Below are positions 1-64,000 of a stretch of 64,000 nt of DNA, in pieces. Position 1 is the stretch's first letter; each line of letters starts with the position of its first letter. The position numbers and the translations under genes are program-made. Where the stretch lies: NCBI RefSeq assembly GCF_900117445.1, contig NZ_FPEJ01000001.1, forward strand, positions 796,501 to 860,500. The letters run 5' to 3'. Below the pieces are notes generated by a model. That model was not told the DNA's origin and did no database searches. It saw nothing but the letters and a program-made list of their open reading frames with translations. The DNA is from Hyphomicrobium sp. NDB2Meth4. GTDB taxonomy: Bacteria > Pseudomonadota > Alphaproteobacteria > Rhizobiales > Hyphomicrobiaceae.

Positions 1-1
1 A

Positions 2-688
2 ATCGCCGCGATGGGTTCCGCCGAAATCACCATTGCCGTCGGCGAGCAGATGCGCGTTGCAGCGCTCGCCATGCAGGAAAAGACCGGCGCCCCTTCTGTC
101 GTCTTCGATCGCCTCACCGGCCTCGCCCCCAACGACGAGCTGATGGCGCTTCTCGCACGCGTCAGCGGCCGCCCAGTTCCCCGGCGCTATCGTCGTCAGC
201 GTGGCCAGCTGGTCGACGCCATGCTCGACGGCCACTTCCAGTTCGGCGGCAAGAAGATCGCCATCGGCGCTGAGCCAGATCTTTTGTGGGCCACGGCCAG
301 CTGGCTGCACGAGCTTGGCTGCGAAATCACCGCGGCCATTACTACTACGCATTCTCCGCTGCTGGAGCTCGTCCCAACAGACGAAGTCCTGATCGGCGAT
401 CTAGAAGATCTCGAGCACCGCGCCGCCGACTGCGACCTCCTCATCACTCACGCCCACGGGCGCCAGGCAGCAGAGCGTCTGCACATTCCGCTGTTCCGCC
501 TCGGCATCCCGACATTCGACCGCCTCGGTGCCGGCCACGTGCTCACGGTCGGCTATCGCGGCTCGCGTGATCTGATCTTCGACATCGGCAACATCTTCAT
601 TGCCAACGCGCACGAGGCAGAACCCGACACATGGAAGATCCCGAACGAGGCGAGTGATGATGCCAGTGCGTCGGTTACGACTCATTAG
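2..688 (+). CDS. nifN: NifN, FeMo-cofactor scaffold subunit (5' end outside window)
   Basis: This is the C-terminal ~229 residues of NifN, which pairs with NifE as the scaffold on which the nitrogenase FeMo-cofactor precursor matures before transfer to NifDK. The frame is already open at base 2, ahead of the first ATG at 11, so the true start lies upstream. The visible part has the oxidoreductase/nitrogenase component 1 layout: an alpha/beta segment around GGKKIAIGAEPDL, a D-C-D-L-L-I-T-H strand, and a C-terminal RLGIPTFDRLGA segment typical of NifN and NifK. It lacks the NifK-specific C-terminus. nifX follows after 40 bp, which is the usual nifE-nifN-nifX order. The family call rests on both sequence and context; truncation by the window edge prevents checking the N-terminal cysteine ligand. 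Confidence 0.9.
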   Translation: MAAMGSAEITIAVGEQMRVAALAMQEKTGAPSVVFDRLTGLAPNDELMALLARVSGRPVPRRYRRQRGQLVDAMLDGHFQFGGKKIAIGAEPDLLWATASWLHELGCEITAAITTTHSPLLELVPTDEVLIGDLEDLEHRAADCDLLITHAHGRQAAERLHIPLFRLGIPTFDRLGAGHVLTVGYRGSRDLIFDIGNIFIANAHEAEPDTWKIPNEASDDASASVTTH

Positions 689-728
689 CCCCGGCCTGGA
701 CACAGGCGATGGCGACAATGGAGGTAAC

Positions 729-1139
729 ATGAAAATAGCGTTCGCTACTCAAGACCTGAAGCGCGTCGATGCGCACTTCGGCTGGGCGAAGAATATCGCC
801 ATCTATGAGGTGTCGCCCGAGGGCCATCAGTTCATCGAAGCGATCCAGTTCGATGGCGATCTCCAGGAAGACGGCAACGAGGACAAGCTTCTTCCGAAGC
901 TGGATGCCATCGCCGACTGCGCCATTCTCTATGTCGCGGCTATCGGCGGATCGGGCGCAGCCCGCGTCGTCGCCAAGAACATTCATCCCATCAAGGTTAG
1001 CCAGCCCGAGGACATCGTCGAGATCCTCGGCAAGCTGCAAGCCGTGTTGAAGGGAACGCCTCCTCCCTGGCTGCGCAAAGCCATGATGAAGGGGCAGGAG
1101 CGCAGCTTCGATTTTGAGGACGAGGTGGAACATGCCTGA
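729..1139 (+). CDS. nifX: NifX, FeMo-cofactor precursor carrier
   Basis: A 136-aa NifX. Members bind the NifB-cofactor or the VK-cluster and hand it between NifB, NifEN and NifDK in the cytoplasm. The start is the ATG at 729, preceded by GGAGG (719-724); an upstream in-frame extension to 600 overlaps nifN and is not credible. The N-terminus [18 protein letters not shown] is diagnostic of the NifX/NafY fold, and there is an [10 protein letters not shown] loop near residue 80. Its stop overlaps the next gene by 8 bp, so the two are probably translationally coupled. Confidence 0.95.
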
Positions 1140-1602
1140 GGCTGCAGCAGCAGTGGTCGCCGAGCCGAAAACGGAATCGGTATTTATCAAGGAGCTGGTC
1201 AAGCAGTGGCGCGCGCAGGATTTGCACGGCGCCTGGGAGGGAAAGACTGACCTCGACCTGCTCGAGCCATACATCCTCGACAAAGAAAAGCGCAAAGAGA
1301 TCCCCCTCATCGGGGATCCCGATCCCGAGACGCTGTGGCGCCTGGAGCTCTTCTACAACGCCGTCGGGCTCTCGATTGAGCGCGCAACTGGCATCATGGT
1401 CTCGCCGATCATGAAGATGCACCACGAAGGCTTCGGCCGCATGGTGCTCACCGCCGGACGTCTCGTCGTCGTCAACAAGCACCTGCGCGACGTGCACCGC
1501 TTCGGCTTCCCGACCTACGAGAAGATGGCCGAGGAAGGCGAGAAGCTCGTCACCGCCGCTGTCGAGATGATCACCAAGTATCCCGAAGTCGCGAACTACT
1601 AA
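1132..1602 (+). CDS. NifX-associated nitrogen fixation protein (DUF269)
   Basis: A 156-aa soluble protein of the NifX-associated family (DUF269). It is nearly always found directly after nifX in diazotrophs and its biochemical role is unclear. The start is taken at the ATG at 1132, which overlaps the nifX stop; a further-upstream start at 1114 lies deep in nifX. Recognisable stretches are an N-terminal [13 protein letters not shown] helix, the [19 protein letters not shown] segment, and a central [11 protein letters not shown] segment. It sits in the same operon as nifX and the following 68-aa gene. Confidence 0.88.
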
Positions 1603-1617
1603 AGAAGAGGCACGACC

Positions 1618-1824
1618 GTGGCTGATATCGACGCGCTGAAGGCCGACATCAAGAAGCTGTCCGCCAAGGCCACCAACATGAAAATGAACCTGCACGACCT
1701 CTCCGAGGAACTGCCCATCAACTGGACCAGCATCCTCTCAGTCGCTCAGGAGACGTACGACTCCTACAAGGCGCTGGAGGAGGCTCGTGCAGCACTGAAA
1801 CAGGCTGAGGCCAGCGCCGCCTGA
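1618..1824 (+). CDS. Small nif-linked helical protein (CCE_0567/DUF683 family)
   Basis: A 68-aa protein starting at GTG 1618, with AAGAGG at 1602-1608 as ribosome binding site. It is predicted to be two amphipathic helices joined by a PINW turn, the layout of the DUF683 family seen between the DUF269 gene and the nif ferredoxin in many diazotrophs. A cyanobacterial member was described as a small metal-binding helical-hairpin protein. This copy contains no cysteine, so metal binding here is uncertain. The function in nitrogen fixation is unknown. Confidence 0.85.
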   Translation: MADIDALKADIKKLSAKATNMKMNLHDLSEELPINWTSILSVAQETYDSYKALEEARAALKQAEASAA

Positions 1825-1864
1825 GTGCGGCGCGAATTGACGGAATGTGGAAGGGGCACGGACG

Positions 1865-2167
1865 ATGTTCACCAGACGCGATGGTAAGCCGTGGGAGCCG
1901 GAGTACCTCGTTGAGATCAACGCCACGACCTGCATCGGATGCGGCCGGTGCTTCAAGGTCTGCGGCCGCGACGTCATGCATCTGTGCGGCATCAACGAAG
2001 AGGGTGAAGTCGTCGCCCTCTCCGGCGATGACGATGATGACGACGAGTTCGAGCGCAAGATCATGGTGATCGACAATCCGGGCAACTGCATTGGCTGCAC
2101 CGCTTGCGCGCGCGTCTGCCCGAAGAATTGCCAGACGCACGCTCCGGCTAGCAGCATCGCAGCATAA
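1865..2167 (+). CDS. fdxB: nif-specific ferredoxin III (2x[4Fe-4S])
   Basis: A 100-aa ferredoxin III. The first cluster motif is [11 protein letters not shown] and the second [12 protein letters not shown]. Between them lies an acidic insert with six consecutive aspartates, a common feature of this family. Start ATG 1865 is chosen because AAGGGG (1851-1856) sits at correct spacing; the GTG at 1847 would place the ribosome binding site inside the gene. It probably transfers electrons within FeMo-cofactor assembly rather than serving as the main donor to nitrogenase. nifQ follows after 9 bp. Confidence 0.93.
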
Positions 2168-2176
2168 GGGGACGGA

Positions 2177-2893
2177 ATGACCGCGGCGGCACATGCATCA
2201 TCGAGCGAGAAGCGGCAACGGACAACGCCGACCGCTACGATGCGTGTTGCCGCCAAGCGTGGACCGGCCGCATACCGGGCGTTGACCGGTTGCGACCCGG
2301 CCGACGCCCGCGTCGAAACCGATTGGGAGTTCGATGCCCACGTTCTCGCCTGCATCATCGCTGTGGCAACGCTGGAGCACGGCCCCCTCTGCGAACGCAT
2401 CGGGCTGAAGCAATCCGATCTTTCAGACCTCATCGACCGGTGGTTTCCTCACACTGACTTTGACTGGTCGGATCGCGCGGACGCCGCCAGCGAGGACGAT
2501 GAGCTCGCCATGGTGCGCGATCTCCTCCTCGCCAACTGCCGGCCCGGCAGCGAGATCGGCAGGCTGCTAGCCTGCATGATCGCGCGCCGCTCCATGGAGG
2601 CGAGCCACCTGTGGGAGGATCTCGGCCTGCGCAACCGCGATGAGCTGTCGCGCATGCTCAAGCGCCATTTCGCGCCGCTTGCCGAGCGCAATACCCGCGG
2701 TATGCGCTGGAAGCGCTTTTTCTATCGCATGCTCTGCGAGGACGAGGGCTTCGTTATGTGCACCACGCCGGTGTGCACCGACTGCAGCGATTTCGACAAT
2801 TGTTTCGGTGTCGAGGACGGTGAGAGCCGTCTTGCGCGCCGGAAGCGTGACGCCGCGCTGGAGGCGAATCCCTCTCCGAAGGTGATGGTGTGA
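2177..2893 (+). CDS. nifQ: NifQ, molybdenum donor for FeMo-cofactor synthesis
   Basis: A 238-aa NifQ, the protein that carries a Mo-Fe-S cluster and delivers molybdenum to NifEN. Near the C-terminus is the family signature C-x4-C-x2-C-x5-C (CTTPVCTDCSDFDNC), which ligates the cluster. The N-terminal ~35 residues are a variable low-complexity lead. AAGGGG lies just before the ATG. The stop codon shares a base with the ATG of the downstream regulator gene (TGATG), so nifQ and irr are almost certainly cotranscribed. Confidence 0.95.
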   Translation: MTAAAHASSSEKRQRTTPTATMRVAAKRGPAAYRALTGCDPADARVETDWEFDAHVLACIIAVATLEHGPLCERIGLKQSDLSDLIDRWFPHTDFDWSDRADAASEDDELAMVRDLLLANCRPGSEIGRLLACMIARRSMEASHLWEDLGLRNRDELSRMLKRHFAPLAERNTRGMRWKRFFYRMLCEDEGFVMCTTPVCTDCSDFDNCFGVEDGESRLARRKRDAALEANPSPKVMV

Positions 2894-3483
2894 TGAAAGA
2901 CGTTTCTGCGACCGAGGTGTTAGAGACCATGAGCCAATCGAACGACGTATTCCTCGCCGTGCCGGAATCGGCGATCGATTGGCGCGATGCTTCATCCTCA
3001 GACGACAGCGCCGATGGCTGCCCCTGGTCGTCGTGCAAGAAGCTTTTGCGCAAGGTTGGCCTGCGCCCGACGCGCCAGCGCCTTCTGCTCGGCTGGATCC
3101 TCTTTGCCAAGGGCAACCGCCACGTCACCGCCGACATGATCTACGAGGAGGCTGTCGGCGCCAAGCTGCCGGTATCCCTAGCCACCGTCTACAATACGCT
3201 GAACCAGTTCACCGAAGTCGGGCTCCTGCGCGAGATCGGCGTCGCCGGACCTAAGTCCTTCTTCGATACCAATCCGAGCGCCCACCACCACTTCCTTGTC
3301 GAAGGCGAGGAGCACGTTTTCGACATTCCGGAGACGGAAGATGTCATTCTCGAGCGCGCCCCGACACCACCCGAAGGTTTCGAGGTCGCCCGCGTCGACG
3401 TTGTCGTCCGTCTGCGCCGGATCCCTACGGAAGATGCCGCGGTTGAGATTGCAGCAAAGCCGACAAACGCTTCTGAAGTGTAG
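2893..3483 (+). CDS. irr: Irr-type iron/heme response regulator (Fur superfamily)
   Basis: A 196-aa Fur-superfamily regulator matching Irr rather than Fur, Zur or PerR. It has a heme-regulatory Cys-Pro motif (GCPW, residues 42-45), the helix LRPTRQRLLLGW, the recognition region LPVSLATVYNTLNQ (92-105), and a His cluster HHH at 131-133. It lacks the C-terminal zinc CxxC pairs of PerR/Zur. In Rhizobiales, Irr acts under iron limitation and is inactivated or degraded on binding heme. The ATG at 2893 overlaps the nifQ stop; a GTG at 2890 is one codon earlier. Its place inside a nif operon suggests iron-dependent control of nitrogen fixation or of the neighbouring bacterioferritin. That role is inferred, and a second chromosomal irr may exist. 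Confidence 0.88.
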   Translation: MKDVSATEVLETMSQSNDVFLAVPESAIDWRDASSSDDSADGCPWSSCKKLLRKVGLRPTRQRLLLGWILFAKGNRHVTADMIYEEAVGAKLPVSLATVYNTLNQFTEVGLLREIGVAGPKSFFDTNPSAHHHFLVEGEEHVFDIPETEDVILERAPTPPEGFEVARVDVVVRLRRIPTEDAAVEIAAKPTNASEV

Positions 3484-3492
3484 GTTGAAGCT

Positions 3493-3508
3493 TGTTGTCT
3501 TGCGCACA
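3493..3508 (+). promoter_or_regulatory. NifA upstream activating sequence (TGT-N10-ACA)
   Basis: TGT at 3493-3495 and ACA at 3506-3508 are separated by exactly ten bases, the consensus NifA enhancer. It lies 54 bp upstream of the -24 element at 3562, within the usual range. It should bind NifA to activate the bfd-bfr unit. Confidence 0.75.
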
Positions 3509-3561
3509 TGAGGCAACGAAAAAACACTGAAAATACGCGCCAATAGGAACCACGACCGTCC

Positions 3562-3577
3562 TGGCACGCTGGTTGCT
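3562..3577 (+). promoter_or_regulatory. Sigma54 (RpoN) -24/-12 promoter for bfd-bfr
   Basis: TGGCAC (3562-3567), a 5-bp spacer, then TTGCT (3573-3577): a full match to the RpoN consensus with the invariant GG and GC at correct spacing. Transcription would start near 3589, about 50 bp before the (2Fe-2S) protein gene. The paired NifA site upstream supports nitrogen-fixation control. Confidence 0.88.
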
Positions 3578-3639
3578 AAGAACTAAAGATGGGGCCGGTG
3601 AATTGAAGCCGGAGAGCAAGCCACAAGGGCGAGCACGCA

Positions 3640-3978
3640 ATGATCGTCTGTTCCTGCATGATCATTACCGACCAGGATATCGAAGCAGCGCTCATTGACG
3701 TGCTGAACCGTCCTGACGCCCCCATCCCGACACCCGGCATCGTCTTCCGGCATCTGAGCAAACGCATGAACTGCTGCGGTTGCGCGCCCGTTGCCGTCGA
3801 GACGATCTACGACAAGGTAGGCGAGTTGGAGCGCCGCGGTCTCATCGCGGCGACCGTCAGCGCTACCGCCCGCAGCAAGCTGCTCGAGTTCAACGCCTGG
3901 CGCGATCGCCTGCGTGGCAAGGAACGCGCGGCCGCAGCGTGCGACAGCGGCTCCCGAGCTATGCGCGAGATCGCCTAG
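3640..3978 (+). CDS. Bfd-like (2Fe-2S) protein, bacterioferritin-associated ferredoxin type
   Basis: A 112-aa protein with the BFD-type [2Fe-2S] fold at its N-terminus. MIVCSCMIIT supplies C4 and C6, and a later CCGC cluster near residues 46-49 supplies the other ligands. Bfd reduces the heme of bacterioferritin to release stored iron. The C-terminal ~45 residues are a helical extension not found in the ~64-aa canonical Bfd. It is the first gene after a sigma54/NifA promoter and is followed 109 bp later by bacterioferritin. This supports a paired iron-release function during nitrogenase assembly, though a regulatory BFD-domain protein remains possible. Confidence 0.8.
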   Translation: MIVCSCMIITDQDIEAALIDVLNRPDAPIPTPGIVFRHLSKRMNCCGCAPVAVETIYDKVGELERRGLIAATVSATARSKLLEFNAWRDRLRGKERAAAACDSGSRAMREIA

Positions 3979-4087
3979 CGCACAGATTATTCAAACACGC
4001 CATCCACGTAGCAGGCCGCAATTCTGGCCGCAGACCGATCCGGGCGGCCGAAAGGGCCCGGCAGATATCATTTGAAGGGGACGATCC

Positions 4088-4585
4088 ATGAAGGGAAACA
4101 AAGCCGTCATCGACGCACTGAACGAGGCTCTGAAGCTCGAGCTCGGCGCCGTCAACCAGTACTGGCTGCACTACCGCCGCCTCGATGACTGGGGTTTCAC
4201 CAAGCTCGCCAAGAAGGAGCGCGAGGAATCGATCGAGGAGATGCAGCACGCCGACAAGCTGATTACCCGTATCATCTTCCTCGAAGGCTTCCCCAAGATG
4301 CAGGAGATCGCCCCTCTGATGATCGGCGAAACCCTGAAGGAAGTGCTGGAGTGCGACCTTAAGGGCGAGTACGTCGCGCAGGAGTTCTACTCGAAATCGC
4401 GCGAGCTGTGCCGTCAGCACAAGGACTACGTCTCCATGGAGCTGTTCGAGGAACTCCTTGAGGACGAGGAAGGCCACATCGACTTCCTCGAGACCCAGCT
4501 CGACCTCCTGAACAAGATCGGCGTCCAGAACTACGGCCAGTTGCAGGCCGCCCCCGCCAACGAAGTCGAGGGCAAGGCCGACTAG
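4088..4585 (+). CDS. bfr: Bacterioferritin
   Basis: A 165-aa bacterioferritin with every canonical residue present: ferroxidase ligands E18, E51, H54, E94, E127 and H130, and the heme ligand M52. It should form the 24-subunit shell that oxidises Fe(II) and stores ferric iron in the cytoplasm. GAAGGGG precedes the ATG. It lies downstream of a NifA/sigma54 promoter together with the Bfd-like gene. The inferred role is an iron reserve for nitrogenase clusters, with some oxygen or peroxide protection. Confidence 0.95.
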
Positions 4586-4635
4586 CGCTGTCGCTTTGCA
4601 GCAAAGCTGACAAAGAGTCGGCTATCGACGCCAAT

Positions 4636-4651
4636 TGTTGCGATCCTAACA
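4636..4651 (+). promoter_or_regulatory. NifA upstream activating sequence (TGT-N10-ACA)
   Basis: TGT at 4636-4638 and ACA at 4649-4651 with ten bases between them, 73 bp ahead of the sigma54 promoter at 4709. It matches the NifA enhancer consensus and marks the start of the iscA-nifU-nifS-nifV unit. Confidence 0.75.
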
Positions 4652-4708
4652 AGCAGAAAGCGCCGAGATAACGCAATAATAACAATGACATGGGGTGGAT
4701 GACCGTGG

Positions 4709-4724
4709 TGGCACGCTCGTTGCG
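4709..4724 (+). promoter_or_regulatory. Sigma54 (RpoN) -24/-12 promoter for iscA-nifUSV
   Basis: TGGCAC (4709-4714), 5-bp spacer, TTGCG (4720-4724). The -24 GG and -12 GC are present at the right distance. The start site would fall near 4736, about 30 bp before the iscA ATG. Confidence 0.87.
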
Positions 4725-4764
4725 ATGCACTTCATAGCGAACCCATTCGAGGGAGTGTCCACCC

Positions 4765-5085
4765 ATGATCGATGTCACCACCGAAGCCGCCACCGCCATC
4801 AAGGCCGCCATGCAGCGCACCGGCAATGTAGAAGCCGGCCTGCGCATCACGGTCCAGAACGGTGGCTGTGCTGGCTACAAGTACCTCATCGGCCTCGACG
4901 CTGAGCCCCGCTCCGATGACTCCGTCATCGAGGCGAGCGGCGTGAAGGTCTTCATCGATCCCGACTCCGCTCCCCTCCTGGCAGGCATGCGCCTTGGCTT
5001 CGTCGAGAGCCTCGAAGGCTCCGGCTTTACCTTCGACAACCCGAATGCCGCATCGAAGTGCTCGTGCGGCAAGTCGTTCGGCTGA
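4765..5085 (+). CDS. nif-type IscA/HesB Fe-S assembly protein
   Basis: A 106-aa A-type Fe-S carrier of the IscA-nif/HesB group. The three cluster or iron ligands are in the canonical positions: C35 in GGCAGYKY, and C99 and C101 in KCSCGKSFG. It carries assembled clusters or iron to client proteins in the cytoplasm. A GGGAG ribosome binding site at 4751-4755 precedes the ATG. It is the first gene after a NifA/sigma54 promoter, followed 27 bp later by the nifU-type gene, so it belongs to the nif-dedicated Fe-S supply line. Confidence 0.93.
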   Translation: MIDVTTEAATAIKAAMQRTGNVEAGLRITVQNGGCAGYKYLIGLDAEPRSDDSVIEASGVKVFIDPDSAPLLAGMRLGFVESLEGSGFTFDNPNAASKCSCGKSFG

Positions 5086-5112
5086 TCTCGGACTTAGCGA
5101 AGGAGAACATGC

Positions 5113-5496
5113 GTGGACGACGTTTCTGCAACTTCTGAAGCCGTAACAAAGCGCGAGCCGACTGTGCCTGCACGCTTCACGCGTCCAGCGCCGCAGGCAC
5201 GCCCTCCTCAGGCGCTTCGGCCCCAGGCGCCGGCCCGTCCGGCCGAGCCACGCGTCATGGATGGCGACTCGCTGGAGAAGATCGCCCTCATCGAGAAGGC
5301 CATCGAAGATATCCGCCCCTTCCTCAAGCGTGATGGCGGTGACTGCGAGCTGGTCGATGTCGAGGGCAACACCATCTACGTCAAGCTCACGGGCGCTTGC
5401 GTTGGTTGCCACATGGCATCCGTTACGATCGCCGGCGTCCAGGAGCGTCTGGTTGCGATGCTTCGTGTTCCGCTGCGGGTTGTTCCGGTCGGTTGA
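5113..5496 (+). CDS. nifU: Truncated NifU (Nfu domain only)
   Basis: A 127-aa protein with only the C-terminal Nfu domain of NifU, holding the [4Fe-4S] ligand pair CVGC (in TGACVGCHMAS). The N-terminal IscU-like scaffold and the central ferredoxin domain of the ~300-aa Azotobacter-type NifU are missing. In their place is a proline/alanine-rich lead of about 45 residues. The start is GTG 5113, with AAGGAG at 5099-5105; the nearby ATG at 5109 is out of frame. It lies between iscA and nifS, and probably hands clusters to nitrogenase components. Confidence 0.88.
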   Translation: MDDVSATSEAVTKREPTVPARFTRPAPQARPPQALRPQAPARPAEPRVMDGDSLEKIALIEKAIEDIRPFLKRDGGDCELVDVEGNTIYVKLTGACVGCHMASVTIAGVQERLVAMLRVPLRVVPVG

Positions 5497-5525
5497 GCTG
5501 ACGAGCGTACCTTACGAGGCGGATC

Positions 5526-6713
5526 ATGGCGGCGATCTATCTCGACAACAACGCGACGACGCGCGTTGATCCGCGCGTGATCGACGCGATGCTCCCTCTC
5601 TTGAAGGAGCATTTCGGCAATCCGTCCTCGATGCACGCGTTCGCCGCGACCCCGCTCGCGGCAGTTCGGCTCGCCCGAGGGCAGGTGCGCGAACTCGTCG
5701 GGGCAGCACACGACGACGAGATCGTGTTTAACTCCGGCGGCACCGAGGGCGCCAACGCCGCCATCCGTTCGGCGCTCGAGGTGTCGCCGGGGAAGACCGA
5801 AATCATCACCAGCGCAGTCGAGCACCCCGCGGTGCTGACGCTCTGCAACGCCCTGTCGAGCAGCGGCGTTCGCCTGCACGTCATCCCTGTCGACAAACGT
5901 GGCCAACTCGACATGGCCGCTTATCAGGCGGCGCTGTCCGATCGTGTCGCCGTCGTTTCCATGATGTGGGCCAACAACGAGACCGGCGTTGTGTTTCCGG
6001 TGGCCGAGTTGGCGGCCAAGGCGAAGGCGGCGGGCGCCCTGTTCCACACCGACGCCGTGCAGGCCGCGGGTAAAATCCCTCTCAACGTGAAGTCGACGTC
6101 CATCGATATGCTGTCGATCTCGGGTCACAAGCTGCACGCGCCCAAGGGCATCGGAGCGCTGTATGTGCGCCGAGGGGTGCGGATTGCCCCGCAGATAGTC
6201 GGTGGTCGACAGGAGCGCGGTCGCCGCGGTGGCACCGAAAACGTCCCCGGCATCGTCGCTCTCGGTAAGGCCGCCGAGCTCGCCATCCAGCACCTCGAAT
6301 ATGAGGCGACCAGTGTGCGCGTACTGCGCGATCGCTTCCAGGAGAGCCTTGCCGCAGCCATTCCAGGCTGCCTCATCGTCGGCGGCGAATCGGAGCGCGT
6401 CCCCAACACCCTCAACGTCGCCTTCACGGGTGTCGGCGGCGAGGACGTGGTCCTGTTGCTAGACCGCGCCGGCATCGCGGCGTCGCTTGGATCGGCGTGC
6501 GCGGCAGGTTCGTTTGAGCCATCCCATGTGCTGCGCGCGATGCAGGTGCCAGAAACCGCGCTGCACGGCGGTGTGCGCTTCTCCCTCTCGCGCGACACCA
6601 CAGCCGAGGAGATAGATCGCACCCTCGACATCATCCCCGGCGTTATTGCCAAGCTCCGTGACATGGCGCTCCCGCCAGAGAGCGTGTCGGCCATGGGAGA
6701 CGCCCATGCTTGA
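5526..6713 (+). CDS. nifS: NifS cysteine desulfurase
   Basis: A 395-aa group I cysteine desulfurase that releases sulfur from L-cysteine for nitrogenase Fe-S clusters. The PLP lysine is K202 in [10 protein letters not shown]. The substrate-activating cysteine is C325 in [15 protein letters not shown]. The N-terminus IYLDNNATT is typical. Other family marks are [17 protein letters not shown] and the GGTEN segment. The 3' end overlaps nifV by 8 bp, implying coupled translation. Confidence 0.96.
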
Positions 6714-7890
6714 TCAGGCCGCCCCTGCCACGCCAGTCATCCTCAACGATACGACGCTGCGCGATGGCGAGCAGGCACCCGGCGTCGCCTTCTCCATGCG
6801 TGAGAAGGTCGCCATCGCCGCCGCGCTCGCCGAGGCGGGCGTCACGGAGGCCGAGGTCGGCACTCCGGCGATGGGCCTGGAAGAAATCGCCGCCATCAAG
6901 GCCATCGTCGATGCCGGGCTTCCGCTGCGCCCCATCGCGTGGTGCCGCATGCGCACAGACGACGTCGACGCCGCGCTGCGAACTGACGTGCCCATGGTCA
7001 ACCTCTCCGTTCCGGTCTCGGACGTCCAGATCGCAGCCAAGCTGCGCGGCGGCCGTGACGCCGTCCTTGAGCAGATCGATCGCGTTGTCGGCTATGCCCG
7101 CGCCAATGGGCTCGACGTCGCCGTCGGCGGCGAAGATTCATCGCGAGCCGACGTTGATTTTCTCATCGATGTAGCCGCTGCAGCGAGGGCGGCAGGCGCA
7201 CGCCGCTTCCGCATCGCCGACACGCTAAGCGTGCTCGATCCATTTGCCACCTATTCGCTGGTCGAGCGCCTTCGCGGGGCGACCGACCTCGAAATCGAGA
7301 TCCACGCCCACGATGATCTCGGCCTCGCCACCGCCAACACGCTCGCGGCTATCCGCGCTGGCGCGACACACGCCTCGGTGACGGTCATCGGCCTTGGCGA
7401 GCGCGCTGGCAACGCGCCGCTCGAAGAAGTGGCAATCGCGCTGATGCAACTCTACGGCCGCCAGACGGGCATCGTCCCGACGAGCCTCGATCATGTTGCG
7501 CGGACTGTGGCGGCCGCTGCCGCGCGTCCTGTTCCGCCCGGCAAGGCCATCGTCGGCGATCACATCTTCACCCATGAATCCGGTATCCACGTCGATGGCC
7601 TTCTGAAGGATCGGCGTACGTACCAGTCGCTTGATCCCGCTCTCCTCGGCCGCGCGCATCAGATCGTCATCGGCAAGCATTCCGGCCTTGCCGCCATCTC
7701 CGCGCGCCTTGGTGAGATGCACCTCGACGCCGATACACATGAGATGACCGCCATCCTCGCGCGTGTTCGGGCGCTCGCAACGTCGACCAAGGCGGCGGTC
7801 GGCGAAGCGGAACTCACACAGATCTGGCGCGAGGTGCGCTTCGCTTCGGCGACCACCATCAATGGGAGGGGCACTTGGGCGAAGTCGTGA
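6706..7890 (+). CDS. nifV: NifV homocitrate synthase
   Basis: A 394-aa homocitrate synthase that condenses acetyl-CoA with 2-oxoglutarate to give R-homocitrate, the organic ligand of FeMo-cofactor. It has the DRE-TIM metallolyase signature [15 protein letters not shown] at the N-terminus, the metal-binding [12 protein letters not shown], and [12 protein letters not shown]. The start ATG 6706, with GGGAG (6694-6698), is preferred over an in-frame start at 6646 inside nifS. NifV rather than LeuA is supported by the length of ~395 residues and by context. Confidence 0.95.
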
Positions 7891-8651
7891 ATCTCACGCA
7901 GGCCAATGTCGCTGGCGAAACTGAATTGGGGCCCGGCCTCTTTAAGCTGCTCGCTGAGGATGTCCGCTGCGTCCGATCTCGCGATCCGGCGGCCCGCGGC
8001 AACCTGGAGACACTGCTCACATATCCAGGCGTACACGCCATCATCTGGCACCGGCTCGCCAATCGCCTGTGGCGCAGCAACTGGCGGTTCGCTGGACGGC
8101 TCACCGCCTGGTTCGGCCGACTATTCACCAACGTCGATATCCATCCCGGCGCAACCATCGGCCGCCGCTTCTTCATCGATCATGGATCAGGTGTCGTCAT
8201 CGGTGAGACGGCGGTCATCGGCAACGATGTGACGCTCTATCACGGCGTCACGCTCGGCGGCACGACCTGGTCCGCCGGGAAGCGTCATCCGACGCTGGAG
8301 GATGGCGTGGTCATCGGCGCCGGTGCCAAGATCTTAGGCCCCATCACCATCGGTAGCGGCGTGCGCATCGGTGCCAACTCGGTCGTCGTCAAGAATGCTC
8401 CCCCGGGTGTCACGCTCGTCGGCATCCCTGCACGCATCGTCCGCCCCGAGCGCGCGGGCGGCCGCATCGCTGGACGCATCGACCTAGATCACCATCGCAT
8501 TCCCGATCCCGTCGGCGAGGCCCTCGCGAGCCTGCTTGACCGCATCGACTTCCTCGAGACACGTCTCGCGCACATGCAGAAGCGCCTGCGTGACAGCAAC
8601 AGTGCAGCGCCCAAGCGCGACGATGCACCCTTCCACCAGCCCAATTGCTAG
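7875..8651 (+). CDS. cysE: Serine O-acetyltransferase (nif-linked CysE/NifP)
   Basis: A 258-aa serine acetyltransferase, which makes O-acetylserine for cysteine synthesis. It has the left-handed beta-helix hexapeptide repeats and the [13 protein letters not shown] and [10 protein letters not shown] signatures around the catalytic His. A C-terminal helical tail follows. The likely start is TTG 7875, just after GGGAGGGG (7864-7871); GTG 7887 is the alternative. It overlaps the nifV end. Nif-cluster copies (called nifP in Azotobacter) raise cysteine supply for NifS, which fits here. Confidence 0.92.
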
Positions 8652-8661
8652 GAGTTGAACC

Positions 8662-9018
8662 ATGACGGCGATAGCCACGACAGACAGCGACATCCTCGCC
8701 AGGCTGAATGCAGCATCCTCCGCCGAGGACTTCTTCAACATCCTGGGGCTGCCCTACGACGAAAAGGTCGTTCGCGTCGCTCGTCTGCATATCCTGAAGC
8801 GTATGGGCCAGTACCTCGCCAAAGAAGACTTCACCGGCCTGTCGTCCGAGGAAATCTCTGATCGCTGCCGCACCAATCTCGAACGCGCTTACGATGACTT
8901 CGTCACGTCCACGCCGATCGACCAGCGCGTCTTCAAGGTGCTGCGCGAAGCCGTGCAGCCTAAGCCTGAGGTAAAGCCACAAGCCGCGTTCGTTCCTCTC
9001 GACTCGCTATTCAAATAG
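8662..9018 (+). CDS. nifW: NifW nitrogenase-stabilising protein
   Basis: A 118-aa NifW. The family associates with the MoFe protein and is linked to its maturation and protection from oxygen. Typical features are the FFNILGLPYD segment near residue 25, the central HILKRMGQYL helix, and the final FVPLDSLF. AGGAG precedes the ATG. It is the last gene of the iscA-nifUSV-cysE unit; a new NifA/sigma54 promoter follows for fixA. Confidence 0.93.
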   Translation: MTAIATTDSDILARLNAASSAEDFFNILGLPYDEKVVRVARLHILKRMGQYLAKEDFTGLSSEEISDRCRTNLERAYDDFVTSTPIDQRVFKVLREAVQPKPEVKPQAAFVPLDSLFK

Positions 9019-9040
9019 GTCGCGGAAGGAGCGCGATCAC

Positions 9041-9056
9041 TGTCGTGTTTCCGACA
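9041..9056 (+). promoter_or_regulatory. NifA upstream activating sequence (TGT-N10-ACA)
   Basis: TGT at 9041-9043 and ACA at 9054-9056 with ten bases between. The site is nearly a perfect palindrome (TGTCG-N6-CGACA). It lies 105 bp upstream of the fixA -24 element. Confidence 0.78.
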
Positions 9057-9145
9057 CGCATGTTCGTTCTCCACTGCACACGTTTCCGGCAACGCGACCC
9101 GCACAAGTGGCCGTAATCGCAGAAAAAATTAGCAGTCCCGCCGGT

Positions 9146-9161
9146 TGGTACGGCGCTTGCT
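9146..9161 (+). promoter_or_regulatory. Sigma54 (RpoN) -24/-12 promoter for fixABCX
   Basis: TGGTAC (9146-9151), 5-bp spacer, TTGCT (9157-9161). It differs from consensus only by T for C in the -24 element, a tolerated position. The distance to the fixA ATG is about 35 bp. Confidence 0.83.
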
Positions 9162-9196
9162 CATACTAGAGAAACGTTTCGAGGACATGGCGCGCT

Positions 9197-10042
9197 ATGC
9201 ACATCGTCGTCTGCATCAAGCAGGTTCCAGACTCCGCCCAGATCCGCGTGCACCCGGTGACCAACACCATCATGCGTCAGGGTGTGCCGACGATCATCAA
9301 CCCCTATGACCTCTTCGCCATAGAGGAGGCGCTGCGCCTGCGCGACAAGCTCGGCGGGCAGGTGACGATCCTCACCATGGGCCCGCCGATGGCCGAGGAC
9401 ACGCTGCGCAAGGCGCTCACCTTCGGCGCCGACCGCGCGGTGCTGCTCACTGATCGCTTCTTCGCCGGCTCCGATACTCTCGCCACCACCTTCGCGCTGG
9501 CAGCGGCGATCAGGAAGATCGGCGATACGTTCGGCCCTGTGGATATCGTCTTCACCGGCAAGCAGACCATCGACGGCGACACGGCGCAGGTCGGTCCCGG
9601 CATAGCTAAGCGCCTCGGCCTTACGCAGCTTACCTACGTATCGCGCATCGCCGACGTCGATGGCGAAGCGCGCACCATCAAGGTGGAGCGCCGCGCTGAA
9701 GGCGGTGTGCAGGAGCTGGCAACGAAGATGCCGTGCCTCATCACCATGCTGGAGGGCACCAACGAAATCCGCCGCGGCTCAATGAACGATGCCCTCCGGG
9801 CCTCCCGCGCCGAGATCGTCAAATGGAGCGCCGCAGACGCCGGCATCGAGGACACCGCAAAGTGCGGTCTGCGCGGCTCGCCCACCATCGTCAAGAAGGT
9901 GTTTGCACCAAGCCCGCGCGCCACCAAGGCGACCATGGTCGAGCCGGGTGATGCGACGCCGGCAGAAGCACTGATCGCCGAAATATTCAAACAGCAGCCC
10001 GAGCTGGAATCGAAACTGATGACGCTCGCACGCGGATACTAG
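9197..10042 (+). CDS. fixA: FixA, electron-transfer flavoprotein beta-like subunit
   Basis: A 281-aa FixA, the EtfB-like subunit of the FixABCX complex. FixAB carries FAD and AMP/FAD and bifurcates electrons from NADH, sending one pair to ubiquinone through FixC/X and one pair at low potential to ferredoxin or flavodoxin for nitrogenase. The N-terminus MHIVVCIKQVPD and the FTGKQTIDGDTAQVGPG segment are diagnostic. It is the first gene of the third NifA/sigma54 unit and is followed by fixB after 18 bp. Confidence 0.96.
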   Translation: MHIVVCIKQVPDSAQIRVHPVTNTIMRQGVPTIINPYDLFAIEEALRLRDKLGGQVTILTMGPPMAEDTLRKALTFGADRAVLLTDRFFAGSDTLATTFALAAAIRKIGDTFGPVDIVFTGKQTIDGDTAQVGPGIAKRLGLTQLTYVSRIADVDGEARTIKVERRAEGGVQELATKMPCLITMLEGTNEIRRGSMNDALRASRAEIVKWSAADAGIEDTAKCGLRGSPTIVKKVFAPSPRATKATMVEPGDATPAEALIAEIFKQQPELESKLMTLARGY

Positions 10043-10060
10043 AACCGCAGAGGGATCGCG

Positions 10061-11167
10061 ATGGCCGAGGCACCAAAGAAACCCGCAGCCGCCGGTGGCC
10101 GTGCCGGCACCAAGAAAGAGCTGCCCGAGCACTTCAAAGACTATAAGCACGTCTGGGTCTTTATCGAGCAGGAGCGCGGCGTCGTGCATCCTGTCTCCTG
10201 GGAACTGCTTGGCGCTGGCCGCGACCTGGCGAACAAGCTCGGCGTTGATCTCGCGGCCGTCGTCCTCGGCGCCCCAGGTGGCGGAGTAAAGGAAGCCGCT
10301 GCCGAGGCGAGCTGCTATGGCGCCGACCTTGCCTATATCGTCGAGAGCGATGTCCTCACCGACTATCGCAACGAGCCCTACGCTCGCGCAATGACGGAGC
10401 TGGTCAACACCTATAAGCCCGAAATCCTGCTGCTCGGCGCCACGACCCTCGGCCGTGATCTCGCCGGCGCTGTGGCGACGACGCTGCTCACCGGCCTCAC
10501 TGCCGACAGTACCGCGCTCGACGTCGACACTGATGGATCGCTCGCAGCCACCCGCCCAACCTTCGGCGGCTCGCTTCTCTGCACCATCTACACGCTTAAC
10601 TATCGGCCGCAGATGGCCACCGTCCGTCCGCGCGTGATGTCCATGCCAGACCGCGTCGAGCGTCCGCTCGGCCGCCTCATCGAGCACACGTTCACCATGG
10701 TCGAGGACGATGTCGTCACCAAGGTGCTCTCGTTCATCGCCGACCGCGAGTCGGACAAGTCAAGCCTTGCCTACGCGGACGTCGTCGTCGCCGGTGGCCT
10801 GGGCCTAGGTTCGCCCGAGAATTTCCAGCTCGTGCGCCAGCTCGCCTCCGTGCTCGGTGCCGAATACGGCTGCTCACGCCCCGTCGTTCAGAAAGGCTGG
10901 CTGCCGGCGGAGCGCCAGATCGGCCAGACCGGCAAGACCATTCGCCCGCGCCTTTACATTGCCGCCGGCATCTCCGGTGCCATCCAGCATCGCGTCGGCG
11001 TGGAAGGCGCCGACCTGATCGTTGCGATCAACACCGACAAGAACGCGCCGATTTTCGACTTCGCCCACGTCGGTCTCGTCACCGACGCCGTGCGGTTGTT
11101 GCCCGCGCTCACGGAAGCGTTCCGCAAGCGCCTGTCCGCCAGCACCAGCGAACGTATTGCGAGCTAG
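10061..11167 (+). CDS. fixB: FixB, electron-transfer flavoprotein alpha-like subunit
   Basis: A 368-aa FixB, the EtfA-like subunit that pairs with FixA. The C-terminal FAD-binding domain shows [19 protein letters not shown] and [16 protein letters not shown], with the [12 protein letters not shown] strand. An N-terminal ~25-residue Ala/Lys-rich lead precedes the conserved core. It sits between fixA and fixC with short spacings. Confidence 0.96.
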
Positions 11168-11177
11168 GAGAGCACCG

Positions 11178-12485
11178 ATGATCGAGGAAAAATTCGATGC
11201 CATCGTTGTCGGAGCCGGTATGGCAGGCAACGCCGCCGCGCTCACCATGGCGCAGCGTGGCATGAAGGTTCTGCAGCTGGAGCGTGGCGAATACTCGGGC
11301 TCCAAGAACGTGCAGGGCGCCATTCTCTATGCCGACATGCTGGAGAAGCTCATCCCGGACTTTCGCGACGATGCTCCTCTGGAGCGCCATCTCGTCGAGC
11401 AGCGTTTCTGGATGATGGACGACCGCTCGCACGTCGGCTTGCACTATCGCTCCGAGGACTTCAACGAGCAGAGCCCAAACCGCTACACGATCATTCGCGC
11501 GCAGTTCGACAAGTGGTTCTCCAAGAAGGTGCAGGAAGCCGGCGCCGTCGTCCTCTGCGAGACCACAGTCGTCGAACTCGTAAAGGACTCCTTCGGCAAG
11601 GTGATTGGCGTCCGCACCGACCGCTCCGGCGGCCTCATCCGCGCTGACGTTGTCGTCATCGCCGAGGGCGTCACCGGCCTGCTCGGCACGCGCGCCGGCC
11701 TGCGTGAGATCCCCAAGCCCGAGAACACTGCGCTCGCCGTGAAGGAAATGCACTTCATGCCGCGCGAGACCATCGAGTCGCGGTTCAACCTCAAGGGTGA
11801 CGAAGGCATGGTCATCGAGGCCGCCGGCACCATCTCCCGCGGCATGACTGGCATGGGCTTCATCTATTCCAACAAGGAATGCGTCTCGATTGGCATGGGC
11901 TGCCTCGTCTCGGACTTCCAGCGCACCGGCGAAACACCCTACGGCCTTCTCGACGCATTCAAGCGCCACCCCTCTGTTGCCCCGCTCATCGAAGGCTCCG
12001 AGGTGAAGGAATACTCGGCCCACCTCATCCCTGAAGGGGGCTTCAAGGCCATCCCGCAGCTCTATGGCGATGGCTGGGTCGTCGTCGGCGACGCAGCCCA
12101 GCTCAACAACGCCATCCACCGCGAAGGCTCTAACCTCGCGATGACGTCGGGCCGCATCGCTGGCGAGGCCATCTTCCAGTTGCGCTCGCGCCGCGAGGAG
12201 ATGACCGAGCAGAATCTGGCGCTCTACAAGGAGATGCTGGATAAGTCGTTCGTCATAAAAGATTTGAAGAAATACAAAGACATGCCAGCGTTGCTTCACA
12301 CGCAATCGCAGAATTTCTTCCTCACCTACCCGCAGCTCGTCAACAAGGCGATGCAGAGCTTCGTGCGCGTCGATGGCACGCCGAAGGTGGAGAAAGAGAA
12401 GAAGACGATCCGCTCCTTCGTCAACGCTCGCTCCTGGTTCGGCCTCTTCGCCGACGGCTTCCGCCTGGCCCGGGCTTGGCGGTGA
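11178..12485 (+). CDS. fixC: FixC flavoprotein-quinone oxidoreductase
   Basis: A 435-aa FixC, related to ETF:ubiquinone oxidoreductase. The N-terminal dinucleotide-binding motif is [12 protein letters not shown]. Near residue 300 the second FAD contact [11 protein letters not shown] is visible. It passes the high-potential electrons of the bifurcation step to the quinone pool at the membrane. Start ATG 11178 has AGGAG at 11166-11170; an upstream extension to 11022 overlaps fixB in another frame and is rejected. Confidence 0.96.
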
Positions 12486-12543
12486 GACATGCGCAGCATT
12501 CACCCATCCGCACTTCAGTCGGCGAACGGCATTGGAGGTTGAT

Positions 12544-12840
12544 ATGACGGCCCCGCTTACAGTCCGCGTCGAGGACAAGCTCTACCAGAACCGATATCTC
12601 GTCGACACCGGGCGCGTGCACATCAAGGTGCGCCCGCACGCCAGCCCGACGCCGGAGCTGCGCGCGCTCCTCACGGCATGCCCAGCTGGCTGCTACGCGC
12701 TCAACGGCGCCGGCCAGGTCGAGATCGCCGCTGACGGTTGCGTCGAGTGCGGCACCTGCCGCCTCATCGCCGAGCCGTCTGGCGACATCGAGTGGAGCTA
12801 TCCGCGCGGCGGCTACGGCGTGCTCTACAAGTTCGGCTAG
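12544..12840 (+). CDS. fixX: FixX ferredoxin-like protein
   Basis: A 98-aa FixX, which carries the [4Fe-4S] cluster that links FixC to quinone. Cysteines occur in ACPAGCY and CVECGTC, as in the C-terminal domain of ETF-QO. The start is ATG 12544 with GGAGG at 12534-12538; the in-frame region from 12373 overlaps fixC. It is the last gene of the fixABCX operon. Confidence 0.95.
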
Positions 12841-12925
12841 TCCGATTGGGCGGGTTCAGCTCGAGCGCTGAACGCCCGCGCGCGCAATGGCGCGCGGCCG
12901 ATAGAATGATCGCAGTCCCAAAACA

Positions 12926-12956
12926 AAAACGGCGCGCCGATGAAGCGCGCCGTTTT
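12926..12956. terminator. Bidirectional hairpin terminator between fixX and rplS
   Basis: A perfect 12-bp stem (12926-12937 with 12945-12956) with a 7-nt loop, in the convergent gap between fixX and rplS. The T-rich tract is better on the - strand side (TTTTTGTTTT when read towards rplS's 3' side), so it probably ends rplS transcription and also stops fixX readthrough. Confidence 0.8.
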
Positions 12957-12987
12957 GAATTTCACCAGCTAGGTGAGCGAAGCCTGA

Positions 12988-13641
12988 TCAGGCCTTCGCC
13001 TCTTCCTCGGCCGGAACCTCGGCTGCGGCAGCCTCGGCGATCAGCGCCTGGGCCTGACCAACCCAGTCGTCCTTCTCGATGCGGCCATCGAGCTGCAGCG
13101 TCTCGTCGACGTTCGTGATGTCTTCGTCCGAGAAGTTGGCGATCTGCTCCAGCTTGATGCAGTTGAGCTGGCGCAGGCGCGCTGCGAGATCGGCGTCGAT
13201 GCCCTTGATCTTCGTGAGATCGTCGGCCTCGCCCTTCTGCTTCTTGAAGCCCTTCCAGGCAGCGTTGAGGCGGCGCGCGCGCGCGTCCGAACGCTCAGGA
13301 ATACGAGCAGCCTTGCCGCGACGGCCACGCAGGTAATAGAGCTTCGCGCGGCGGACCTTACCGCGGCGCAGAACCTCGATCTCGGCGATGTAGGGTGAGT
13401 ACACGGGGAAAACGCGCTCGACGCCCTCGCCGTAAGAGATCTTGCGAACGGTGAAGTTCTCGTTGAGGCCGGCGCCGGAGCGGCCGATCACGACACCCTC
13501 ATAAGCCTGGGTGCGGACGTTTTCGCCCTCGATCACCTTCACCATAACCTTGACGGTATCGCCAGGGCCGAATTCGGGCACAGCGCGCTTGGCCGTGACG
13601 GCGCTCATCTGCTCGCGCTCGAGCTCTTGGATAACGTTCAT
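12988..13641 (-). CDS. rplS: Ribosomal protein L19 with C-terminal helix-hairpin-helix extension
   Basis: The first ~130 residues are a normal L19 of the 50S subunit, placed at the 30S-50S interface (motifs [58 protein letters not shown]). Residues ~140-200 form an extra domain with an HhH-like [18 protein letters not shown], then [15 protein letters not shown] and DDWVGQA motifs. The protein is 217 aa against the usual 115-130. The start is the ATG at 13641; the frame runs 33 codons upstream without a better start. An extension of this type is known on some alphaproteobacterial L21 and NuoE proteins; on L19 its role is unknown. It follows trmD in the conserved trmD-rplS order. Confidence 0.95.
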
Positions 13642-13923
13642 AGGGCACCTAAACCGTAGAAATAGACCGCCGGGGCACGGCCGTTGGCCGGCACCCCTAA
13701 ACGGCGAGCCTTGGGGAATTAGCCGCGGGTCATAGCCCAAACCCAGCGGCTTGTCGATACGGTGATTGCGTCAAACGGCCCGTTTCAGGCCCGCCCGCGC
13801 AGAATCCTGGCTGCATCCATGTCGCAGGCCGGTTGCACCTTATATTTTCGTCTCTTAACCGAAGCAACGAAGGCTTTTGTGCGCGCTCGCAGGGCGCCCG
13901 CTACGAGGCGGCCAGAGCAGTCT
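13642..13923 (-). other. Intergenic leader between trmD and rplS
   Basis: A 282-bp gap on the strand of both genes. It holds a GC-rich self-complementary stretch (GGCCAACGGCC near 13680-13691) and an AGGTG ribosome binding site just upstream of rplS. No ORF with coding character was seen. It could be a structured L19 leader, but no known leader motif was recognised. Confidence 0.4.
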
Positions 13924-14640
13924 TCAGCGCCGCTTGAGCAGATCCGGCCGCCGCTCCGCGGTAATCCGCTCGGCCTCGCTGCGCCGCCACTCCGCGACCT
14001 TCTTATGGTCCCCCGACAGCAACACCTCGGGGATGGCCCTGCCCTCCCATTCGCGCGGCTTGGTGTACTGCGGATACTCCAGCAGGCCGTCCTCGAAGCT
14101 TTCCTCGCCCAGCGAGTCCGACGCGCCGAGCACACCCGGCAGCAATCGCACGCACGCATCGATCAGCACCATGGCCGCCAGTTCGCCGCCGGACAGCACA
14201 TAGTCGCCGATGGAGACCTCACGCATCTGGCGCCCGGCGATCACGCGCTCGTCGACCCCCTCGAAGCGCCCAGCCAGCAGCATTACCCCCGGCCCCGCCG
14301 CCAGCTCGGCAGCCAGCGCTTGGGTCAACGGCTCTCCGCGCGGGGACAGATAGATCAACGGCGCGTCGGGCTCGCCCTGACGCACATGATCGACGGCCGC
14401 GGCCAATACGTCCGCGCGCATCACCATGCCCGCACCCCCGCCGGCCGGCGTGTCGTCGACGGCGCGATGCCGCCCGACGCCGAACTCGCGCAGTGGGATC
14501 GCAGCCAAAGACCACAGCCCCGCCTCCAGCGCCTGCCCAACCAGCGAGACGCCCAGCGGTCCTGGAAACATCTCCGGGAAGAGCGTCAGCACGCTGACGC
14601 GCCACGCCGCGCGGTCACCCTTTTCTGGAAAGTGCGCCAT
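13924..14640 (-). CDS. trmD: tRNA (guanine-37-N1)-methyltransferase
   Basis: A 238-aa TrmD, the SPOUT enzyme that makes m1G37 in tRNAs and prevents +1 frameshifting. The trefoil-knot SAM site is seen in [27 protein letters not shown] and [15 protein letters not shown]. The N-terminal catalytic segment includes [18 protein letters not shown]. It is upstream of rplS on the same strand, with DUF1330 and pyrF genes further upstream. Confidence 0.96.
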
Positions 14641-14660
14641 CGCTGTGCTCCCAAAAGATG

Positions 14661-14699
14661 CTTCCTCCCCCCTTGCGGGGGAGAGCTAGGGAGGGGGGT
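14661..14699. repeat. C/G-tract inverted repeat between DUF1330 gene and trmD
   Basis: A short palindromic element: C5-7 tracts on one side pair with G5-6 tracts, with a TTGC loop at 14673-14676 and a second possible partner arm at 14690-14698. It resembles the common intergenic palindromes of alphaproteobacteria. It may act as a processing or attenuation hairpin between the two genes. Confidence 0.45.
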
Positions 14700-14706
14700 A
14701 AACCGC

Positions 14707-14994
14707 TCAAACGCCCTCGACCACGACGATGTCGATGGTGCCCGCGCCCTCGCGCTCTGCCTTCGCGGCGGCGTACTCCGGCGACGTCGCGTAGCCCTCG
14801 GCAGCCTCGTAGCTTGGGAACTCGAGCACCACGTTGCGCTGCGTCCCGTTGCCTTCCATCAACCGGCACCGGCCGCCGCGAACGATCGGCACGCCGCCGA
14901 ACTTGTCGAGCGCGATCTTCGATTTCGCAACGTACTTCGCCCACTTCTCGGGGTCCGTCACCGTCGCATGCGCGATCACATAACCTTTGGCCAT
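14707..14994 (-). CDS. DUF1330 family protein
   Basis: A 95-aa small protein of the DUF1330 family, which has a dimeric alpha/beta-barrel (ferredoxin-like) fold. Typical segments are GYVIAHATVTDPEKWAKY at the N-terminus and NVVLEFPSYEAAEGYATSPEY in the second half. The family is widespread and has no established function. GGAG precedes the ATG. It lies between pyrF and trmD on the same strand. Confidence 0.87.
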   Translation of the reverse strand: MAKGYVIAHATVTDPEKWAKYVAKSKIALDKFGGVPIVRGGRCRLMEGNGTQRNVVLEFPSYEAAEGYATSPEYAAAKAEREGAGTIDIVVVEGV

Positions 14995-15030
14995 CTTGGT
15001 TCTCCTCCCGGCGTTGTTACGCGCGTCGCT

Positions 15031-15744
15031 TCAATGCTGCGACTGCGCTTCGCGGATGTGGTTGACGAAAGTTTCCGCTGCGAGCTTGGGATCGTCGGCC
15101 TGCGTGATCGGCCGCCCGACAACGATGTAATCGGCACCCGCCTTGATCGCGTTGTCCGGCGTCGTGATGCGCTGCTGATCGTCCGTGGTGCTTCCCGTCA
15201 GGCGGATGCCCGGAGTGACGATGAGGAAGCCCGGGCCGACGGTCTCCCGGATGTGCCCCGCTTCCTGACCCGAAGAGATCACACCATCGAACCCAGATTC
15301 GCGCGCCAGCTCAGCGCGGCGCAGCACCATTTCGGCCGGGCTCGCGGATGCGCCCTGCTGTTTTAGATCGTCGGCGGTGAGATTGGTCAGCACGGTCACC
15401 GCCAGAAGCTTCAGCTTCGAAGACCCGCGTCCAGCGACAGCCGCGCGCATGGTCTTCAGGTCATGGCCGTGCACGGTGAGGAAATCGACCCCGAGCTCGG
15501 TGGCATTCGCCACCGCCCGTTCGACCGTATTGCCGATGTCCAGCAGCTTCAGGTCGAGGAACACTTTCTTGCGCTCTGCCTTGAGCGCCCGCGCCAGGTC
15601 GAGCCCGCCGGCAAACAACAACTCCAGCCCAACCTTGTAGAAATGAACGGAATCGCCGAGCTGGGCGATGAGCCTCTGCGCCTCCTCGAGGGTCGGCATG
15701 TCGAGGGCGACAATCAGGCGGTCGGTGGCGGATGGTGCAGGCAT
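15031..15744 (-). CDS. pyrF: Orotidine 5'-phosphate decarboxylase
   Basis: A 237-aa OMP decarboxylase, the last step of UMP synthesis. The catalytic charge network is in FLDLKLLDIGNTV (the D-K-x-x-D motif). The phosphate-binding end shows VTPGIRL and GADYIVVGRPITQA. The start ATG 15744 (MPAPSATDRLIVALD) is preferred over an upstream in-frame start at 15804 that would overlap the FMN reductase gene. It follows that gene closely. Confidence 0.96.
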   Translation of the reverse strand: MPAPSATDRLIVALDMPTLEEAQRLIAQLGDSVHFYKVGLELLFAGGLDLARALKAERKKVFLDLKLLDIGNTVERAVANATELGVDFLTVHGHDLKTMRAAVAGRGSSKLKLLAVTVLTNLTADDLKQQGASASPAEMVLRRAELARESGFDGVISSGQEAGHIRETVGPGFLIVTPGIRLTGSTTDDQQRITTPDNAIKAGADYIVVGRPITQADDPKLAAETFVNHIREAQSQH

Positions 15745-15772
15745 CGTGCGTATCGGCGCTGTTGATGGGCGC

Positions 15773-16360
15773 CTAGCCATGCAGCACATGCGCTGCGCGC
15801 GCAAGCTTCTGGATCAGGGCCTTGAAGATTTCCTGGCTCTCCTTGTTGTGGAGATGCCCGTCTGCGCCGAAAGCGTCTTTCGCCCGCGGGACGGCGAACT
15901 GATCCGGCAGCACCAGGGCGCCCAGCCCAATCTCCAGCACCTGCCGCACCGTCGTGAGACTGCGTAGGCCGCCCATGCCGCCCGGAGACGCCGAGCCGAG
16001 CGCGAACACGCGGGTTTTGTAGACCTCGGCGCCGCTTGGCCCCGGCTCGCGCACCCGGCTCACCCAGTCGAGGGTGTTCTTCAGCAGCGGCGTGATCGAT
16101 GAGTTGTATTCGGGGCTGGCGATGAAAATACCGGTATGCGCCGCCATCAGCTCTTTGAACTTGTAGGCGTTCTCGGGCGGCCCCGAGGTCGCTTCGTCAT
16201 CGCCGTTATAGAGCGGCATCGGGTAGTCGCCGATGTCGGCGAAGGTCGAAGCGATGCCGTTCGCCTCGGCAATCTTGGAGCCCAGCTCCGCAAGCCTCTG
16301 GTTATACGAACCGGTGCGCGACGACCCGGCAAAAAACAAAAGCCTGACCGTGCTTGTCAT
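15773..16360 (-). CDS. NAD(P)H-dependent FMN reductase
   Basis: A 195-aa flavodoxin-fold reductase of the NADPH-dependent FMN reductase family. The FMN phosphate loop is FFAGSSRTGSYNQRLA. The isoalloxazine-contacting segment is SPEYNSSITPLLKNTLDWVSR, and GSASPGGMGG is also conserved. Such enzymes supply reduced flavin or reduce quinones and metals; the substrate cannot be set from sequence. It sits between dnaJ and pyrF on the same strand. Confidence 0.9.
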   Translation of the reverse strand: MTSTVRLLFFAGSSRTGSYNQRLAELGSKIAEANGIASTFADIGDYPMPLYNGDDEATSGPPENAYKFKELMAAHTGIFIASPEYNSSITPLLKNTLDWVSRVREPGPSGAEVYKTRVFALGSASPGGMGGLRSLTTVRQVLEIGLGALVLPDQFAVPRAKDAFGADGHLHNKESQEIFKALIQKLARAAHVLHG

Positions 16361-16376
16361 CGTTCCTCGCGCCCGA

Positions 16377-17510
16377 TCAGCTCTTGCCTTCGAAGAAGTC
16401 TTTCACGCGCGCGAAGAACCCGTGGCTCTCCGGGCTCGTCTCTTTGTGGCTCTCGCGCTCGAACTCTTCGAGCAGCTCGCGCTGGCGCTTCGTCAGGCTC
16501 TTCGGCGTCTCCACCTCGACCTGGATGTACATGTCGCCGTTCACCTTGGAGCGCAGCACCGGCATGCCCTTGCCCTTCAGGCGGAACTGCTTGCCGCTTT
16601 CCGAGCCCTCCGGGATCTTGATGCGCGTCGCGCCGCCGTCGACGGTCGGAACCTCGATCTGTCCGCCGAGTGCCGCCGTCGTCATGGCGATCGGCACCTT
16701 GCAGAAGATGTCCGCGCCGTCGCGCTGGAAGAACTCGTGCGGCTTCAGCGACAGGAAAATGTAAAGATCACCTGCCGGGCCGCCGCGCAGCCCCGCCTCG
16801 CCCTCGCCGGCAAGACGAATGCGGGTGCCATCCTCGACGCCGGGTGGAATGTTGACCGAGAGCGTGCGCTCCTTGGTGACGCGGCCAGAGCCGTGGCACG
16901 TGCCGCACGGATCTTCGATCGTCTCACCACGTCCCTGGCAATTGGGGCACGTGCGCTCGATGGTGAAGAAGCCCTGGCTCGCGCGAACCTTGCCGTGGCC
17001 GCCGCAGGTCGGGCAGGTGACAGGCTTGGTGCCGGCCCGCGCACCGGTGCCGGAGCAGGTTTCACAGGAAACCGAGGTCGGCACCCGGATCTGCGCGGTC
17101 TTGCCCTCGTAGGCCTCCGATAGCGTGATCTCGAGGTTGTACCGCAGGTCGGCACCGCGCTCACGGGACGATCGGGAACGCTGCCCGCGCCGGCCGCCCA
17201 TGAACTCGCCGAACAGATCGTCGAAGATATCCGACATCGACGATGCAAAGTCCGGCCCGAAGCCGCGGGCGCCACCGCCGCCATGCTCGAACGCTGCATG
17301 GCCGAAATGATCGTACGCCGCGCGCTTCTGCGGATCCTTCAGCACCTCGTAGGCTTCGCTGACTTCCTTGAAGCGGATTTCGGCTCCCTCATCGCCCGGA
17401 TTGCAATCGGGATGGAATTCCTTGGCGAGCCGCCGGTAGGCAGACTTCAGCTCTTGCTCGCTCGCGCTTCGGGACAACCCGAGCGTTTCATAGTAGTCGC
17501 GCTTGGACAT
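16377..17510 (-). CDS. dnaJ: DnaJ co-chaperone
   Basis: A 377-aa type I DnaJ (Hsp40). It has the J-domain with HPD (residues ~33-35), a Gly/Phe-rich linker, four CxxCxGxG zinc motifs ([32 protein letters not shown]), and the C-terminal peptide-binding domains. It delivers clients to DnaK and stimulates its ATPase. Start ATG 17510 (MSKRDYYE) is chosen over an in-frame start ten codons upstream. It lies 220 bp downstream of dnaK, with a hairpin in between. Confidence 0.97.
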
Positions 17511-17673
17511 GTTCAGCGCGGATCCTTCGAATTGGTGCACAGATGAATTAGCCCTTCAGTGGGAAATAGCGATGTTTTACGCGCGGGGGAAGGGTTTGTG
17601 GCGCGTTTGGTATGTGGAGAGGCCAGGGTGTGGCCGCAAGCCACTGCGACGCCAAAGTGGACCCCTCTAACGA

Positions 17674-17700
17674 CGAGCCCGGCCGCTGGGGCCGGGCTCG
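17674..17700 (-). terminator. Hairpin between dnaK and dnaJ
   Basis: An 11-bp GC-rich perfect stem (17674-17684 with 17690-17700) with a 5-nt loop, placed 30 bp after the dnaK stop. Read in the dnaK direction, the following T-tract is weak, so it is more likely a partial terminator or an mRNA-stabilising hairpin that lowers dnaJ relative to dnaK. Confidence 0.55.
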
Positions 17701-17730
17701 CGTTTAATCATCGCTGATCGCGCTGACGGG

Positions 17731-19656
<1,926 letters not shown>

Positions 19657-19782
19657 GTGCCTATCCTCATCCTTCTGCGGCAGGCCGTCCGGACCCGATT
19701 ATCCGGCGTCCAGGAAATCCGGCGGCGCAAGCTGCGCACCGAAACGGCCCCCTATGGAGCATCCAAACGGTAAACGACGCTT

Positions 19783-19810
19783 ATATAAGGTGGCTTTTAA
19801 GCGGCGCAAC
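19783..19810 (-). promoter_or_regulatory. Possible heat-shock (sigma32-like) promoter of dnaK
   Basis: On the - strand, GTTGCG (19805-19810) is followed after 15 bp by CTTATAT (19783-19789). The -10 element agrees with the alphaproteobacterial sigma32 type (CYTATNT); the -35 element is weak. The implied leader would be about 120 nt. This is a pattern match only. Confidence 0.35.
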
Positions 19811-19812
19811 GG

Positions 19813-19831
19813 GCGCAAGTCTGGCTTGCGC
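19813..19831. repeat. Inverted repeat in the grpE-dnaK gap
   Basis: GCGCAAG (19813-19819) and CTTGCGC (19825-19831) form a perfect 7-bp palindrome with a 5-nt loop, directly upstream of the putative dnaK promoter. No T-tract follows, so it is more likely an operator-like site or a mRNA hairpin after grpE than a terminator. Confidence 0.4.
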
Positions 19832-19892
19832 AGTCAATTTTCCCCAGCCTTCACCCAAATCGATCACGCGGCGCCAGTCACACGGCGCACGA

Positions 19893-20495
19893 TCAGGCAG
19901 CGTCGTCAGACTCTTTGGGCTCAGGCGCGCCCTTGCCCTCGGTCGGCCGCTTTTCGCCGCCCTTCGCAATAACGACCATCGCTGGCCGCAGTACGCGATC
20001 GCCGAGATTATAGCCCTCTTGATAGACTTGGACGATCGTTCCTGGTGCCAGATCAGGCTGGTCCACCTCGACCATCGCCTGATGTTGGTGCGGATTGAAC
20101 GGCTGTCCGGATGACTCCATCCGCTTCACGCCGTTGCGCTCCAGCACATTGAGGAACTCGCGCTCGGTCATCGAGACGCCCTCGACCAGCGCCTTGAGCG
20201 CGGGGTCGGCGTCGGCAGCGCCAGCCGGCACCGCAGCGGTCGCGCGCTGCAGGTTGTCACCGACGGCGAGGAGGTCACGCGCGAACTTGGTGATCGCGTA
20301 CTTGGCTGTCTCGTCCTTCTCGCGCTCGGTCCGCTTGCGCAGATTGTCCATCTCGGCATGCGCGCGCAGCAGGCGGTCCGTCAGATCGGCAATCCGGCCT
20401 TCCAGAACTTGCACTGTGCCTTCGCCGTCTCCGGTCGGTGCACCGTTGCCTGCGGCAGCGGTTTCACGGTCGGGCTTCTTGTCTTCGTCAGCCAT
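19893..20495 (-). CDS. grpE: GrpE nucleotide exchange factor
   Basis: A 200-aa GrpE, which releases ADP from DnaK. It has a long N-terminal helix predicted as coiled coil (AHAEMDNLRKRTEREKDE). The C-terminal beta domain has the signature FNPHQHQAMVEVDQPDLAPGTIVQVYQEGYNLGDRVLRPA in family-conserved blocks. Acidic or polar tails occur at both ends. It is 69 bp downstream of hrcA and upstream of dnaK on the same strand. Confidence 0.96.
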   Translation of the reverse strand: MADEDKKPDRETAAAGNGAPTGDGEGTVQVLEGRIADLTDRLLRAHAEMDNLRKRTEREKDETAKYAITKFARDLLAVGDNLQRATAAVPAGAADADPALKALVEGVSMTEREFLNVLERNGVKRMESSGQPFNPHQHQAMVEVDQPDLAPGTIVQVYQEGYNLGDRVLRPAMVVIAKGGEKRPTEGKGAPEPKESDDAA

Positions 20496-20564
20496 GATCT
20501 CTCCGCGGGGGATTGGGCGGATTAAAGGGATTGCGAGCCGGATATCAGGCTTAAGGATGAAAAA

Positions 20565-21623
20565 TCAAGTCAACAGGCGGCTTACAAGTTTCGCTGTATA
20601 GTCGACCATGGGGATTATGCGTGCGTAATTGATGCGCGTCGGGCCGATAACGCCCAGTACCCCAACGACTTTACGATGCTCGTCGTGGAACGGCGCTACA
20701 ACCAGCGAAGACCCCGACAGCGAGAACAGTTTGTTCTCCGACCCGATGAAAATGCGCACACCGTCCGCGCTTTCCGACAGCCCGAGCAGTTGCACGAGGT
20801 CGCGCTGGCGCTCCAGATCGTCGAACAGCAGCCGGATACGCTCCAAATCCTCCTGGGCGTTCACATCCTTGAGCAGATTGGCCTGGCCGCGCACGATCAG
20901 GCTCTTGCGATCATCGAGCGCACCCGACCACTCGGCGAGCCCGGCCTGGATGACGCGCTTGGTCAGCTCGTCGAGTTCTGCCCGCGCCGACTGCAGCTGT
21001 TGCTCGATATGCGTCCTAGCTTCTCCAATCGTGAGGCCACGGATATGCGCATTGAGATAGTTGCTGGCCTCGATTAGAGCCGATGGCGGCAGCCCCTGCG
21101 GCAAGTTGATGATGCGGTTCTCGACCGTCTGGTCCTCGCCCACCAGCACCACCAGTGCCTTTCCGGGCTCCAGCATCACGAATTCCAGATGCTTGAGGCG
21201 TGTCACCTGCTTGTCGGCCAGCACCACGCCGGCGCAGTGCGACAGCCCGGAGATCATCTCGCCGACCTGACGCAGCACGTCATCGATGCCGGTAGTGCGT
21301 TTGCCGGCGATCTGCGTTTCGATCTGCCGCCGCTCCTTAGAGGTGAGATCGCCCACCTCCAGCAGCGCATCGACGAACATCCGCAGGCCGAGCTGCGTCG
21401 GCAACCGCCCTGCCGACGTGTGCGGGGCAACGATTAGCCCCAGCTGCTCCAAGTCCGACATCACGTTGCGGATCGATGCCGGCGACAATGTCATCGGCAG
21501 CACGCGCGACAGATTCCGCGAGCCCACAGGCTCACCGGTTTCCAGGTACGATTCGACGATTTGCCTCAGAATAGCGCGCGAGCGTTCGCTGAGCCTGTTG
21601 AGTTCGCTAACGCTTTCGGACAT
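20565..21623 (-). CDS. hrcA: HrcA heat-inducible transcription repressor
   Basis: A 352-aa HrcA, which represses groESL-type operons through CIRCE elements and needs GroEL for activity. The N-terminal winged helix shows [17 protein letters not shown] and [18 protein letters not shown]. The C-terminal part has the [17 protein letters not shown]-type core and [19 protein letters not shown]. No CIRCE inverted repeat was seen next to this gene, so its own regulation is not visible. It is divergent from rph, as in many Rhizobiales. Confidence 0.96.
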
Positions 21624-21780
21624 CGCTTGGGTGTTTTCGACCTCGTGTTCGAGTACTCGGAAGATTAGGGATCGAGCCCCCGCTTCGTCAAATGGTCGGC
21701 GGTTTTGGTTGATGCGCGCCTAGCCCTCCCTTAGGTTCGGCCGACTTCGCACCCAGCAACAACCCGGTCCGGCAGCCTCA

Positions 21781-22494
21781 ATGCGCCCTTCGAAACGTAA
21801 ATCCGATGAACTGCGCCGTGTCTCCATCGAGCGCGCTGTCTCTAAGCATGCCGAGGGATCGTGCCTCATCAAGTTCGGCGACACCCATGTCCTTTGCACG
21901 GCCAGCCTCGAAGAGCGGGTCCCCCCGTGGCTGAAGGGCCAGGGGCGCGGCTGGGTCACAGCTGAATATGGGATGTTACCGCGCGCCACCAACGAGCGCA
22001 CGCGCCGCGAGGTGACGGTTGGCCATCCGTCCGGCCGGACGCAGGAGATACAACGTCTGATCGGCCGATCGCTGCGCGCCATCATCGACCTGCCCAAGCT
22101 CGGCGAGCGCCAGATCAGCGTCGACTGCGACGTTATTCAGGCCGACGGCGGCACCCGCACCGCTTCCATCACCGGTGCGTGGGTTGCCCTGCACGACTGC
22201 ATCCAGTGGATGAAGCTGCGCGACATGGTCGAGGACGGCGTGCTGCGCGACCATGTGGCGGCGGTGAGCTGTGGCATCTACAAGGGCACGCCGGTGCTCG
22301 ACCTCGACTACGCTGAAGATTCTTCCGCCGATGCCGATTCCAACTTCGTCATGACCGGATCGGGTGGCATCGTCGAGGTGCAGGGCACGGCAGAAACCAC
22401 GGCATTCAGTCAGGAAAGCTTCGATCAGCTCATGGCGCTCGCCAAGAAGGGCATCGGCGAGCTTGTCGCACTCCAGAAGCTGACCGTCGCCTAA
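21781..22494 (+). CDS. rph: Ribonuclease PH
   Basis: A 237-aa phosphate-dependent exoribonuclease that trims tRNA 3' ends. Conserved blocks include [14 protein letters not shown] at the start, the phosphate-binding [26 protein letters not shown] region, and [21 protein letters not shown]. It is the first gene of a tightly packed + strand operon running to dsbB. Confidence 0.97.
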
Positions 22495-22508
22495 CAAGGG
22501 GGCCGGAC

Positions 22509-22937
22509 ATGCTATTCGGCGGATTTGCATTGGCCGTCGCAGCTCTCTTCACGGGCGCGGCGTTCTACATCAACTTCGCCGAGCAGCCGGCCCGTCTCAC
22601 CCTCGACGATCAATCGCTGCTCGAGGAATGGAAGCTCAGCTACCGCGCCGGCTTCGCCATGCAGGCATCGCTGGCCGTCATCGGCTTCGCTTTAGGCATG
22701 CTGGAGTGGCTGCTGTCGCAGGAACTTGCATGGCTCTTTGGCGCGCTGTTGCTCATCGCCAACTGGCCTTTCACCTTGCTCGCGATCATGCCGACCAATA
22801 AGACGCTGATGGATACGCCTATCGAACAAGCTGGCGCGCAGTCGCGCACGCTGATCGAGAAGTGGGGACGGCTGCATGCCGTCCGAACCGCATTGGGCGC
22901 GGCGGCAACTGCGCTTTTCATCTGGGCTGCAACATGA
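22509..22937 (+). CDS. DUF1772 family integral membrane protein
   Basis: A 142-aa inner-membrane protein with four predicted transmembrane helices, including segments at residues ~1-20, 48-66 and 68-88 and one at the C-terminus. The conserved NWPFTLLAIMPTNK motif is typical of the DUF1772 (anthrone oxygenase-like) family. The motif suggests a small redox enzyme, but no bacterial function is established. The stop overlaps the next gene's start (ATGA). Confidence 0.8.
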   Translation: MLFGGFALAVAALFTGAAFYINFAEQPARLTLDDQSLLEEWKLSYRAGFAMQASLAVIGFALGMLEWLLSQELAWLFGALLLIANWPFTLLAIMPTNKTLMDTPIEQAGAQSRTLIEKWGRLHAVRTALGAAATALFIWAAT

Positions 22938-23359
22938 CAGTCACCCCCACTCCTGCGCGCCTGCTCGAAACCGTGCTCTATGCGCGCGACCTTCCAGCTA
23001 TCGAAGAGTTCTACGCACGCGTCCTCGCGATGCAGCCCACCGCCAAGGCGGACGGACGCCAGATCTTCTATCGCCTCGGCGATCAGATGCTTCTGTTCTT
23101 CAACCCGCTGATGACCAGCCGGGCGCCGGCTGACGATGCTGAGCTTCCCGTGCCGCCCCACGGTGCCGATGGCGAGGGGCACGTCTGCTTCGCCGCGACC
23201 GCCGACGAGATCACTCAGTGGCGCGAGCGCCTGGAGAGCCAGGGCATCCACATCGAAGCCGACTTCGAGTGGCCGAATGGCGGTCGCTCCATCTACTTCC
23301 GCGACCCGGCGGGCAATTGCCTGGAGTTCGCCGAGCCGCGCATCTGGGGAATTGAATGA
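22934..23359 (+). CDS. VOC-superfamily (glyoxalase-like) protein
   Basis: A 141-aa single-module VOC protein. It has the beta-alpha-beta-beta-beta pattern: LLETVLYARDLPAIEEFYARVL first, and SIYFRDPAGNCLEFAEPRIW at the end, which holds the metal-ligand glutamate. The second module carries HVCFAA with a candidate His ligand. Substrate is unknown. The start ATG 22934 overlaps the DUF1772 stop, and its own stop overlaps rdgB. Confidence 0.85.
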   Translation: MTVTPTPARLLETVLYARDLPAIEEFYARVLAMQPTAKADGRQIFYRLGDQMLLFFNPLMTSRAPADDAELPVPPHGADGEGHVCFAATADEITQWRERLESQGIHIEADFEWPNGGRSIYFRDPAGNCLEFAEPRIWGIE

Positions 23360-23979
23360 CGCGTAGACTGAGCCGCGGCGACAAGTTGGTTGTCGCCACC
23401 CACAACCCCGGCAAGGTCTGGGAGATCAACAAGCTCATCGAGCCTTACGGGCTCGCCGCCGTGTCCGCCGGGGACCTGGGCCTCAAAGAGCCCGCCGAGA
23501 CCGAAACGACGTTCACCGGTAACGCCAAGATCAAGGCCGTTTTCGCCGCCGAAGGCTCCGGACTGCCGGCGCTAGCCGACGACAGCGGCATCGAGATCGA
23601 CGCCCTCGATGGTGCCCCGGGCGTCCACACCGCTGACTGGGCCGGCCCCAAGCGTGACTTCTCTATCGCCATGCAGAAGGTGCACGACGAGTTGGTTAAG
23701 CGTCGGGGATGGAACGGCGAGCCCTTGCGCGCCAACTTCATTTCTGTCCTATGCCTCGCTTGGCCGGACGGGGACGTGCAGTTCTTCGAGGGCAAAGTTT
23801 ACGGTCACGTCGTGTGGCCACCGCGCGGCGGCAATGGCTTCGGCTATGATCCGATCTTCGTCGCCGACGGCCACACCGAGACGTTCGGCGAAATGGAGCC
23901 GGCCAGCAAATATGCCATCTCGCACCGAACCATGGCGTTCGAGCACTTCAAGCGTGCCGTCCTCGATGACGCCGCCTGA
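23356..23979 (+). CDS. rdgB: XTP/dITP diphosphatase (RdgB/HAM1)
   Basis: A 207-aa non-canonical purine NTP pyrophosphatase, which removes dITP and XTP from nucleotide pools. The N-terminal substrate loop VVATHNPGKVWE, the TFTGNAKIKA block, the catalytic LADDSGIEIDALDGAPGVHTA, and the C-terminal GFGYDPIFV and ISHRTMAF motifs are all present. It overlaps both neighbours by a few bases. Confidence 0.96.
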   Translation: MTRRLSRGDKLVVATHNPGKVWEINKLIEPYGLAAVSAGDLGLKEPAETETTFTGNAKIKAVFAAEGSGLPALADDSGIEIDALDGAPGVHTADWAGPKRDFSIAMQKVHDELVKRRGWNGEPLRANFISVLCLAWPDGDVQFFEGKVYGHVVWPPRGGNGFGYDPIFVADGHTETFGEMEPASKYAISHRTMAFEHFKRAVLDDAA

Positions 23980-25162
23980 CGATCCCGGCTTCGGGCTCTA
24001 CGTCCACTGGCCATTCTGCGCGCAGAAGTGCCCCTATTGCGACTTCAACAGCCACGTCCGCTTCGGCGGCATCGACGAGCCACGCTTCCGCGCCGCCTTC
24101 CTGCGCGAGCTGGAGCACACCGCTACGCGGTTAGGCCCGCGCACTGTTTCCAGCATCTTCTTCGGCGGCGGCACCCCCTCGCTGATGCAGCCCGAGACGG
24201 TGGCTGCCATCCTCGATCGCGCTGCTGAACTCTGGCATGTCGCGCCCGACGCCGAAATCACGCTCGAGGCCAACCCTGGAAGCGTCGAAGCCGGCCGCTT
24301 TCGCGGCTATCGCTCAGCGGGCGTAAATCGCGTCTCGCTTGGCGTGCAGTCGCTGCGCGACGACATCCTCAAGTCGCTTGGGCGCATTCACTCAGTCGCC
24401 GAGGCGAAAGCTGCGATCGAGATCGCGCGGACCACCTTCGATCGCTTCAGTTTCGACCTCATCTATGCGCGCCCGAAACAGACGACGGACGAATGGCGTG
24501 CCGAGCTGCGCGAGGCACTTCTCATCGCCGGCCAGCACCTGTCCCTCTATCAGCTCACCATCGAGCCAGAGACGCCGTTCGCCGCGCTTCACGCCGCTGG
24601 CAAGCTCATCGTCCCCGACGAGGATACGGCGTTCGCGCTCTACGATCTTACTCAGGAGATGACCGCCGCCGCCGGGCTGCCCGCCTACGAGGTCTCGAAC
24701 CATGCCGGGCCTGGCGAGGAAAGCCGCCACAACCTGCTTTATTGGCGCTATGGCGAATATGCCGGCATCGGGCCTGGCGCACACGGCCGCATCGTTCTCG
24801 ATGGCGTGCGCAACGCCACCAGCACCGAGCGCAACCCTGAAGCCTGGGCGGCGCTCGTCGAGCGCGACGGGCACGGCATTATCGAGGAAATGCCCCTCAC
24901 CCGCCCTGAGCAGGCAGACGAGATGCTGCTGATGGGCCTGCGCCTTTCCGAAGGCCTTGACCTGCAGAGGCTCGCACAGCTTTGCGGCGCCCCGCTGCCG
25001 GGCAAGACTGTATCCGAGCTGACACAGCAGGGTCTCATTGAGGCGATTCCCGGGACACAGCGCATAAAAGCGAGCGGATCGGGGCGCTTCATTCTGAATG
25101 AGATCGTGCTACGCCTCGCGCTCGATCTTCCGACCGAGAAGCTTCCTTCCGCCGCCGAGTAG
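23966..25162 (+). CDS. hemW: HemW-type radical SAM heme chaperone
   Basis: A 398-aa HemW, formerly annotated as oxygen-independent coproporphyrinogen oxidase-like. The radical-SAM [4Fe-4S] ligands are C18, C22 and C25 in HWPFCAQKCPYCDFNSH. GGGTPSL and the EANPG SAM-contact motif follow. The C-terminal HemN-like domain is complete. The short family length and the lack of an N-terminal HemN extension favour HemW, which inserts heme into respiratory proteins. Start ATG 23966 overlaps rdgB by 14 bp. Confidence 0.93.
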   Translation: MTPPDDPGFGLYVHWPFCAQKCPYCDFNSHVRFGGIDEPRFRAAFLRELEHTATRLGPRTVSSIFFGGGTPSLMQPETVAAILDRAAELWHVAPDAEITLEANPGSVEAGRFRGYRSAGVNRVSLGVQSLRDDILKSLGRIHSVAEAKAAIEIARTTFDRFSFDLIYARPKQTTDEWRAELREALLIAGQHLSLYQLTIEPETPFAALHAAGKLIVPDEDTAFALYDLTQEMTAAAGLPAYEVSNHAGPGEESRHNLLYWRYGEYAGIGPGAHGRIVLDGVRNATSTERNPEAWAALVERDGHGIIEEMPLTRPEQADEMLLMGLRLSEGLDLQRLAQLCGAPLPGKTVSELTQQGLIEAIPGTQRIKASGSGRFILNEIVLRLALDLPTEKLPSAAE

Positions 25163-25171
25163 AAAGAGCCG

Positions 25172-25750
25172 ATGCGAAACATCTACGACTGGATGATGCG
25201 CGCCGCGTCCAGCAAGCGTGCGCCCTACGCGCTCGGAACCGTGTCGTTCATTGAAAGCTCGTTCTTCCCCATTCCGCCCGACGTGATGCTCATCCCCATG
25301 GTGCTCAGCAATCGTGAGAAAGCGTGGTGGTACGCCACCATCGCCACCGTCACCTCCGTTTTCGGCGGCTTGCTCGGTTACGCCATTGGCTACTTCGCCT
25401 ATGACGCCATCGGACTGCCGATCCTGAAGTTCTACGGCAAGGAGCACGCGCTCGACGGATTCATCCAGTTCGTGCACGAGTACGGGGTACCAGCGATCAT
25501 CATCAAGGGCGCGACGCCCATTCCGTTCAAGGTGGTGACCATCGCCGCCGGCGTCGCCAAGATGGACCTGCTCGCCTTCGTCGGCGCCTGCATCGTCGCC
25601 CGCGCCATGCGCTTCTTCCTCGTTGCCGGCCTCCTCTATTTCTTTGGCCAGCCGATCAAGGAGTTCATCGAGCGCCGCCTGACCCTGGTCACCACAGTTT
25701 TCGTAGTGGTCTTGGTGAGCGGCTTCGTCGCTGTTAAATACATGTTCTAG
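25172..25750 (+). CDS. YqaA-type DedA/VTT membrane protein
   Basis: A 192-aa membrane protein of the YqaA branch of the DedA/VTT superfamily. It has the re-entrant motif region FIESSFFPIPPDVMLIPMVL near the N-terminus and KGATPIPFKVVTIAAGVAKM in the second half, where prolines and a basic residue are conserved. Two or three further hydrophobic helices follow. DedA relatives flip undecaprenyl phosphate or other lipids; for YqaA this is unproven. A GAAAGAG ribosome site sits ahead of the ATG. Confidence 0.88.
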   Translation: MRNIYDWMMRAASSKRAPYALGTVSFIESSFFPIPPDVMLIPMVLSNREKAWWYATIATVTSVFGGLLGYAIGYFAYDAIGLPILKFYGKEHALDGFIQFVHEYGVPAIIIKGATPIPFKVVTIAAGVAKMDLLAFVGACIVARAMRFFLVAGLLYFFGQPIKEFIERRLTLVTTVFVVVLVSGFVAVKYMF

Positions 25751-25773
25751 CTCGGTGATCTAAGGCAGGGCTC

Positions 25774-26295
25774 ATGGCTTTCTCGGCGCAGGATCCGACA
25801 GTACACGCAGCCTACCGCACCGGCGGCTTCGCCCTGCTGTTCGCGGCCGCTGCCATCTTGCTTGCCCTCGGCTCCGAGCACATCGGCGGCCTTAAGCCTT
25901 GCGAGCTGTGCCTCGAGCAGCGCTATGCCTACTACGCCGGCGTACCTCTGCTCTTCTTCGGACTTGTTGCCCTCAGCGCTGGGCAGGCACGCGCTGCCGC
26001 CGCGCTGTTCATTCTGGTCGCTCTCGCATTCTTCGGTAACGCTGCGCTCGCCGTCTATCACGCGGGCGTCGAATGGGGCTTTTGGCAGGGCCCGGCCGCA
26101 TGCAGCGGCCCGCAATCGCTAACGACCAACGCCGGCAATCTTCTCGATGCTCTGAAGACGACGAACGTCGTGCGCTGCGATCAGGCTGCATGGCGCATGT
26201 TCGGACTGTCGTTCGCCGGATGGAACGTCATCGCATCGCTGATGATCGCGTTCCTCGGTTTGCGCGCCGCAAATGAAGCGCTGCACGCGCGCTGA
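25774..26295 (+). CDS. dsbB: Disulfide bond formation protein DsbB
   Basis: A 173-aa four-helix inner membrane protein that reoxidises DsbA using quinone. The first periplasmic redox pair is C-E-L-C in LKPCELCLEQRYAYY. The second pair is the separated cysteines in AACSGP and VVRCDQAAW. It is the last gene in the rph operon. The region after it holds no recognised gene for about 1 kb. Confidence 0.92.
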   Translation: MAFSAQDPTVHAAYRTGGFALLFAAAAILLALGSEHIGGLKPCELCLEQRYAYYAGVPLLFFGLVALSAGQARAAAALFILVALAFFGNAALAVYHAGVEWGFWQGPAACSGPQSLTTNAGNLLDALKTTNVVRCDQAAWRMFGLSFAGWNVIASLMIAFLGLRAANEALHAR

Positions 26296-27298
26296 TTCCG
26301 CTCGCGCGTGAACAGCGCGAAGTTATCCACAAATAACTGATGTTTTCCGCAGCAGATTGCGTTCAGCAACTGTCAAGCTAAATACCGTGGGTCCGTCACG
26401 GCAGCGCCATCCCGTGGTCAAAAAGTAACGGTCTATTCCTCCTCGTTCGCGGAACAACGCGGTCGAGTTCGAGTTGAACAGCCACAGTGAGTTTGCGTCG
26501 CGTTCGAGTGAGTGAAGAGCCCAGCAGTCAGTTGCGTTGCGTAGGTGTTGCGTCCGTTGCGTCTGAGTTGAGTGGCCTCGCGTCTCGAAAGTCGCCGTTG
26601 CGTCCGCGTCAGTCACATCGGGAACCCCGGCAGTCCCGCCAGTTGCGTAAGTTGCGTCAAAGTCTGCGTCTGTTGCGTCTCGCGTAAGTCCCCCGCCCGT
26701 CTTGGTATCGCGTTTGTAAGCGTTGCGTTCGTTGCGTCACGTGTTGCGTCCGTTTGCGTAAAGCCAACTTCCCCCAATAGACGCGTTCTCCCCCGAGCGC
26801 GTGTGCAATCGAGGCGAACCGCCCGGAGATGAATGGTTTCGCGTAGTTCCGGGCGGTTGCAGCCAGTCGAGTTCAAGAGCCCGCATAAGTGGCGTCAGTC
26901 GCGTAAAAGTCAGCAAGTCAGTGAGGTGTACCGTGGCGTCTCAGTATCAATCTCAGTCGCATTCGTGGCGTTCGCTTTCAGATGTTGTCGGTGAAGTCAT
27001 CGTCGCTATCGGCAGTCCGTCTCAATCGACGGACGTTCCCATAGCGTCGGCGTCGACAAGGTAGCCGCCGCGTATTCGTTACGGAGGGGAAAGAGGGACC
27101 TTCCAACGAGATGGCAAGCATATGGAGCGTCGGAGACTTCATGCCTCCACGATTCATCACATGACCTGGTTTCGCGTAGTGATGTCAGCACGCTCTGTGT
27201 GCTTGCCAACGATTTTCAGCCCCGCGCCCGGGCAATGAAAGCGGCGCGTAATGAGCAAGCGCCGGGACTTTGGCGGCGCAAGACAGGAGAAGCGTCAA
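26296..27298. other. 1-kb gap without a recognisable protein gene
   Basis: Between dsbB and a 70-aa gene. Open frames here read as low-complexity Arg/Ser/Val or Thr/Gln strings and look non-coding. It contains a small hairpin (AGTTAT...ATAACT) at 26321-26338, the TTGCGT-rich segment listed separately, a 14-bp direct repeat (TGGTTTCGCGTAGT at 26834-26847 and 27167-27180), and many GTCAGT/GAGTT-like words. The + strand is rich in G and T over CA-type words. No tRNA or known ncRNA motif was recognised. Confidence 0.6.
26493..26759 (+). repeat. TTGCGT hexamer array (13 same-strand copies)
   Basis: TTGCGT occurs at 26493, 26532, 26537, 26548, 26557, 26598, 26643, 26652, 26673, 26723, 26732, 26744 and 26754, always on the + strand; one more lies at 26357. 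About 0.07 copies would be expected by chance in this length. Within clusters the spacing is mostly 9-12 bp, close to one helical turn. Most copies are preceded by G and followed by C, T or A. It could be an array of protein binding sites or part of a repetitive RNA. Confidence 0.85.
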
Positions 27299-27511
27299 AT
27301 GAGTTTCAACCACATCAACCCGCTGCAGTGGCATCAGGCGCTCGGCGTTGCCCGCGCCTCCTGCGCTCGCATCTTCCGCGATGGCGGCGCACCGGCTGAT
27401 GCGCTGCGCGCCTTCGGCCTTGCCGCCGATCAAGCGACTGAGGATTGGAGCCGCACGGTTGAGGCGATAGCGGAATCCCTGTGTGCCGCTTCGATGAAGC
27501 GCGCCGCATAA
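27299..27511 (+). CDS. Hypothetical 70-aa protein
   Basis: Not recognised. A 70-aa soluble, mostly helical protein (MSFNHINPLQWHQALGVA...) with two cysteines and a C-terminal SMKRAA. Evidence that it is real: AGGAGA at 27286-27291 lies at correct spacing before ATG 27299, and a strong intrinsic terminator follows at 27589. An upstream in-frame ATG at 27251 lacks a ribosome binding site. It follows the repeat-rich gap, and may use a promoter inside it. Confidence 0.6.
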   Translation: MSFNHINPLQWHQALGVARASCARIFRDGGAPADALRAFGLAADQATEDWSRTVEAIAESLCAASMKRAA

Positions 27512-27588
27512 ACGGTCTAGCTCCGCGAATGTGGAGCGTCGAGCATCCGGCTCATCAGAATTTCTCGTCGTCCTTCCCCTGAACGACG

Positions 27589-27626
27589 AAGGCCTCGGCA
27601 TCGCATTGCCGAGGCCTTTCTTTTTT
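27589..27626 (+). terminator. Strong rho-independent terminator
   Basis: A perfect 12-bp stem (27589-27600 with 27607-27618), 6-nt loop, then a T-rich tail with six Ts at 27621-27626. It ends transcription of the 70-aa gene. The HNH gene converges from the other side. Confidence 0.9.
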
Positions 27627-27767
27627 CAATTGAAGGAAAACCCGGCTGCCGCCACCACTGCGCCGCGAAGCGGCAAGGGCGCAAGGCGCCCCGCGCCTTA
27701 GGCGCGGCTCCCCGCTTGTTAGCGGCCCGCCGTACAGCAAGCCACCATCCACTCGTGTCAGCAAAAA

Positions 27768-28328
27768 CTAAGGCTCCAGCTCGGTATCCCAATAGAGATA
27801 GTCGAGCCAGCTCTTGTGCAGGTAGTTCGGCGGGAACGCGCGTCCGTTGCGATGCAGTTCGAACACCGTCGGCCGATACGGCATCAGCTTCGGCAGCATG
27901 CCGATCTGCTCGGGCATCGCGCCGCCCTTCTCGAGATTGCATGGCGCGCACGCGGTCGTGACGTTGTCCCAACGTGTCTGGCCGCCGCGCGAGCGCGGGA
28001 TCACGTGATCGAACGTCAGGTCGTCTTTGCAGCCGCAGTATTGGCAGGTGAAGCGATCGCGCAGGAACACATTGAAGCGCGTGAACGCGGGATAAAGCGC
28101 AGGCTTCACATATGTCTTGAGGGAGACGACGCTCGGCAGCTTCATCTCGAATGTGGGGCTGCGAACGAAGCGGTCGTATTCGGAGACGATGTTGACGCGA
28201 TCCAAGAAAACGGCTTTCACCGACTCTTGCCAGCTCCAGAGCGACAACGGGTAGTAGCTCAGGGGGCGGAAGTCGGCGTTTAGGACGAGGGCCGGAAAGC
28301 TATCCGGAATGGCCACATGCGCATCCAC
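27768..28328 (-). CDS. HNH endonuclease family protein
   Basis: A 186-aa protein with a complete HNH module. The zinc ligands are the CxxC in FTCQYCGCKDDLTFDHVIPRSRGG and a second pair in ACAPCNLEKGG. The catalytic His is in the FDHVIPRSRGG core and the N in WDNVTTAC. This stand-alone family is found as a single chromosomal copy in many Rhizobiales, with no restriction or phage neighbours. Its cellular role is unknown; a repair or RNA/DNA processing nuclease is plausible. Confidence 0.9.
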   Translation of the reverse strand: MDAHVAIPDSFPALVLNADFRPLSYYPLSLWSWQESVKAVFLDRVNIVSEYDRFVRSPTFEMKLPSVVSLKTYVKPALYPAFTRFNVFLRDRFTCQYCGCKDDLTFDHVIPRSRGGQTRWDNVTTACAPCNLEKGGAMPEQIGMLPKLMPYRPTVFELHRNGRAFPPNYLHKSWLDYLYWDTELEP

Positions 28329-28473
28329 GTAATGGGCGTCCTATACGTTTAGTCCTGACGAATCGCGTTCTCCTCAACGTTCGGCCGGGATACTAGCGGC
28401 GCATATCAACTCTGTGAAGGTCCCCGCCAAGCTTGCCTGTGCCCCTGTGGCGCAGTCATCTAAGGCGCTGCAT

Positions 28474-29142
28474 TTAGGCGCTTTTTCGCGTTCCAGCTTG
28501 CCGGCCTGCGACCTTGTAGTACGCCCAGATGAGATGTGCCGCGACGCCCCGCCAAGGCCTCCAGCGCTCCGCGATGGCAAAAAGCTCGTCCTGCGAAGGT
28601 CGCTCATCCAGCTTCAAAGCGTTGGCGACGGCGATCTGCAAGGCGAGATCGCCCGCCGCGAATGCGTCGGCGCGGCCGAGGCAGAAGAGAAGGTAAATAT
28701 CGGCGCTCCAAGGTCCGATGCCAGGCAGCGCCGTCAGCGCCGCGTGCACATCTTCCTCCGGCGCGTGCGCGAGACTGTCGAGATCTAGCCCGGCGACGAC
28801 CGCTTCGCTCAGCGCCCGCAGCGTGCGCACCTTTCCTTTCGACAAGCCGGCAGTGCGCAAAGCTTCATCGCTCATCGCCAGGGACGCTTCGGCCGACATC
28901 GGCTGAACGGCCTGATGCAGGCGGTCCCAAATTGCCTGAGCGCTCGCCAACGAAAGCTGCTGCCCGACGACGATGCGCGCTAGGCCTTCAAAGCCGGAAG
29001 CATGGCGACGCACAGAGGGCACGCCCGTCATCGACCGCATCATGCGCATGTGCGGACACGAACGCGTCAGCGCACGCACACCCTTCAGCATGCACGCGTC
29101 ATCGAGCACGACAGGTAGCAGCGTTGTGCGCTTGGTTTGCAT
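28474..29142 (-). CDS. AlkA-type DNA-3-methyladenine glycosylase
   Basis: A 222-aa HhH-GPD DNA glycosylase for alkylated bases. The helix-hairpin-helix is LTALPGIGPWSADIYLLFCLG, followed by the Gly-Asp catalytic region FAAGDLALQIAV. RIVVGQQLSLASAQAIWDRL is the conserved N-terminal half. The ATG at 29142 is chosen because the upstream in-frame part lacks family character and would overlap gluQ. Confidence 0.9.
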   Translation of the reverse strand: MQTKRTTLLPVVLDDACMLKGVRALTRSCPHMRMMRSMTGVPSVRRHASGFEGLARIVVGQQLSLASAQAIWDRLHQAVQPMSAEASLAMSDEALRTAGLSKGKVRTLRALSEAVVAGLDLDSLAHAPEEDVHAALTALPGIGPWSADIYLLFCLGRADAFAAGDLALQIAVANALKLDERPSQDELFAIAERWRPWRGVAAHLIWAYYKVAGRQAGTRKSA

Positions 29143-29309
29143 TCCGGACGCGATACTCCGTGACTGAGCCTCGATCGTAGGTCGCCATTTGCTATGCCGC
29201 AAATCGAACAGGTTCACATGCGGCGCGAGACTGCTAAACAAGTGAACGATGATCCCTACGGCCGGCGTCTGCCGCTGTGGCAAACCCAACTGAGGCGCAA
29301 CGCACTCGT

Positions 29310-30176
29310 ATGATCTCTCCAGTGTTTCGCTTTGCGCCCAGTCCCAACGGTCCTCTTCATCTCGGTCATGCGCTGTCGGCGTTGACGGGCTTCGATATGG
29401 CGAAGCGCGCCGGCGGCCGCTTCCTCCTTCGCATCGAGGACATCGACGTCACGCGCTGCCGCGAGGAATTCGTCACCGGCATCTTCGAAGATCTCTCATG
29501 GCTCGGCATAACCTGGGAGCAGCCCGTACTGTTCCAGTCGCAGCACTTCGCAGCCTACGTCGAGGCGGCGCAATGGCTGGAAGGGCAAGGGTTGCTCTAC
29601 CCATGCTTTGCCTCGCGCACCGAGATCGATGCGGCTGCCGTTCCCGGTGCTGTCGATCCTGACGGCGCACCGCTCTATCCGGGCCTACACAAGTCAATGC
29701 CCAGGAGCGAGATCGAGGCGCGTATGGAGAACGGTGAGCGCTTTGCGCTGCGCATCGACATGGATCGCGCTCTGGCCAAGGTCCGCGACCGGCTCGGCGG
29801 CGCCCCGCTCACCTTCACGGAGTTGGACGAGGCCGGCAAAGCCGCGGCCGTCGAAGCCCACCCTGAGCGCTGGGGTGACGCCGTCATCCTGCGCAAGGAT
29901 GTGCCGGCGAGCTACCACCTTGCCGTGGTCGTCGACGACGCGCGCCAAGGCATCACTCATGTCACGCGCGGCCAAGATCTTTATGCCGCGACGGACCTGC
30001 ACCGCCTGCTGCAGGTGCTGATGGGGCTGCCCGAGCCCGTTTACCATCACCATCGCCTGCTCGCCGACGCAGAAGGCCGCAAGCTCTCTAAAAGCGCGGG
30101 CGACACAGCGCTTTCGGCCCTCCGCGCTGCCGGAAAATCGGCCGCCGTCATCCGCGCCATGGTCGGGCTGGCATAG
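29310..30176 (+). CDS. gluQ: Glutamyl-Q tRNA(Asp) synthetase
   Basis: A 288-aa GluQRS, which attaches glutamate to queuosine in the anticodon of tRNA-Asp. It has the class I motifs HLGH in FAPSPNGPLHLGHALSA and KLSKS near residue 262, and lacks an anticodon-binding domain. The zinc-binding cysteine set of E. coli YadB is mostly missing: only one cysteine (YPCFASRTE) is near the site. The start may instead be GTG 29277; neither has a clear ribosome binding site. Confidence 0.92.
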   Translation: MISPVFRFAPSPNGPLHLGHALSALTGFDMAKRAGGRFLLRIEDIDVTRCREEFVTGIFEDLSWLGITWEQPVLFQSQHFAAYVEAAQWLEGQGLLYPCFASRTEIDAAAVPGAVDPDGAPLYPGLHKSMPRSEIEARMENGERFALRIDMDRALAKVRDRLGGAPLTFTELDEAGKAAAVEAHPERWGDAVILRKDVPASYHLAVVVDDARQGITHVTRGQDLYAATDLHRLLQVLMGLPEPVYHHHRLLADAEGRKLSKSAGDTALSALRAAGKSAAVIRAMVGLA

Positions 30177-30361
30177 CCGAGACCCATCAAAAATCGAGTC
30201 TATTCGCTATCTTGGTTTGCGCCGTGAAGCGGGCTGAGAAGGCGCGCGCGCTATCGCGCGGCGCTGCAAGCGAATTCCGTCATGGTTAGTGTTCCGCTAA
30301 CGCTTGTCTGAAAGGATTACGCCTTGAAGTGCAGCGGCATCCGTTTCTTTGAGGCAACGTC

Positions 30362-30913
30362 ATGGAAACAAACTGGACGAAGCTATTGTCAAATAACGCG
30401 AATAAGCTGAGCGTGGTCAGGCTTCGCGCAGTCGCGTTCGCCTCGCGGAGCTCGACTGAGCTTCACCGCCTCGCGGTAGCTCATGCAACGCTGACAAAGA
30501 AGCACGCAAAAAAGCTCCGCCGAACCATGCTCCGCCGCCTCGCCGCCTATAAGAATTTTGCTGCCCTTGCGCTGTCGAGCTTCTCGACGGCAACGGCACT
30601 GCATGAGATTTCCGGGCGTACGCAGCGCGAGGCCGTCCGTCTGGTCGAGCCAGTCCGCGTCAGCGTCGAGGATCACTGGCGCCGTGCTGTCGGTGTAATC
30701 ACCGCAGCACTCGAGAGCTTCCAGCGCGTCAAGAGCCTGCACAAGTCGGCCGCGCGCCAATTGGATTCGGCTGACTATGCGCTGACGCAGCTTCTGCACG
30801 ACCTGCGCCCTGTTATGGGCTTGCCCGCCGATGTTTCAGGCCTGCGCGCCGTACTCGCCGAGGCCGAGCGCACCGCGCCAGAGCGTCGCCGTAAGGCTCT
30901 GGCCGCCGCCTGA
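30362..30913 (+). CDS. Hypothetical basic helical protein
   Basis: Not recognised. A 183-aa protein rich in Ala, Arg, Leu and Ser, predicted to be almost entirely helical with no signal peptide or membrane segment. The N-terminal half is strongly basic (KKHAKKLRRTMLRRLAAYK). A phasin-like or nucleoid-associated role would fit the composition, but nothing proves it. It stands alone between gluQ and a palindromic repeat. Confidence 0.6.
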   Translation: METNWTKLLSNNANKLSVVRLRAVAFASRSSTELHRLAVAHATLTKKHAKKLRRTMLRRLAAYKNFAALALSSFSTATALHEISGRTQREAVRLVEPVRVSVEDHWRRAVGVITAALESFQRVKSLHKSAARQLDSADYALTQLLHDLRPVMGLPADVSGLRAVLAEAERTAPERRRKALAAA

Positions 30914-30932
30914 TCGCCGTCCTCGGAAGAAT

Positions 30933-30977
30933 GCGGATCCTGCCGTCGTCGTTATTCTGGCGCAGGCAGGGATCCGC
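30933..30977. repeat. Intergenic palindromic element
   Basis: GCGGATCCTGCC (30933-30944) pairs with GGCAGGGATCCGC (30965-30977) with one bulged base. The centre (GTTATTCTGGCGCA) resembles the palindromic repeats dispersed between genes in Rhizobiales. It sits in the convergent gap between the basic-protein gene and the PBP activator gene and may also terminate transcription. Confidence 0.6.
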
Positions 30978-31066
30978 GCAAGCCAGCGCGTGAGCATCCG
31001 CCGCATATTGGCGCTGTCCGCACACCATGGGAGCGCGAAGGCGCGAGGCCTGGAACCGTTGGGGCT

Positions 31067-32329
31067 TTAGTTCGGTGCGGGAACCGAACCGGTGGACATC
31101 TGGTCCGCGGCCGACAGGCGCGTCGCCTCGAAGCTGGCGGGAGCCTGATCGATCACCGCGGAGCCGAACTTCTCGACCTGCAGCACCGCGAGCCCGCGCT
31201 CGCTTAGGCCGTTTGCGCCGAACCGGATGATGCCGTCGACGCCCGAGAAGCCGTTCGCCCGCGTCAGGTTCGCCTGCGTGAACCGGGTGCCCGGCGGATT
31301 GGACGCGAGGCTGATGGCGAAGCTGATCGCGTCATAGGAAACCGACGCAATGCGCGGCGGCGCGCTGCCGAATGTCTTGGCGAAGCGCTCCGAGAACGCG
31401 CGCCACGCGACGGGATCAGGGCTCGGATACCAGCCGTCGACAAAGGCCGCATCGCGTCCGACCGTCGGGAAGTCCCATGCGCTATTGCCCAGCAACTTAA
31501 CCTTCTTGGTGTCGATGCCGGCATAAGCGATCACTGGGCCGATCTGCGGCAGCGTCTCGGGCCCGCCCGGCACGAACAGCGCATCGATTGGCGCCATCTC
31601 GGTCTCGCCCGCCTTGATCGCCTCCATCACCCGCTTGGCGGGCGCCAGCATGCTGTTGGCGGCGAGCGGGTAGCGCTCGACGACGGCAACGATGCCCCCG
31701 CTGCGGCGCACGGCGTTGCGGAACGCTGCTTCGATCAGGTCGCCGTAGGCGTCGCTCTGGATAAGCGCCGCGAACCGCCGTTTGCCGCGCGAGGCCGCAA
31801 ACGAAACGATGCGATCGGTTTCTTGCTCGGCGAGGAAGTTGACGAGGTAAACCCCGTTACCCGCCACCTGCGTATTGTTGGAAAAGGCGAGGATCGGCAC
31901 GTTGGCCTGGCGTGCGGCGCCGGCGGCCCCGCTTACCGACTGCGAAAGCAGTGGCCCGATGATGATCTCAGCCCCATCCTTGATGGCTTCTTCGGCGGCC
32001 GCCCGGGCACGCGCCTCGGTGCCACCGTCGTCCTTGGTGACGAGTTGCACGTTCGGATCGTTGACCTCGAACAGCGCCATTTCGGCGCCCTGCTTGAGAC
32101 TTTTCGCAACCGAGGCGGTCTCGCCCATGCCGCCCATTGGCAGCAGCAGTGCGATCTTCACCGGCGCCCTGATGGCGCCCTGTTGACCCGGAGCGGGTGC
32201 CAATGCCGCGCTGGGCGCTGCCGGTCCCATGCCGCTTGTCGAGCAGCCAGCCAGAAAAAGGCCGAACATTGCCAAGCCTGCCGCGCACTCGCGCCTGCTG
32301 ACCTCGGCCTGCTTCAAGCCCTTTCGCAT
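31067..32329 (-). CDS. Penicillin-binding protein activator (LpoA-type lipoprotein)
   Basis: A 420-aa exported lipoprotein. The lipobox is LFLAGC with lipidated C29. The rest has the two-lobed periplasmic binding-protein fold: VKIALLLPMGGMGETA, then IGPLLSQSVSGAAGAARQANVPILAFSNN. The family includes the C-terminal domain of LpoA, which activates PBP1a. Without the LpoA TPR domain the exact partner is uncertain. It is divergent from rsmI-yraN-gshB, an arrangement common in Rhizobiales. Confidence 0.87.
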   Translation of the reverse strand: MRKGLKQAEVSRRECAAGLAMFGLFLAGCSTSGMGPAAPSAALAPAPGQQGAIRAPVKIALLLPMGGMGETASVAKSLKQGAEMALFEVNDPNVQLVTKDDGGTEARARAAAEEAIKDGAEIIIGPLLSQSVSGAAGAARQANVPILAFSNNTQVAGNGVYLVNFLAEQETDRIVSFAASRGKRRFAALIQSDAYGDLIEAAFRNAVRRSGGIVAVVERYPLAANSMLAPAKRVMEAIKAGETEMAPIDALFVPGGPETLPQIGPVIAYAGIDTKKVKLLGNSAWDFPTVGRDAAFVDGWYPSPDPVAWRAFSERFAKTFGSAPPRIASVSYDAISFAISLASNPPGTRFTQANLTRANGFSGVDGIIRFGANGLSERGLAVLQVEKFGSAVIDQAPASFEATRLSAADQMSTGSVPAPN

Positions 32330-32506
32330 TTATTCGGGGTCCCCCTGGCGTTGCCCGGTCGGTCGGCGGCGGTCACAATGGCGGTGGCTGCGGAACAGCG
32401 TGACGACTCGACTATCCTTCTGGTTATCTCTTCGATTCGCCGAGGAAAAGTGCCTCTCAGCCACTATCGTGAACATTCAACGCCGCAATTGCGAAAGTGA
32501 CCTGAC

Positions 32507-33442
32507 ATGACCGCTGGAGAGGCCGCCAGTGACGCCAACAAGCCCCCCAGGGACGAAAGCGCGATCCTCGGGCGCATCGCCGGGGAGATGCGCAAGCAAC
32601 TCGCGGGCAGCCTAGCGCCGGGCCTCTACGTGATCGCAACGCCTATCGGCAATCTCGGCGATATGACTTTGCGCGCCATCGCCACTTTGGCTCGCGCGGA
32701 GATCATCCTTTGCGAGGACACGCGCCATAGCCGCACGCTGCTCGCCCACTTCGCCATCGACGTGCCGACGCGACCCTATCATGAGCATAACGCCGCCAGG
32801 GAGCGCCCCCGCGTCCTGGCGGAGCTTGCCGCTGGTCGCCGCATTGCCATCATCTCCGACGCCGGAACGCCGCTCATTTCCGATCCGGGTTGGAAGCTCG
32901 TGCGCGAGGCGCTTGATGCTGGCCACCATGTCGAGGCCCTGCCCGGCGCGTCCGCAACTTTGACGGCACTCGCAGTCGGCGGCCTGCCAACGGACGCGTT
33001 CATGTTCGCTGGCTTCCTGCCGCCGAAGACCATCAGCCGCCGCACCCGCATCGCCGAACTCGCCGCCGTGCCCGCCACCCTGGTCTTCTTTGAGGCCCCG
33101 ACGCGCGTTGCCGAGGCCATCGCTGACCTCGCCACGGTCTTGGGTCCCCGCCCTGCCGCCCTCGCCCGCGAGTTGACCAAGCTCCACGAGGAGGTGCGCC
33201 GCGGCCCGCTCGATAAGCTGGCGGCCGAACTGGTTGATGCAACCATCAAGGGCGAGGCGGTCATACTCGTTGGGCCGCCGCAACAGGTTGACGTCAATGA
33301 CGAGACCATCGCCGCCCGTCTCGCCGACGCGCTCGCCACCATGAGCCTGCGCGACGCCGCCAAGACCATTGCCGACGCGCTCGGCGTCCCCAAGAGCCGC
33401 GTCTATGACCTCGGCCTCAAGCTGCGCAAGGACGCGCCGTGA
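32507..33442 (+). CDS. rsmI: 16S rRNA (cytidine-1402-2'-O)-methyltransferase
   Basis: A 311-aa RsmI, a tetrapyrrole-methylase-fold enzyme acting on the ribosomal P-site nucleotide C1402. Conserved blocks are LYVIATPIGNLGDMTLRA, CEDTRHSRTLL, SDAGTPLISDPG and ALPGASATLTAL. It overlaps yraN by 4 bp. Confidence 0.96.
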   Translation: MTAGEAASDANKPPRDESAILGRIAGEMRKQLAGSLAPGLYVIATPIGNLGDMTLRAIATLARAEIILCEDTRHSRTLLAHFAIDVPTRPYHEHNAARERPRVLAELAAGRRIAIISDAGTPLISDPGWKLVREALDAGHHVEALPGASATLTALAVGGLPTDAFMFAGFLPPKTISRRTRIAELAAVPATLVFFEAPTRVAEAIADLATVLGPRPAALARELTKLHEEVRRGPLDKLAAELVDATIKGEAVILVGPPQQVDVNDETIAARLADALATMSLRDAAKTIADALGVPKSRVYDLGLKLRKDAP

Positions 33443-33822
33443 CGTCGGGTCTCCGGCCCGGCCGGATCGACGAGAACGTCCGCCGTGCCCGCCTGCGCAG
33501 CGGACGACTTGCCGAGCTTTTGGCGGCAATAGCTCTGCTCACCAAGGGCTATCGCATCCTCGGCCGCAATGTGAAGACCAGGGCCGGCGAGATCGACATC
33601 ATCGCCGTGAGGGGCCAGCGCCTCGCCTTCGTCGAGGTCAAGCGCCGCCTGACCCGGGAGGCGGGTGAAGCGGCCGTCAGCGACCGCCAGGCCAACCGCA
33701 TCCGCAATGCGGCCGATTACTGGCTTGCCCACCGCCCCCGCTACCAGGCCCACGAGCAGGGCTTCGACCTCATGCTGCTGCTGCCGCGCCGCTGGCCGCG
33801 TCACATCGAGAACGGCTTCTGA
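33439..33822 (+). CDS. yraN: YraN family (UPF0102) nuclease-like protein
   Basis: A 127-aa protein of the UPF0102 family with a restriction-endonuclease-like core: GEIDIIAVRGQRLAFVEVKRR, which holds the E-D-x(n)-E-x-K motif. Start GTG 33439 overlaps the rsmI stop. It is usually next to rsmI, as here. The function is unproven. Confidence 0.9.
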   Translation: MTSGLRPGRIDENVRRARLRSGRLAELLAAIALLTKGYRILGRNVKTRAGEIDIIAVRGQRLAFVEVKRRLTREAGEAAVSDRQANRIRNAADYWLAHRPRYQAHEQGFDLMLLLPRRWPRHIENGF

Positions 33823-33909
33823 TCTCTGCAGCGGGCCAATGCCGCTTTGCGTGCGCGCCGCTGCCGGGTTACCAACTCCGCCCCGGTTGCATTCGAGCGA
33901 GCTCCCCCG

Positions 33910-34851
33910 ATGACCCTGCGCGTCGCCTGCCAGATGGACCCGATCGAGCGGATCGATATCCGCGGCGATTCCACCTTCGCCATTCTCCTCGAAGCGCAAA
34001 AGCGCGGCCACGAGCTGTTCTATTACACCCCGCCCGATCTCTCGCTGCACGGCGACAAGCTGCTCGCACGCGGCCAGACGCTCAAGGTCGAGGACAAGGT
34101 CGGCGCCCACTACAAGCTGTCGCATCCGCGCATTGAAAATCTCGCCGATCAGGATGTGGTGCTGCTGCGCCAGGATCCCCCGTTCGACATGGCCTACATC
34201 ACGACGACGCATCTGCTGGAGCGCATCCACCCCAAAACGCTCGTCGTCAACGATCCGGCCAGCGTGCGCAACGCGCCGGAGAAAATCTTCGTTCTCGATT
34301 TCCTCGACCTGATGCCGCCAACCATCGTCACGCGCTCGATCGACGACGTGCAGGCTTTCCGCCGCGAGATGGGCGACGTCATCTTGAAGCCGCTCTACGG
34401 CAACGGCGGCGCCGCCATCTTCCGCCTCACCAAGGAAGACACCAACACGGCCTCGCTGGTCGAGTTGTTCCAGACCGTCTTCCGCGAGCCCTTCATGGTG
34501 CAGCAGTATCGCCCGGAGGTTCAGTTCGGCGACAAGCGCATCATCCTCGTCGACGGCAAATTCGCCGGCGCCATCAACCGCGTCCCCGCGACCGGCGAGA
34601 CGCGCTCCAACCTTCACGTCGGCGGCACCGCCGTCCCCACTGAACTCACCGAGCGCGAGGAAGAGATCTGCGCCCGGCTCGGCCCCGAGTTGAAGAAGCG
34701 CGGCTTGCTCTTCACGGGCATCGACGTGATCGGCCCCTACCTCACCGAGATCAACGTCACTTCGCCGACTGGCATTCGTCAGGTGAAGCAGTTCGGAGGC
34801 GCGGATATCGCCGCCCTCATCTGGAACGCCATCGAAGCAAAGCGTGGCTGA
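33910..34851 (+). CDS. gshB: Glutathione synthetase
   Basis: A 313-aa GshB, which joins gamma-glutamylcysteine and glycine with ATP. ATP-grasp features are [17 protein letters not shown], the FMVQQYRPE segment, [19 protein letters not shown], and the metal-binding [12 protein letters not shown]. The N-terminal [17 protein letters not shown] is typical. Start ATG 33910 is chosen over an upstream in-frame start at 33847. It converges with the carboxypeptidase gene. Confidence 0.96.
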
Positions 34852-34872
34852 ACCGCGAGCGTGTGGACCGCA

Positions 34873-35994
34873 CTAATCCAGCGGTTGGCGCTTTTTCTTT
34901 TTCTTCTTCACGTGCGTCGTCTTCTTCGCCGCCGTGGCCGGTTGCGCCGAAACCTTCTTCACTTCCGAGGAAGCGGCGCCGGGCTTGTTTGGTGCCTTGC
35001 TGGCATCGGCGGTTTGCGGCGGCGGGGGCGGAGGAGCAGCGCACGCGCGGAAGCGCTCCAGCAGCGTCGCATCCGGCTCGAAACCGGCACCGATCACTTC
35101 GCTGGGATAATTTTCGATCCGCGCGATCGGAAACGATGTCTTCCACTCGAATGTCTTGAAGCCGCGCTCCAGCAAGGCCGAGGCCCGCGCAGTACGTGCA
35201 GCATTGCTGCGCTCGCCGAGCACGATGGCGATCAGCTTGCGCCCGTCACGCGTAGCGCTAGCTGCCAGATTGTAACCCGAGGCGCACGTGTATCCGGTCT
35301 TGATGCCGTCTCCGCCCTCGAAGGCGGTCAGCATCGAGTTATGCGTTCCGACGGTGACGTTGCCGATCTGCGTCTGTGTCATGGCGTAGAGCGGTGCTTC
35401 CTCGGGGAAGTCGCGCAACAGTGCCCGCGCCAAAATCCCCATGTCGCGCGCCGTCGTCACTTGCTGCTCGGCCGGCAATCCGTGCGGATTGATGAAATGC
35501 GTGTGCATCATGCCGAGGCGCGCGGCGGTCTGGTTCATCTGCTTGACGAACGAAGCCTCATCGCCAGCGAGCGTCTCTGCCATCGCCACGGCCACATCGT
35601 TGGCCGACCGCATGATCAGCGCGCGCAATGCCTGGTCGAGCGTGATGTCCTTGCCGACTTTGAGCCCCAGCCTGGTAGGAGGTTGCTTGAACCCCGCCGG
35701 CGACATGAAAATCTTCGTCTCTCGCGTCGCGCGATGATCGCGGATCGCCTCCAGTGCGATGTAGGCTGTCATCATCTTGGTGAGCGAGGCCGGATACCAC
35801 GGCGCGTCCAGATCCTCGGCGTAGAGCACGTGCCCTTCGTCGAGGTCGAACACCAGGGCCGAGTCGGCTAGTCCGGGCTGGACTGAGGTTGTCCATGCCG
35901 CCAGCGCCGCCAGCGCAATGCTCAGACCTTTCGTCAAGGTGCCCGACGCCTCCGATTGATCGGTGATTCTCGCCCGCGCAAGTATGTGCGGCAA
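34873..35994 (-). CDS. D-alanyl-D-alanine carboxypeptidase (PBP5/6-like) with Lys tail
   Basis: A 373-aa exported serine peptidase that trims peptidoglycan stem peptides. The nucleophile motif is S70-L-T-K73, with SAN in RSANDVAVA and KTG in DGIKTGYTCASG. A signal peptide occupies residues ~20-44. After the catalytic and C-terminal domains comes a Pro-rich stretch (PPPPPP) and a lysine-rich end (VKKKKKKR then QPLD). There is no clear C-terminal amphipathic anchor helix, and the basic tail may hold the enzyme to the membrane or wall. The same 8-residue string ends the L,D-transpeptidase at 54652-55863. Confidence 0.94.
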   Translation of the reverse strand: MPHILARARITDQSEASGTLTKGLSIALAALAAWTTSVQPGLADSALVFDLDEGHVLYAEDLDAPWYPASLTKMMTAYIALEAIRDHRATRETKIFMSPAGFKQPPTRLGLKVGKDITLDQALRALIMRSANDVAVAMAETLAGDEASFVKQMNQTAARLGMMHTHFINPHGLPAEQQVTTARDMGILARALLRDFPEEAPLYAMTQTQIGNVTVGTHNSMLTAFEGGDGIKTGYTCASGYNLAASATRDGRKLIAIVLGERSNAARTARASALLERGFKTFEWKTSFPIARIENYPSEVIGAGFEPDATLLERFRACAAPPPPPPQTADASKAPNKPGAASSEVKKVSAQPATAAKKTTHVKKKKKKRQPLD

Positions 35995-36337
35995 AAACCG
36001 AATTGTCAGCCCGCTAACCGATCGGGCTTGTTCGATACCTTTCCTGGGCGATTTTGTGTGGTTCCCAGGCCGGATACGGCGCTATCGCGGTGGGGCCCAC
36101 CCCCAACTCTTGCCGCATTTCGTGCCGGCATCACGACAGCCATGCCGGTGATCGTAGGGCCCAATGCCGGCATGATCGCCGCTGACTGGGTCGTTGCTGA
36201 ATGGCCGTTCAGGTAGAAGAAATCTTCATCAACCGCGACGGACGTAGTGCACGCGGCCCGTTCTTCTCAATGTTCGCGCACAGTGAAGCGGCACTTAAGC
36301 CCAATGCGCGACCGAAAAGAAGTTCAGGAGATGATCG
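35995..36337. other. Divergent intergenic region
   Basis: A 343-bp gap between the D,D-carboxypeptidase gene (leftward) and a small secreted protein gene (rightward). CAGGAG before 36338 is the ribosome binding site of the latter. No coding frame with support, no hairpin and no clear promoter was recognised. Confidence 0.4.
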
Positions 36338-36532
36338 ATGAAGTATTTTGCTTTGATGGCTTTGCTGGCCGCCCCGCTTGCCCTTGCTGCTGCTCCGACC
36401 CCCGCGGATGCAGCGCCCCGTGACGGATACCGCTGCCACATGGTCAAAACGACCGTTTTCAAGTGGGGCAAGAAGCGGACGAAGTGGGTCAAGGTTTGCC
36501 GTCCGGCGCACCGTTACCACCGCCACCACTGA
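36338..36532 (+). CDS. Small secreted His-tailed protein
   Basis: A 64-aa protein not recognised by family. A clear Sec signal peptide (MKYFALMALLAAPLALAAA) is followed by a ~40-residue mature peptide with two cysteines (C33 and C54), seven Lys and a histidine-rich end (HRYHRHH). The ribosome binding site CAGGAG is correctly placed. The mature part could bind metal or form one disulfide. It appears monocistronic. Confidence 0.65.
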   Translation: MKYFALMALLAAPLALAAAPTPADAAPRDGYRCHMVKTTVFKWGKKRTKWVKVCRPAHRYHRHH

Positions 36533-36560
36533 TATCGCTCGCGGTCACCGCGTTCGATCC

Positions 36561-36598
36561 TCGCCCGCTCGCATCGATTGTTCGATCCGGGCGGGCGA
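36561..36598. terminator. Interrupted hairpin between converging genes
   Basis: TCGCCCG (36561-36567) and CGGGCGA (36592-36598) pair, and inner CATCGA/TCGAT-like arms extend the stem. No T-tract follows on either side, so it is a weak terminator candidate for the small secreted protein gene and tpm. Confidence 0.4.
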
Positions 36599-36630
36599 AG
36601 TCGTTATAGCTTCTGCTGAGCGGCACCAGA

Positions 36631-37287
36631 TCACTTCGGCTGCAACAGGAATGCGGCTCCAGTCAGCGCTGTGAGGCCGCGCTCCTTGAAACGCGGATTG
36701 CCTTCCAGGACGTCCTTCGAGATCAGATCGACGAGATCGTAGCCATCCGAGTAAAGATCGACGACGGTCTGCCGCGGCGTTGCAAACGGCGGCCCTGACA
36801 TCCGGCTCTGATCGTAATCGAGCGTGATCAGCAGCATCGGCACTTTGCCCTTGAAAAGTTCGAGCATCTTGCCGGCGTACCGCCGCTGCATCTCGGCAGG
36901 CAGCGCGATCAGCGCAGCGCGATCATAGATGCCGGCAACATCCTCGACAGCCGCCATCGGCAACTCGAAGAAGTCGCCACACCAGATCTCATACGCGCCC
37001 GAAGATTTGACCACGAAGCTGCCTTCACGGCGCACCTGCGGCTCCACTCCGCGCTCGGCGAAGAAGTCATCCACCGCCCGCTCGCTCAGCTCGGCGCCTA
37101 CAACCTGAAACCCATGCTCGGCCAGCCAGACCATGTCGAGGCTCTTGCCGCATAGCGGCACGAACACCTTCGCCCCAGGCGTCACCTCCAGGCGAGACCA
37201 ATATTTGTTCAGCGCGGGCTCGTAGTCGCTCTGATGAAACCCGATCTCTTGGTTGTTCCAGCGCTCGCGCCAAAATTGAGGATCCAT
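36631..37287 (-). CDS. tpm: Thiopurine S-methyltransferase
   Basis: A 218-aa TPMT-family enzyme (SAM-dependent). Landmarks: FWRERWNNQEIGFHQ at the N-terminus, the SAM site VFVPLCGKSLDMVWLAEHGFQVVGAELSERAV, and GIYDRAALIALP. Bacterial members methylate tellurite, selenite or thiols; the natural substrate here is unknown. It is 15 bp downstream of argJ on the same strand. Confidence 0.94.
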   Translation of the reverse strand: MDPQFWRERWNNQEIGFHQSDYEPALNKYWSRLEVTPGAKVFVPLCGKSLDMVWLAEHGFQVVGAELSERAVDDFFAERGVEPQVRREGSFVVKSSGAYEIWCGDFFELPMAAVEDVAGIYDRAALIALPAEMQRRYAGKMLELFKGKVPMLLITLDYDQSRMSGPPFATPRQTVVDLYSDGYDLVDLISKDVLEGNPRFKERGLTALTGAAFLLQPK

Positions 37288-37302
37288 GCCGGGCGCCCTC
37301 CG

Positions 37303-38550
37303 TCAGCTGCGATAGTCGGCGTTGATGTCGATGTAACCGTGCGTCAGGTCGCAGGTCCAAACCGTCGCGCGCCCCGGACCGATGCCGAGATCGACACGCA
37401 AGGTAATCTCTGGCCGCTTCATATAGAGCGCCACTTCCTCTTCGCTGTAGCTCGGCGCCCGCTCGCCCTCACGCGCGACGAGAATGTCGCCGAAGCGGAT
37501 AGACAGCTTATCGCGATCGGCGGCCTCGCCGGATTTGCCGACAGCCATCACCACGCGGCCCCAGTTGGCGTCCTCGCCGGCGATCGCCGTCTTCACCAGC
37601 GGCGAATTGGCAATCGCAAGGCCGATGCGCCGCGCCGCGCGATCGTCTTCCGCTCCCTCCACCTCCACGGTGACGAACTTGGTGATGCCCTCGCCGTCCT
37701 TGGCGACGAGGATGGCCAGTTCTTCCAGAAGGCTGTGTAGCGCCGCGGCAAAATCGGCAATGCGCGGATCGGTGGCTTCACTGATGCGCGGACAGCCGCG
37801 CTTTTCCGCTTCGCCCGTCGCGAACACCAGCAGCGTATCGCTCGTCGACGTATCGCCGTCGATGGTGACGCAATTGAATGTGCGGTCGGCGTTGTCCGCC
37901 ACCAGCGGCTGCAACGCAGCGGCATCGATTGGGGCGTCCGTGAAGACGAAGCACAGCATCGTCGCCATGTCTGGCTGGATCATGCCGGCGCCCTTGCAGA
38001 AGCCGTTGATCACCACTTCGTGCGTGCCGATCTTTGCGGTGCGCGTCGCCAGCTTCGGGAACGTGTCTGTCGTCATCACCGCGCGCGCGGCCGCTTGCCA
38101 TGTATCGGGCTCGGCCGCCGCTGCGAGCTTGCCGAGCAGGTGCGTGAACTTCTCCGCTTCCAGCGGCTCACCGATCACGCCGGTTGATGCGATGAAGACT
38201 TCGCCTGGTGTGCAGCCGACCGCGGCCGCTGCGGCATCAGCGGTGATCACGACCGTTTCGAGGCCCTTCTTGCCCGTGAACGCATTCGCGTTGCCCGAGT
38301 TGACGACCAGCGCCCGCGCCACGCCCTCGCGCAGTCCGAGCGCGCACCAGTCCACCGGCGCTGATCGCGTCTTCGAGCGCGTAAGCACACCTGCCACCTG
38401 CGTCCCAGGCGACAGCACGCCGAGCAGCAGGTCCGTCCGCCCCTTGTAGCGGATGCCTGCCTCCGCGGTCGCAAAGCGCACGCCGGGCACCTCGGGTACG
38501 GTCGGCAGGGAATGGGGGGCGAATGGTGAAATCGGGGCGGGTTTGCCCAT
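37303..38550 (-). CDS. argJ: ArgJ bifunctional ornithine/glutamate N-acetyltransferase
   Basis: A 415-aa ArgJ of the cyclic arginine pathway. The precursor self-cleaves between A196 and T197 in [11 protein letters not shown]197 becomes the nucleophile. STGVIGE and [10 protein letters not shown] are also conserved. The start ATG 38550 ([10 protein letters not shown]) is preferred to an in-frame codon 13 residues earlier. A short gap separates it from the MerR-ATPase gene upstream. Confidence 0.96.
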
Positions 38551-38607
38551 CGTCGGCTCCGGACGTTTCTGAACGTTTTCTCTGAACACTAAGCGCGCGG
38601 CGCAGCT

Positions 38608-39642
38608 TTACGCTACTTCGGGTCGCCACGCGATGACACCTTCCGTCCTGGCCCGAACGTCGGGCGGCGCAAGGCACGTGGCAACGGCCTCGTAGCCCGG
38701 CGATCCCGAATGCGGTGCGACGCGCGTTGGCGGTCTGTGGTTGGCGGGACAAAGGATGATCCCCTCGTCCGCGCTAACGGCCGCCAGGTCGAGCACGGCG
38801 GACGAGCGCGTCATCAGGAACAGCACGGGGTCAACCCCGCTACGCCGGCGCAGATGCGCAATCAGCGCCTCTTGCGTCGCCTGGTCGAGGCCCTGCTCCA
38901 CCATGTCGACGACTAGCGCGCTCGCATCGCTCGCTTCCAGGTCGGCGAGCAACGTAAGCAGCGCCCCGGACTGCGAAGCGCCATCTTCGATAAGCCACGC
39001 CAAAGCTTCATCAACGCGCGCTTTCAGCCGCGGATCGTCCTCGATCCGCCGACGCGCCGCGGCGCCGCCATCTGTCGCGCGCTCCAGACCGATGAACCTC
39101 GCCCTCGGCAGCGTGTCGGCAATACAGCGCGCAAACCGCGTCTTGCCACTCCCGAGCGGGCCGACAATGTAGTTGATGGCTCGCACATCCCGCAGTTCGA
39201 ACCATTCGCCGCCCCACGGCCACGGCAACGCGAAAGCCGCTTTCACCTCGCTTTTCGGCTGAACCACGCGGCATATGTCGCCAACGCCAGCCACCCTCCC
39301 TTGAGCCAGATCAGCCCGCAACCGGCGCACCTGAGCTGTCGCCGCTGCGACCTGCGCTGACTGCCGCTCCAGGGCGGCCTGATGTGCCGCCAGCGCGCGT
39401 TCGAGTTCACCGGCCTCGCCATTGAGCGCCCGGCCGATGCTGGCAAGGCTCAGACCCATCGCGCGCAAGGCGACGACCTCGGCCGCGCGTTCGATCTCTT
39501 GCGGCCCGTAAGCGCGCCATCCCGCGGCGGTCCGCACTGGCTTCACCAGTCCGCGCTGCTCGTAAAGGCGCAGCGCTTTCGCGGAAGCACCAACCCGCTG
39601 AGCCGCTTCGGATGGTCTCAGATACATCGCTTCGCCGCTCAC
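38608..39642 (-). CDS. MerR-type HTH regulator fused to an ABC-like ATPase domain
   Basis: A 344-aa protein with an unusual domain layout. Residues 6-75 are a MerR-type winged helix (SEAAQRVGASAKALRLYEQRG). Residues 80-115 are a probable coiled coil. From about 125 on is an ABC-class ATPase: Walker A GPLGSGKT (161-168), a signature-like SQSGA (224-228), a Walker-B-like LVVDMVEQ (243-250), and a D-loop-like GLDQATQ (251-257). An ILCPANHRPP strand follows. Normal catalytic glutamate placement after Walker B is altered (D246-M-V-E249). Start GTG 39642 is fixed by AGGAGG six bases upstream. Whether it binds DNA, hydrolyses ATP, or senses an effector is unknown. Confidence 0.8.
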   Translation of the reverse strand: MSGEAMYLRPSEAAQRVGASAKALRLYEQRGLVKPVRTAAGWRAYGPQEIERAAEVVALRAMGLSLASIGRALNGEAGELERALAAHQAALERQSAQVAAATAQVRRLRADLAQGRVAGVGDICRVVQPKSEVKAAFALPWPWGGEWFELRDVRAINYIVGPLGSGKTRFARCIADTLPRARFIGLERATDGGAAARRRIEDDPRLKARVDEALAWLIEDGASQSGALLTLLADLEASDASALVVDMVEQGLDQATQEALIAHLRRRSGVDPVLFLMTRSSAVLDLAAVSADEGIILCPANHRPPTRVAPHSGSPGYEAVATCLAPPDVRARTEGVIAWRPEVA

Positions 39643-39789
39643 GGTTAGCCTCCTCGCCGGACCCGTGGCCGTTATCGAGGCGCCCCCAGGGGACGGGTCA
39701 AGTCCATTTCCAACATTTGCGGCGGTCAAAAAGCAAGCGGGCCGCCCTTATCGAGCGGCCCGCTGCAACTCCACCTGGAAGACTGGCGA

Positions 39790-40758
39790 TCAGGGCTTTG
39801 CCGCTGGTGCAGCCGCGCCAGGAGCAGCACCAGGCGCCGCGGCGCCCCCCTGCTCGACTGCCTTCTTGGCCGCTTCCATGGCTTCAGCCTGCTTTTTCTT
39901 CTGTTCCTCGACCAGCTTCTTGAGGTCGGCATCGACGTACTCGATCTTCGCCTTGCCGCGCATTTCTGCAGAGGCTTCCTGTGCCTTGCGCACAGCCAGC
40001 GAGTTCATGATTGTCTCTTTGACCTGATCGAAGCTCGGCGGCGCCTTCGTGCGGCGATCCTCGAGCTTGATGATGTGCCAGCCGTAGGCGCTCTTCACCG
40101 GCTCCGACAGCTCGCCCTTCTGCATCCGGGTGACGACGTTCTCGAACTCCGGCACCATCTGTCCGATGCCGAAATAGCCGAGGAATCCGCCTTCGGATTT
40201 CGAAGCCGGGTCGATCGAGTTCTCTTTGGCAACCTTCGCGAAATCCTCGCCGGCGACGATCTTTGCGCGCAGCTCCTTCGCCTTCTCCTCGCTGGCAACG
40301 AGGATGTGGCGCGCGGCAAACTCCGGCTCCGGCTTCATCTGCGCAAGACGCGCATTGTAGATCTTCTTGGCTTCCTCTTCGGTCACGCTCTCCTTGAGCG
40401 ACTTCTCGAAGTACTGCTCGCGCAGTGCACGCTCGTGCAGATAGTCCATGTACTTCTTGAATTCGGGCGTCTCGCCCAGTTTGGCGGCTTCCGCTGCATT
40501 GGCGAACAAGCGGTTGTCGATCAGGTACTCGGCCAGGGCGCGGCGTTTCACTTCCGGCGGCAGCTGGGCGAGATCCTGGCCCACTTCGCCCTCTGCGAGC
40601 TTCATCTCGCCTTCCGTGATCGGTTTGCCGTCAACTGTGACAACGACCTTGTCGCTTGCATCGTCGGCAAATGCGCTCGGCGCAGGCACCGAAAGGACAG
40701 TTGCGGCGAGGATGGCGAAGCCCGCAAGGGCGCGCTTTTTCGGAATGGCTGGATACAT
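39790..40758 (-). CDS. Exported PpiC-type peptidyl-prolyl isomerase
   Basis: A 322-aa periplasmic parvulin. The signal peptide spans residues ~1-31. A SurA-like helical N-domain follows (GEVGQDLAQLPPEVKRRALAEYLID). The rotamase domain (~160-255) contains ARHILVASEEKAKEL, ENSIDPASKSEGGFLGYFG and SAYGWHIIKLED. The C-terminus is an Ala/Pro-rich tail. It helps fold or chaperone outer membrane proteins, which may include the autotransporter encoded nearby. The ATG at 40758 precedes the signal peptide directly. Confidence 0.92.
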   Translation of the reverse strand: MYPAIPKKRALAGFAILAATVLSVPAPSAFADDASDKVVVTVDGKPITEGEMKLAEGEVGQDLAQLPPEVKRRALAEYLIDNRLFANAAEAAKLGETPEFKKYMDYLHERALREQYFEKSLKESVTEEEAKKIYNARLAQMKPEPEFAARHILVASEEKAKELRAKIVAGEDFAKVAKENSIDPASKSEGGFLGYFGIGQMVPEFENVVTRMQKGELSEPVKSAYGWHIIKLEDRRTKAPPSFDQVKETIMNSLAVRKAQEASAEMRGKAKIEYVDADLKKLVEEQKKKQAEAMEAAKKAVEQGGAAAPGAAPGAAAPAAKP

Positions 40759-40965
40759 GGCGATCTCTGATTGTTGGGCGGGCCGGACGGCAAAATACCA
40801 ATACCCGCGGTTTATTGCGCGTTCGTGCACCTTGTAAATCGGCAGGGCCCGGCCGGCTGCGGGGCCATGGATAGTGGGGCCTGTCAGTCCTGCCAAGTTA
40901 AGAATTGGACACTTGGCGAAGGAATTTCCGCTGTTTTTCTACGCTGCGGAAGCGTTTCCAATGCG

Positions 40966-40994
40966 TTGACAAGCCTATGGTGCTCTCCTTATCT
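40966..40994 (+). promoter_or_regulatory. Possible sigma70-type promoter of secA
   Basis: TTGACA (40966-40971) with a 17-bp spacer to TTATCT (40989-40994), in the 418-bp divergent gap between the isomerase gene and secA. The -35 is perfect and the -10 is imperfect. It would give a leader of about 175 nt before the secA ATG. Nothing else recognisable is in the gap. Confidence 0.45.
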
Positions 40995-41176
40995 CTCCGG
41001 CGCGGCCGACTTCGTGCGCCCAAGGCGCCTTGAATGCAAAAAAGGCCGCCTGCGGCACGTGTGGGTACCCGTACTGCCCGGCTGTCGTCACGGCGTATCA
41101 AGCGAGCGGGACAATATCTCGGCACACAGTGCCTATACCTCCCGGCAACAGCCCGGACATTTGGGGAAAACTTCGA

Positions 41177-44104
<2,928 letters not shown>

Positions 44105-44107
<3 letters not shown>

Positions 44108-44170
44108 GCCCGATCACTCAGCGTCGAACCAGATCAACCTCACCGCGCCATCGCGGTGAGGTTTTTTGTT
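44105..44170 (+). repeat. Direct repeat copy 1: secA stop codon plus terminator
   Basis: A 66-bp sequence starting at the secA TGA and ending after the terminator T-tract. It recurs at 51151-51216 with 64 of 66 positions the same (differences at 44108 and 44120). The two copies are 7046 bp apart in the same orientation and bound the autotransporter segment. Confidence 0.92.
44136..44167 (+). terminator. secA rho-independent terminator
   Basis: A perfect 12-bp stem (44136-44147 with 44152-44163), loop CCAT, then six Ts at 44162-44167 and further Ts. It is a strong intrinsic terminator for secA. Confidence 0.93.
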
Positions 44171-44333
44171 TTCGGCTCCGGTCGCGAAAGCGCATCGCTG
44201 CCCTGCATCTGCCGCAACGATAACGTCGTCGCGACATGATCTGGAACAAACCGGCCGGTGCTCGAAGTCATAAGATTCTGTGCTGAGACATTGAGAGGCC
44301 GCTCTCAATTCGTTGACGCTACGGGCGACCTCT

Positions 44334-44347
44334 CTCCTTTTAGGAGG
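44334..44347 (+). promoter_or_regulatory. Hairpin enclosing the ribosome binding site
   Basis: CTCCT (44334-44338), TTT loop, AGGAG (44342-44346) make a perfect 5-bp hairpin that covers most of the AGGAGG ribosome binding site of the gene at 44353. An 8-bp perfect inverted repeat (ATTGAGAG/CTCTCAAT, 44290-44309) lies further upstream. Confidence 0.5.
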
Positions 44348-44352
44348 GTTTC

Positions 44353-44547
44353 ATGTCGGCAATTGCTTGGCTTCTCGGTCCGATCCTCGTCGTCTCTGCA
44401 GCTATCGCCAGCTTGTTCGTCGCTGAGGATGCAACGCACTTCAACGTGTTCCGCGGCACCATCGCGGTGATGCTGGTCGTCGCGCTCGTCGGCCTTTGCT
44501 CGATCCTGGAACTGACCGCAGCCCGTCGCATGACGCGCCACAAGTAG
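44353..44547 (+). CDS. Small two-helix membrane protein
   Basis: A 64-aa protein not assigned to a family. Two predicted transmembrane helices (MSAIAWLLGPILVVSAAIASLFV and TIAVMLVVALVGLCSIL) are linked by a short loop with D-A-T-H-F-N. The C-terminus is basic (AARRMTRHK), so both ends are probably cytoplasmic. AGGAGG at 44342-44347 supports ATG 44353. It is the first gene inside the repeat-bounded segment. Confidence 0.65.
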   Translation: MSAIAWLLGPILVVSAAIASLFVAEDATHFNVFRGTIAVMLVVALVGLCSILELTAARRMTRHK

Positions 44548-45123
44548 CGCCTCGCGCGCACGCCACCTGTCTCCGCCGGGACCGTCAAGCCCGCGGCCAG
44601 CGGTCCGCTGCCGCGGATGCCGCGCGTTTGACAGGTCCGTTCGGCGCTGTGACCGCTGCCAATTCCGCTGGCGGCGTGAGGAGGCGGGTCCCAGCCCAGG
44701 CGGGCTGAAATTCGCCAGCTCGCGAAACCTATTTCTTCGGATAGATCGAGCCGCACGCGTGCGGCGCAAACATCGAAAAAACCCTTATAAAATGGGCATT
44801 TCTTCGCTAGTGACTGCGGCGCCACTAGCTGCGTCCATCTAATGTTCAGTCAACGAAGCATCTTGCTCCGGATGAGCGAGTTGTACTTATTCTGAGTTGC
44901 AACCCATCCGCGCCAATTATTTCTGCGGCGGGTCGGGAGCGGTGCGGATTTCAGCCGGCGACGGCAACCGCATCTCGAGGGGAGAAGGACGCCAGTTTCA
45001 TTTTCTGCGGCGTCGAGGATTTGGCCCCCCGAGAGGGGCACCGATCGAGGGCCGCGCGCCCGAAGGTCGGAATCGAAGTCAGTTTAGTGCCCAAAAGAAA
45101 CGGGCGTCAGTTGCGTTGAGTTC
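44548..45123. other. Gap upstream of the autotransporter gene
   Basis: A 576-bp stretch with no ORF that looks coding. A distant inverted repeat (ACCTGTC near 44574 and GACAGGT near 44631) could fold. Base composition drops after about 44780 (A/T-rich), which suits a promoter region for the autotransporter. Two TTGCGT words sit close to its start. No defined promoter could be fixed. Confidence 0.4.
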
Positions 45124-45570
45124 ATGTTGGGGGTTTGTATGCGTTGCGTTCCTGTAGCGAGTGGAATTGCGTCTCGCGCTATTGCCGGTCGCGGCTTCGA
45201 GCAAGCGGGCCATCCACCGGCACCACCCATCCGACATATCGGACGAAGCCTCAGAGCCGCGCTCATGTGCAGCGCGGCCGCTGCCGTCCTGCTGATGGCG
45301 ATGCCGAGGGCGATGGCTGCTTGCTCCGCTGACGTCAGTGGCTCCCCATCGCCTGATACGTTTAACTGCACCGGCTCAGATACCGATGGTGAGAACGTTA
45401 CAAGCACTGACAGCGCCGGCATCAACATCACAATCGCACCCAATGCGATGGTCTCCGACAATAATTTCTTCAACACCAGCGTTGGCGCCGCTGTTTTCGG
45501 TACGAACCTGTCGTTCTCGATGCCAGACGCGAACAGTTCGATCACTGGCGACGAAACCTGGTCGGAATAG
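45124..45570 (+). CDS. Autotransporter N-terminal fragment (signal peptide and start of passenger)
   Basis: A 148-codon frame that carries the export signal of the downstream autotransporter. Residues 1-40 are a basic, extended lead typical of autotransporters. The hydrophobic core LRAALMCSAAAAVLLMAMPRAMA ends in an AMA-A cleavage site. Then passenger-like sequence (NCTGSDTDGENVTSTDSAG) begins. The frame hits TAG at 45568. The adjoining frame (codons starting at 45561, 45564 ...) reads on without a stop as VGIVHTNDNATQSWTIEGP into the 1574-codon ORF, so the two parts are one gene split by a one-base shift near 45555-45562. ATG 45139 is an alternative start. Confidence 0.75.
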   Translation: MLGVCMRCVPVASGIASRAIAGRGFEQAGHPPAPPIRHIGRSLRAALMCSAAAAVLLMAMPRAMAACSADVSGSPSPDTFNCTGSDTDGENVTSTDSAGINITIAPNAMVSDNNFFNTSVGAAVFGTNLSFSMPDANSSITGDETWSE

Positions 45571-45677
45571 TCCACACGAATGACAACGCCACCCAGAGTT
45601 GGACAATCGAAGGGCCGATTAAAAGCACGAACGGAACAGCGATTTCGGACGCTCTGACGAGGGGCGGCACTGTTACC

Positions 45678-48600
45678 ATGGACGTCTCGTCTTCCGGGCA
45701 GGTTTGGGCCGCAGATGACGGCATCTTTATTCTCGGCGACGTCCTGGATTTTAATGGCCTCGGAAGTACAACCGTCACGCTCACAAATGACGGCAAAATT
45801 TATGCCGGCGGAACCGCGATAAATCTAAGCACGGGCCTGGGCGGAGGCACGCTCACTGTAAACAACAACAACATTATCGGAGAGAAATCGGCCGGTCTGC
45901 TCGGCGACAGGGGTGTTTTGCTGAGCGGCGCCGGAAATGGCGCCGTCAATAACGCTGCAACTGGTCAGATCAATTCTATCGACGATGCCGTTACCATCGG
46001 CATGCTTGGAACCGCCGGAGTCGACAATAAGGGCGCAATATTTTCCCGCGATGGAAGCGGCATCGTTACCGCCACGGCCGGCACGGCAACCATCCTAAAT
46101 GACACCACGGGGTCCATTAGCGCCGGGTCACATGGCATATTCGCTGTCACTGACGGATCGGGCGCGGACATTGGCATCACGAACCATGGCACCGTTGGCA
46201 CGCAGGCCACGCCTGTAGGCGGCATCGGCATCATCGCGAACACCGGCGTTCCAATTCCATTGGTCAGCCCAGCGGGCGCGGGCACTATCAACATCGTCAA
46301 CGACGGTAAAGTCTACGGCACAACCGGCGGCATCAGCGCAACTGTGCTCGATACCGGCAGCAATGGCATAACCGTCGACAACAAGAGCGGGTCTGTCATC
46401 ACCAACGGTGGGTTTGGCATCCTGGCCGCAGGCCTTAGCGGTGACATTAAGGTCGACGGCAATAGTTCGTCCTATGTCAAATCGGAAACGGGCCCAGGCA
46501 TCGTCGCTGTGGGCACCGGCAATGTGACCGTAGACTCCGGCGAGACGCACGCCGGCAGTGGCGGCATCGCGGTGCCTACGACATCACTAAACCTCAGCGG
46601 AGGCGTGATTGGCGTCGCCCTCGGTAGCGGCAACGCAACTGTCACGACCCATGGACTGACCTCCGTCGCGCCAGGCGGAACGGTCGGCGTGGCTGCGATT
46701 TCGAACTCCGGCGCGGCGAGCGTCACTCTGGGCGGCGCCATCGATCCGCCGCTGATCGGCTCCATGGCGGTCGTGCTCGGCGGCAACATGGATGCGACAC
46801 TGAACACGGGTGGCTTTGACGTCACCGCCGACAACATCGGCCTGTTGGGTCTCAACCTCGGTACTGGTGAGGTCGTTATCGACGCAACGGGCAGCATGGT
46901 TACGCAAACGGTTGCCGGTCCGCTCAACGTCGGCATCGCGGGTCTCGGTCAAGGCGCAGTGACAATCGACTACGGAACAGTCGATGCCAAAGGAAGCGGC
47001 GTCGTCGGCCTCAGCACCAATGCCGGTGTAGACATCGACGCGCACGGCGACGTGAAGACGGCCGGCTACCTCGGCGTCGGTGCGTTCGCTGGAAACGGCA
47101 ACGCCGACATCGATCTCGCCAGCACCACCACGACCAATACGAGTGCGGGTGGTCTCGGCGTCATCGCAGCGGCCAATAAGGGCAACGCAATCGTCAGCGG
47201 CGCGGGCAGCACGGTGAAGTCAGATGGGACGGCTGTCACCGGCCTGTCCGTCAACGGCAACGTCGATTTGGACACCGGCACGGTAACGTCTGACAACAGC
47301 ACGGGTGTGTTCGGCCTGGCGATCAACGGTGGTTCGGTCATCGACATGCACGGAGCTGTTCAGGCCAACGGCGCGTTCGGTGTGTTCAGCTCAGCAGTGG
47401 ACCTTGGCTCGGGCAGTGGTGACTCGGCTGTCAACCTCGGCGGCGAGAACGTGAAGAACGACGGTGGTATCGGCGTGTTCTCGCTGGCGCTGGGCGGCCA
47501 TTCGAGCGTGACCGGCGGCGCAGGAGGTACGGTCGAGTCGTTGACAGATGGCATCATCTCGACCGCAGTTGGCGGGGACTCGACTGTAGAGTCAGGTGCC
47601 ATCATTGCCCACAACGGCAGCGGCATCATCTCGACGGCTATTGGCGGTGACGCCAAGGCGACGAACAACGGTGAGGTGACCGCAGACAACGGCCTATATG
47701 GTATCGCGGCCTTCTCGATCGGCGGCGACGCCACGGCGACTGCCAACGGCAAGATCGATCCGCCGCTGATCGGCGTGTCGAGCTTCACCATCGGCAACGG
47801 CACTGCCACCAGCGACGTCAACAACACCGTGCAGGCTTGGGCGGTCGGCGCTTACGCCGGCAACATCGGCGGCGGCAGCGTGTTCGTGAACGTCAACCCG
47901 GGTGGCTCGATCCAGTCCGATTACCTCGGCATCCTCGCCACCAACATCGGACCTGGCGACACGACCGTGAACGTCAAGGGCGCGGTGGGCGGATACACCG
48001 GCACGGCGACGGGTGATGACGCGATCAACGTCACCAACTTCATCAACAACGGCAACATTTCGGTCACCTCGAACGAGGATGGAACGCTGAATGCCGGCGA
48101 CGACGCGGTGGACATCACCAAGCTCGGCGGTAGCGGCCAGATCAACGTCACGCTCGGCGCGGATGCTACGGCGGCTGACGATGGCGTCACCATCTTCCGC
48201 ACCCTCAGCGGTGTGAACACGACCGACGAAAACAACATCTCGGTCAGCCTTGCAGACGGGAAGACGCTGACGGCCACCAACGGCAACGGCATCGATATCT
48301 CGACGCCATTCGCCAACAACGACATCGCCGTCAACGTCGGCGCGGGGAGCAGCGTGCTCGCCAACAACGGCACGGCGGTGCAGGTCACCGGCTTCTCGCT
48401 GCTGGGCGACAACAACGTGACCATCACCAACGCCGGTCTGGTGCAGGGTGACGGCACGCTGTTCGATCCGACCATCCGCGTGGCGACCGACGGCGACGTC
48501 AACATCAACAATACGGGCACTATTCAGTCGGATGGCGGCTCGACCTACGCCAGCGTGATCCAGAGCCTCGCCGGCGGATCCAACACCGTGCAGAACGACG

Positions 48601-50402
48601 GCACGATCACCGGCAACATGCAGCTGGCGGCGGTTGGCGCCAACACGGTGAACAACACCAGCAGCACGACCTGGAATACGTCGGGTCTCAACCTCTACGT
48701 CAGCGCGACGGGCAACGAGGTCAACAACACTTCGACGGGCACGATCAATGCCGGTCCGTTCACGGTGTTCGCGATGATCGGCCCGACGAATGCGATCAAT
48801 AACGCGGGTGAGTTCAACTCGACGGGCCTCAACGTCTACGGGATGCTGGGCAACGACAATAGCGTGAACAACTCCGGCATCTTCAATGTCACCGGCTTCA
48901 CGCAATTCCTGGGTGGCAACTTCATCGGCCAGAACCTCGCCTTCAACAATAACGGCGGCGTGCTGAGCATGCAGAACGGCACCTCGGGCTACGGGTTCGT
49001 CACGCCGGTGGATCTCGGGTTCGTCGACTACGGCAACGACATCGGCGACGTGGTGCAGATCGGTGTGCCCAACACGACCGGCAACTCGTTCAATGGGTCG
49101 GGCTACAGCCGCTACGCCATCGATACCTTCCTCGCCGCGGCGACGACTTCTGCCTCCGACCTGCTGATCGTCAACGGCGACACGACCGGCGTCACGGCGC
49201 TGCAGGTGAACGACACGAATGCGGGGCCGGGCGCCTACAACCCGACCGGCATCCTCGTCGCGCACATCGAGGGCAACAGCGATCCCGATGCCTTCTATCT
49301 GGAAGGTGGCCCGATCGACAAAGGCCTCTTCACCTACGACCTCTACCGCGTGCAGGTGAGCTCGTTCGACTGGCTGTTGGCTTCGACGCCCGACCAGACC
49401 TTCTTCGAGCTGCCGCACCTCATCACCGCCGCACAGAACATGTGGCACAACTCAGCCGGCGTATGGCTGGATCGCACCGCCGATCTGCGCTCCGCCGCCA
49501 CCGAGAAGTGCGCCATGATGGGCAGCATCAAGGACAGCACGCCCGTGTGCTCCAGGAGCGTGACGCCAGGGGCCTGGGCCAAGGTTCTCGGCAACACCAC
49601 CGAGCGTGAGCAGAACTACAGCTGGACCATTCTGGGCAAGACCAGCAACTTCGAGGTCAAGTCGAACCAGGATGGCTACGGCATCGTCGGCGGCTACGAC
49701 TTCGGGCACGAGACGGCCAACGGCGCATGGATGATCGGCGCGATGGGCGGCTACGTCGCATCGAGCCTCGACTTCGACGGATCCACCACCGACGTCGATT
49801 ATCGCACCGGCCTCGTCGGCGCCTACGCGACATGGATCGAGGGCGGCCTGTTCATCGACGGCAAGGTGATGGCCAACATCGGCAAGTACGAGTACGCGAA
49901 CTACACCAACACCGGACTGTCGACGCATGATAAGCAGGACGTTCTGTCCGTCGGCGGCGTGATCGATACGGGCTACCGCATGAACTACGCGGGCGGCTTC
50001 ATCGAGCCCGGCGCAACCCTGTCCTACGTCGAAGCTGACCTCGACAACGCCACCATCTACGGCACGACGGTCAACTTCGAGGATGGCAACAGTCTGCGCG
50101 GCCGGCTTGGCCTTCGCGTCGGCACCTCGTTCGTGAGCGGCGGCCACAAGGTCGAGCCCTTCATCGGAGCGAGCGCCTGGCACGAGTTCGAAGCCGACAA
50201 CAAGGCGACCCTGTCGAGCGGTGGTTATGATCTCACCGCCGCGGACGATGCCGGCGGCACGTTCGGCGAGGTCACCGGCGGTCTCAATGTCTTCAGCCTC
50301 GGTGCTGATGGCGTCAGCGGCTTCGTCAAGGGCAATGCCCAGTTCGGCGAAGACAATCTCCGCGGCTACGCCGGCAGTGCCGGGCTCCGGGTCAACTGGT
50401 AA
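45678..50402 (+). CDS. Giant autotransporter: beta-helical passenger and C-terminal barrel
   Basis: A 1574-codon ORF. The first ~1250 residues are a Gly/Asn/Thr/Val-rich repetitive passenger predicted as a right-handed beta-helix. It contains two copies of IDPPLIG spaced exactly 338 codons apart. The autotransporter beta-barrel covers ~1295-1574 (GAWAKVLGNTTEREQNYSW ... LRGRLGLRVGTSF) and ends in a terminal Trp (RVNW), as needed for BAM recognition. The barrel should insert in the outer membrane and expose the passenger. This ORF alone has no signal peptide; that lies in the fragment at 45124-45570 in a different frame. The first 1 kb has lower GC and more AAC/AAT codons than neighbouring genes. 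Confidence 0.88.
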   Translation: MDVSSSGQVWAADDGIFILGDVLDFNGLGSTTVTLTNDGKIYAGGTAINLSTGLGGGTLTVNNNNIIGEKSAGLLGDRGVLLSGAGNGAVNNAATGQINSIDDAVTIGMLGTAGVDNKGAIFSRDGSGIVTATAGTATILNDTTGSISAGSHGIFAVTDGSGADIGITNHGTVGTQATPVGGIGIIANTGVPIPLVSPAGAGTINIVNDGKVYGTTGGISATVLDTGSNGITVDNKSGSVITNGGFGILAAGLSGDIKVDGNSSSYVKSETGPGIVAVGTGNVTVDSGETHAGSGGIAVPTTSLNLSGGVIGVALGSGNATVTTHGLTSVAPGGTVGVAAISNSGAASVTLGGAIDPPLIGSMAVVLGGNMDATLNTGGFDVTADNIGLLGLNLGTGEVVIDATGSMVTQTVAGPLNVGIAGLGQGAVTIDYGTVDAKGSGVVGLSTNAGVDIDAHGDVKTAGYLGVGAFAGNGNADIDLASTTTTNTSAGGLGVIAAANKGNAIVSGAGSTVKSDGTAVTGLSVNGNVDLDTGTVTSDNSTGVFGLAINGGSVIDMHGAVQANGAFGVFSSAVDLGSGSGDSAVNLGGENVKNDGGIGVFSLALGGHSSVTGGAGGTVESLTDGIISTAVGGDSTVESGAIIAHNGSGIISTAIGGDAKATNNGEVTADNGLYGIAAFSIGGDATATANGKIDPPLIGVSSFTIGNGTATSDVNNTVQAWAVGAYAGNIGGGSVFVNVNPGGSIQSDYLGILATNIGPGDTTVNVKGAVGGYTGTATGDDAINVTNFINNGNISVTSNEDGTLNAGDDAVDITKLGGSGQINVTLGADATAADDGVTIFRTLSGVNTTDENNISVSLADGKTLTATNGNGIDISTPFANNDIAVNVGAGSSVLANNGTAVQVTGFSLLGDNNVTITNAGLVQGDGTLFDPTIRVATDGDVNINNTGTIQSDGGSTYASVIQSLAGGSNTVQNDGTITGNMQLAAVGANTVNNTSSTTWNTSGLNLYVSATGNEVNNTSTGTINAGPFTVFAMIGPTNAINNAGEFNSTGLNVYGMLGNDNSVNNSGIFNVTGFTQFLGGNFIGQNLAFNNNGGVLSMQNGTSGYGFVTPVDLGFVDYGNDIGDVVQIGVPNTTGNSFNGSGYSRYAIDTFLAAATTSASDLLIVNGDTTGVTALQVNDTNAGPGAYNPTGILVAHIEGNSDPDAFYLEGGPIDKGLFTYDLYRVQVSSFDWLLASTPDQTFFELPHLITAAQNMWHNSAGVWLDRTADLRSAATEKCAMMGSIKDSTPVCSRSVTPGAWAKVLGNTTEREQNYSWTILGKTSNFEVKSNQDGYGIVGGYDFGHETANGAWMIGAMGGYVASSLDFDGSTTDVDYRTGLVGAYATWIEGGLFIDGKVMANIGKYEYANYTNTGLSTHDKQDVLSVGGVIDTGYRMNYAGGFIEPGATLSYVEADLDNATIYGTTVNFEDGNSLRGRLGLRVGTSFVSGGHKVEPFIGASAWHEFEADNKATLSSGGYDLTAADDAGGTFGEVTGGLNVFSLGADGVSGFVKGNAQFGEDNLRGYAGSAGLRVNW

Positions 50403-50419
50403 CGGCCCCAGGCAGTCAT

Positions 50420-50457
50420 GGGGGAGAGGCCGCTGGTCTCTCCCCCTATTTTGTTTT
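50420..50457 (+). terminator. Terminator of the autotransporter gene
   Basis: A perfect 9-bp GC-rich stem (50420-50428 with 50438-50446), 9-nt loop, then TATTTTGTTTT. It lies 18 bp after the autotransporter stop and separates it from the ialB-like gene. Confidence 0.88.
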
Positions 50458-50528
50458 CCATCGTCTGCCACTGGCCGCCTTTCCCAGGCGCGCCGAATTT
50501 CTCTGTGCTGGATTTGTGAGTGTGCCCT

Positions 50529-51087
50529 ATGAAGCGGATTGCTGCGCTCGTGTTTCTTGGCTTGGCTCTTTCGCCGTGTGCCTATGCACAGACCAAGAGC
50601 GACCCGTCCAAGCCGACGACGACGGCTCCCAAAGCTCCCGTGGCGGCGAAGTCAGCCGCTCAGAAGGAGTGGAAGGAGGCGTTCGACGATTGGGTGCTGG
50701 CGTGTGCACAAACGGCGGACGGTCAGAAGAGCTGCGCGATCTCGCAAAGCCTCAGCAACACGAAGACACGCCAGCTCATCGGTGCGCTTTCGATAGGCAA
50801 GGACAAAGCAGGGAAGTTGGTCGCCAATCTGCAAACGCCGCTGGGGTTCGCGGTGAACGAGGGCATCAAGCTCTCGCTGGACGGCCAGCCAGGTGTCGCT
50901 GTGCCGGTCAGGACGTGTCTCCCGAACGGGTGCCTCGGCATCGTCGAACTCGATGATCGGGCAGCTTCGCAAGTCGTCAGAGATGTCGATGACATTGCAG
51001 AGCCTTCAGGCGACACCCGTCGTGATCAAGTTCTCGGCAAAGGGTGTTGCGCGGGCTCTCGACAAGCTGCTGAAAGACGGAACTTAA
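50529..51087 (+). pseudogene. IalB-family (invasion-associated locus B) gene with frameshift
   Basis: An exported IalB-like protein in two frames. The first frame (from ATG 50529) gives the signal peptide MKRIAALVFLGLALSPCAYA and the IalB core, with cysteine pairs in WVLACAQTADGQKSCAIS and RTCLPNGC. After GIVELDD (to about 50957) the IalB character moves to the +1 frame, reading GQLRKSSEMSMTLQSLQ, then VVIKFSAKGVARALDKLL and stop at 51085. One extra base near 50958 explains this. The unshifted frame runs to 51260 with non-IalB sequence that crosses the terminator. Family members are periplasmic or outer-membrane associated. It could be a real mutation or a base-call error. Confidence 0.75.
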
Positions 51088-51150
51088 TGCAGTGCGCGCG
51101 AGAGCGGCATGATTGGGGACTAGGCGGCCGCAACGGCTTCCGAAACTCGT

Positions 51151-51216
51151 TGACCCCGATCACTCGGCGTCGAACCAGATCAACCTCACCGCGCCATCGC
51201 GGTGAGGTTTTTTGTT
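51151..51216 (+). repeat. Direct repeat copy 2 of the secA stop-terminator sequence
   Basis: The second copy of the 66-bp repeat at 44105-44170. It starts with TGA though no secA coding sequence precedes it, so it is the displaced copy. Its hairpin (51182-51193 with 51198-51209) and T-tract are intact and would terminate transcription from the ialB-like gene. Confidence 0.92.
51182..51213 (+). terminator. Duplicate of the secA terminator
   Basis: Base-for-base the same stem, loop and T-tract as 44136-44167. It serves as terminator at the right edge of the segment. Confidence 0.9.
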
Positions 51217-51419
51217 CGGTTTCCTTCTACTGCGCCCGATTCCGTGTGATCCGCGCGTGACTGCCTCGGTTGTGATCGCGGACATCCGTTAGTCCAATCG
51301 AGGGGCGAACCTTGCCCCTGGCTATGCGCAGGGCTATGGGACTTGGGGCATTGCGCCTGGCGGCGCAGGTTTGGGGCGGCGGTCTCAGCCACATCCTTTT
51401 ATTTGTTGGACGGTGCTGG

Positions 51420-52160
51420 ATGGAAAAGACGATATGGATGCTCTGGCTGCAAGGTTGGGAAAATGCACCGCCAATCGTGCGAGCGTGCTTGACGACATGG
51501 GCACATCACAATCCTGACTGGCGAATCCAGTGCATCGACGCGCGTTCCATAGATTCATTCCTCGGCCGCTCGGAGCGGATTTCGATCTCTCTGCGATATG
51601 TTCCTGCGGCCGCTAGAAGCGATCTGCTGAGAATTGCGCTTTTGCGGAAGTTCGGCGGCGTATGGGTGGATGCGACCGTCTATTGCCTGAAGCCGCTGGA
51701 TGAATGGCTCCCCGATGCTGCTTCCCAGGGGTTCTTTGCCTTCGACACGCCCGGACCCGACCGAATGATTGCGAGCTGGTTTCTGGCCGCAGAAGCATCC
51801 AATGAAATCGTTTTGCGCTGGTACGAAGCGAGCCAATCGTATTGGAGATGGCGTTTTCGTCGCCATCACTACTTCTGGTTTCACTACCTTTTCGCCGATA
51901 TCTATCGCCTCCATGCCGGTGTGAAGGAGATTTGGGACGCTACTCCTAAGATTTCAGCGGATCTCCCCCACTACATGACGCCCTATAAGCAGAAACTCCC
52001 CGCTCCGCTCAGCCCTGAAGACGCTCCTTTTCTGGATGGCAGTAGGACCCCACTTCTGAAACTGACGCATAAGATCAGGCACGGGGGGTTCGATCAGGAC
52101 TCGCGTTACAGTGTTCTTCTGCAAAGAGCGCAGGAGCTCGGACGACAGCACCATTCTTAG
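51420..52160 (+). CDS. Capsular-polysaccharide-type glycosyltransferase
   Basis: A 246-aa protein of the capsular polysaccharide synthesis (GT32-like) family. The donor-site region is ARSDLLRIALLRKFGGVWVDATVYCLKPLDEWL, where the V-D-A motif replaces the DxD of the wider family. The N-terminus IWMLWLQGWENAPPIVRACLTTW is also typical. Start ATG 51420 is preferred; a TTG at 51312 would add a poorly conserved lead. It stands alone just outside the right repeat, with no other polysaccharide genes near. Confidence 0.85.
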   Translation: MEKTIWMLWLQGWENAPPIVRACLTTWAHHNPDWRIQCIDARSIDSFLGRSERISISLRYVPAAARSDLLRIALLRKFGGVWVDATVYCLKPLDEWLPDAASQGFFAFDTPGPDRMIASWFLAAEASNEIVLRWYEASQSYWRWRFRRHHYFWFHYLFADIYRLHAGVKEIWDATPKISADLPHYMTPYKQKLPAPLSPEDAPFLDGSRTPLLKLTHKIRHGGFDQDSRYSVLLQRAQELGRQHHS

Positions 52161-52193
52161 TGTCTCGGTCTCGGCGCCACGACGAATTGAGGG

Positions 52194-52727
52194 TTACTCC
52201 GCCGCCTGCAGCAGCGCGTCAAGATCGAGTGGCCGCGTGTCCATGGATAAATGTCCGTCGGCTAGGCGCGGCCAATCCTTCGGATCCCGGTCCCAGTAAA
52301 GCTCGATCCCGTTCCCGTCTGGGTCATTAAGGTAAAGAGCCTGACTGACCCCATGGTCGCTGGCACCGTGGAGCGTAATCCCGGCTTCGATCAGCCGCCG
52401 CAGCGCATCCCCGAGCGCGGCCCGCGTCGGGTAGAGAAGGGCGACATGGTAGAGCCCCGTCGTTCCCGACGGGGGAGCCGAGCCGCCTTTGCTCTCCCAC
52501 GTATTGAGACCGATGTGATGATGATAGCCGCCCGCGGAGACGAACGCGGCTTGCCTGCCATAGCGCTGCGTCAACTCGAAGCCGAGAACGCCGCAATAGA
52601 ACGCCAACGACCTGTCGAGGTCGGCGACCTTGAGATGGACGTGCCCGATGCGAACACCGGCATCGACGGGACGCGGCGTCAGCTCCGGCTCGAGCGGCTT
52701 GATCGGGGCGGTCGCATCAGCGGTCAT
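52194..52727 (-). CDS. VOC dioxygenase (catechol-2,3-dioxygenase-like)
   Basis: A 177-aa VOC enzyme with a complete metal site. H in VRIGHVHLKVADLDRSLAFY, H in TTGLYHVALLYPTRAAL, and E in DPDGNGIELYWDRDP are the predicted Fe ligands. It has one pair of modules, half the size of typical extradiol dioxygenases. The substrate is unknown. Start ATG 52727 is used; the 20-codon upstream extension overlaps the next gene's end. Confidence 0.86.
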   Translation of the reverse strand: MTADATAPIKPLEPELTPRPVDAGVRIGHVHLKVADLDRSLAFYCGVLGFELTQRYGRQAAFVSAGGYHHHIGLNTWESKGGSAPPSGTTGLYHVALLYPTRAALGDALRRLIEAGITLHGASDHGVSQALYLNDPDGNGIELYWDRDPKDWPRLADGHLSMDTRPLDLDALLQAAE

Positions 52728-52783
52728 GCTGTCCTCAAAGAATTCCTGGCTACCGCCATATGTTGGCCCTCCCCGTCCGAATT

Positions 52784-53899
52784 TCATCCCTCCCTACAGA
52801 CGAAGCATCTGATGTCGAGGTCGCGCACCTCGGCTTCGAAGTCGGCGGGGTTGAACAGCTGAAAGCACGGCATCGCCCCAGCGGGTGGACCGCTGCCCGC
52901 CAGGAGCTTCTTTGCCAGCACGACAGACGCGATGGCCGGCACGTACGGCCCGTGCCCCCCGCGCGCGATGAGATTCCAGACGCGCTCGCGCCGTTTGCCC
53001 TCGCTGTCCCGGCCAGCGACGCGTACGAACATGCCGCCGCTGTCGGAGCCAAGAAAAGAAAGACTGCGTTTCGCGGCAAGCAACGGCTTCGCCAGCACGT
53101 CCCCCGAGCCCAGCACGCCGGCCCGGCCGAGCCACGACAGACACCACAGCCCCAAGTGAAACAGGCCGACTTCAAGCCCTGCGGTGAAACGCACGGTCGA
53201 GAGCTGCGGGTAATGCGCGGGTATCAGCTCGAGGTCGGGCACATCGACATCGCCCATCCAACGCACGCCGATTTCGGGAAAGCGATGCCGGTGCAAGCCC
53301 TGCCAGCCATGCGCGATGCTCACCCGTCCATCGACACGCCGGGTGAAGGGTTTGCCCACCGCGCTCACGATGGAGGCGACCGTTGCCACACCGGGATCGA
53401 AGCTATTCCCCGGTGATATGCCGATGTGCACTTCGTCCAGCGCCAGTCCGTCACCAATGTACCGCACAACTGCCGACGACAGACCGGGCACTGAACTCGC
53501 CCCGCTGATGACACGGACGCCTGCGGCGCGGGCCTCATCGTCGAGGACGCTGATACCGCAAACAAACGCGCGCGCATCGGCAAGGTCGATGTAGTGGCAG
53601 CCAGCGGCGATCGCCGCACGCGCTAGGCTGTAGTCCTGAGTTTGGAACGGCCCGGATGCATTGATGACGATTTCGGCACCAAGTGCGCGTAGCCGCTCAC
53701 CAGTCGCGCGCATTGCATCGAGCTCTGCCGGCTCAAGGGACGCGCGTGCGCCTCCTGCGATGAGCTTCGCCACCTGCGCGCGCGCCTTTGCGAGCGATCG
53801 CCCGGCGACGACGATTTCTGTCGCGGGATCGCGGGCCAATCGCTCGGCCGCGTGCGCGCCGAAAGCCCCATAGCCACCCAGGACGACGATGCGGCCCAT
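52784..53899 (-). CDS. Saccharopine dehydrogenase-like NAD(P)-binding protein
   Basis: A 371-aa protein with an N-terminal Rossmann fold (VVLGGYGAFGAHAAERLA) typical of the saccharopine dehydrogenase family. AGCHYIDLADARAFV and VISGASSVPGLSSAVV are conserved family blocks. The lysine-pathway enzyme is not implied; bacterial relatives are oxidoreductases of unknown substrate. It lies 13 bp from the UPF0114 gene. Confidence 0.85.
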   Translation of the reverse strand: MGRIVVLGGYGAFGAHAAERLARDPATEIVVAGRSLAKARAQVAKLIAGGARASLEPAELDAMRATGERLRALGAEIVINASGPFQTQDYSLARAAIAAGCHYIDLADARAFVCGISVLDDEARAAGVRVISGASSVPGLSSAVVRYIGDGLALDEVHIGISPGNSFDPGVATVASIVSAVGKPFTRRVDGRVSIAHGWQGLHRHRFPEIGVRWMGDVDVPDLELIPAHYPQLSTVRFTAGLEVGLFHLGLWCLSWLGRAGVLGSGDVLAKPLLAAKRSLSFLGSDSGGMFVRVAGRDSEGKRRERVWNLIARGGHGPYVPAIASVVLAKKLLAGSGPPAGAMPCFQLFNPADFEAEVRDLDIRCFVCREG

Positions 53900-53911
53900 G
53901 CTGTCGCGGAG

Positions 53912-54496
53912 CTAAGCGTGCTTTCTCGCCGCTGTCGAAGAGGGCGAAGCTTCGGGTGCGCCGGACGCGGGTTCTGCATGGCCGTGGTTGGCGCCAGAAA
54001 TGCGATCAGACAAAGCCAGCAGCACGCTCGACGCCACGAACACAACGTGGATCACCACCAGCCAGAAGAGATCTCTGTCGCTCACCGTATTGATGGACAT
54101 GAACTGCTTCAGCAATTGGATCGCCGAGATGGCGACGATGGAGCCGAGCAGTTTGATCTTCAGTGCCGTGAAGTCGATCGTGCCCATCCATTCAGGCCAG
54201 TCGCGATGCCCAGTGTGGTCGATCTTGGAGACGAAGTTTTCGTAGCCCGAGAAGATCACGATCACGATCAGCGAGCCCGTCAGCGAGAGATCAACGAGTG
54301 CGAGGAGACCCAGGATCACCTGAGATTCGGTCGCGGTAAACGCCATCTCCGCGATGTGCACCAGCTCGAACAGGAACTTGATCAGCAATACGAACAGCGA
54401 AAGGGCAAGCCCCAGATAGAACGGGGCCAATATCCAGCGGCTCGCGAAAATAGCCGTCTCGATGAGACGTTCAATCTGCTTTGGGAATGAGCTCAT
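53912..54496 (-). CDS. UPF0114/YqhA family membrane protein
   Basis: A 194-aa inner membrane protein with four predicted helices. The family motifs are SRWILAPFYLGLALSLFVL, LVDLSLTGSLIVIVIFSGYENFVSKID, and LKIKLLGSIVAISAIQLLKQFM. No function is established for this family. A polar Ala/Ser-rich tail follows the last helix. AGCTC-rich DNA before the ATG gives no clear ribosome binding site. Confidence 0.92.
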   Translation of the reverse strand: MSSFPKQIERLIETAIFASRWILAPFYLGLALSLFVLLIKFLFELVHIAEMAFTATESQVILGLLALVDLSLTGSLIVIVIFSGYENFVSKIDHTGHRDWPEWMGTIDFTALKIKLLGSIVAISAIQLLKQFMSINTVSDRDLFWLVVIHVVFVASSVLLALSDRISGANHGHAEPASGAPEASPSSTAARKHA

Positions 54497-54561
54497 GTCC
54501 GGTCCCGCCTATGTTGTCTGTTCTCGCGTGTATCGCATGGCGCCCGAATGAGCCGCAAGCA

Positions 54562-54597
54562 AGAGGGCCCGGCGCCACATGCGGCACCGGGCCCTCT
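54562..54597. terminator. GC-rich hairpin between L,D-transpeptidase and UPF0114 genes
   Basis: AGAGGGCCCGG (54562-54572) pairs with CCGGGCCCTCT (54587-54597), with inner partial pairing. It is downstream of the L,D-transpeptidase gene on the - strand. The T-tract is poor, so termination would be partial. Confidence 0.6.
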
Positions 54598-54651
54598 CAA
54601 TGTTGACGATCCCGGGCAGGGTCGGCGCAATTTCGTGCGCGGACGGCTGCC

Positions 54652-55863
54652 TCAGCGATGTGCCGTGCGCTTCTTCTTTTTCTTTTTCACCGAGCGATCC
54701 GACTCGTCGAGTTCGACCGTTATCTTGTGAGCGATCTGTTCACGCAGAGCGGCATAACGACGGCACGCAGGCATAGCGAGCGAACAGGGCAGCGGCCGGG
54801 TCAGCGTCTCGCTGAGGCCCTCACGCGGCTTGCGCGGGGCGAGCTGCTGCTCGAAGTTCTCGCCACTCCGGTTGTTCACGACGGACGCTGTGATCGGACC
54901 ACCGAGATAGGACGCCGGCCCGGCAAGCGATGCCGTCTTGATCTCCGCCGTCTCCGTCTGTGGTTCAGGCTGCTCCGCCACGCGCTTGTTGATGTGCGAC
55001 AGGTCGGCGATGACCTGTGCCGTCTCGGGACAAACTTCGATCGGCCCCGGATTCAGCGCTTCAAGGCGGCTGGCGGGCGTGAAACCATAACGTGGACCGC
55101 AGACGCTGACACGCGGCGGGCGGTGTGTCCGCTCGAAGAGGTCATAGCCCTGTTTCAGGTTCGCCCAGAAGCTGCGCCATTCAGGAGCATTGTATTTGGC
55201 GAGGTTCCCCTCCGTCATCCGGAACGGGAACACATGCACCGGGATGTGCGGTTGGCCCGCCTCCAGCGCCTGCGTTGCCAGCTTGTAGATCTCTTGGCTG
55301 ACGGCGTTCGTCATCGCGAAGCATCCGATCGAAGCGCAACCGCCGTGGATCAGGATGTACGAACCCGAGCGAAGGTTCACCTTATCGAACGCGTTCGGGT
55401 AACCGACGTTGAGCGCCTTCTCCCACTTCGCGCCCTTATGGATGCTCTGCTCCATATTGACGGTGTAGAAGCCTTCCGGAGCCTGCTTGTCGCCTTCCTT
55501 CTGCTTCGGCCCGAGCGTGCCGGACCAGTAGCAGATCGGATAGGTGGCGAAGAGCGAGTAGCGTCCCGATTCATCGCCGGTCCAGACTTCCATCTCGGAC
55601 TCGGCTTTGAACACGCGGATGAAGAGCGGAGCGTCCTCGGCAACACCCTGTTCTGCAAGACGGTCATCAAGCCGCTTCAGGTCCGGCGTGCCGGGAAGTG
55701 GCAGCTTGCCTGAAGCGTTCGCCTTTTTGCGCTCCTTGCGCACTTCGGCGATGTCGTTGATGTCCAGCGACAGAGCTGACGCGGTCCCTAAATGTCCCAG
55801 GACGGCGACAGCTGCGCACACGGTAAGAGCAGTGCGCTTTATGTGAGCGATCGGTTTCGTCAT
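54652..55863 (-). CDS. L,D-transpeptidase (YkuD) with lysine-rich tail, copy 1
   Basis: A 403-aa exported YkuD-domain enzyme, which makes 3-3 peptidoglycan cross-links or attaches proteins to the wall. The catalytic motif is HGGCASIGCFAMT (second Cys is the nucleophile). The signal peptide covers residues ~1-31. A long C-terminal extension holds four more cysteines and ends in VKKKKKKR plus TAHR. Start ATG 55863 is just before the signal peptide. It is the third of three tandem paralogs on this strand. Confidence 0.9.
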   Translation of the reverse strand: MTKPIAHIKRTALTVCAAVAVLGHLGTASALSLDINDIAEVRKERKKANASGKLPLPGTPDLKRLDDRLAEQGVAEDAPLFIRVFKAESEMEVWTGDESGRYSLFATYPICYWSGTLGPKQKEGDKQAPEGFYTVNMEQSIHKGAKWEKALNVGYPNAFDKVNLRSGSYILIHGGCASIGCFAMTNAVSQEIYKLATQALEAGQPHIPVHVFPFRMTEGNLAKYNAPEWRSFWANLKQGYDLFERTHRPPRVSVCGPRYGFTPASRLEALNPGPIEVCPETAQVIADLSHINKRVAEQPEPQTETAEIKTASLAGPASYLGGPITASVVNNRSGENFEQQLAPRKPREGLSETLTRPLPCSLAMPACRRYAALREQIAHKITVELDESDRSVKKKKKKRTAHR

Positions 55864-56018
55864 GCAGTCGGATTTGCACGTCGCGTGCCAGTGCAGGTAT
55901 TTGATCTGCACTTAGTGCGAATTGTTACCGTACGTGTCAGCATGTTGAACTCTCTTACTTTCTTCGTGCTGGCATGATTGGGCAGGTGAAAAAATGAGCA
56001 GCGATTGTCAACTGCGAC

Positions 56019-56870
56019 TCACGTCGCAGGGCAGCTCACTGTGATAGGCGCGCTGCCGTCGCTGTCCCCGCCTGCAGGCCGAATTGTGTAGCGTCCGTCG
56101 CAGACGCTCACGACCGGAGGGACACGATCGCGCATGAAGGCGTCGTACCCTACCCGTAGCTGCCGCCAGAACCCGATGTTCGGATTCTCCGCATGGCGAG
56201 AGATATTTGTCTCGGTCATGCGGAACGGGAATACCTGCACCTGAACCCGCTTTTGACCAGCGCTGAGCGCCGAGGTCAAGAGCGTCCAAATTTCATCAAT
56301 AACAGGATGGGTCATTGCGTAGCAGCCGATGGAGCGGCAATCGCCATGAATCATCAGGAGTGACCCGGTGCGACCATGTGCCCGGTCAAACGCGTTGGGA
56401 AATCCCAGATTGAACGAGCGTCGATATTGGCTGTTCGGGTTTAGCGCGGTGGAATCGACCGTATAAAAGCCCTCGGGCGCCTGCTTGTCGCCCTGCTTCA
56501 GCTTCGGCCCGATCGCGCCTGACCACATGCAAATGGGATAGGTCTCGAAAAGCTCGAAGCGGTCGCCGCGCTTCACCCACATCTCCAGCTCGAACTCGCG
56601 CTTGAAGACGCGAATGAAGATGGGTGAGCCGAGCTTCAAATCCTTGCCAGCGAGCCGCCCGGAAAGATTGGCAAGGTCAGGCGTGCCCGGCAGCGTTTCG
56701 CCCGCGGCGTACGTTTTCCAGTTGTGGGCCTTCTGCCGGTAGATCAGCTCCTCTTCGAGAAGAGCGTAGATCTGCGGCCAGAAGAAAAAGGCGAACGCCC
56801 CGATCGAAACGAGTACGAGGGCGCCGAACGCCAATGCCGCAGGCCAGCGGCGTTTACGGGTCGACATCAT
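56019..56870 (-). CDS. L,D-transpeptidase (YkuD), copy 2, membrane-anchored
   Basis: A 283-aa paralog with an N-terminal transmembrane anchor (WPAALAFGALVLVSIGAFAFFFWP) in place of a cleaved signal. The catalytic motif is HGDCRSIGCYAMT. Shared blocks with both neighbours: FIRVFKREFELEMW, FETYPICMWSGAIGPK, GDKQAPEGFYTV and VFPFRMT. It lacks the long C-terminal extension. It is 79 bp from copy 3 and 155 bp from copy 1. Confidence 0.9.
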   Translation of the reverse strand: MMSTRKRRWPAALAFGALVLVSIGAFAFFFWPQIYALLEEELIYRQKAHNWKTYAAGETLPGTPDLANLSGRLAGKDLKLGSPIFIRVFKREFELEMWVKRGDRFELFETYPICMWSGAIGPKLKQGDKQAPEGFYTVDSTALNPNSQYRRSFNLGFPNAFDRAHGRTGSLLMIHGDCRSIGCYAMTHPVIDEIWTLLTSALSAGQKRVQVQVFPFRMTETNISRHAENPNIGFWRQLRVGYDAFMRDRVPPVVSVCDGRYTIRPAGGDSDGSAPITVSCPAT

Positions 56871-56949
56871 GAAACAATGCCGAAGCCGGCCGGTTCAGGC
56901 AATCGCTCCAGCCGCAGCGTAACGCCGCGTATGGGCTGCCACGCGGGCA

Positions 56950-57963
56950 CTATTGGGAAAAGCCTATAGCCGGCGTCGACGTGCTGCCGGTCTCGACAGG
57001 TCCGCCGAGGCCAAATGCAGGCTGATACGCATTCTGCGCGCTTTCGCTGGCGGGGAGCGACTGCGGCGCGACATTCGCGAATTGACGCGTCTTCGGTCCA
57101 GGTGCGGCAATGCGCTCTTCTGCGATCTGCTGCTCGTACGGCTTGGGTGTGAAGGGCGTGTAGTTCGGGCGTTGGAAGTGCGGGCAGCGCCCGTCCGGCC
57201 GGATCGCCGATGCGTCAGCCGGCATCTTCACGTTGACGATGTAGCGCCGCTCGCACACGGCAACCGTCGGCGGGATGCGGTACTTCTCGAAGAAGTCATA
57301 ACCCTGCTTCATCGTCTTCCAGAACGGCATGTTCGGGTTGCCCTCGAAACGCGCCATGTTCACTTGCGTCATCCGGAACGGGAACGCGTGCACTTCGAAT
57401 GCGTCCTGTCCGCCGCGCAGCGACTCGCGCGCCAGCAGGTAGATCTCTTCCATCAATGCATCGGTCATCGCGTAGCAGCCCACCGACTTGCACTTGCCGT
57501 GCACCATCAGCGCATCGCCCGTGCGCTGCAGGGCGCGGTCGTAAGCGTTCGGATAGCCGAGATTGAACGCGAGGTAATACTGCGAGTTCGGGTTCATCTG
57601 CGCCGCGGAGACGCGATAGAAGCCCTCCGGCGCCTGGTGGTCGCCATACGCTGTCTTGGGGCCCAGGTTTCCCGACCAATTGCAGATCGGATAGGTCTTG
57701 AAGTGATAGAAGCGCCCGTCATCGCGCTGCTTCCACACCTCGAGCTCGGACTCTTCCTTGAAGATGCGCACGAAGATCGGCGCGCCCGTATCCATGCCCT
57801 TCCGGCCCAGCATGGACATCGTCTCGCGGCTGAGCGGCTGTTCGGCGGCAGTAAGCGTCGGCGCGCCCGAGCCGCAAGCGGCCAGCGCGACAGCGGTGGC
57901 GACAAGCGCCAGCGCGGCTAGAATTCGGGCTCTAATCTCAGAGCCAAGGATGATCATACGCAT
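56950..57963 (-). CDS. L,D-transpeptidase (YkuD) lipoprotein, copy 3
   Basis: A 337-aa paralog exported as a lipoprotein: the lipobox is VALAAC. The catalytic motif is HGKCKSVGCYAMT. The paralog blocks IFVRIFKEESELEVW, KTYPICNWSGNLGPK and AFPFRMTQVNM are shared. The C-terminal part is Pro/Ala-rich. Start ATG 57963 or 57957; upstream in-frame codons are not needed. It is the first gene of the tandem trio. Confidence 0.9.
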   Translation of the reverse strand: MRMIILGSEIRARILAALALVATAVALAACGSGAPTLTAAEQPLSRETMSMLGRKGMDTGAPIFVRIFKEESELEVWKQRDDGRFYHFKTYPICNWSGNLGPKTAYGDHQAPEGFYRVSAAQMNPNSQYYLAFNLGYPNAYDRALQRTGDALMVHGKCKSVGCYAMTDALMEEIYLLARESLRGGQDAFEVHAFPFRMTQVNMARFEGNPNMPFWKTMKQGYDFFEKYRIPPTVAVCERRYIVNVKMPADASAIRPDGRCPHFQRPNYTPFTPKPYEQQIAEERIAAPGPKTRQFANVAPQSLPASESAQNAYQPAFGLGGPVETGSTSTPAIGFSQ

Positions 57964-58151
57964 ACGCAGTGCCCCTGGCGCACGGTGATCACCATCGATC
58001 CCCAAACCTTAACAAATCGTTAGCGTTACGGAATCCCTAACGCGCTTGTTGTACGTAGCGCTAGTGTAGGGACGCCTCACAGGTAGACGCCAGATTGGAC
58101 GGGAATTTGACACTTCCCGTCGCCGAACCTGAGGAGATGACCGCTAACCCA

Positions 58152-59159
58152 TTAAATGGATTGGCCAATTTCCATGAAGCGCGCGTGCCGCTGACGGCGG
58201 ATCTCGACCGGCGTCTTGCCTTCGAACTCCGATAGGGCGCGCGCGATCGCATCCCCTGTCGCCTTCATAATTGATTCTCGATCACGATGGGCGCCGCCCA
58301 CGGGCTCGGTGATGATGACGTCGATCACCCCGAGCTGGTCGAGATCCTGGGCGGTGATCTTCATGTTCGTGGCGGCATCGATGGCCTTGGCCGAGTCCCG
58401 CCACAGGATCGACGCAGCAGCTTCCGGAGAGGCCACCGTATAGATCGCGTGCTCCAGCATCAGGATCCGGTTGGCCGTGGCAATGGCAATAGCGCCGCCC
58501 GAGCCCCCCTCGCCGATAACCACGGAGATCAGCGGCACCCCGATAGAAAGGCAGCAGTCGGTTGACCGGGCGATGGCCTCGGCCTGGCCGCGCTCCTCGG
58601 CCCCCACGCCCGGATAAGCGCCAGCGGTGTCGATGAGAGTAATAACGGGCAGGTTAAAGCGCTCGGCCATCTGCATCAGTCGTACGGCCTTGCGATAGCC
58701 CTCGGGCTTGGCCATGCCGAAGTTGTGGCGGATGCGGCTTTCGGTGTCTGAGCCTTTTTCGTGCCCCATCACGATCACCGAGCGCCCGCGGAATCGGCCG
58801 AGGCCGCCCACGATGGCCTCGTCCTCGGCGAAATAGCGATCACCGGCGAGCGGCGTAAAATCTTCGATCAGCGACTTCACGAAGTCGAGCGCGTGCGGCC
58901 GGTCAGGATGACGTGCAACTTGGGTCTTCTGCCATGGCGTAAGCTTGGAATAGGTGTCGATGAGTGCCGCGCGGGCCTTCTGCTCCAGCTTCTTGATCTC
59001 ATCCGCAATGGAAACGGGCTGGTCTTCGCCCTCGAGCGCGCGCAATTCTGCGACCTTGCTTTCCAGCTCGGCGATTGGCTTCTCGAAGTCGAGGTAGGTG
59101 CGGATGGGGGAGCGATCCAAGCGGTCCTCTCGGCGGTAAACTCTGGGGTTGGCGGACAT
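58152..59159 (-). CDS. accA: Acetyl-CoA carboxylase carboxyltransferase alpha subunit
   Basis: A 335-aa AccA, which with AccD transfers the carboxyl group from biotin to acetyl-CoA, the first step of fatty acid synthesis. Conserved blocks: YLDFEKPIAELESKV at the N-terminus, GHEKGSDTESRIRHNFGMAKPEGYRKA, IDTAGAYPGVGAEERGQAEAIA and IGEGGSGGAIAIA. It lies downstream of xerD on the same strand. Confidence 0.97.
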   Translation of the reverse strand: MSANPRVYRREDRLDRSPIRTYLDFEKPIAELESKVAELRALEGEDQPVSIADEIKKLEQKARAALIDTYSKLTPWQKTQVARHPDRPHALDFVKSLIEDFTPLAGDRYFAEDEAIVGGLGRFRGRSVIVMGHEKGSDTESRIRHNFGMAKPEGYRKAVRLMQMAERFNLPVITLIDTAGAYPGVGAEERGQAEAIARSTDCCLSIGVPLISVVIGEGGSGGAIAIATANRILMLEHAIYTVASPEAAASILWRDSAKAIDAATNMKITAQDLDQLGVIDVIITEPVGGAHRDRESIMKATGDAIARALSEFEGKTPVEIRRQRHARFMEIGQSI

Positions 59160-59227
59160 TCGCGCCAGCTTTTCTTTCCTGTCAAGGCACGGCCGCCGCG
59201 GGTCTTAACGTCCCCTGTCTCGGCGGC

Positions 59228-60154
59228 TCACGGCTTCTTGGCCAGCGGATGGTGCTGATGCACCAGCTTTTTCAGCCTCTCCTCAAGCACATGCGTGTAA
59301 ATTTCGGTGGTCGAAATGTCGGCATGGCCAAGCAGCTGCTGCACCGATCTGAGGTCAGCGCCCCGGTCCAGCAGGTGGCTCGCGAACGCATGCCGCAGCA
59401 CGTGCGGGCTTACCCGCTCTCCATCGAGGCCAGCCTCCTCGGCCAGCGCCTTGAGGTCCTGCGCCAGCCGCTGCCGCGTCAAATGTCCCTCGGCGCTCTT
59501 CGACGGGAACAGCCACTTGCTGGAAACCCGCCCCTCGCCCGAGATCGCGGCGAGGTAGCGCTCCAGGGCCGCCCGCGCCGACGCGTTGAGCGGCACCAGC
59601 CGCTCGCGCCCGCCCTTCCCCTTGATGGTGAGCACGCGCGCATCGCCGGCCAGCACCGCGCGGGGCAGCGACACCAGCTCGCTGACGCGCATGCCCGTCG
59701 CGTACAACATCTCGATCAGGCAATTGAGGCGCAGCGCGCGCACCTGATCGATCCCAGAGGCGCTTTCTGTTCGCTGCGCAGCCGTGGTGATCAGCTTGTC
59801 GACTTCGGCGACGCTGAGCGTCTTGGGAAGCGCCCGCTTCTTGCGCGGCCCCGAATGCCCATGCGTCGGATCGTTCTCGACATGTCCTTCAGCCAGCAGG
59901 AACTTGTAGAGCTGGCGCACGGCCGATAACGCGCGCGCACGGGACGCCGGGCTAAGTCCGGACTCCGATAGTCCAGCAAGCCAGCCGGACAAGTCCGCAT
60001 TTGTTGCAGTCGTCAGCGCCATGCCTCGCGTGTCGAGGTGAGCGGCAAACTGGTCAAGGTCACGCCGGTACGCCTCCAGCGTATTCGCCGCTGCCCCGCG
60101 CTCGACGGCCTTCATTTCCAGGAACGCATAGATGTGCCGCTGTTCTGCGCTCAT
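59228..60154 (-). CDS. xerD: XerD-type tyrosine recombinase
   Basis: A 308-aa tyrosine recombinase that resolves chromosome dimers at dif with XerC. All catalytic residues are present: R156, K180, H251, R254, H277 and nucleophile Y286. The N-terminal SAM-like core-binding domain is complete. The context (accA, aroK-aroB) is the usual chromosomal one in Rhizobiales, so it is not a mobile-element integrase. Start ATG 60154; the 43-codon upstream frame is ignored. Confidence 0.94.
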   Translation of the reverse strand: MSAEQRHIYAFLEMKAVERGAAANTLEAYRRDLDQFAAHLDTRGMALTTATNADLSGWLAGLSESGLSPASRARALSAVRQLYKFLLAEGHVENDPTHGHSGPRKKRALPKTLSVAEVDKLITTAAQRTESASGIDQVRALRLNCLIEMLYATGMRVSELVSLPRAVLAGDARVLTIKGKGGRERLVPLNASARAALERYLAAISGEGRVSSKWLFPSKSAEGHLTRQRLAQDLKALAEEAGLDGERVSPHVLRHAFASHLLDRGADLRSVQQLLGHADISTTEIYTHVLEERLKKLVHQHHPLAKKP

Positions 60155-60374
60155 TTTCCCACCGACGCGCGATCCGCCATCCGCCCGCAATTTTCTCCAC
60201 GTCGCACCGCCACTCAAGCTATCGAAACGCGCCACCATCACGATGACGGATAGATCGAGCTTCACGCCGCCGTCAGGCGGCAAGGCGCCAAGGGCGCCGG
60301 GCGCGAACGCCGGCTCTCAGCCTGTGCAACACCAAACGCACACAAAGCTTCTCTCAGCTTGAGTCGCTCAACAC

Positions 60375-62135
60375 TCAGTTACTAATAGCCCTAGGCCAAC
60401 TCGCGAACAGCGCCTCGAATCCGAGGCTCTGCGCATCGGCGTCGAGCCCGGCCCGGCGCAGCGCGCGGATTGAATCGCCGAGCGCGATCATGTGCGCGCC
60501 TTCCGAGCCATTTGGTCCCAGCGTTTTCATTGCCAGCAAGACAGTGCGCCCGAATTGCTGCTTCTTTGCCGCGTCTTGCAATTCGGTCAGCACACCGGTT
60601 TCCGGCAGGTAGCCGCCCGCCGGTTGCGGTGTTTTACTCGCAGCCTCCCACAACGGGAACGGCACGTTGAACTCCAAAGCATCGAGCACGGTCGCCAGGC
60701 GATGTAGCAGCGTCGCGTCCATCCGTCCGCGCACGGCGAGATCCTCGACATATTGAAGATCGGCTTCTCCGCTGCCTTTTGAACCCTCAGCAATGTCGAT
60801 CAACGCCAGCCAGTGATTGAGGCTGCCCGCACCGCCATTCGCCGAGGCTCCAAACGCAGCCCACTGCCGAGCCTTGCCGAAGTTCTCAGATGCGAGCGCC
60901 GCTTCGATTCCTGTTTCCGCGTACCAGCTCAGCTCGGGCGCGGGGATGATGCTGTCTGACGCCGGTGCCACCATCCGTAGCGCCATGAGATAGAAGCCCG
61001 CACGATGCGCTTCATCGACGAACGACCGGATTAGTCGCACTTTCTTCTGCGGCGTCATCTCGTGCTCTGCGGCAACGAATAGCGCCGCACGCCGTTGAGG
61101 GCTGTCGGCGCCTTGTGCATCGGACACGACGGCCTCGCCGCCGCCTTGCGCACGATAGATGTCTGCAAGCTGTTGCGGTGTGATCGCATTGACGATGACC
61201 GCCGCCTCCGCCGCAGCCAGACGCTCAGCCGGCGCAGCGTTCCCGTCGAGTGCGAGCGCCGCCAGCAGTGCTGGTGTCGCCCTCGTGCGAAGTTCCTTGG
61301 CATCGACGCTACCGCCCGCCGCCTGCACCAGCCGATAGTCGATAAGCCCTGTGCGCCCTTCGCCTTTCGTGTGCGGCTTGACCCCCATCGACAGAGCATC
61401 GAGAGCGGCCAACCCAATGCCCTCTTTCACGCCCTCCTCGCGGGCCATCTCGGCGGCAAGCCCGGCTCCTGCAGCATCGCCCGCCGCGGCCGCGCAGTAA
61501 CCCGAGATCAGCGCCGCATCGGCTCGGATTGGCTTTGGCAGCAGGCTGGGAGTAGCGCCACCCGCCTTCATCGCCTCGCACCCGCGATCCTTGTCGCCGA
61601 GCGCGATGGAATTACGCGCCGATAGGATCGCCACGAGGGGATCGTTGGCTGACTGGCTTGCGAGCAAGCGCGCTGCATCCTCAAGCAGTCCGGCGCGATA
61701 GAGGATCTCCAGCCGCAGCGCCAGGAACTGCTGATCGCTAACCCCGCCTTCCGGCGGCGGTAAGTTCGACGTGATCAGCCGCAGCCACAGCTTGTGCAGC
61801 GCGGGCGATCGCGGCGGCATGTCGATTTCCGAGATGAGCTGTTCCAGCCTCTTGACGTCGAGGCCCTGCCACAGCTCGTACGGCAGCCCCGAGCCGTCCT
61901 GCGCCATGACGGGCGTGAGGTCCCCGCGCTCCACCGCCGAGGCGCCGCTGTCACCCAGCGGTCGGATGATGTCGTCTCCCCCGCCCGGCGCCTCACGCGG
62001 GCGCTCTCGCGCCGGCGGGCTGCTCGTTCCGAACGGGTCCCAGTCTTGGGCTTGGGCGGCGGTTCCACTCGGCCCAACGGCCAGGAGCGCGACTGCGATA
62101 GCGAAAGCTACGGCGAATGGGCGGCGCTTTCGCAT
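60375..62135 (-). CDS. Exported helical repeat protein of unknown function
   Basis: Not assigned to a known family. A 586-aa protein with a signal peptide (MRKRRPFAVAFAIAVALLAVGPSGTAAQA), then a Pro/Gly-rich stretch, then ~480 residues of Ala/Leu-rich helices with a TPR/SEL1-like appearance. It has no catalytic motif and no membrane segment beyond the signal. Probably periplasmic. Start ATG 62135 lies 13 bp after the stop of a 48-aa membrane protein gene, so the two are probably cotranscribed. The earlier in-frame codons up to 62534 overlap aroK's leader and are not coding. Confidence 0.8.
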   Translation of the reverse strand: MRKRRPFAVAFAIAVALLAVGPSGTAAQAQDWDPFGTSSPPARERPREAPGGGDDIIRPLGDSGASAVERGDLTPVMAQDGSGLPYELWQGLDVKRLEQLISEIDMPPRSPALHKLWLRLITSNLPPPEGGVSDQQFLALRLEILYRAGLLEDAARLLASQSANDPLVAILSARNSIALGDKDRGCEAMKAGGATPSLLPKPIRADAALISGYCAAAAGDAAGAGLAAEMAREEGVKEGIGLAALDALSMGVKPHTKGEGRTGLIDYRLVQAAGGSVDAKELRTRATPALLAALALDGNAAPAERLAAAEAAVIVNAITPQQLADIYRAQGGGEAVVSDAQGADSPQRRAALFVAAEHEMTPQKKVRLIRSFVDEAHRAGFYLMALRMVAPASDSIIPAPELSWYAETGIEAALASENFGKARQWAAFGASANGGAGSLNHWLALIDIAEGSKGSGEADLQYVEDLAVRGRMDATLLHRLATVLDALEFNVPFPLWEAASKTPQPAGGYLPETGVLTELQDAAKKQQFGRTVLLAMKTLGPNGSEGAHMIALGDSIRALRRAGLDADAQSLGFEALFASWPRAISN

Positions 62136-62148
62136 GGCAACAACCGGG

Positions 62149-62295
62149 TTACTCGGTACGCACTTTGACCCCGGGGACGGGCTTCGTGACGGTGCGCGTA
62201 TGCGGTTCGAATTCGGTTGCCAGGATGTACAGTCCACCAGCGATGATCGCGCAGGTGGTGCCGACAATGAACAGAAACCGGAACAAGCTGGGCAT
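62149..62295 (-). CDS. 48-aa conserved single-span membrane protein
   Basis: A short gene: MPSLFRFLFIVGTTCAIIAG..., ending ...VPGVKVRTE. One transmembrane helix (residues ~5-26) is followed by a periplasmic tail with an EFEP and a PVPGVKV segment. Similar ~50-aa proteins lie at this position next to aroK in many Rhizobiales. AAGCAAATG gives no strong ribosome binding site. It is upstream of the large exported helical protein gene and divergent from aroK. Confidence 0.75.
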   Translation of the reverse strand: MPSLFRFLFIVGTTCAIIAGGLYILATEFEPHTRTVTKPVPGVKVRTE

Positions 62296-62494
62296 TTGCT
62301 TTCCCGTCCCCCAGGACTTTGGTCACTCGGCAAGTTGGCGCCATTATGACTTGCACTCGTTTGCAATCCAAAGTAGGCGGCCAGAGCACCATGGGCAATT
62401 GTGGTCCGCGGTTTCTCGAAATTGGCCTGTGGGCGGTTGGACTTGACTTCCTTTGCCCCATCCGCTGATTCGGGCCATCTGAAAGAGACCGATA

Positions 62495-63073
62495 ATGTCA
62501 GAAGCACAATCCTCGCAGGCCATCCGCTCCGCACTCGGGCAGCGGTCGGTCGTGCTCGTCGGTCTCATGGGCTGCGGCAAGTCAGCTATCGGGCGCCGCC
62601 TTGCCGCGCGCCTGTCGTTGCCCTTCGTCGATGCCGACGAGGAGATCGAGAAGGCTGCCGGCAAGACCATCGAGGACATTTTCTCGGAGCACGGTGAGCC
62701 TTACTTCCGCGAGGGCGAGCGTAAAGTTCTCGCACGCCTGCTCCGCTCAGGCCCCCAGGTGCTGGCGACCGGTGGTGGAGCTTTCATGAACGACGAAACC
62801 CGCGCCGGCGTCGCCGAGAACGGCGTATCGGTGTGGCTCAAGGCCGACCTGCCGCTGCTGGTGCGCCGTGTAGGCCGCCGCGGCAATCGTCCATTGCTCA
62901 AGGCGGGCGACCCCGAAGTCGTGCTGCAAGAGTTGATGGCCAAGCGCTATCCGGTCTACGCCGAGGCCAACATCACCGTTGAAAGCCGCGACGTTCCACA
63001 TGAGGTCATCGTCGGGGAAATTGTCGACCGGCTGGGCGAGACCCTGGTCGATTCTTCTGAGGTCGCTCGATGA
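62495..63073 (+). CDS. aroK: Shikimate kinase
   Basis: A 192-aa shikimate kinase (shikimate to shikimate 3-phosphate). The Walker A motif is [14 protein letters not shown]. Shikimate-binding residues appear in [16 protein letters not shown] and in FREGERKVL and ATGGGAFM. The stop overlaps aroB by 4 bp (ATGA). Confidence 0.96.
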
Positions 63074-64000
63074 ACGCGCCCGCCGCAACACTTGATGTCC
63101 GCACCGTTCGCGTCCCGCTCGGCGACCGAGCCTACGACGTTCTGATCGGCCCTGGCCTTCTCGGCCGCGCCGCTGCGCTGATCGGCGAGCGCCTGGGTGC
63201 CGCCCGATGCGCCATCGTCACCGACGAGAACGTCGCGAGCTTCCACCTCGCAACTCTCGAAACAGCGCTGAAAGCCGATGGCCGCCACGTCGGCTCGATC
63301 ATCTTGCCGCCGGGCGAGAAGACCAAGAGCTTTCGCATTCTCGAGCCGCTCAGCGAGCGCCTGCTGGAGCTTGGCCTGGAGCGCGGCGATCTCGTCGTTG
63401 CGCTGGGCGGCGGCGTCATCGGCGACCTCGCCGGCTTCGCGGCCTCCATCCTGCGCCGCGGTGTCCGCTTCGTGCAGATCCCCACCTCGCTGCTCGCTCA
63501 GGTCGACAGCTCCGTCGGCGGCAAGACGGGCATCGACACGCCGCAGGGCAAGAACCTCATCGGCGCATTTCATCAGCCTGGCCTCGTGCTCGCCGATACC
63601 GACACGTTGAAGACTTTGCCCGAGCGCGAGCTGCGCGCCGGCTATGCCGAGGTCGCCAAGTACGGCCTTCTGGGCGACGCGCCGTTCTTCGCCTGGCTTG
63701 ACCAGAACCACCGCGATGTGCTCGCTCTGCAGCACGAGCCGCTCACTAGGGCGGTCGAAACCAGCGTGCGGGCCAAGGCCGGCGTCGTCAGCCGCGATGA
63801 GACCGAGCAGGGCGAGCGCGCGTTGCTCAACCTGGGGCATACATTCGGCCACGCCTACGAAGCCTTCTGCGGCTACTCAGACCGCCTTCTGCACGGCGAG
63901 GCGATCGCCATCGGCATGTGCCAGGCGTTCCGCTTCTCCAAGGCGCTGGGCGTTTGCTCGGAGGCGGACGCACCGAAGCGCGTCGCCGCCCACTTTGCCG
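63070..64000 (+). CDS. aroB: 3-dehydroquinate synthase (3' end outside window)
   Basis: The first ~310 codons of AroB, which converts DAHP to 3-dehydroquinate. ATG 63070 overlaps the aroK stop. NAD-binding [10 protein letters not shown] and [23 protein letters not shown], and zinc-site blocks [25 protein letters not shown] and [12 protein letters not shown] are present. The frame is open to the end of the window, so the gene continues beyond 64000. Confidence 0.96.

Follow-up and report, generated by a model that had tools for sequence, protein, structure and literature searches.

A one-strand GTNGCGT array between dsbB and orf70 of Hyphomicrobiaceae: a candidate mRNA leader with many sites for an RNA-binding factor

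Results

The dsbB–orf70 gap and its features

The analysed stretch (the window; 64,000 nucleotides of Hyphomicrobium sp. NDB2Meth4) contains a gap of about one kilobase (26296–27298) that adjoins dsbB, assigned by a Pfam match, on one side and a 70-codon gene, here called orf70, on the other. The following features are located in the gap and at its downstream border:

26357–26457, plus strand: promoter-like block, conserved within the genus and ending in TTCGCGGAAC (26446–26455)
26493–26759, plus strand: dense TTGCGT array of 13 copies (word count)
26497–26971, plus strand: full stretch with 16 GTNGCGT words, all on the plus strand (word count)
26572–26832, plus strand: remnant of ORF A, an 86-codon open piece with a weak partial domain match (11.3 bits)
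26817–26858, plus strand: hairpin 1, 12-bp stem, loop containing GUUUCGCGU (covariation)
26933–27064, plus strand: ORF B, 43 codons, GTG start, conserved peptide of the W-R-x-L-x-[DE]-V-V type
27113–27207, plus strand: R1, long stem GGCAAGC...GCUUGCC with an inner hairpin, loop GGU-N3-GCGU
27299–27511, plus strand: orf70, 70-residue protein with three predicted helices, downstream end of the proposed unit

The initial annotation had described this kilobase as gene-free. This is wrong, as ORF B is conserved and, in 45 of 72 loci, the open frame of ORF A extends over the array sequence. A loose pattern recognises ORF B in 44 of the 72 loci, at least two of which (L097 and L214) are doubtful. Within the clade of the window, dN of ORF B is lower than dS in nine of ten pairs and equal to it in the tenth. 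Pfam, NCBIfam and PHROGs contain no match for ORF B, orf70 or the other ORFs of the putative leader. For the fold of orf70 there is no PDB match at E ≤ 0.001, and no relative of this protein was found in the viral contigs and plasmids searched. Elsewhere in the window, a 183-residue ORF (30362–30910) is likewise without a Pfam or NCBIfam match. Directly past dsbB, at 26323–26331, the DnaA-box-like TTATCCACA is present, as it is in several relatives. A replication origin, considered on account of this box, was rejected; no clear skew switch is seen within the window.

The array holds 13 of the 36 TTGCGT copies of the window, all on the plus strand. Since the whole-window count is at chance level (shuffle mean 37.45), the hexamer is not abundant in the rest of the window. 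At the window rate, about 0.08 copies are expected on one strand of 267 bp, which confirms the single-orientation enrichment that had been reported with an expectation of ~0.07. The 9–12 bp steps reported along with it hold for six of the twelve intervals (11, 9, 9, 9, 12 and 10 bp) and fail for the other six (5, 21, 39, 41, 45 and 50 bp). A genome-wide count of TTGCGT clusters, proposed in the same annotation, places close triplets (gaps ≤14) in the array only (4.08-Mb genome; four forward and no reverse matches; one match for the reversed-pattern control). Close GTNGCGT triplets (gaps ≤25) are restricted to the array as well (four forward, no reverse; three for the control). The shorter word GCGT occurs 36 times on the plus strand of 26296–27298.

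Conservation in Hyphomicrobiaceae

The gap DNA is found in all eight genomes of the genus (own genome included), with 80–89% identity in parts of 26320–26493, and orf70 is found in 91 of 103 genomes of the family. Sixty family loci were fetched, mostly from Hyphomicrobium, Filomicrobium and other Hyphomicrobiaceae. Together with the window, 47 of these have dsbB upstream (48 loci), and 13 have no dsbB in the stretch. The 48 gaps are 697–1669 nt long and contain TTGCGT 330 times in forward and 9 times in reverse orientation (window included), GCGT 1330 times versus 140 ACGC, and GTNGCGT 455 times forward and never in reverse. At least three TTGCGT are present in 43 of the 48 gaps; L064 has none. 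The array is thus conserved in the dsbB–orf70 gap of Hyphomicrobiaceae, in the comparison with relatives that the initial annotation had suggested. Many sites of the same orientation, kept in sister species, would fit its proposal of binding by one factor.

In 11 loci from other families of the order, GCGT occurs 150 times versus 30 in reverse and TTGCGT 30 times versus once. In other families orf70 is also present without the array, and in one relative (G036) the array is located downstream of orf70. In a search for arrays across the order (gaps ≤12), the matches listed include 25 in the family versus 4 for the reversed pattern, and 43 versus 58 in other families. Thus, in the other families the search does not exceed its control.

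The clusters of L252 and of L247–L249 are leads only. In L252, a short GTNGCGT cluster (~1960–2080) precedes a gene that appears porin-like by eye, and may be due to chance; the locus belongs to the same genus. Short GTTGCGT clusters occur in L247, L248 and L249, all from one genus, with the cluster of L247 preceded by a stop codon and followed by a terminator-like hairpin, as in a 3'UTR. L245 (genome G264, another family) has 17 GCGT and no ACGC within 400 nt (~1840–2240 of the reverse complement); the stretch is flanked by a small ORF that has a W-K-x-L motif and by a terminator-like hairpin. The gene beside it, judged by eye, is similar to the window's HNH gene.

The word is confined between the promoter-like block and orf70

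A promoter anchor of the TTCGCGGAAC type could be placed in 22 of the 48 loci. In these, GCGT has a density of 4–16 per kb before the anchor, 10 per kb directly after it (up to 50 nt) and 24–62 per kb from 50 to 700 nt. Inside orf70 (48 loci) the density is at background level (3–8 per kb). Thus, the word fills the would-be transcribed leader, in transcript orientation. For the 26 loci without an anchor, the leader start was set ~170 nt past dsbB in the accessibility, Markov and retention analyses, and the slices from loci without dsbB may include other sequence.

A LexA-type box, GAACN7GAAC, has a fixed place after dsbB in 21 of the 48 loci and is also present in 6 of the 13 others. All 8 of 8 genomes have a box of this type in front of lexA (8 of 9 loci). 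For Caulobacter LexA, the motif is GTTCN7GTTC (PMC12700426). The likeness to the alphaproteobacterial SOS regulon thus consists of this box in 27 of 61 family loci; the difference is that the full box is missing in the window's own clade, the window keeping only the first GAAC half-site. As this clade is without the second half-site, SOS control is likely in only part of the family. No paper linking SOS genes to such arrays was found in the literature searched.

Two covarying hairpins carry the core in their loops

Of the 48 loci, 11 have no clear hairpin 1; four near-duplicates and eight with weaker fit or odd length were left out. In the remaining 25 aligned sequences, a selection that favours the structure, 11 of 14 pairs have changes on both sides and 93% of the cells are paired, which none of 500 shuffles reaches. 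GU-N3/4-GCGU is present in 34 of 37 rows (five read by eye), with GCGU in the loop by construction because the finder was anchored on GCGT.

R1 was aligned from 46 sequences. Five of the 60 fetched loci were unmatched owing to a variant stem, and eight near-duplicates as well as L084 and L109 were left out. The alignment has 195 two-sided cells and a covariation score of 0.593, neither of which is reached in 500 shuffles. Two-sided changes affect 18 of 24 pairs, a count reached by 25 of 500 shuffles. The loop contains GU-N3-GCGU in 44 of 46 rows, where extraction required a GCGT somewhere in the stretch. Both hairpin 1 and R1 display compensatory base changes, the criterion for a structured RNA, and are predicted to be such RNAs. 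Within the order, 18 of 297 genomes contain R1, and each of these has orf70 too; among 337 genomes of the class, R1 is found in the own genome only. A variant of R1 with the stem CCGGCGAGCG, outside the R1 alignment, is seen in L075, L086, L093, L095 and L102.

Rfam shows no match up to E = 5 over 25700–27600. Accessibility of GCGU is not raised (RNAplfold, 4 nt; 0.059 versus 0.058 over all orders of the same letters).

Spacing of the words and the possibility of DNA sites

The initial annotation preferred oriented sites on double-stranded DNA for a DNA-binding protein. Plasmid iterons and operator arrays are composed of direct repeats in one orientation, and the array likewise consists of one heptamer, directly repeated in a single orientation. 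TTGCGT has spacing peaks at 9–10 and 20–21. For this word alone, the autocorrelation power is similar at periods 10.5 (61), 5 (67) and 5.25 (64), the last of which is half a helical turn. For GCGT, on the other hand, there is little power at 10.5 (25) compared with 271 at period 5 and 250 at 5.25. The helical phasing proposed earlier may therefore exist but is not clearly supported, and the repeats are short and irregular when compared with the helical spacing of long direct repeats. In contrast to iteron or operator arrays, the setting is chromosomal, bounded by a promoter-like block and a gene start, and tied to covarying hairpins. Furthermore, the density of the word tracks the interval from promoter to orf70, and DNA sites would not need their core in the loops of two covarying hairpins. 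What speaks for RNA is that the motif sets in at the promoter-like block, has the direction of the downstream gene and shows its GCGU core in covarying loops. We regard DNA sites as unlikely, at roughly the level of an outside chance worth keeping in view.

Retention of GTNGCGT

GCGT is the most over-represented tetramer when compared with a second-order Markov model (1226 versus 754), and GCGC, CCGT, TCGT and GCGA are under-represented in the same model. Loci L049 and L050 were left out of these Markov counts and of the autocorrelation, motif-context and GT-spacer counts.

In 13 pairs of at least 85% identity, 450 of 480 GCGT are retained versus 9870 of 13658 other tetramers. The corresponding numbers are 236 of 245 versus 4740 of 6101 for the eight of these pairs with a dsbB-bounded gap, and 559 of 644 versus 11326 of 18378 for all 18 pairs; the pairs share species, so that Fisher p-values are not independent, and in distant pairs MAFFT may align repeated words onto each other, a bias that the close-pair test limits. 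Around GCGT the substitution rate (13 pairs; 0.11 overall) is 0.04 and 0.05 at positions −3 and −2, 0.13 at −1 and 0.03–0.04 in the core. The slow positions are thus G, T, (free), G, C, G and T, and the retained unit is GTNGCGT.

In the window's clade (the window, L050, L051, L052 and L054 for this comparison), 262 of 356 GCGT are kept versus 1796 of 6059 other tetramers, and GCGT ranks first in retention among tetramers seen at least 40 times. It is second in the g10 and g21 groups, where GCAC (0.80 versus 0.79) and CCCC (0.75 versus 0.74), respectively, are kept slightly better. Three other tetramers match or beat it in the poorly aligned g25 group.

The words could also be a mutational by-product, caused by pentanucleotide slippage and conversion in a fast-evolving tract with no factor involved. 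Successive GCGT have spacing peaks at 5, 9–10, 15 and 20, and L049 and L050, with gaps that are otherwise near-identical, contain a (GAGTT)n run of very different length. This difference is a recent pentanucleotide expansion or loss. However, close pairs keep aligned GCGT above other tetramers, the footprint skips one base and GAGT is not consistently kept (8 of 65 in the window's clade; 118 of 255 versus 6600 of 18437 in g10). A purely mutational origin is thus improbable, and the retention at aligned sites contradicts the decayed repeat that had been listed as an option.

Overlap with ORF A

Where the array is covered by ORF A, a conserved basic domain (SPKxVLxxxFxxxRRAARxxKxxRMxxRLA type) forms the end of this frame. 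In 3015 array codons there are 101 and 148 stops in the other two plus frames and none in the ORF A frame, the latter owing to how the sample was built. A minus frame with 36 stops, open in 25 of 45 stretches, may be coding in antisense. The open frame and its conserved domain would agree with the motif being a mere codon signature of a low-complexity protein rich in S, V, R and A. This is very improbable, because GCGT occurs in all three codon phases (190/133/190) and exceeds synonymous shuffles, with 513 copies versus 301±10 (own codon usage) and 197±10 (usage of the window genes). For TTGCGT the numbers are 175 versus 79 (own codons) and 8.8 (window-gene codons). The three phases and the excess show that the word is imposed at the nucleic-acid level.

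Furthermore, loss of the ORF A domain does not remove the motif. The frame has decayed in the clade of the window, but the motif is still there. The domain was not found in L049, L050, L051 and L054, and in L052 it is located within a 41-codon piece. This loss is judged by domain matches and not by stop counts, which alone do not separate L054 from the intact L055 (two stops each in the best frame). The dN/dS ratio of whole ORF A is 0.35–1.3, and higher in some domain-only counts, indicating weak constraint at the protein level. In several loci, e.g. L066, L079 and L092, ORF A continues in frame into ORF B.

Pairing of the leader with another RNA (small RNA or rRNA) through GUNGCGU would agree with the depletion of its own complement in the leaders (ACGC, 101 versus 166±11.5 in shuffles), but is very improbable, since a pairing word would not usually contain a free base, the own genome has no reverse-strand cluster, and pairing with a 16S segment would call for GCGC and GCGG, both of which are depleted. 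RNA polymerase pause sites have the consensus TGYG, and a pause array was dropped as an option since the footprint leaves the position in front of GCGT free (0.13).

Discussion

Most likely, with a probability of about 0.6 in our estimate from the sequence comparisons, the kilobase is an mRNA leader and forms a platform on which a sequence-specific RNA-binding factor finds many sites. The RNA sponge that the initial annotation listed as an alternative to DNA sites is its suggestion that fits best. The mRNA would start near 26440 and run as a long 5' leader through ORF B into orf70. Its many GU-N-GCGU words, together with the two hairpins with GU-N3/4-GCGU loops, are putative sites for one such factor. 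The leader may titrate this factor or assemble a ribonucleoprotein, in the way that CsrB acts on CsrA, and may in addition affect orf70 in cis. The number of words per leader (2–27 GTNGCGT and 15–53 GCGT) would suit titration or assembly. The factor is presumably a protein. ORF A is probably not the factor, because the array outlives it; orf70, ORF B or a protein encoded elsewhere may be. No candidate binding protein was found. Further points against the platform are the predicted accessibility of GCGU, which is no higher than for its shuffled letters, the occurrence of orf70 without the array, the position of the array behind orf70 in G036, the lack of TTGCGT in L064, the incomplete LexA box of the window, the TTGCGT power at 10.5 and the groups in which other tetramers are kept better than GCGT.

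In principle, the leader may resemble CsrB or the TRAP-binding leader without their defining words. CsrB and RsmZ are protein-titrating RNAs with many GGA sites that are bound by CsrA or RsmA, some in hairpin loops and others in linkers. The leader shares with these RNAs a short word that recurs many times along one molecule, in part within hairpin loops. The retained word, however, is GUNGCGU and not GGA, and the array is part of a putative mRNA leader, which overlaps an open reading frame in relatives. The trp leader of Bacillus contains (G/U)AG repeats with a spacing of about 5 nt, which are bound by TRAP (mtrB gene). Here, too, short words are about 5 nt apart in a putative mRNA leader, and Hyphomicrobium sulfonivorans (L049) has the (GAGTT)n run. 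The core, on the other hand, is GCG instead of (G/U)AG and the next gene is not trp. TRAP itself was rejected, as the TrpBP family (PF02081) is present in none of eight genomes searched and GAGT is not consistently kept. The initial annotation had stated that no known element has this form; none was matched in Rfam, Pfam, NCBIfam or PHROGs, and no paper naming such an element was found in the literature searched.

A bolder version of the binding platform is a family-wide, undescribed code for RNA recognition. In this version, a novel type of bacterial RNA-binding protein would read many GUNGCGU copies over a kilobase leader. The demand for these words would be so strong that it governs the codons of an overlapping gene in all three frames and outlasts the decay of that gene. 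We hold this version as a tentative possibility, with the odds somewhat against it.

If the reading as an RNA-binding platform is right, the leader could be used directly as bait to obtain a sequence-specific RNA-binding factor from Hyphomicrobiaceae and would represent a new RNA family with two covarying hairpins. It would also be a rare case of a nucleic-acid word that overrides coding in three frames, and it would account for a stretch that seems empty at first reading.
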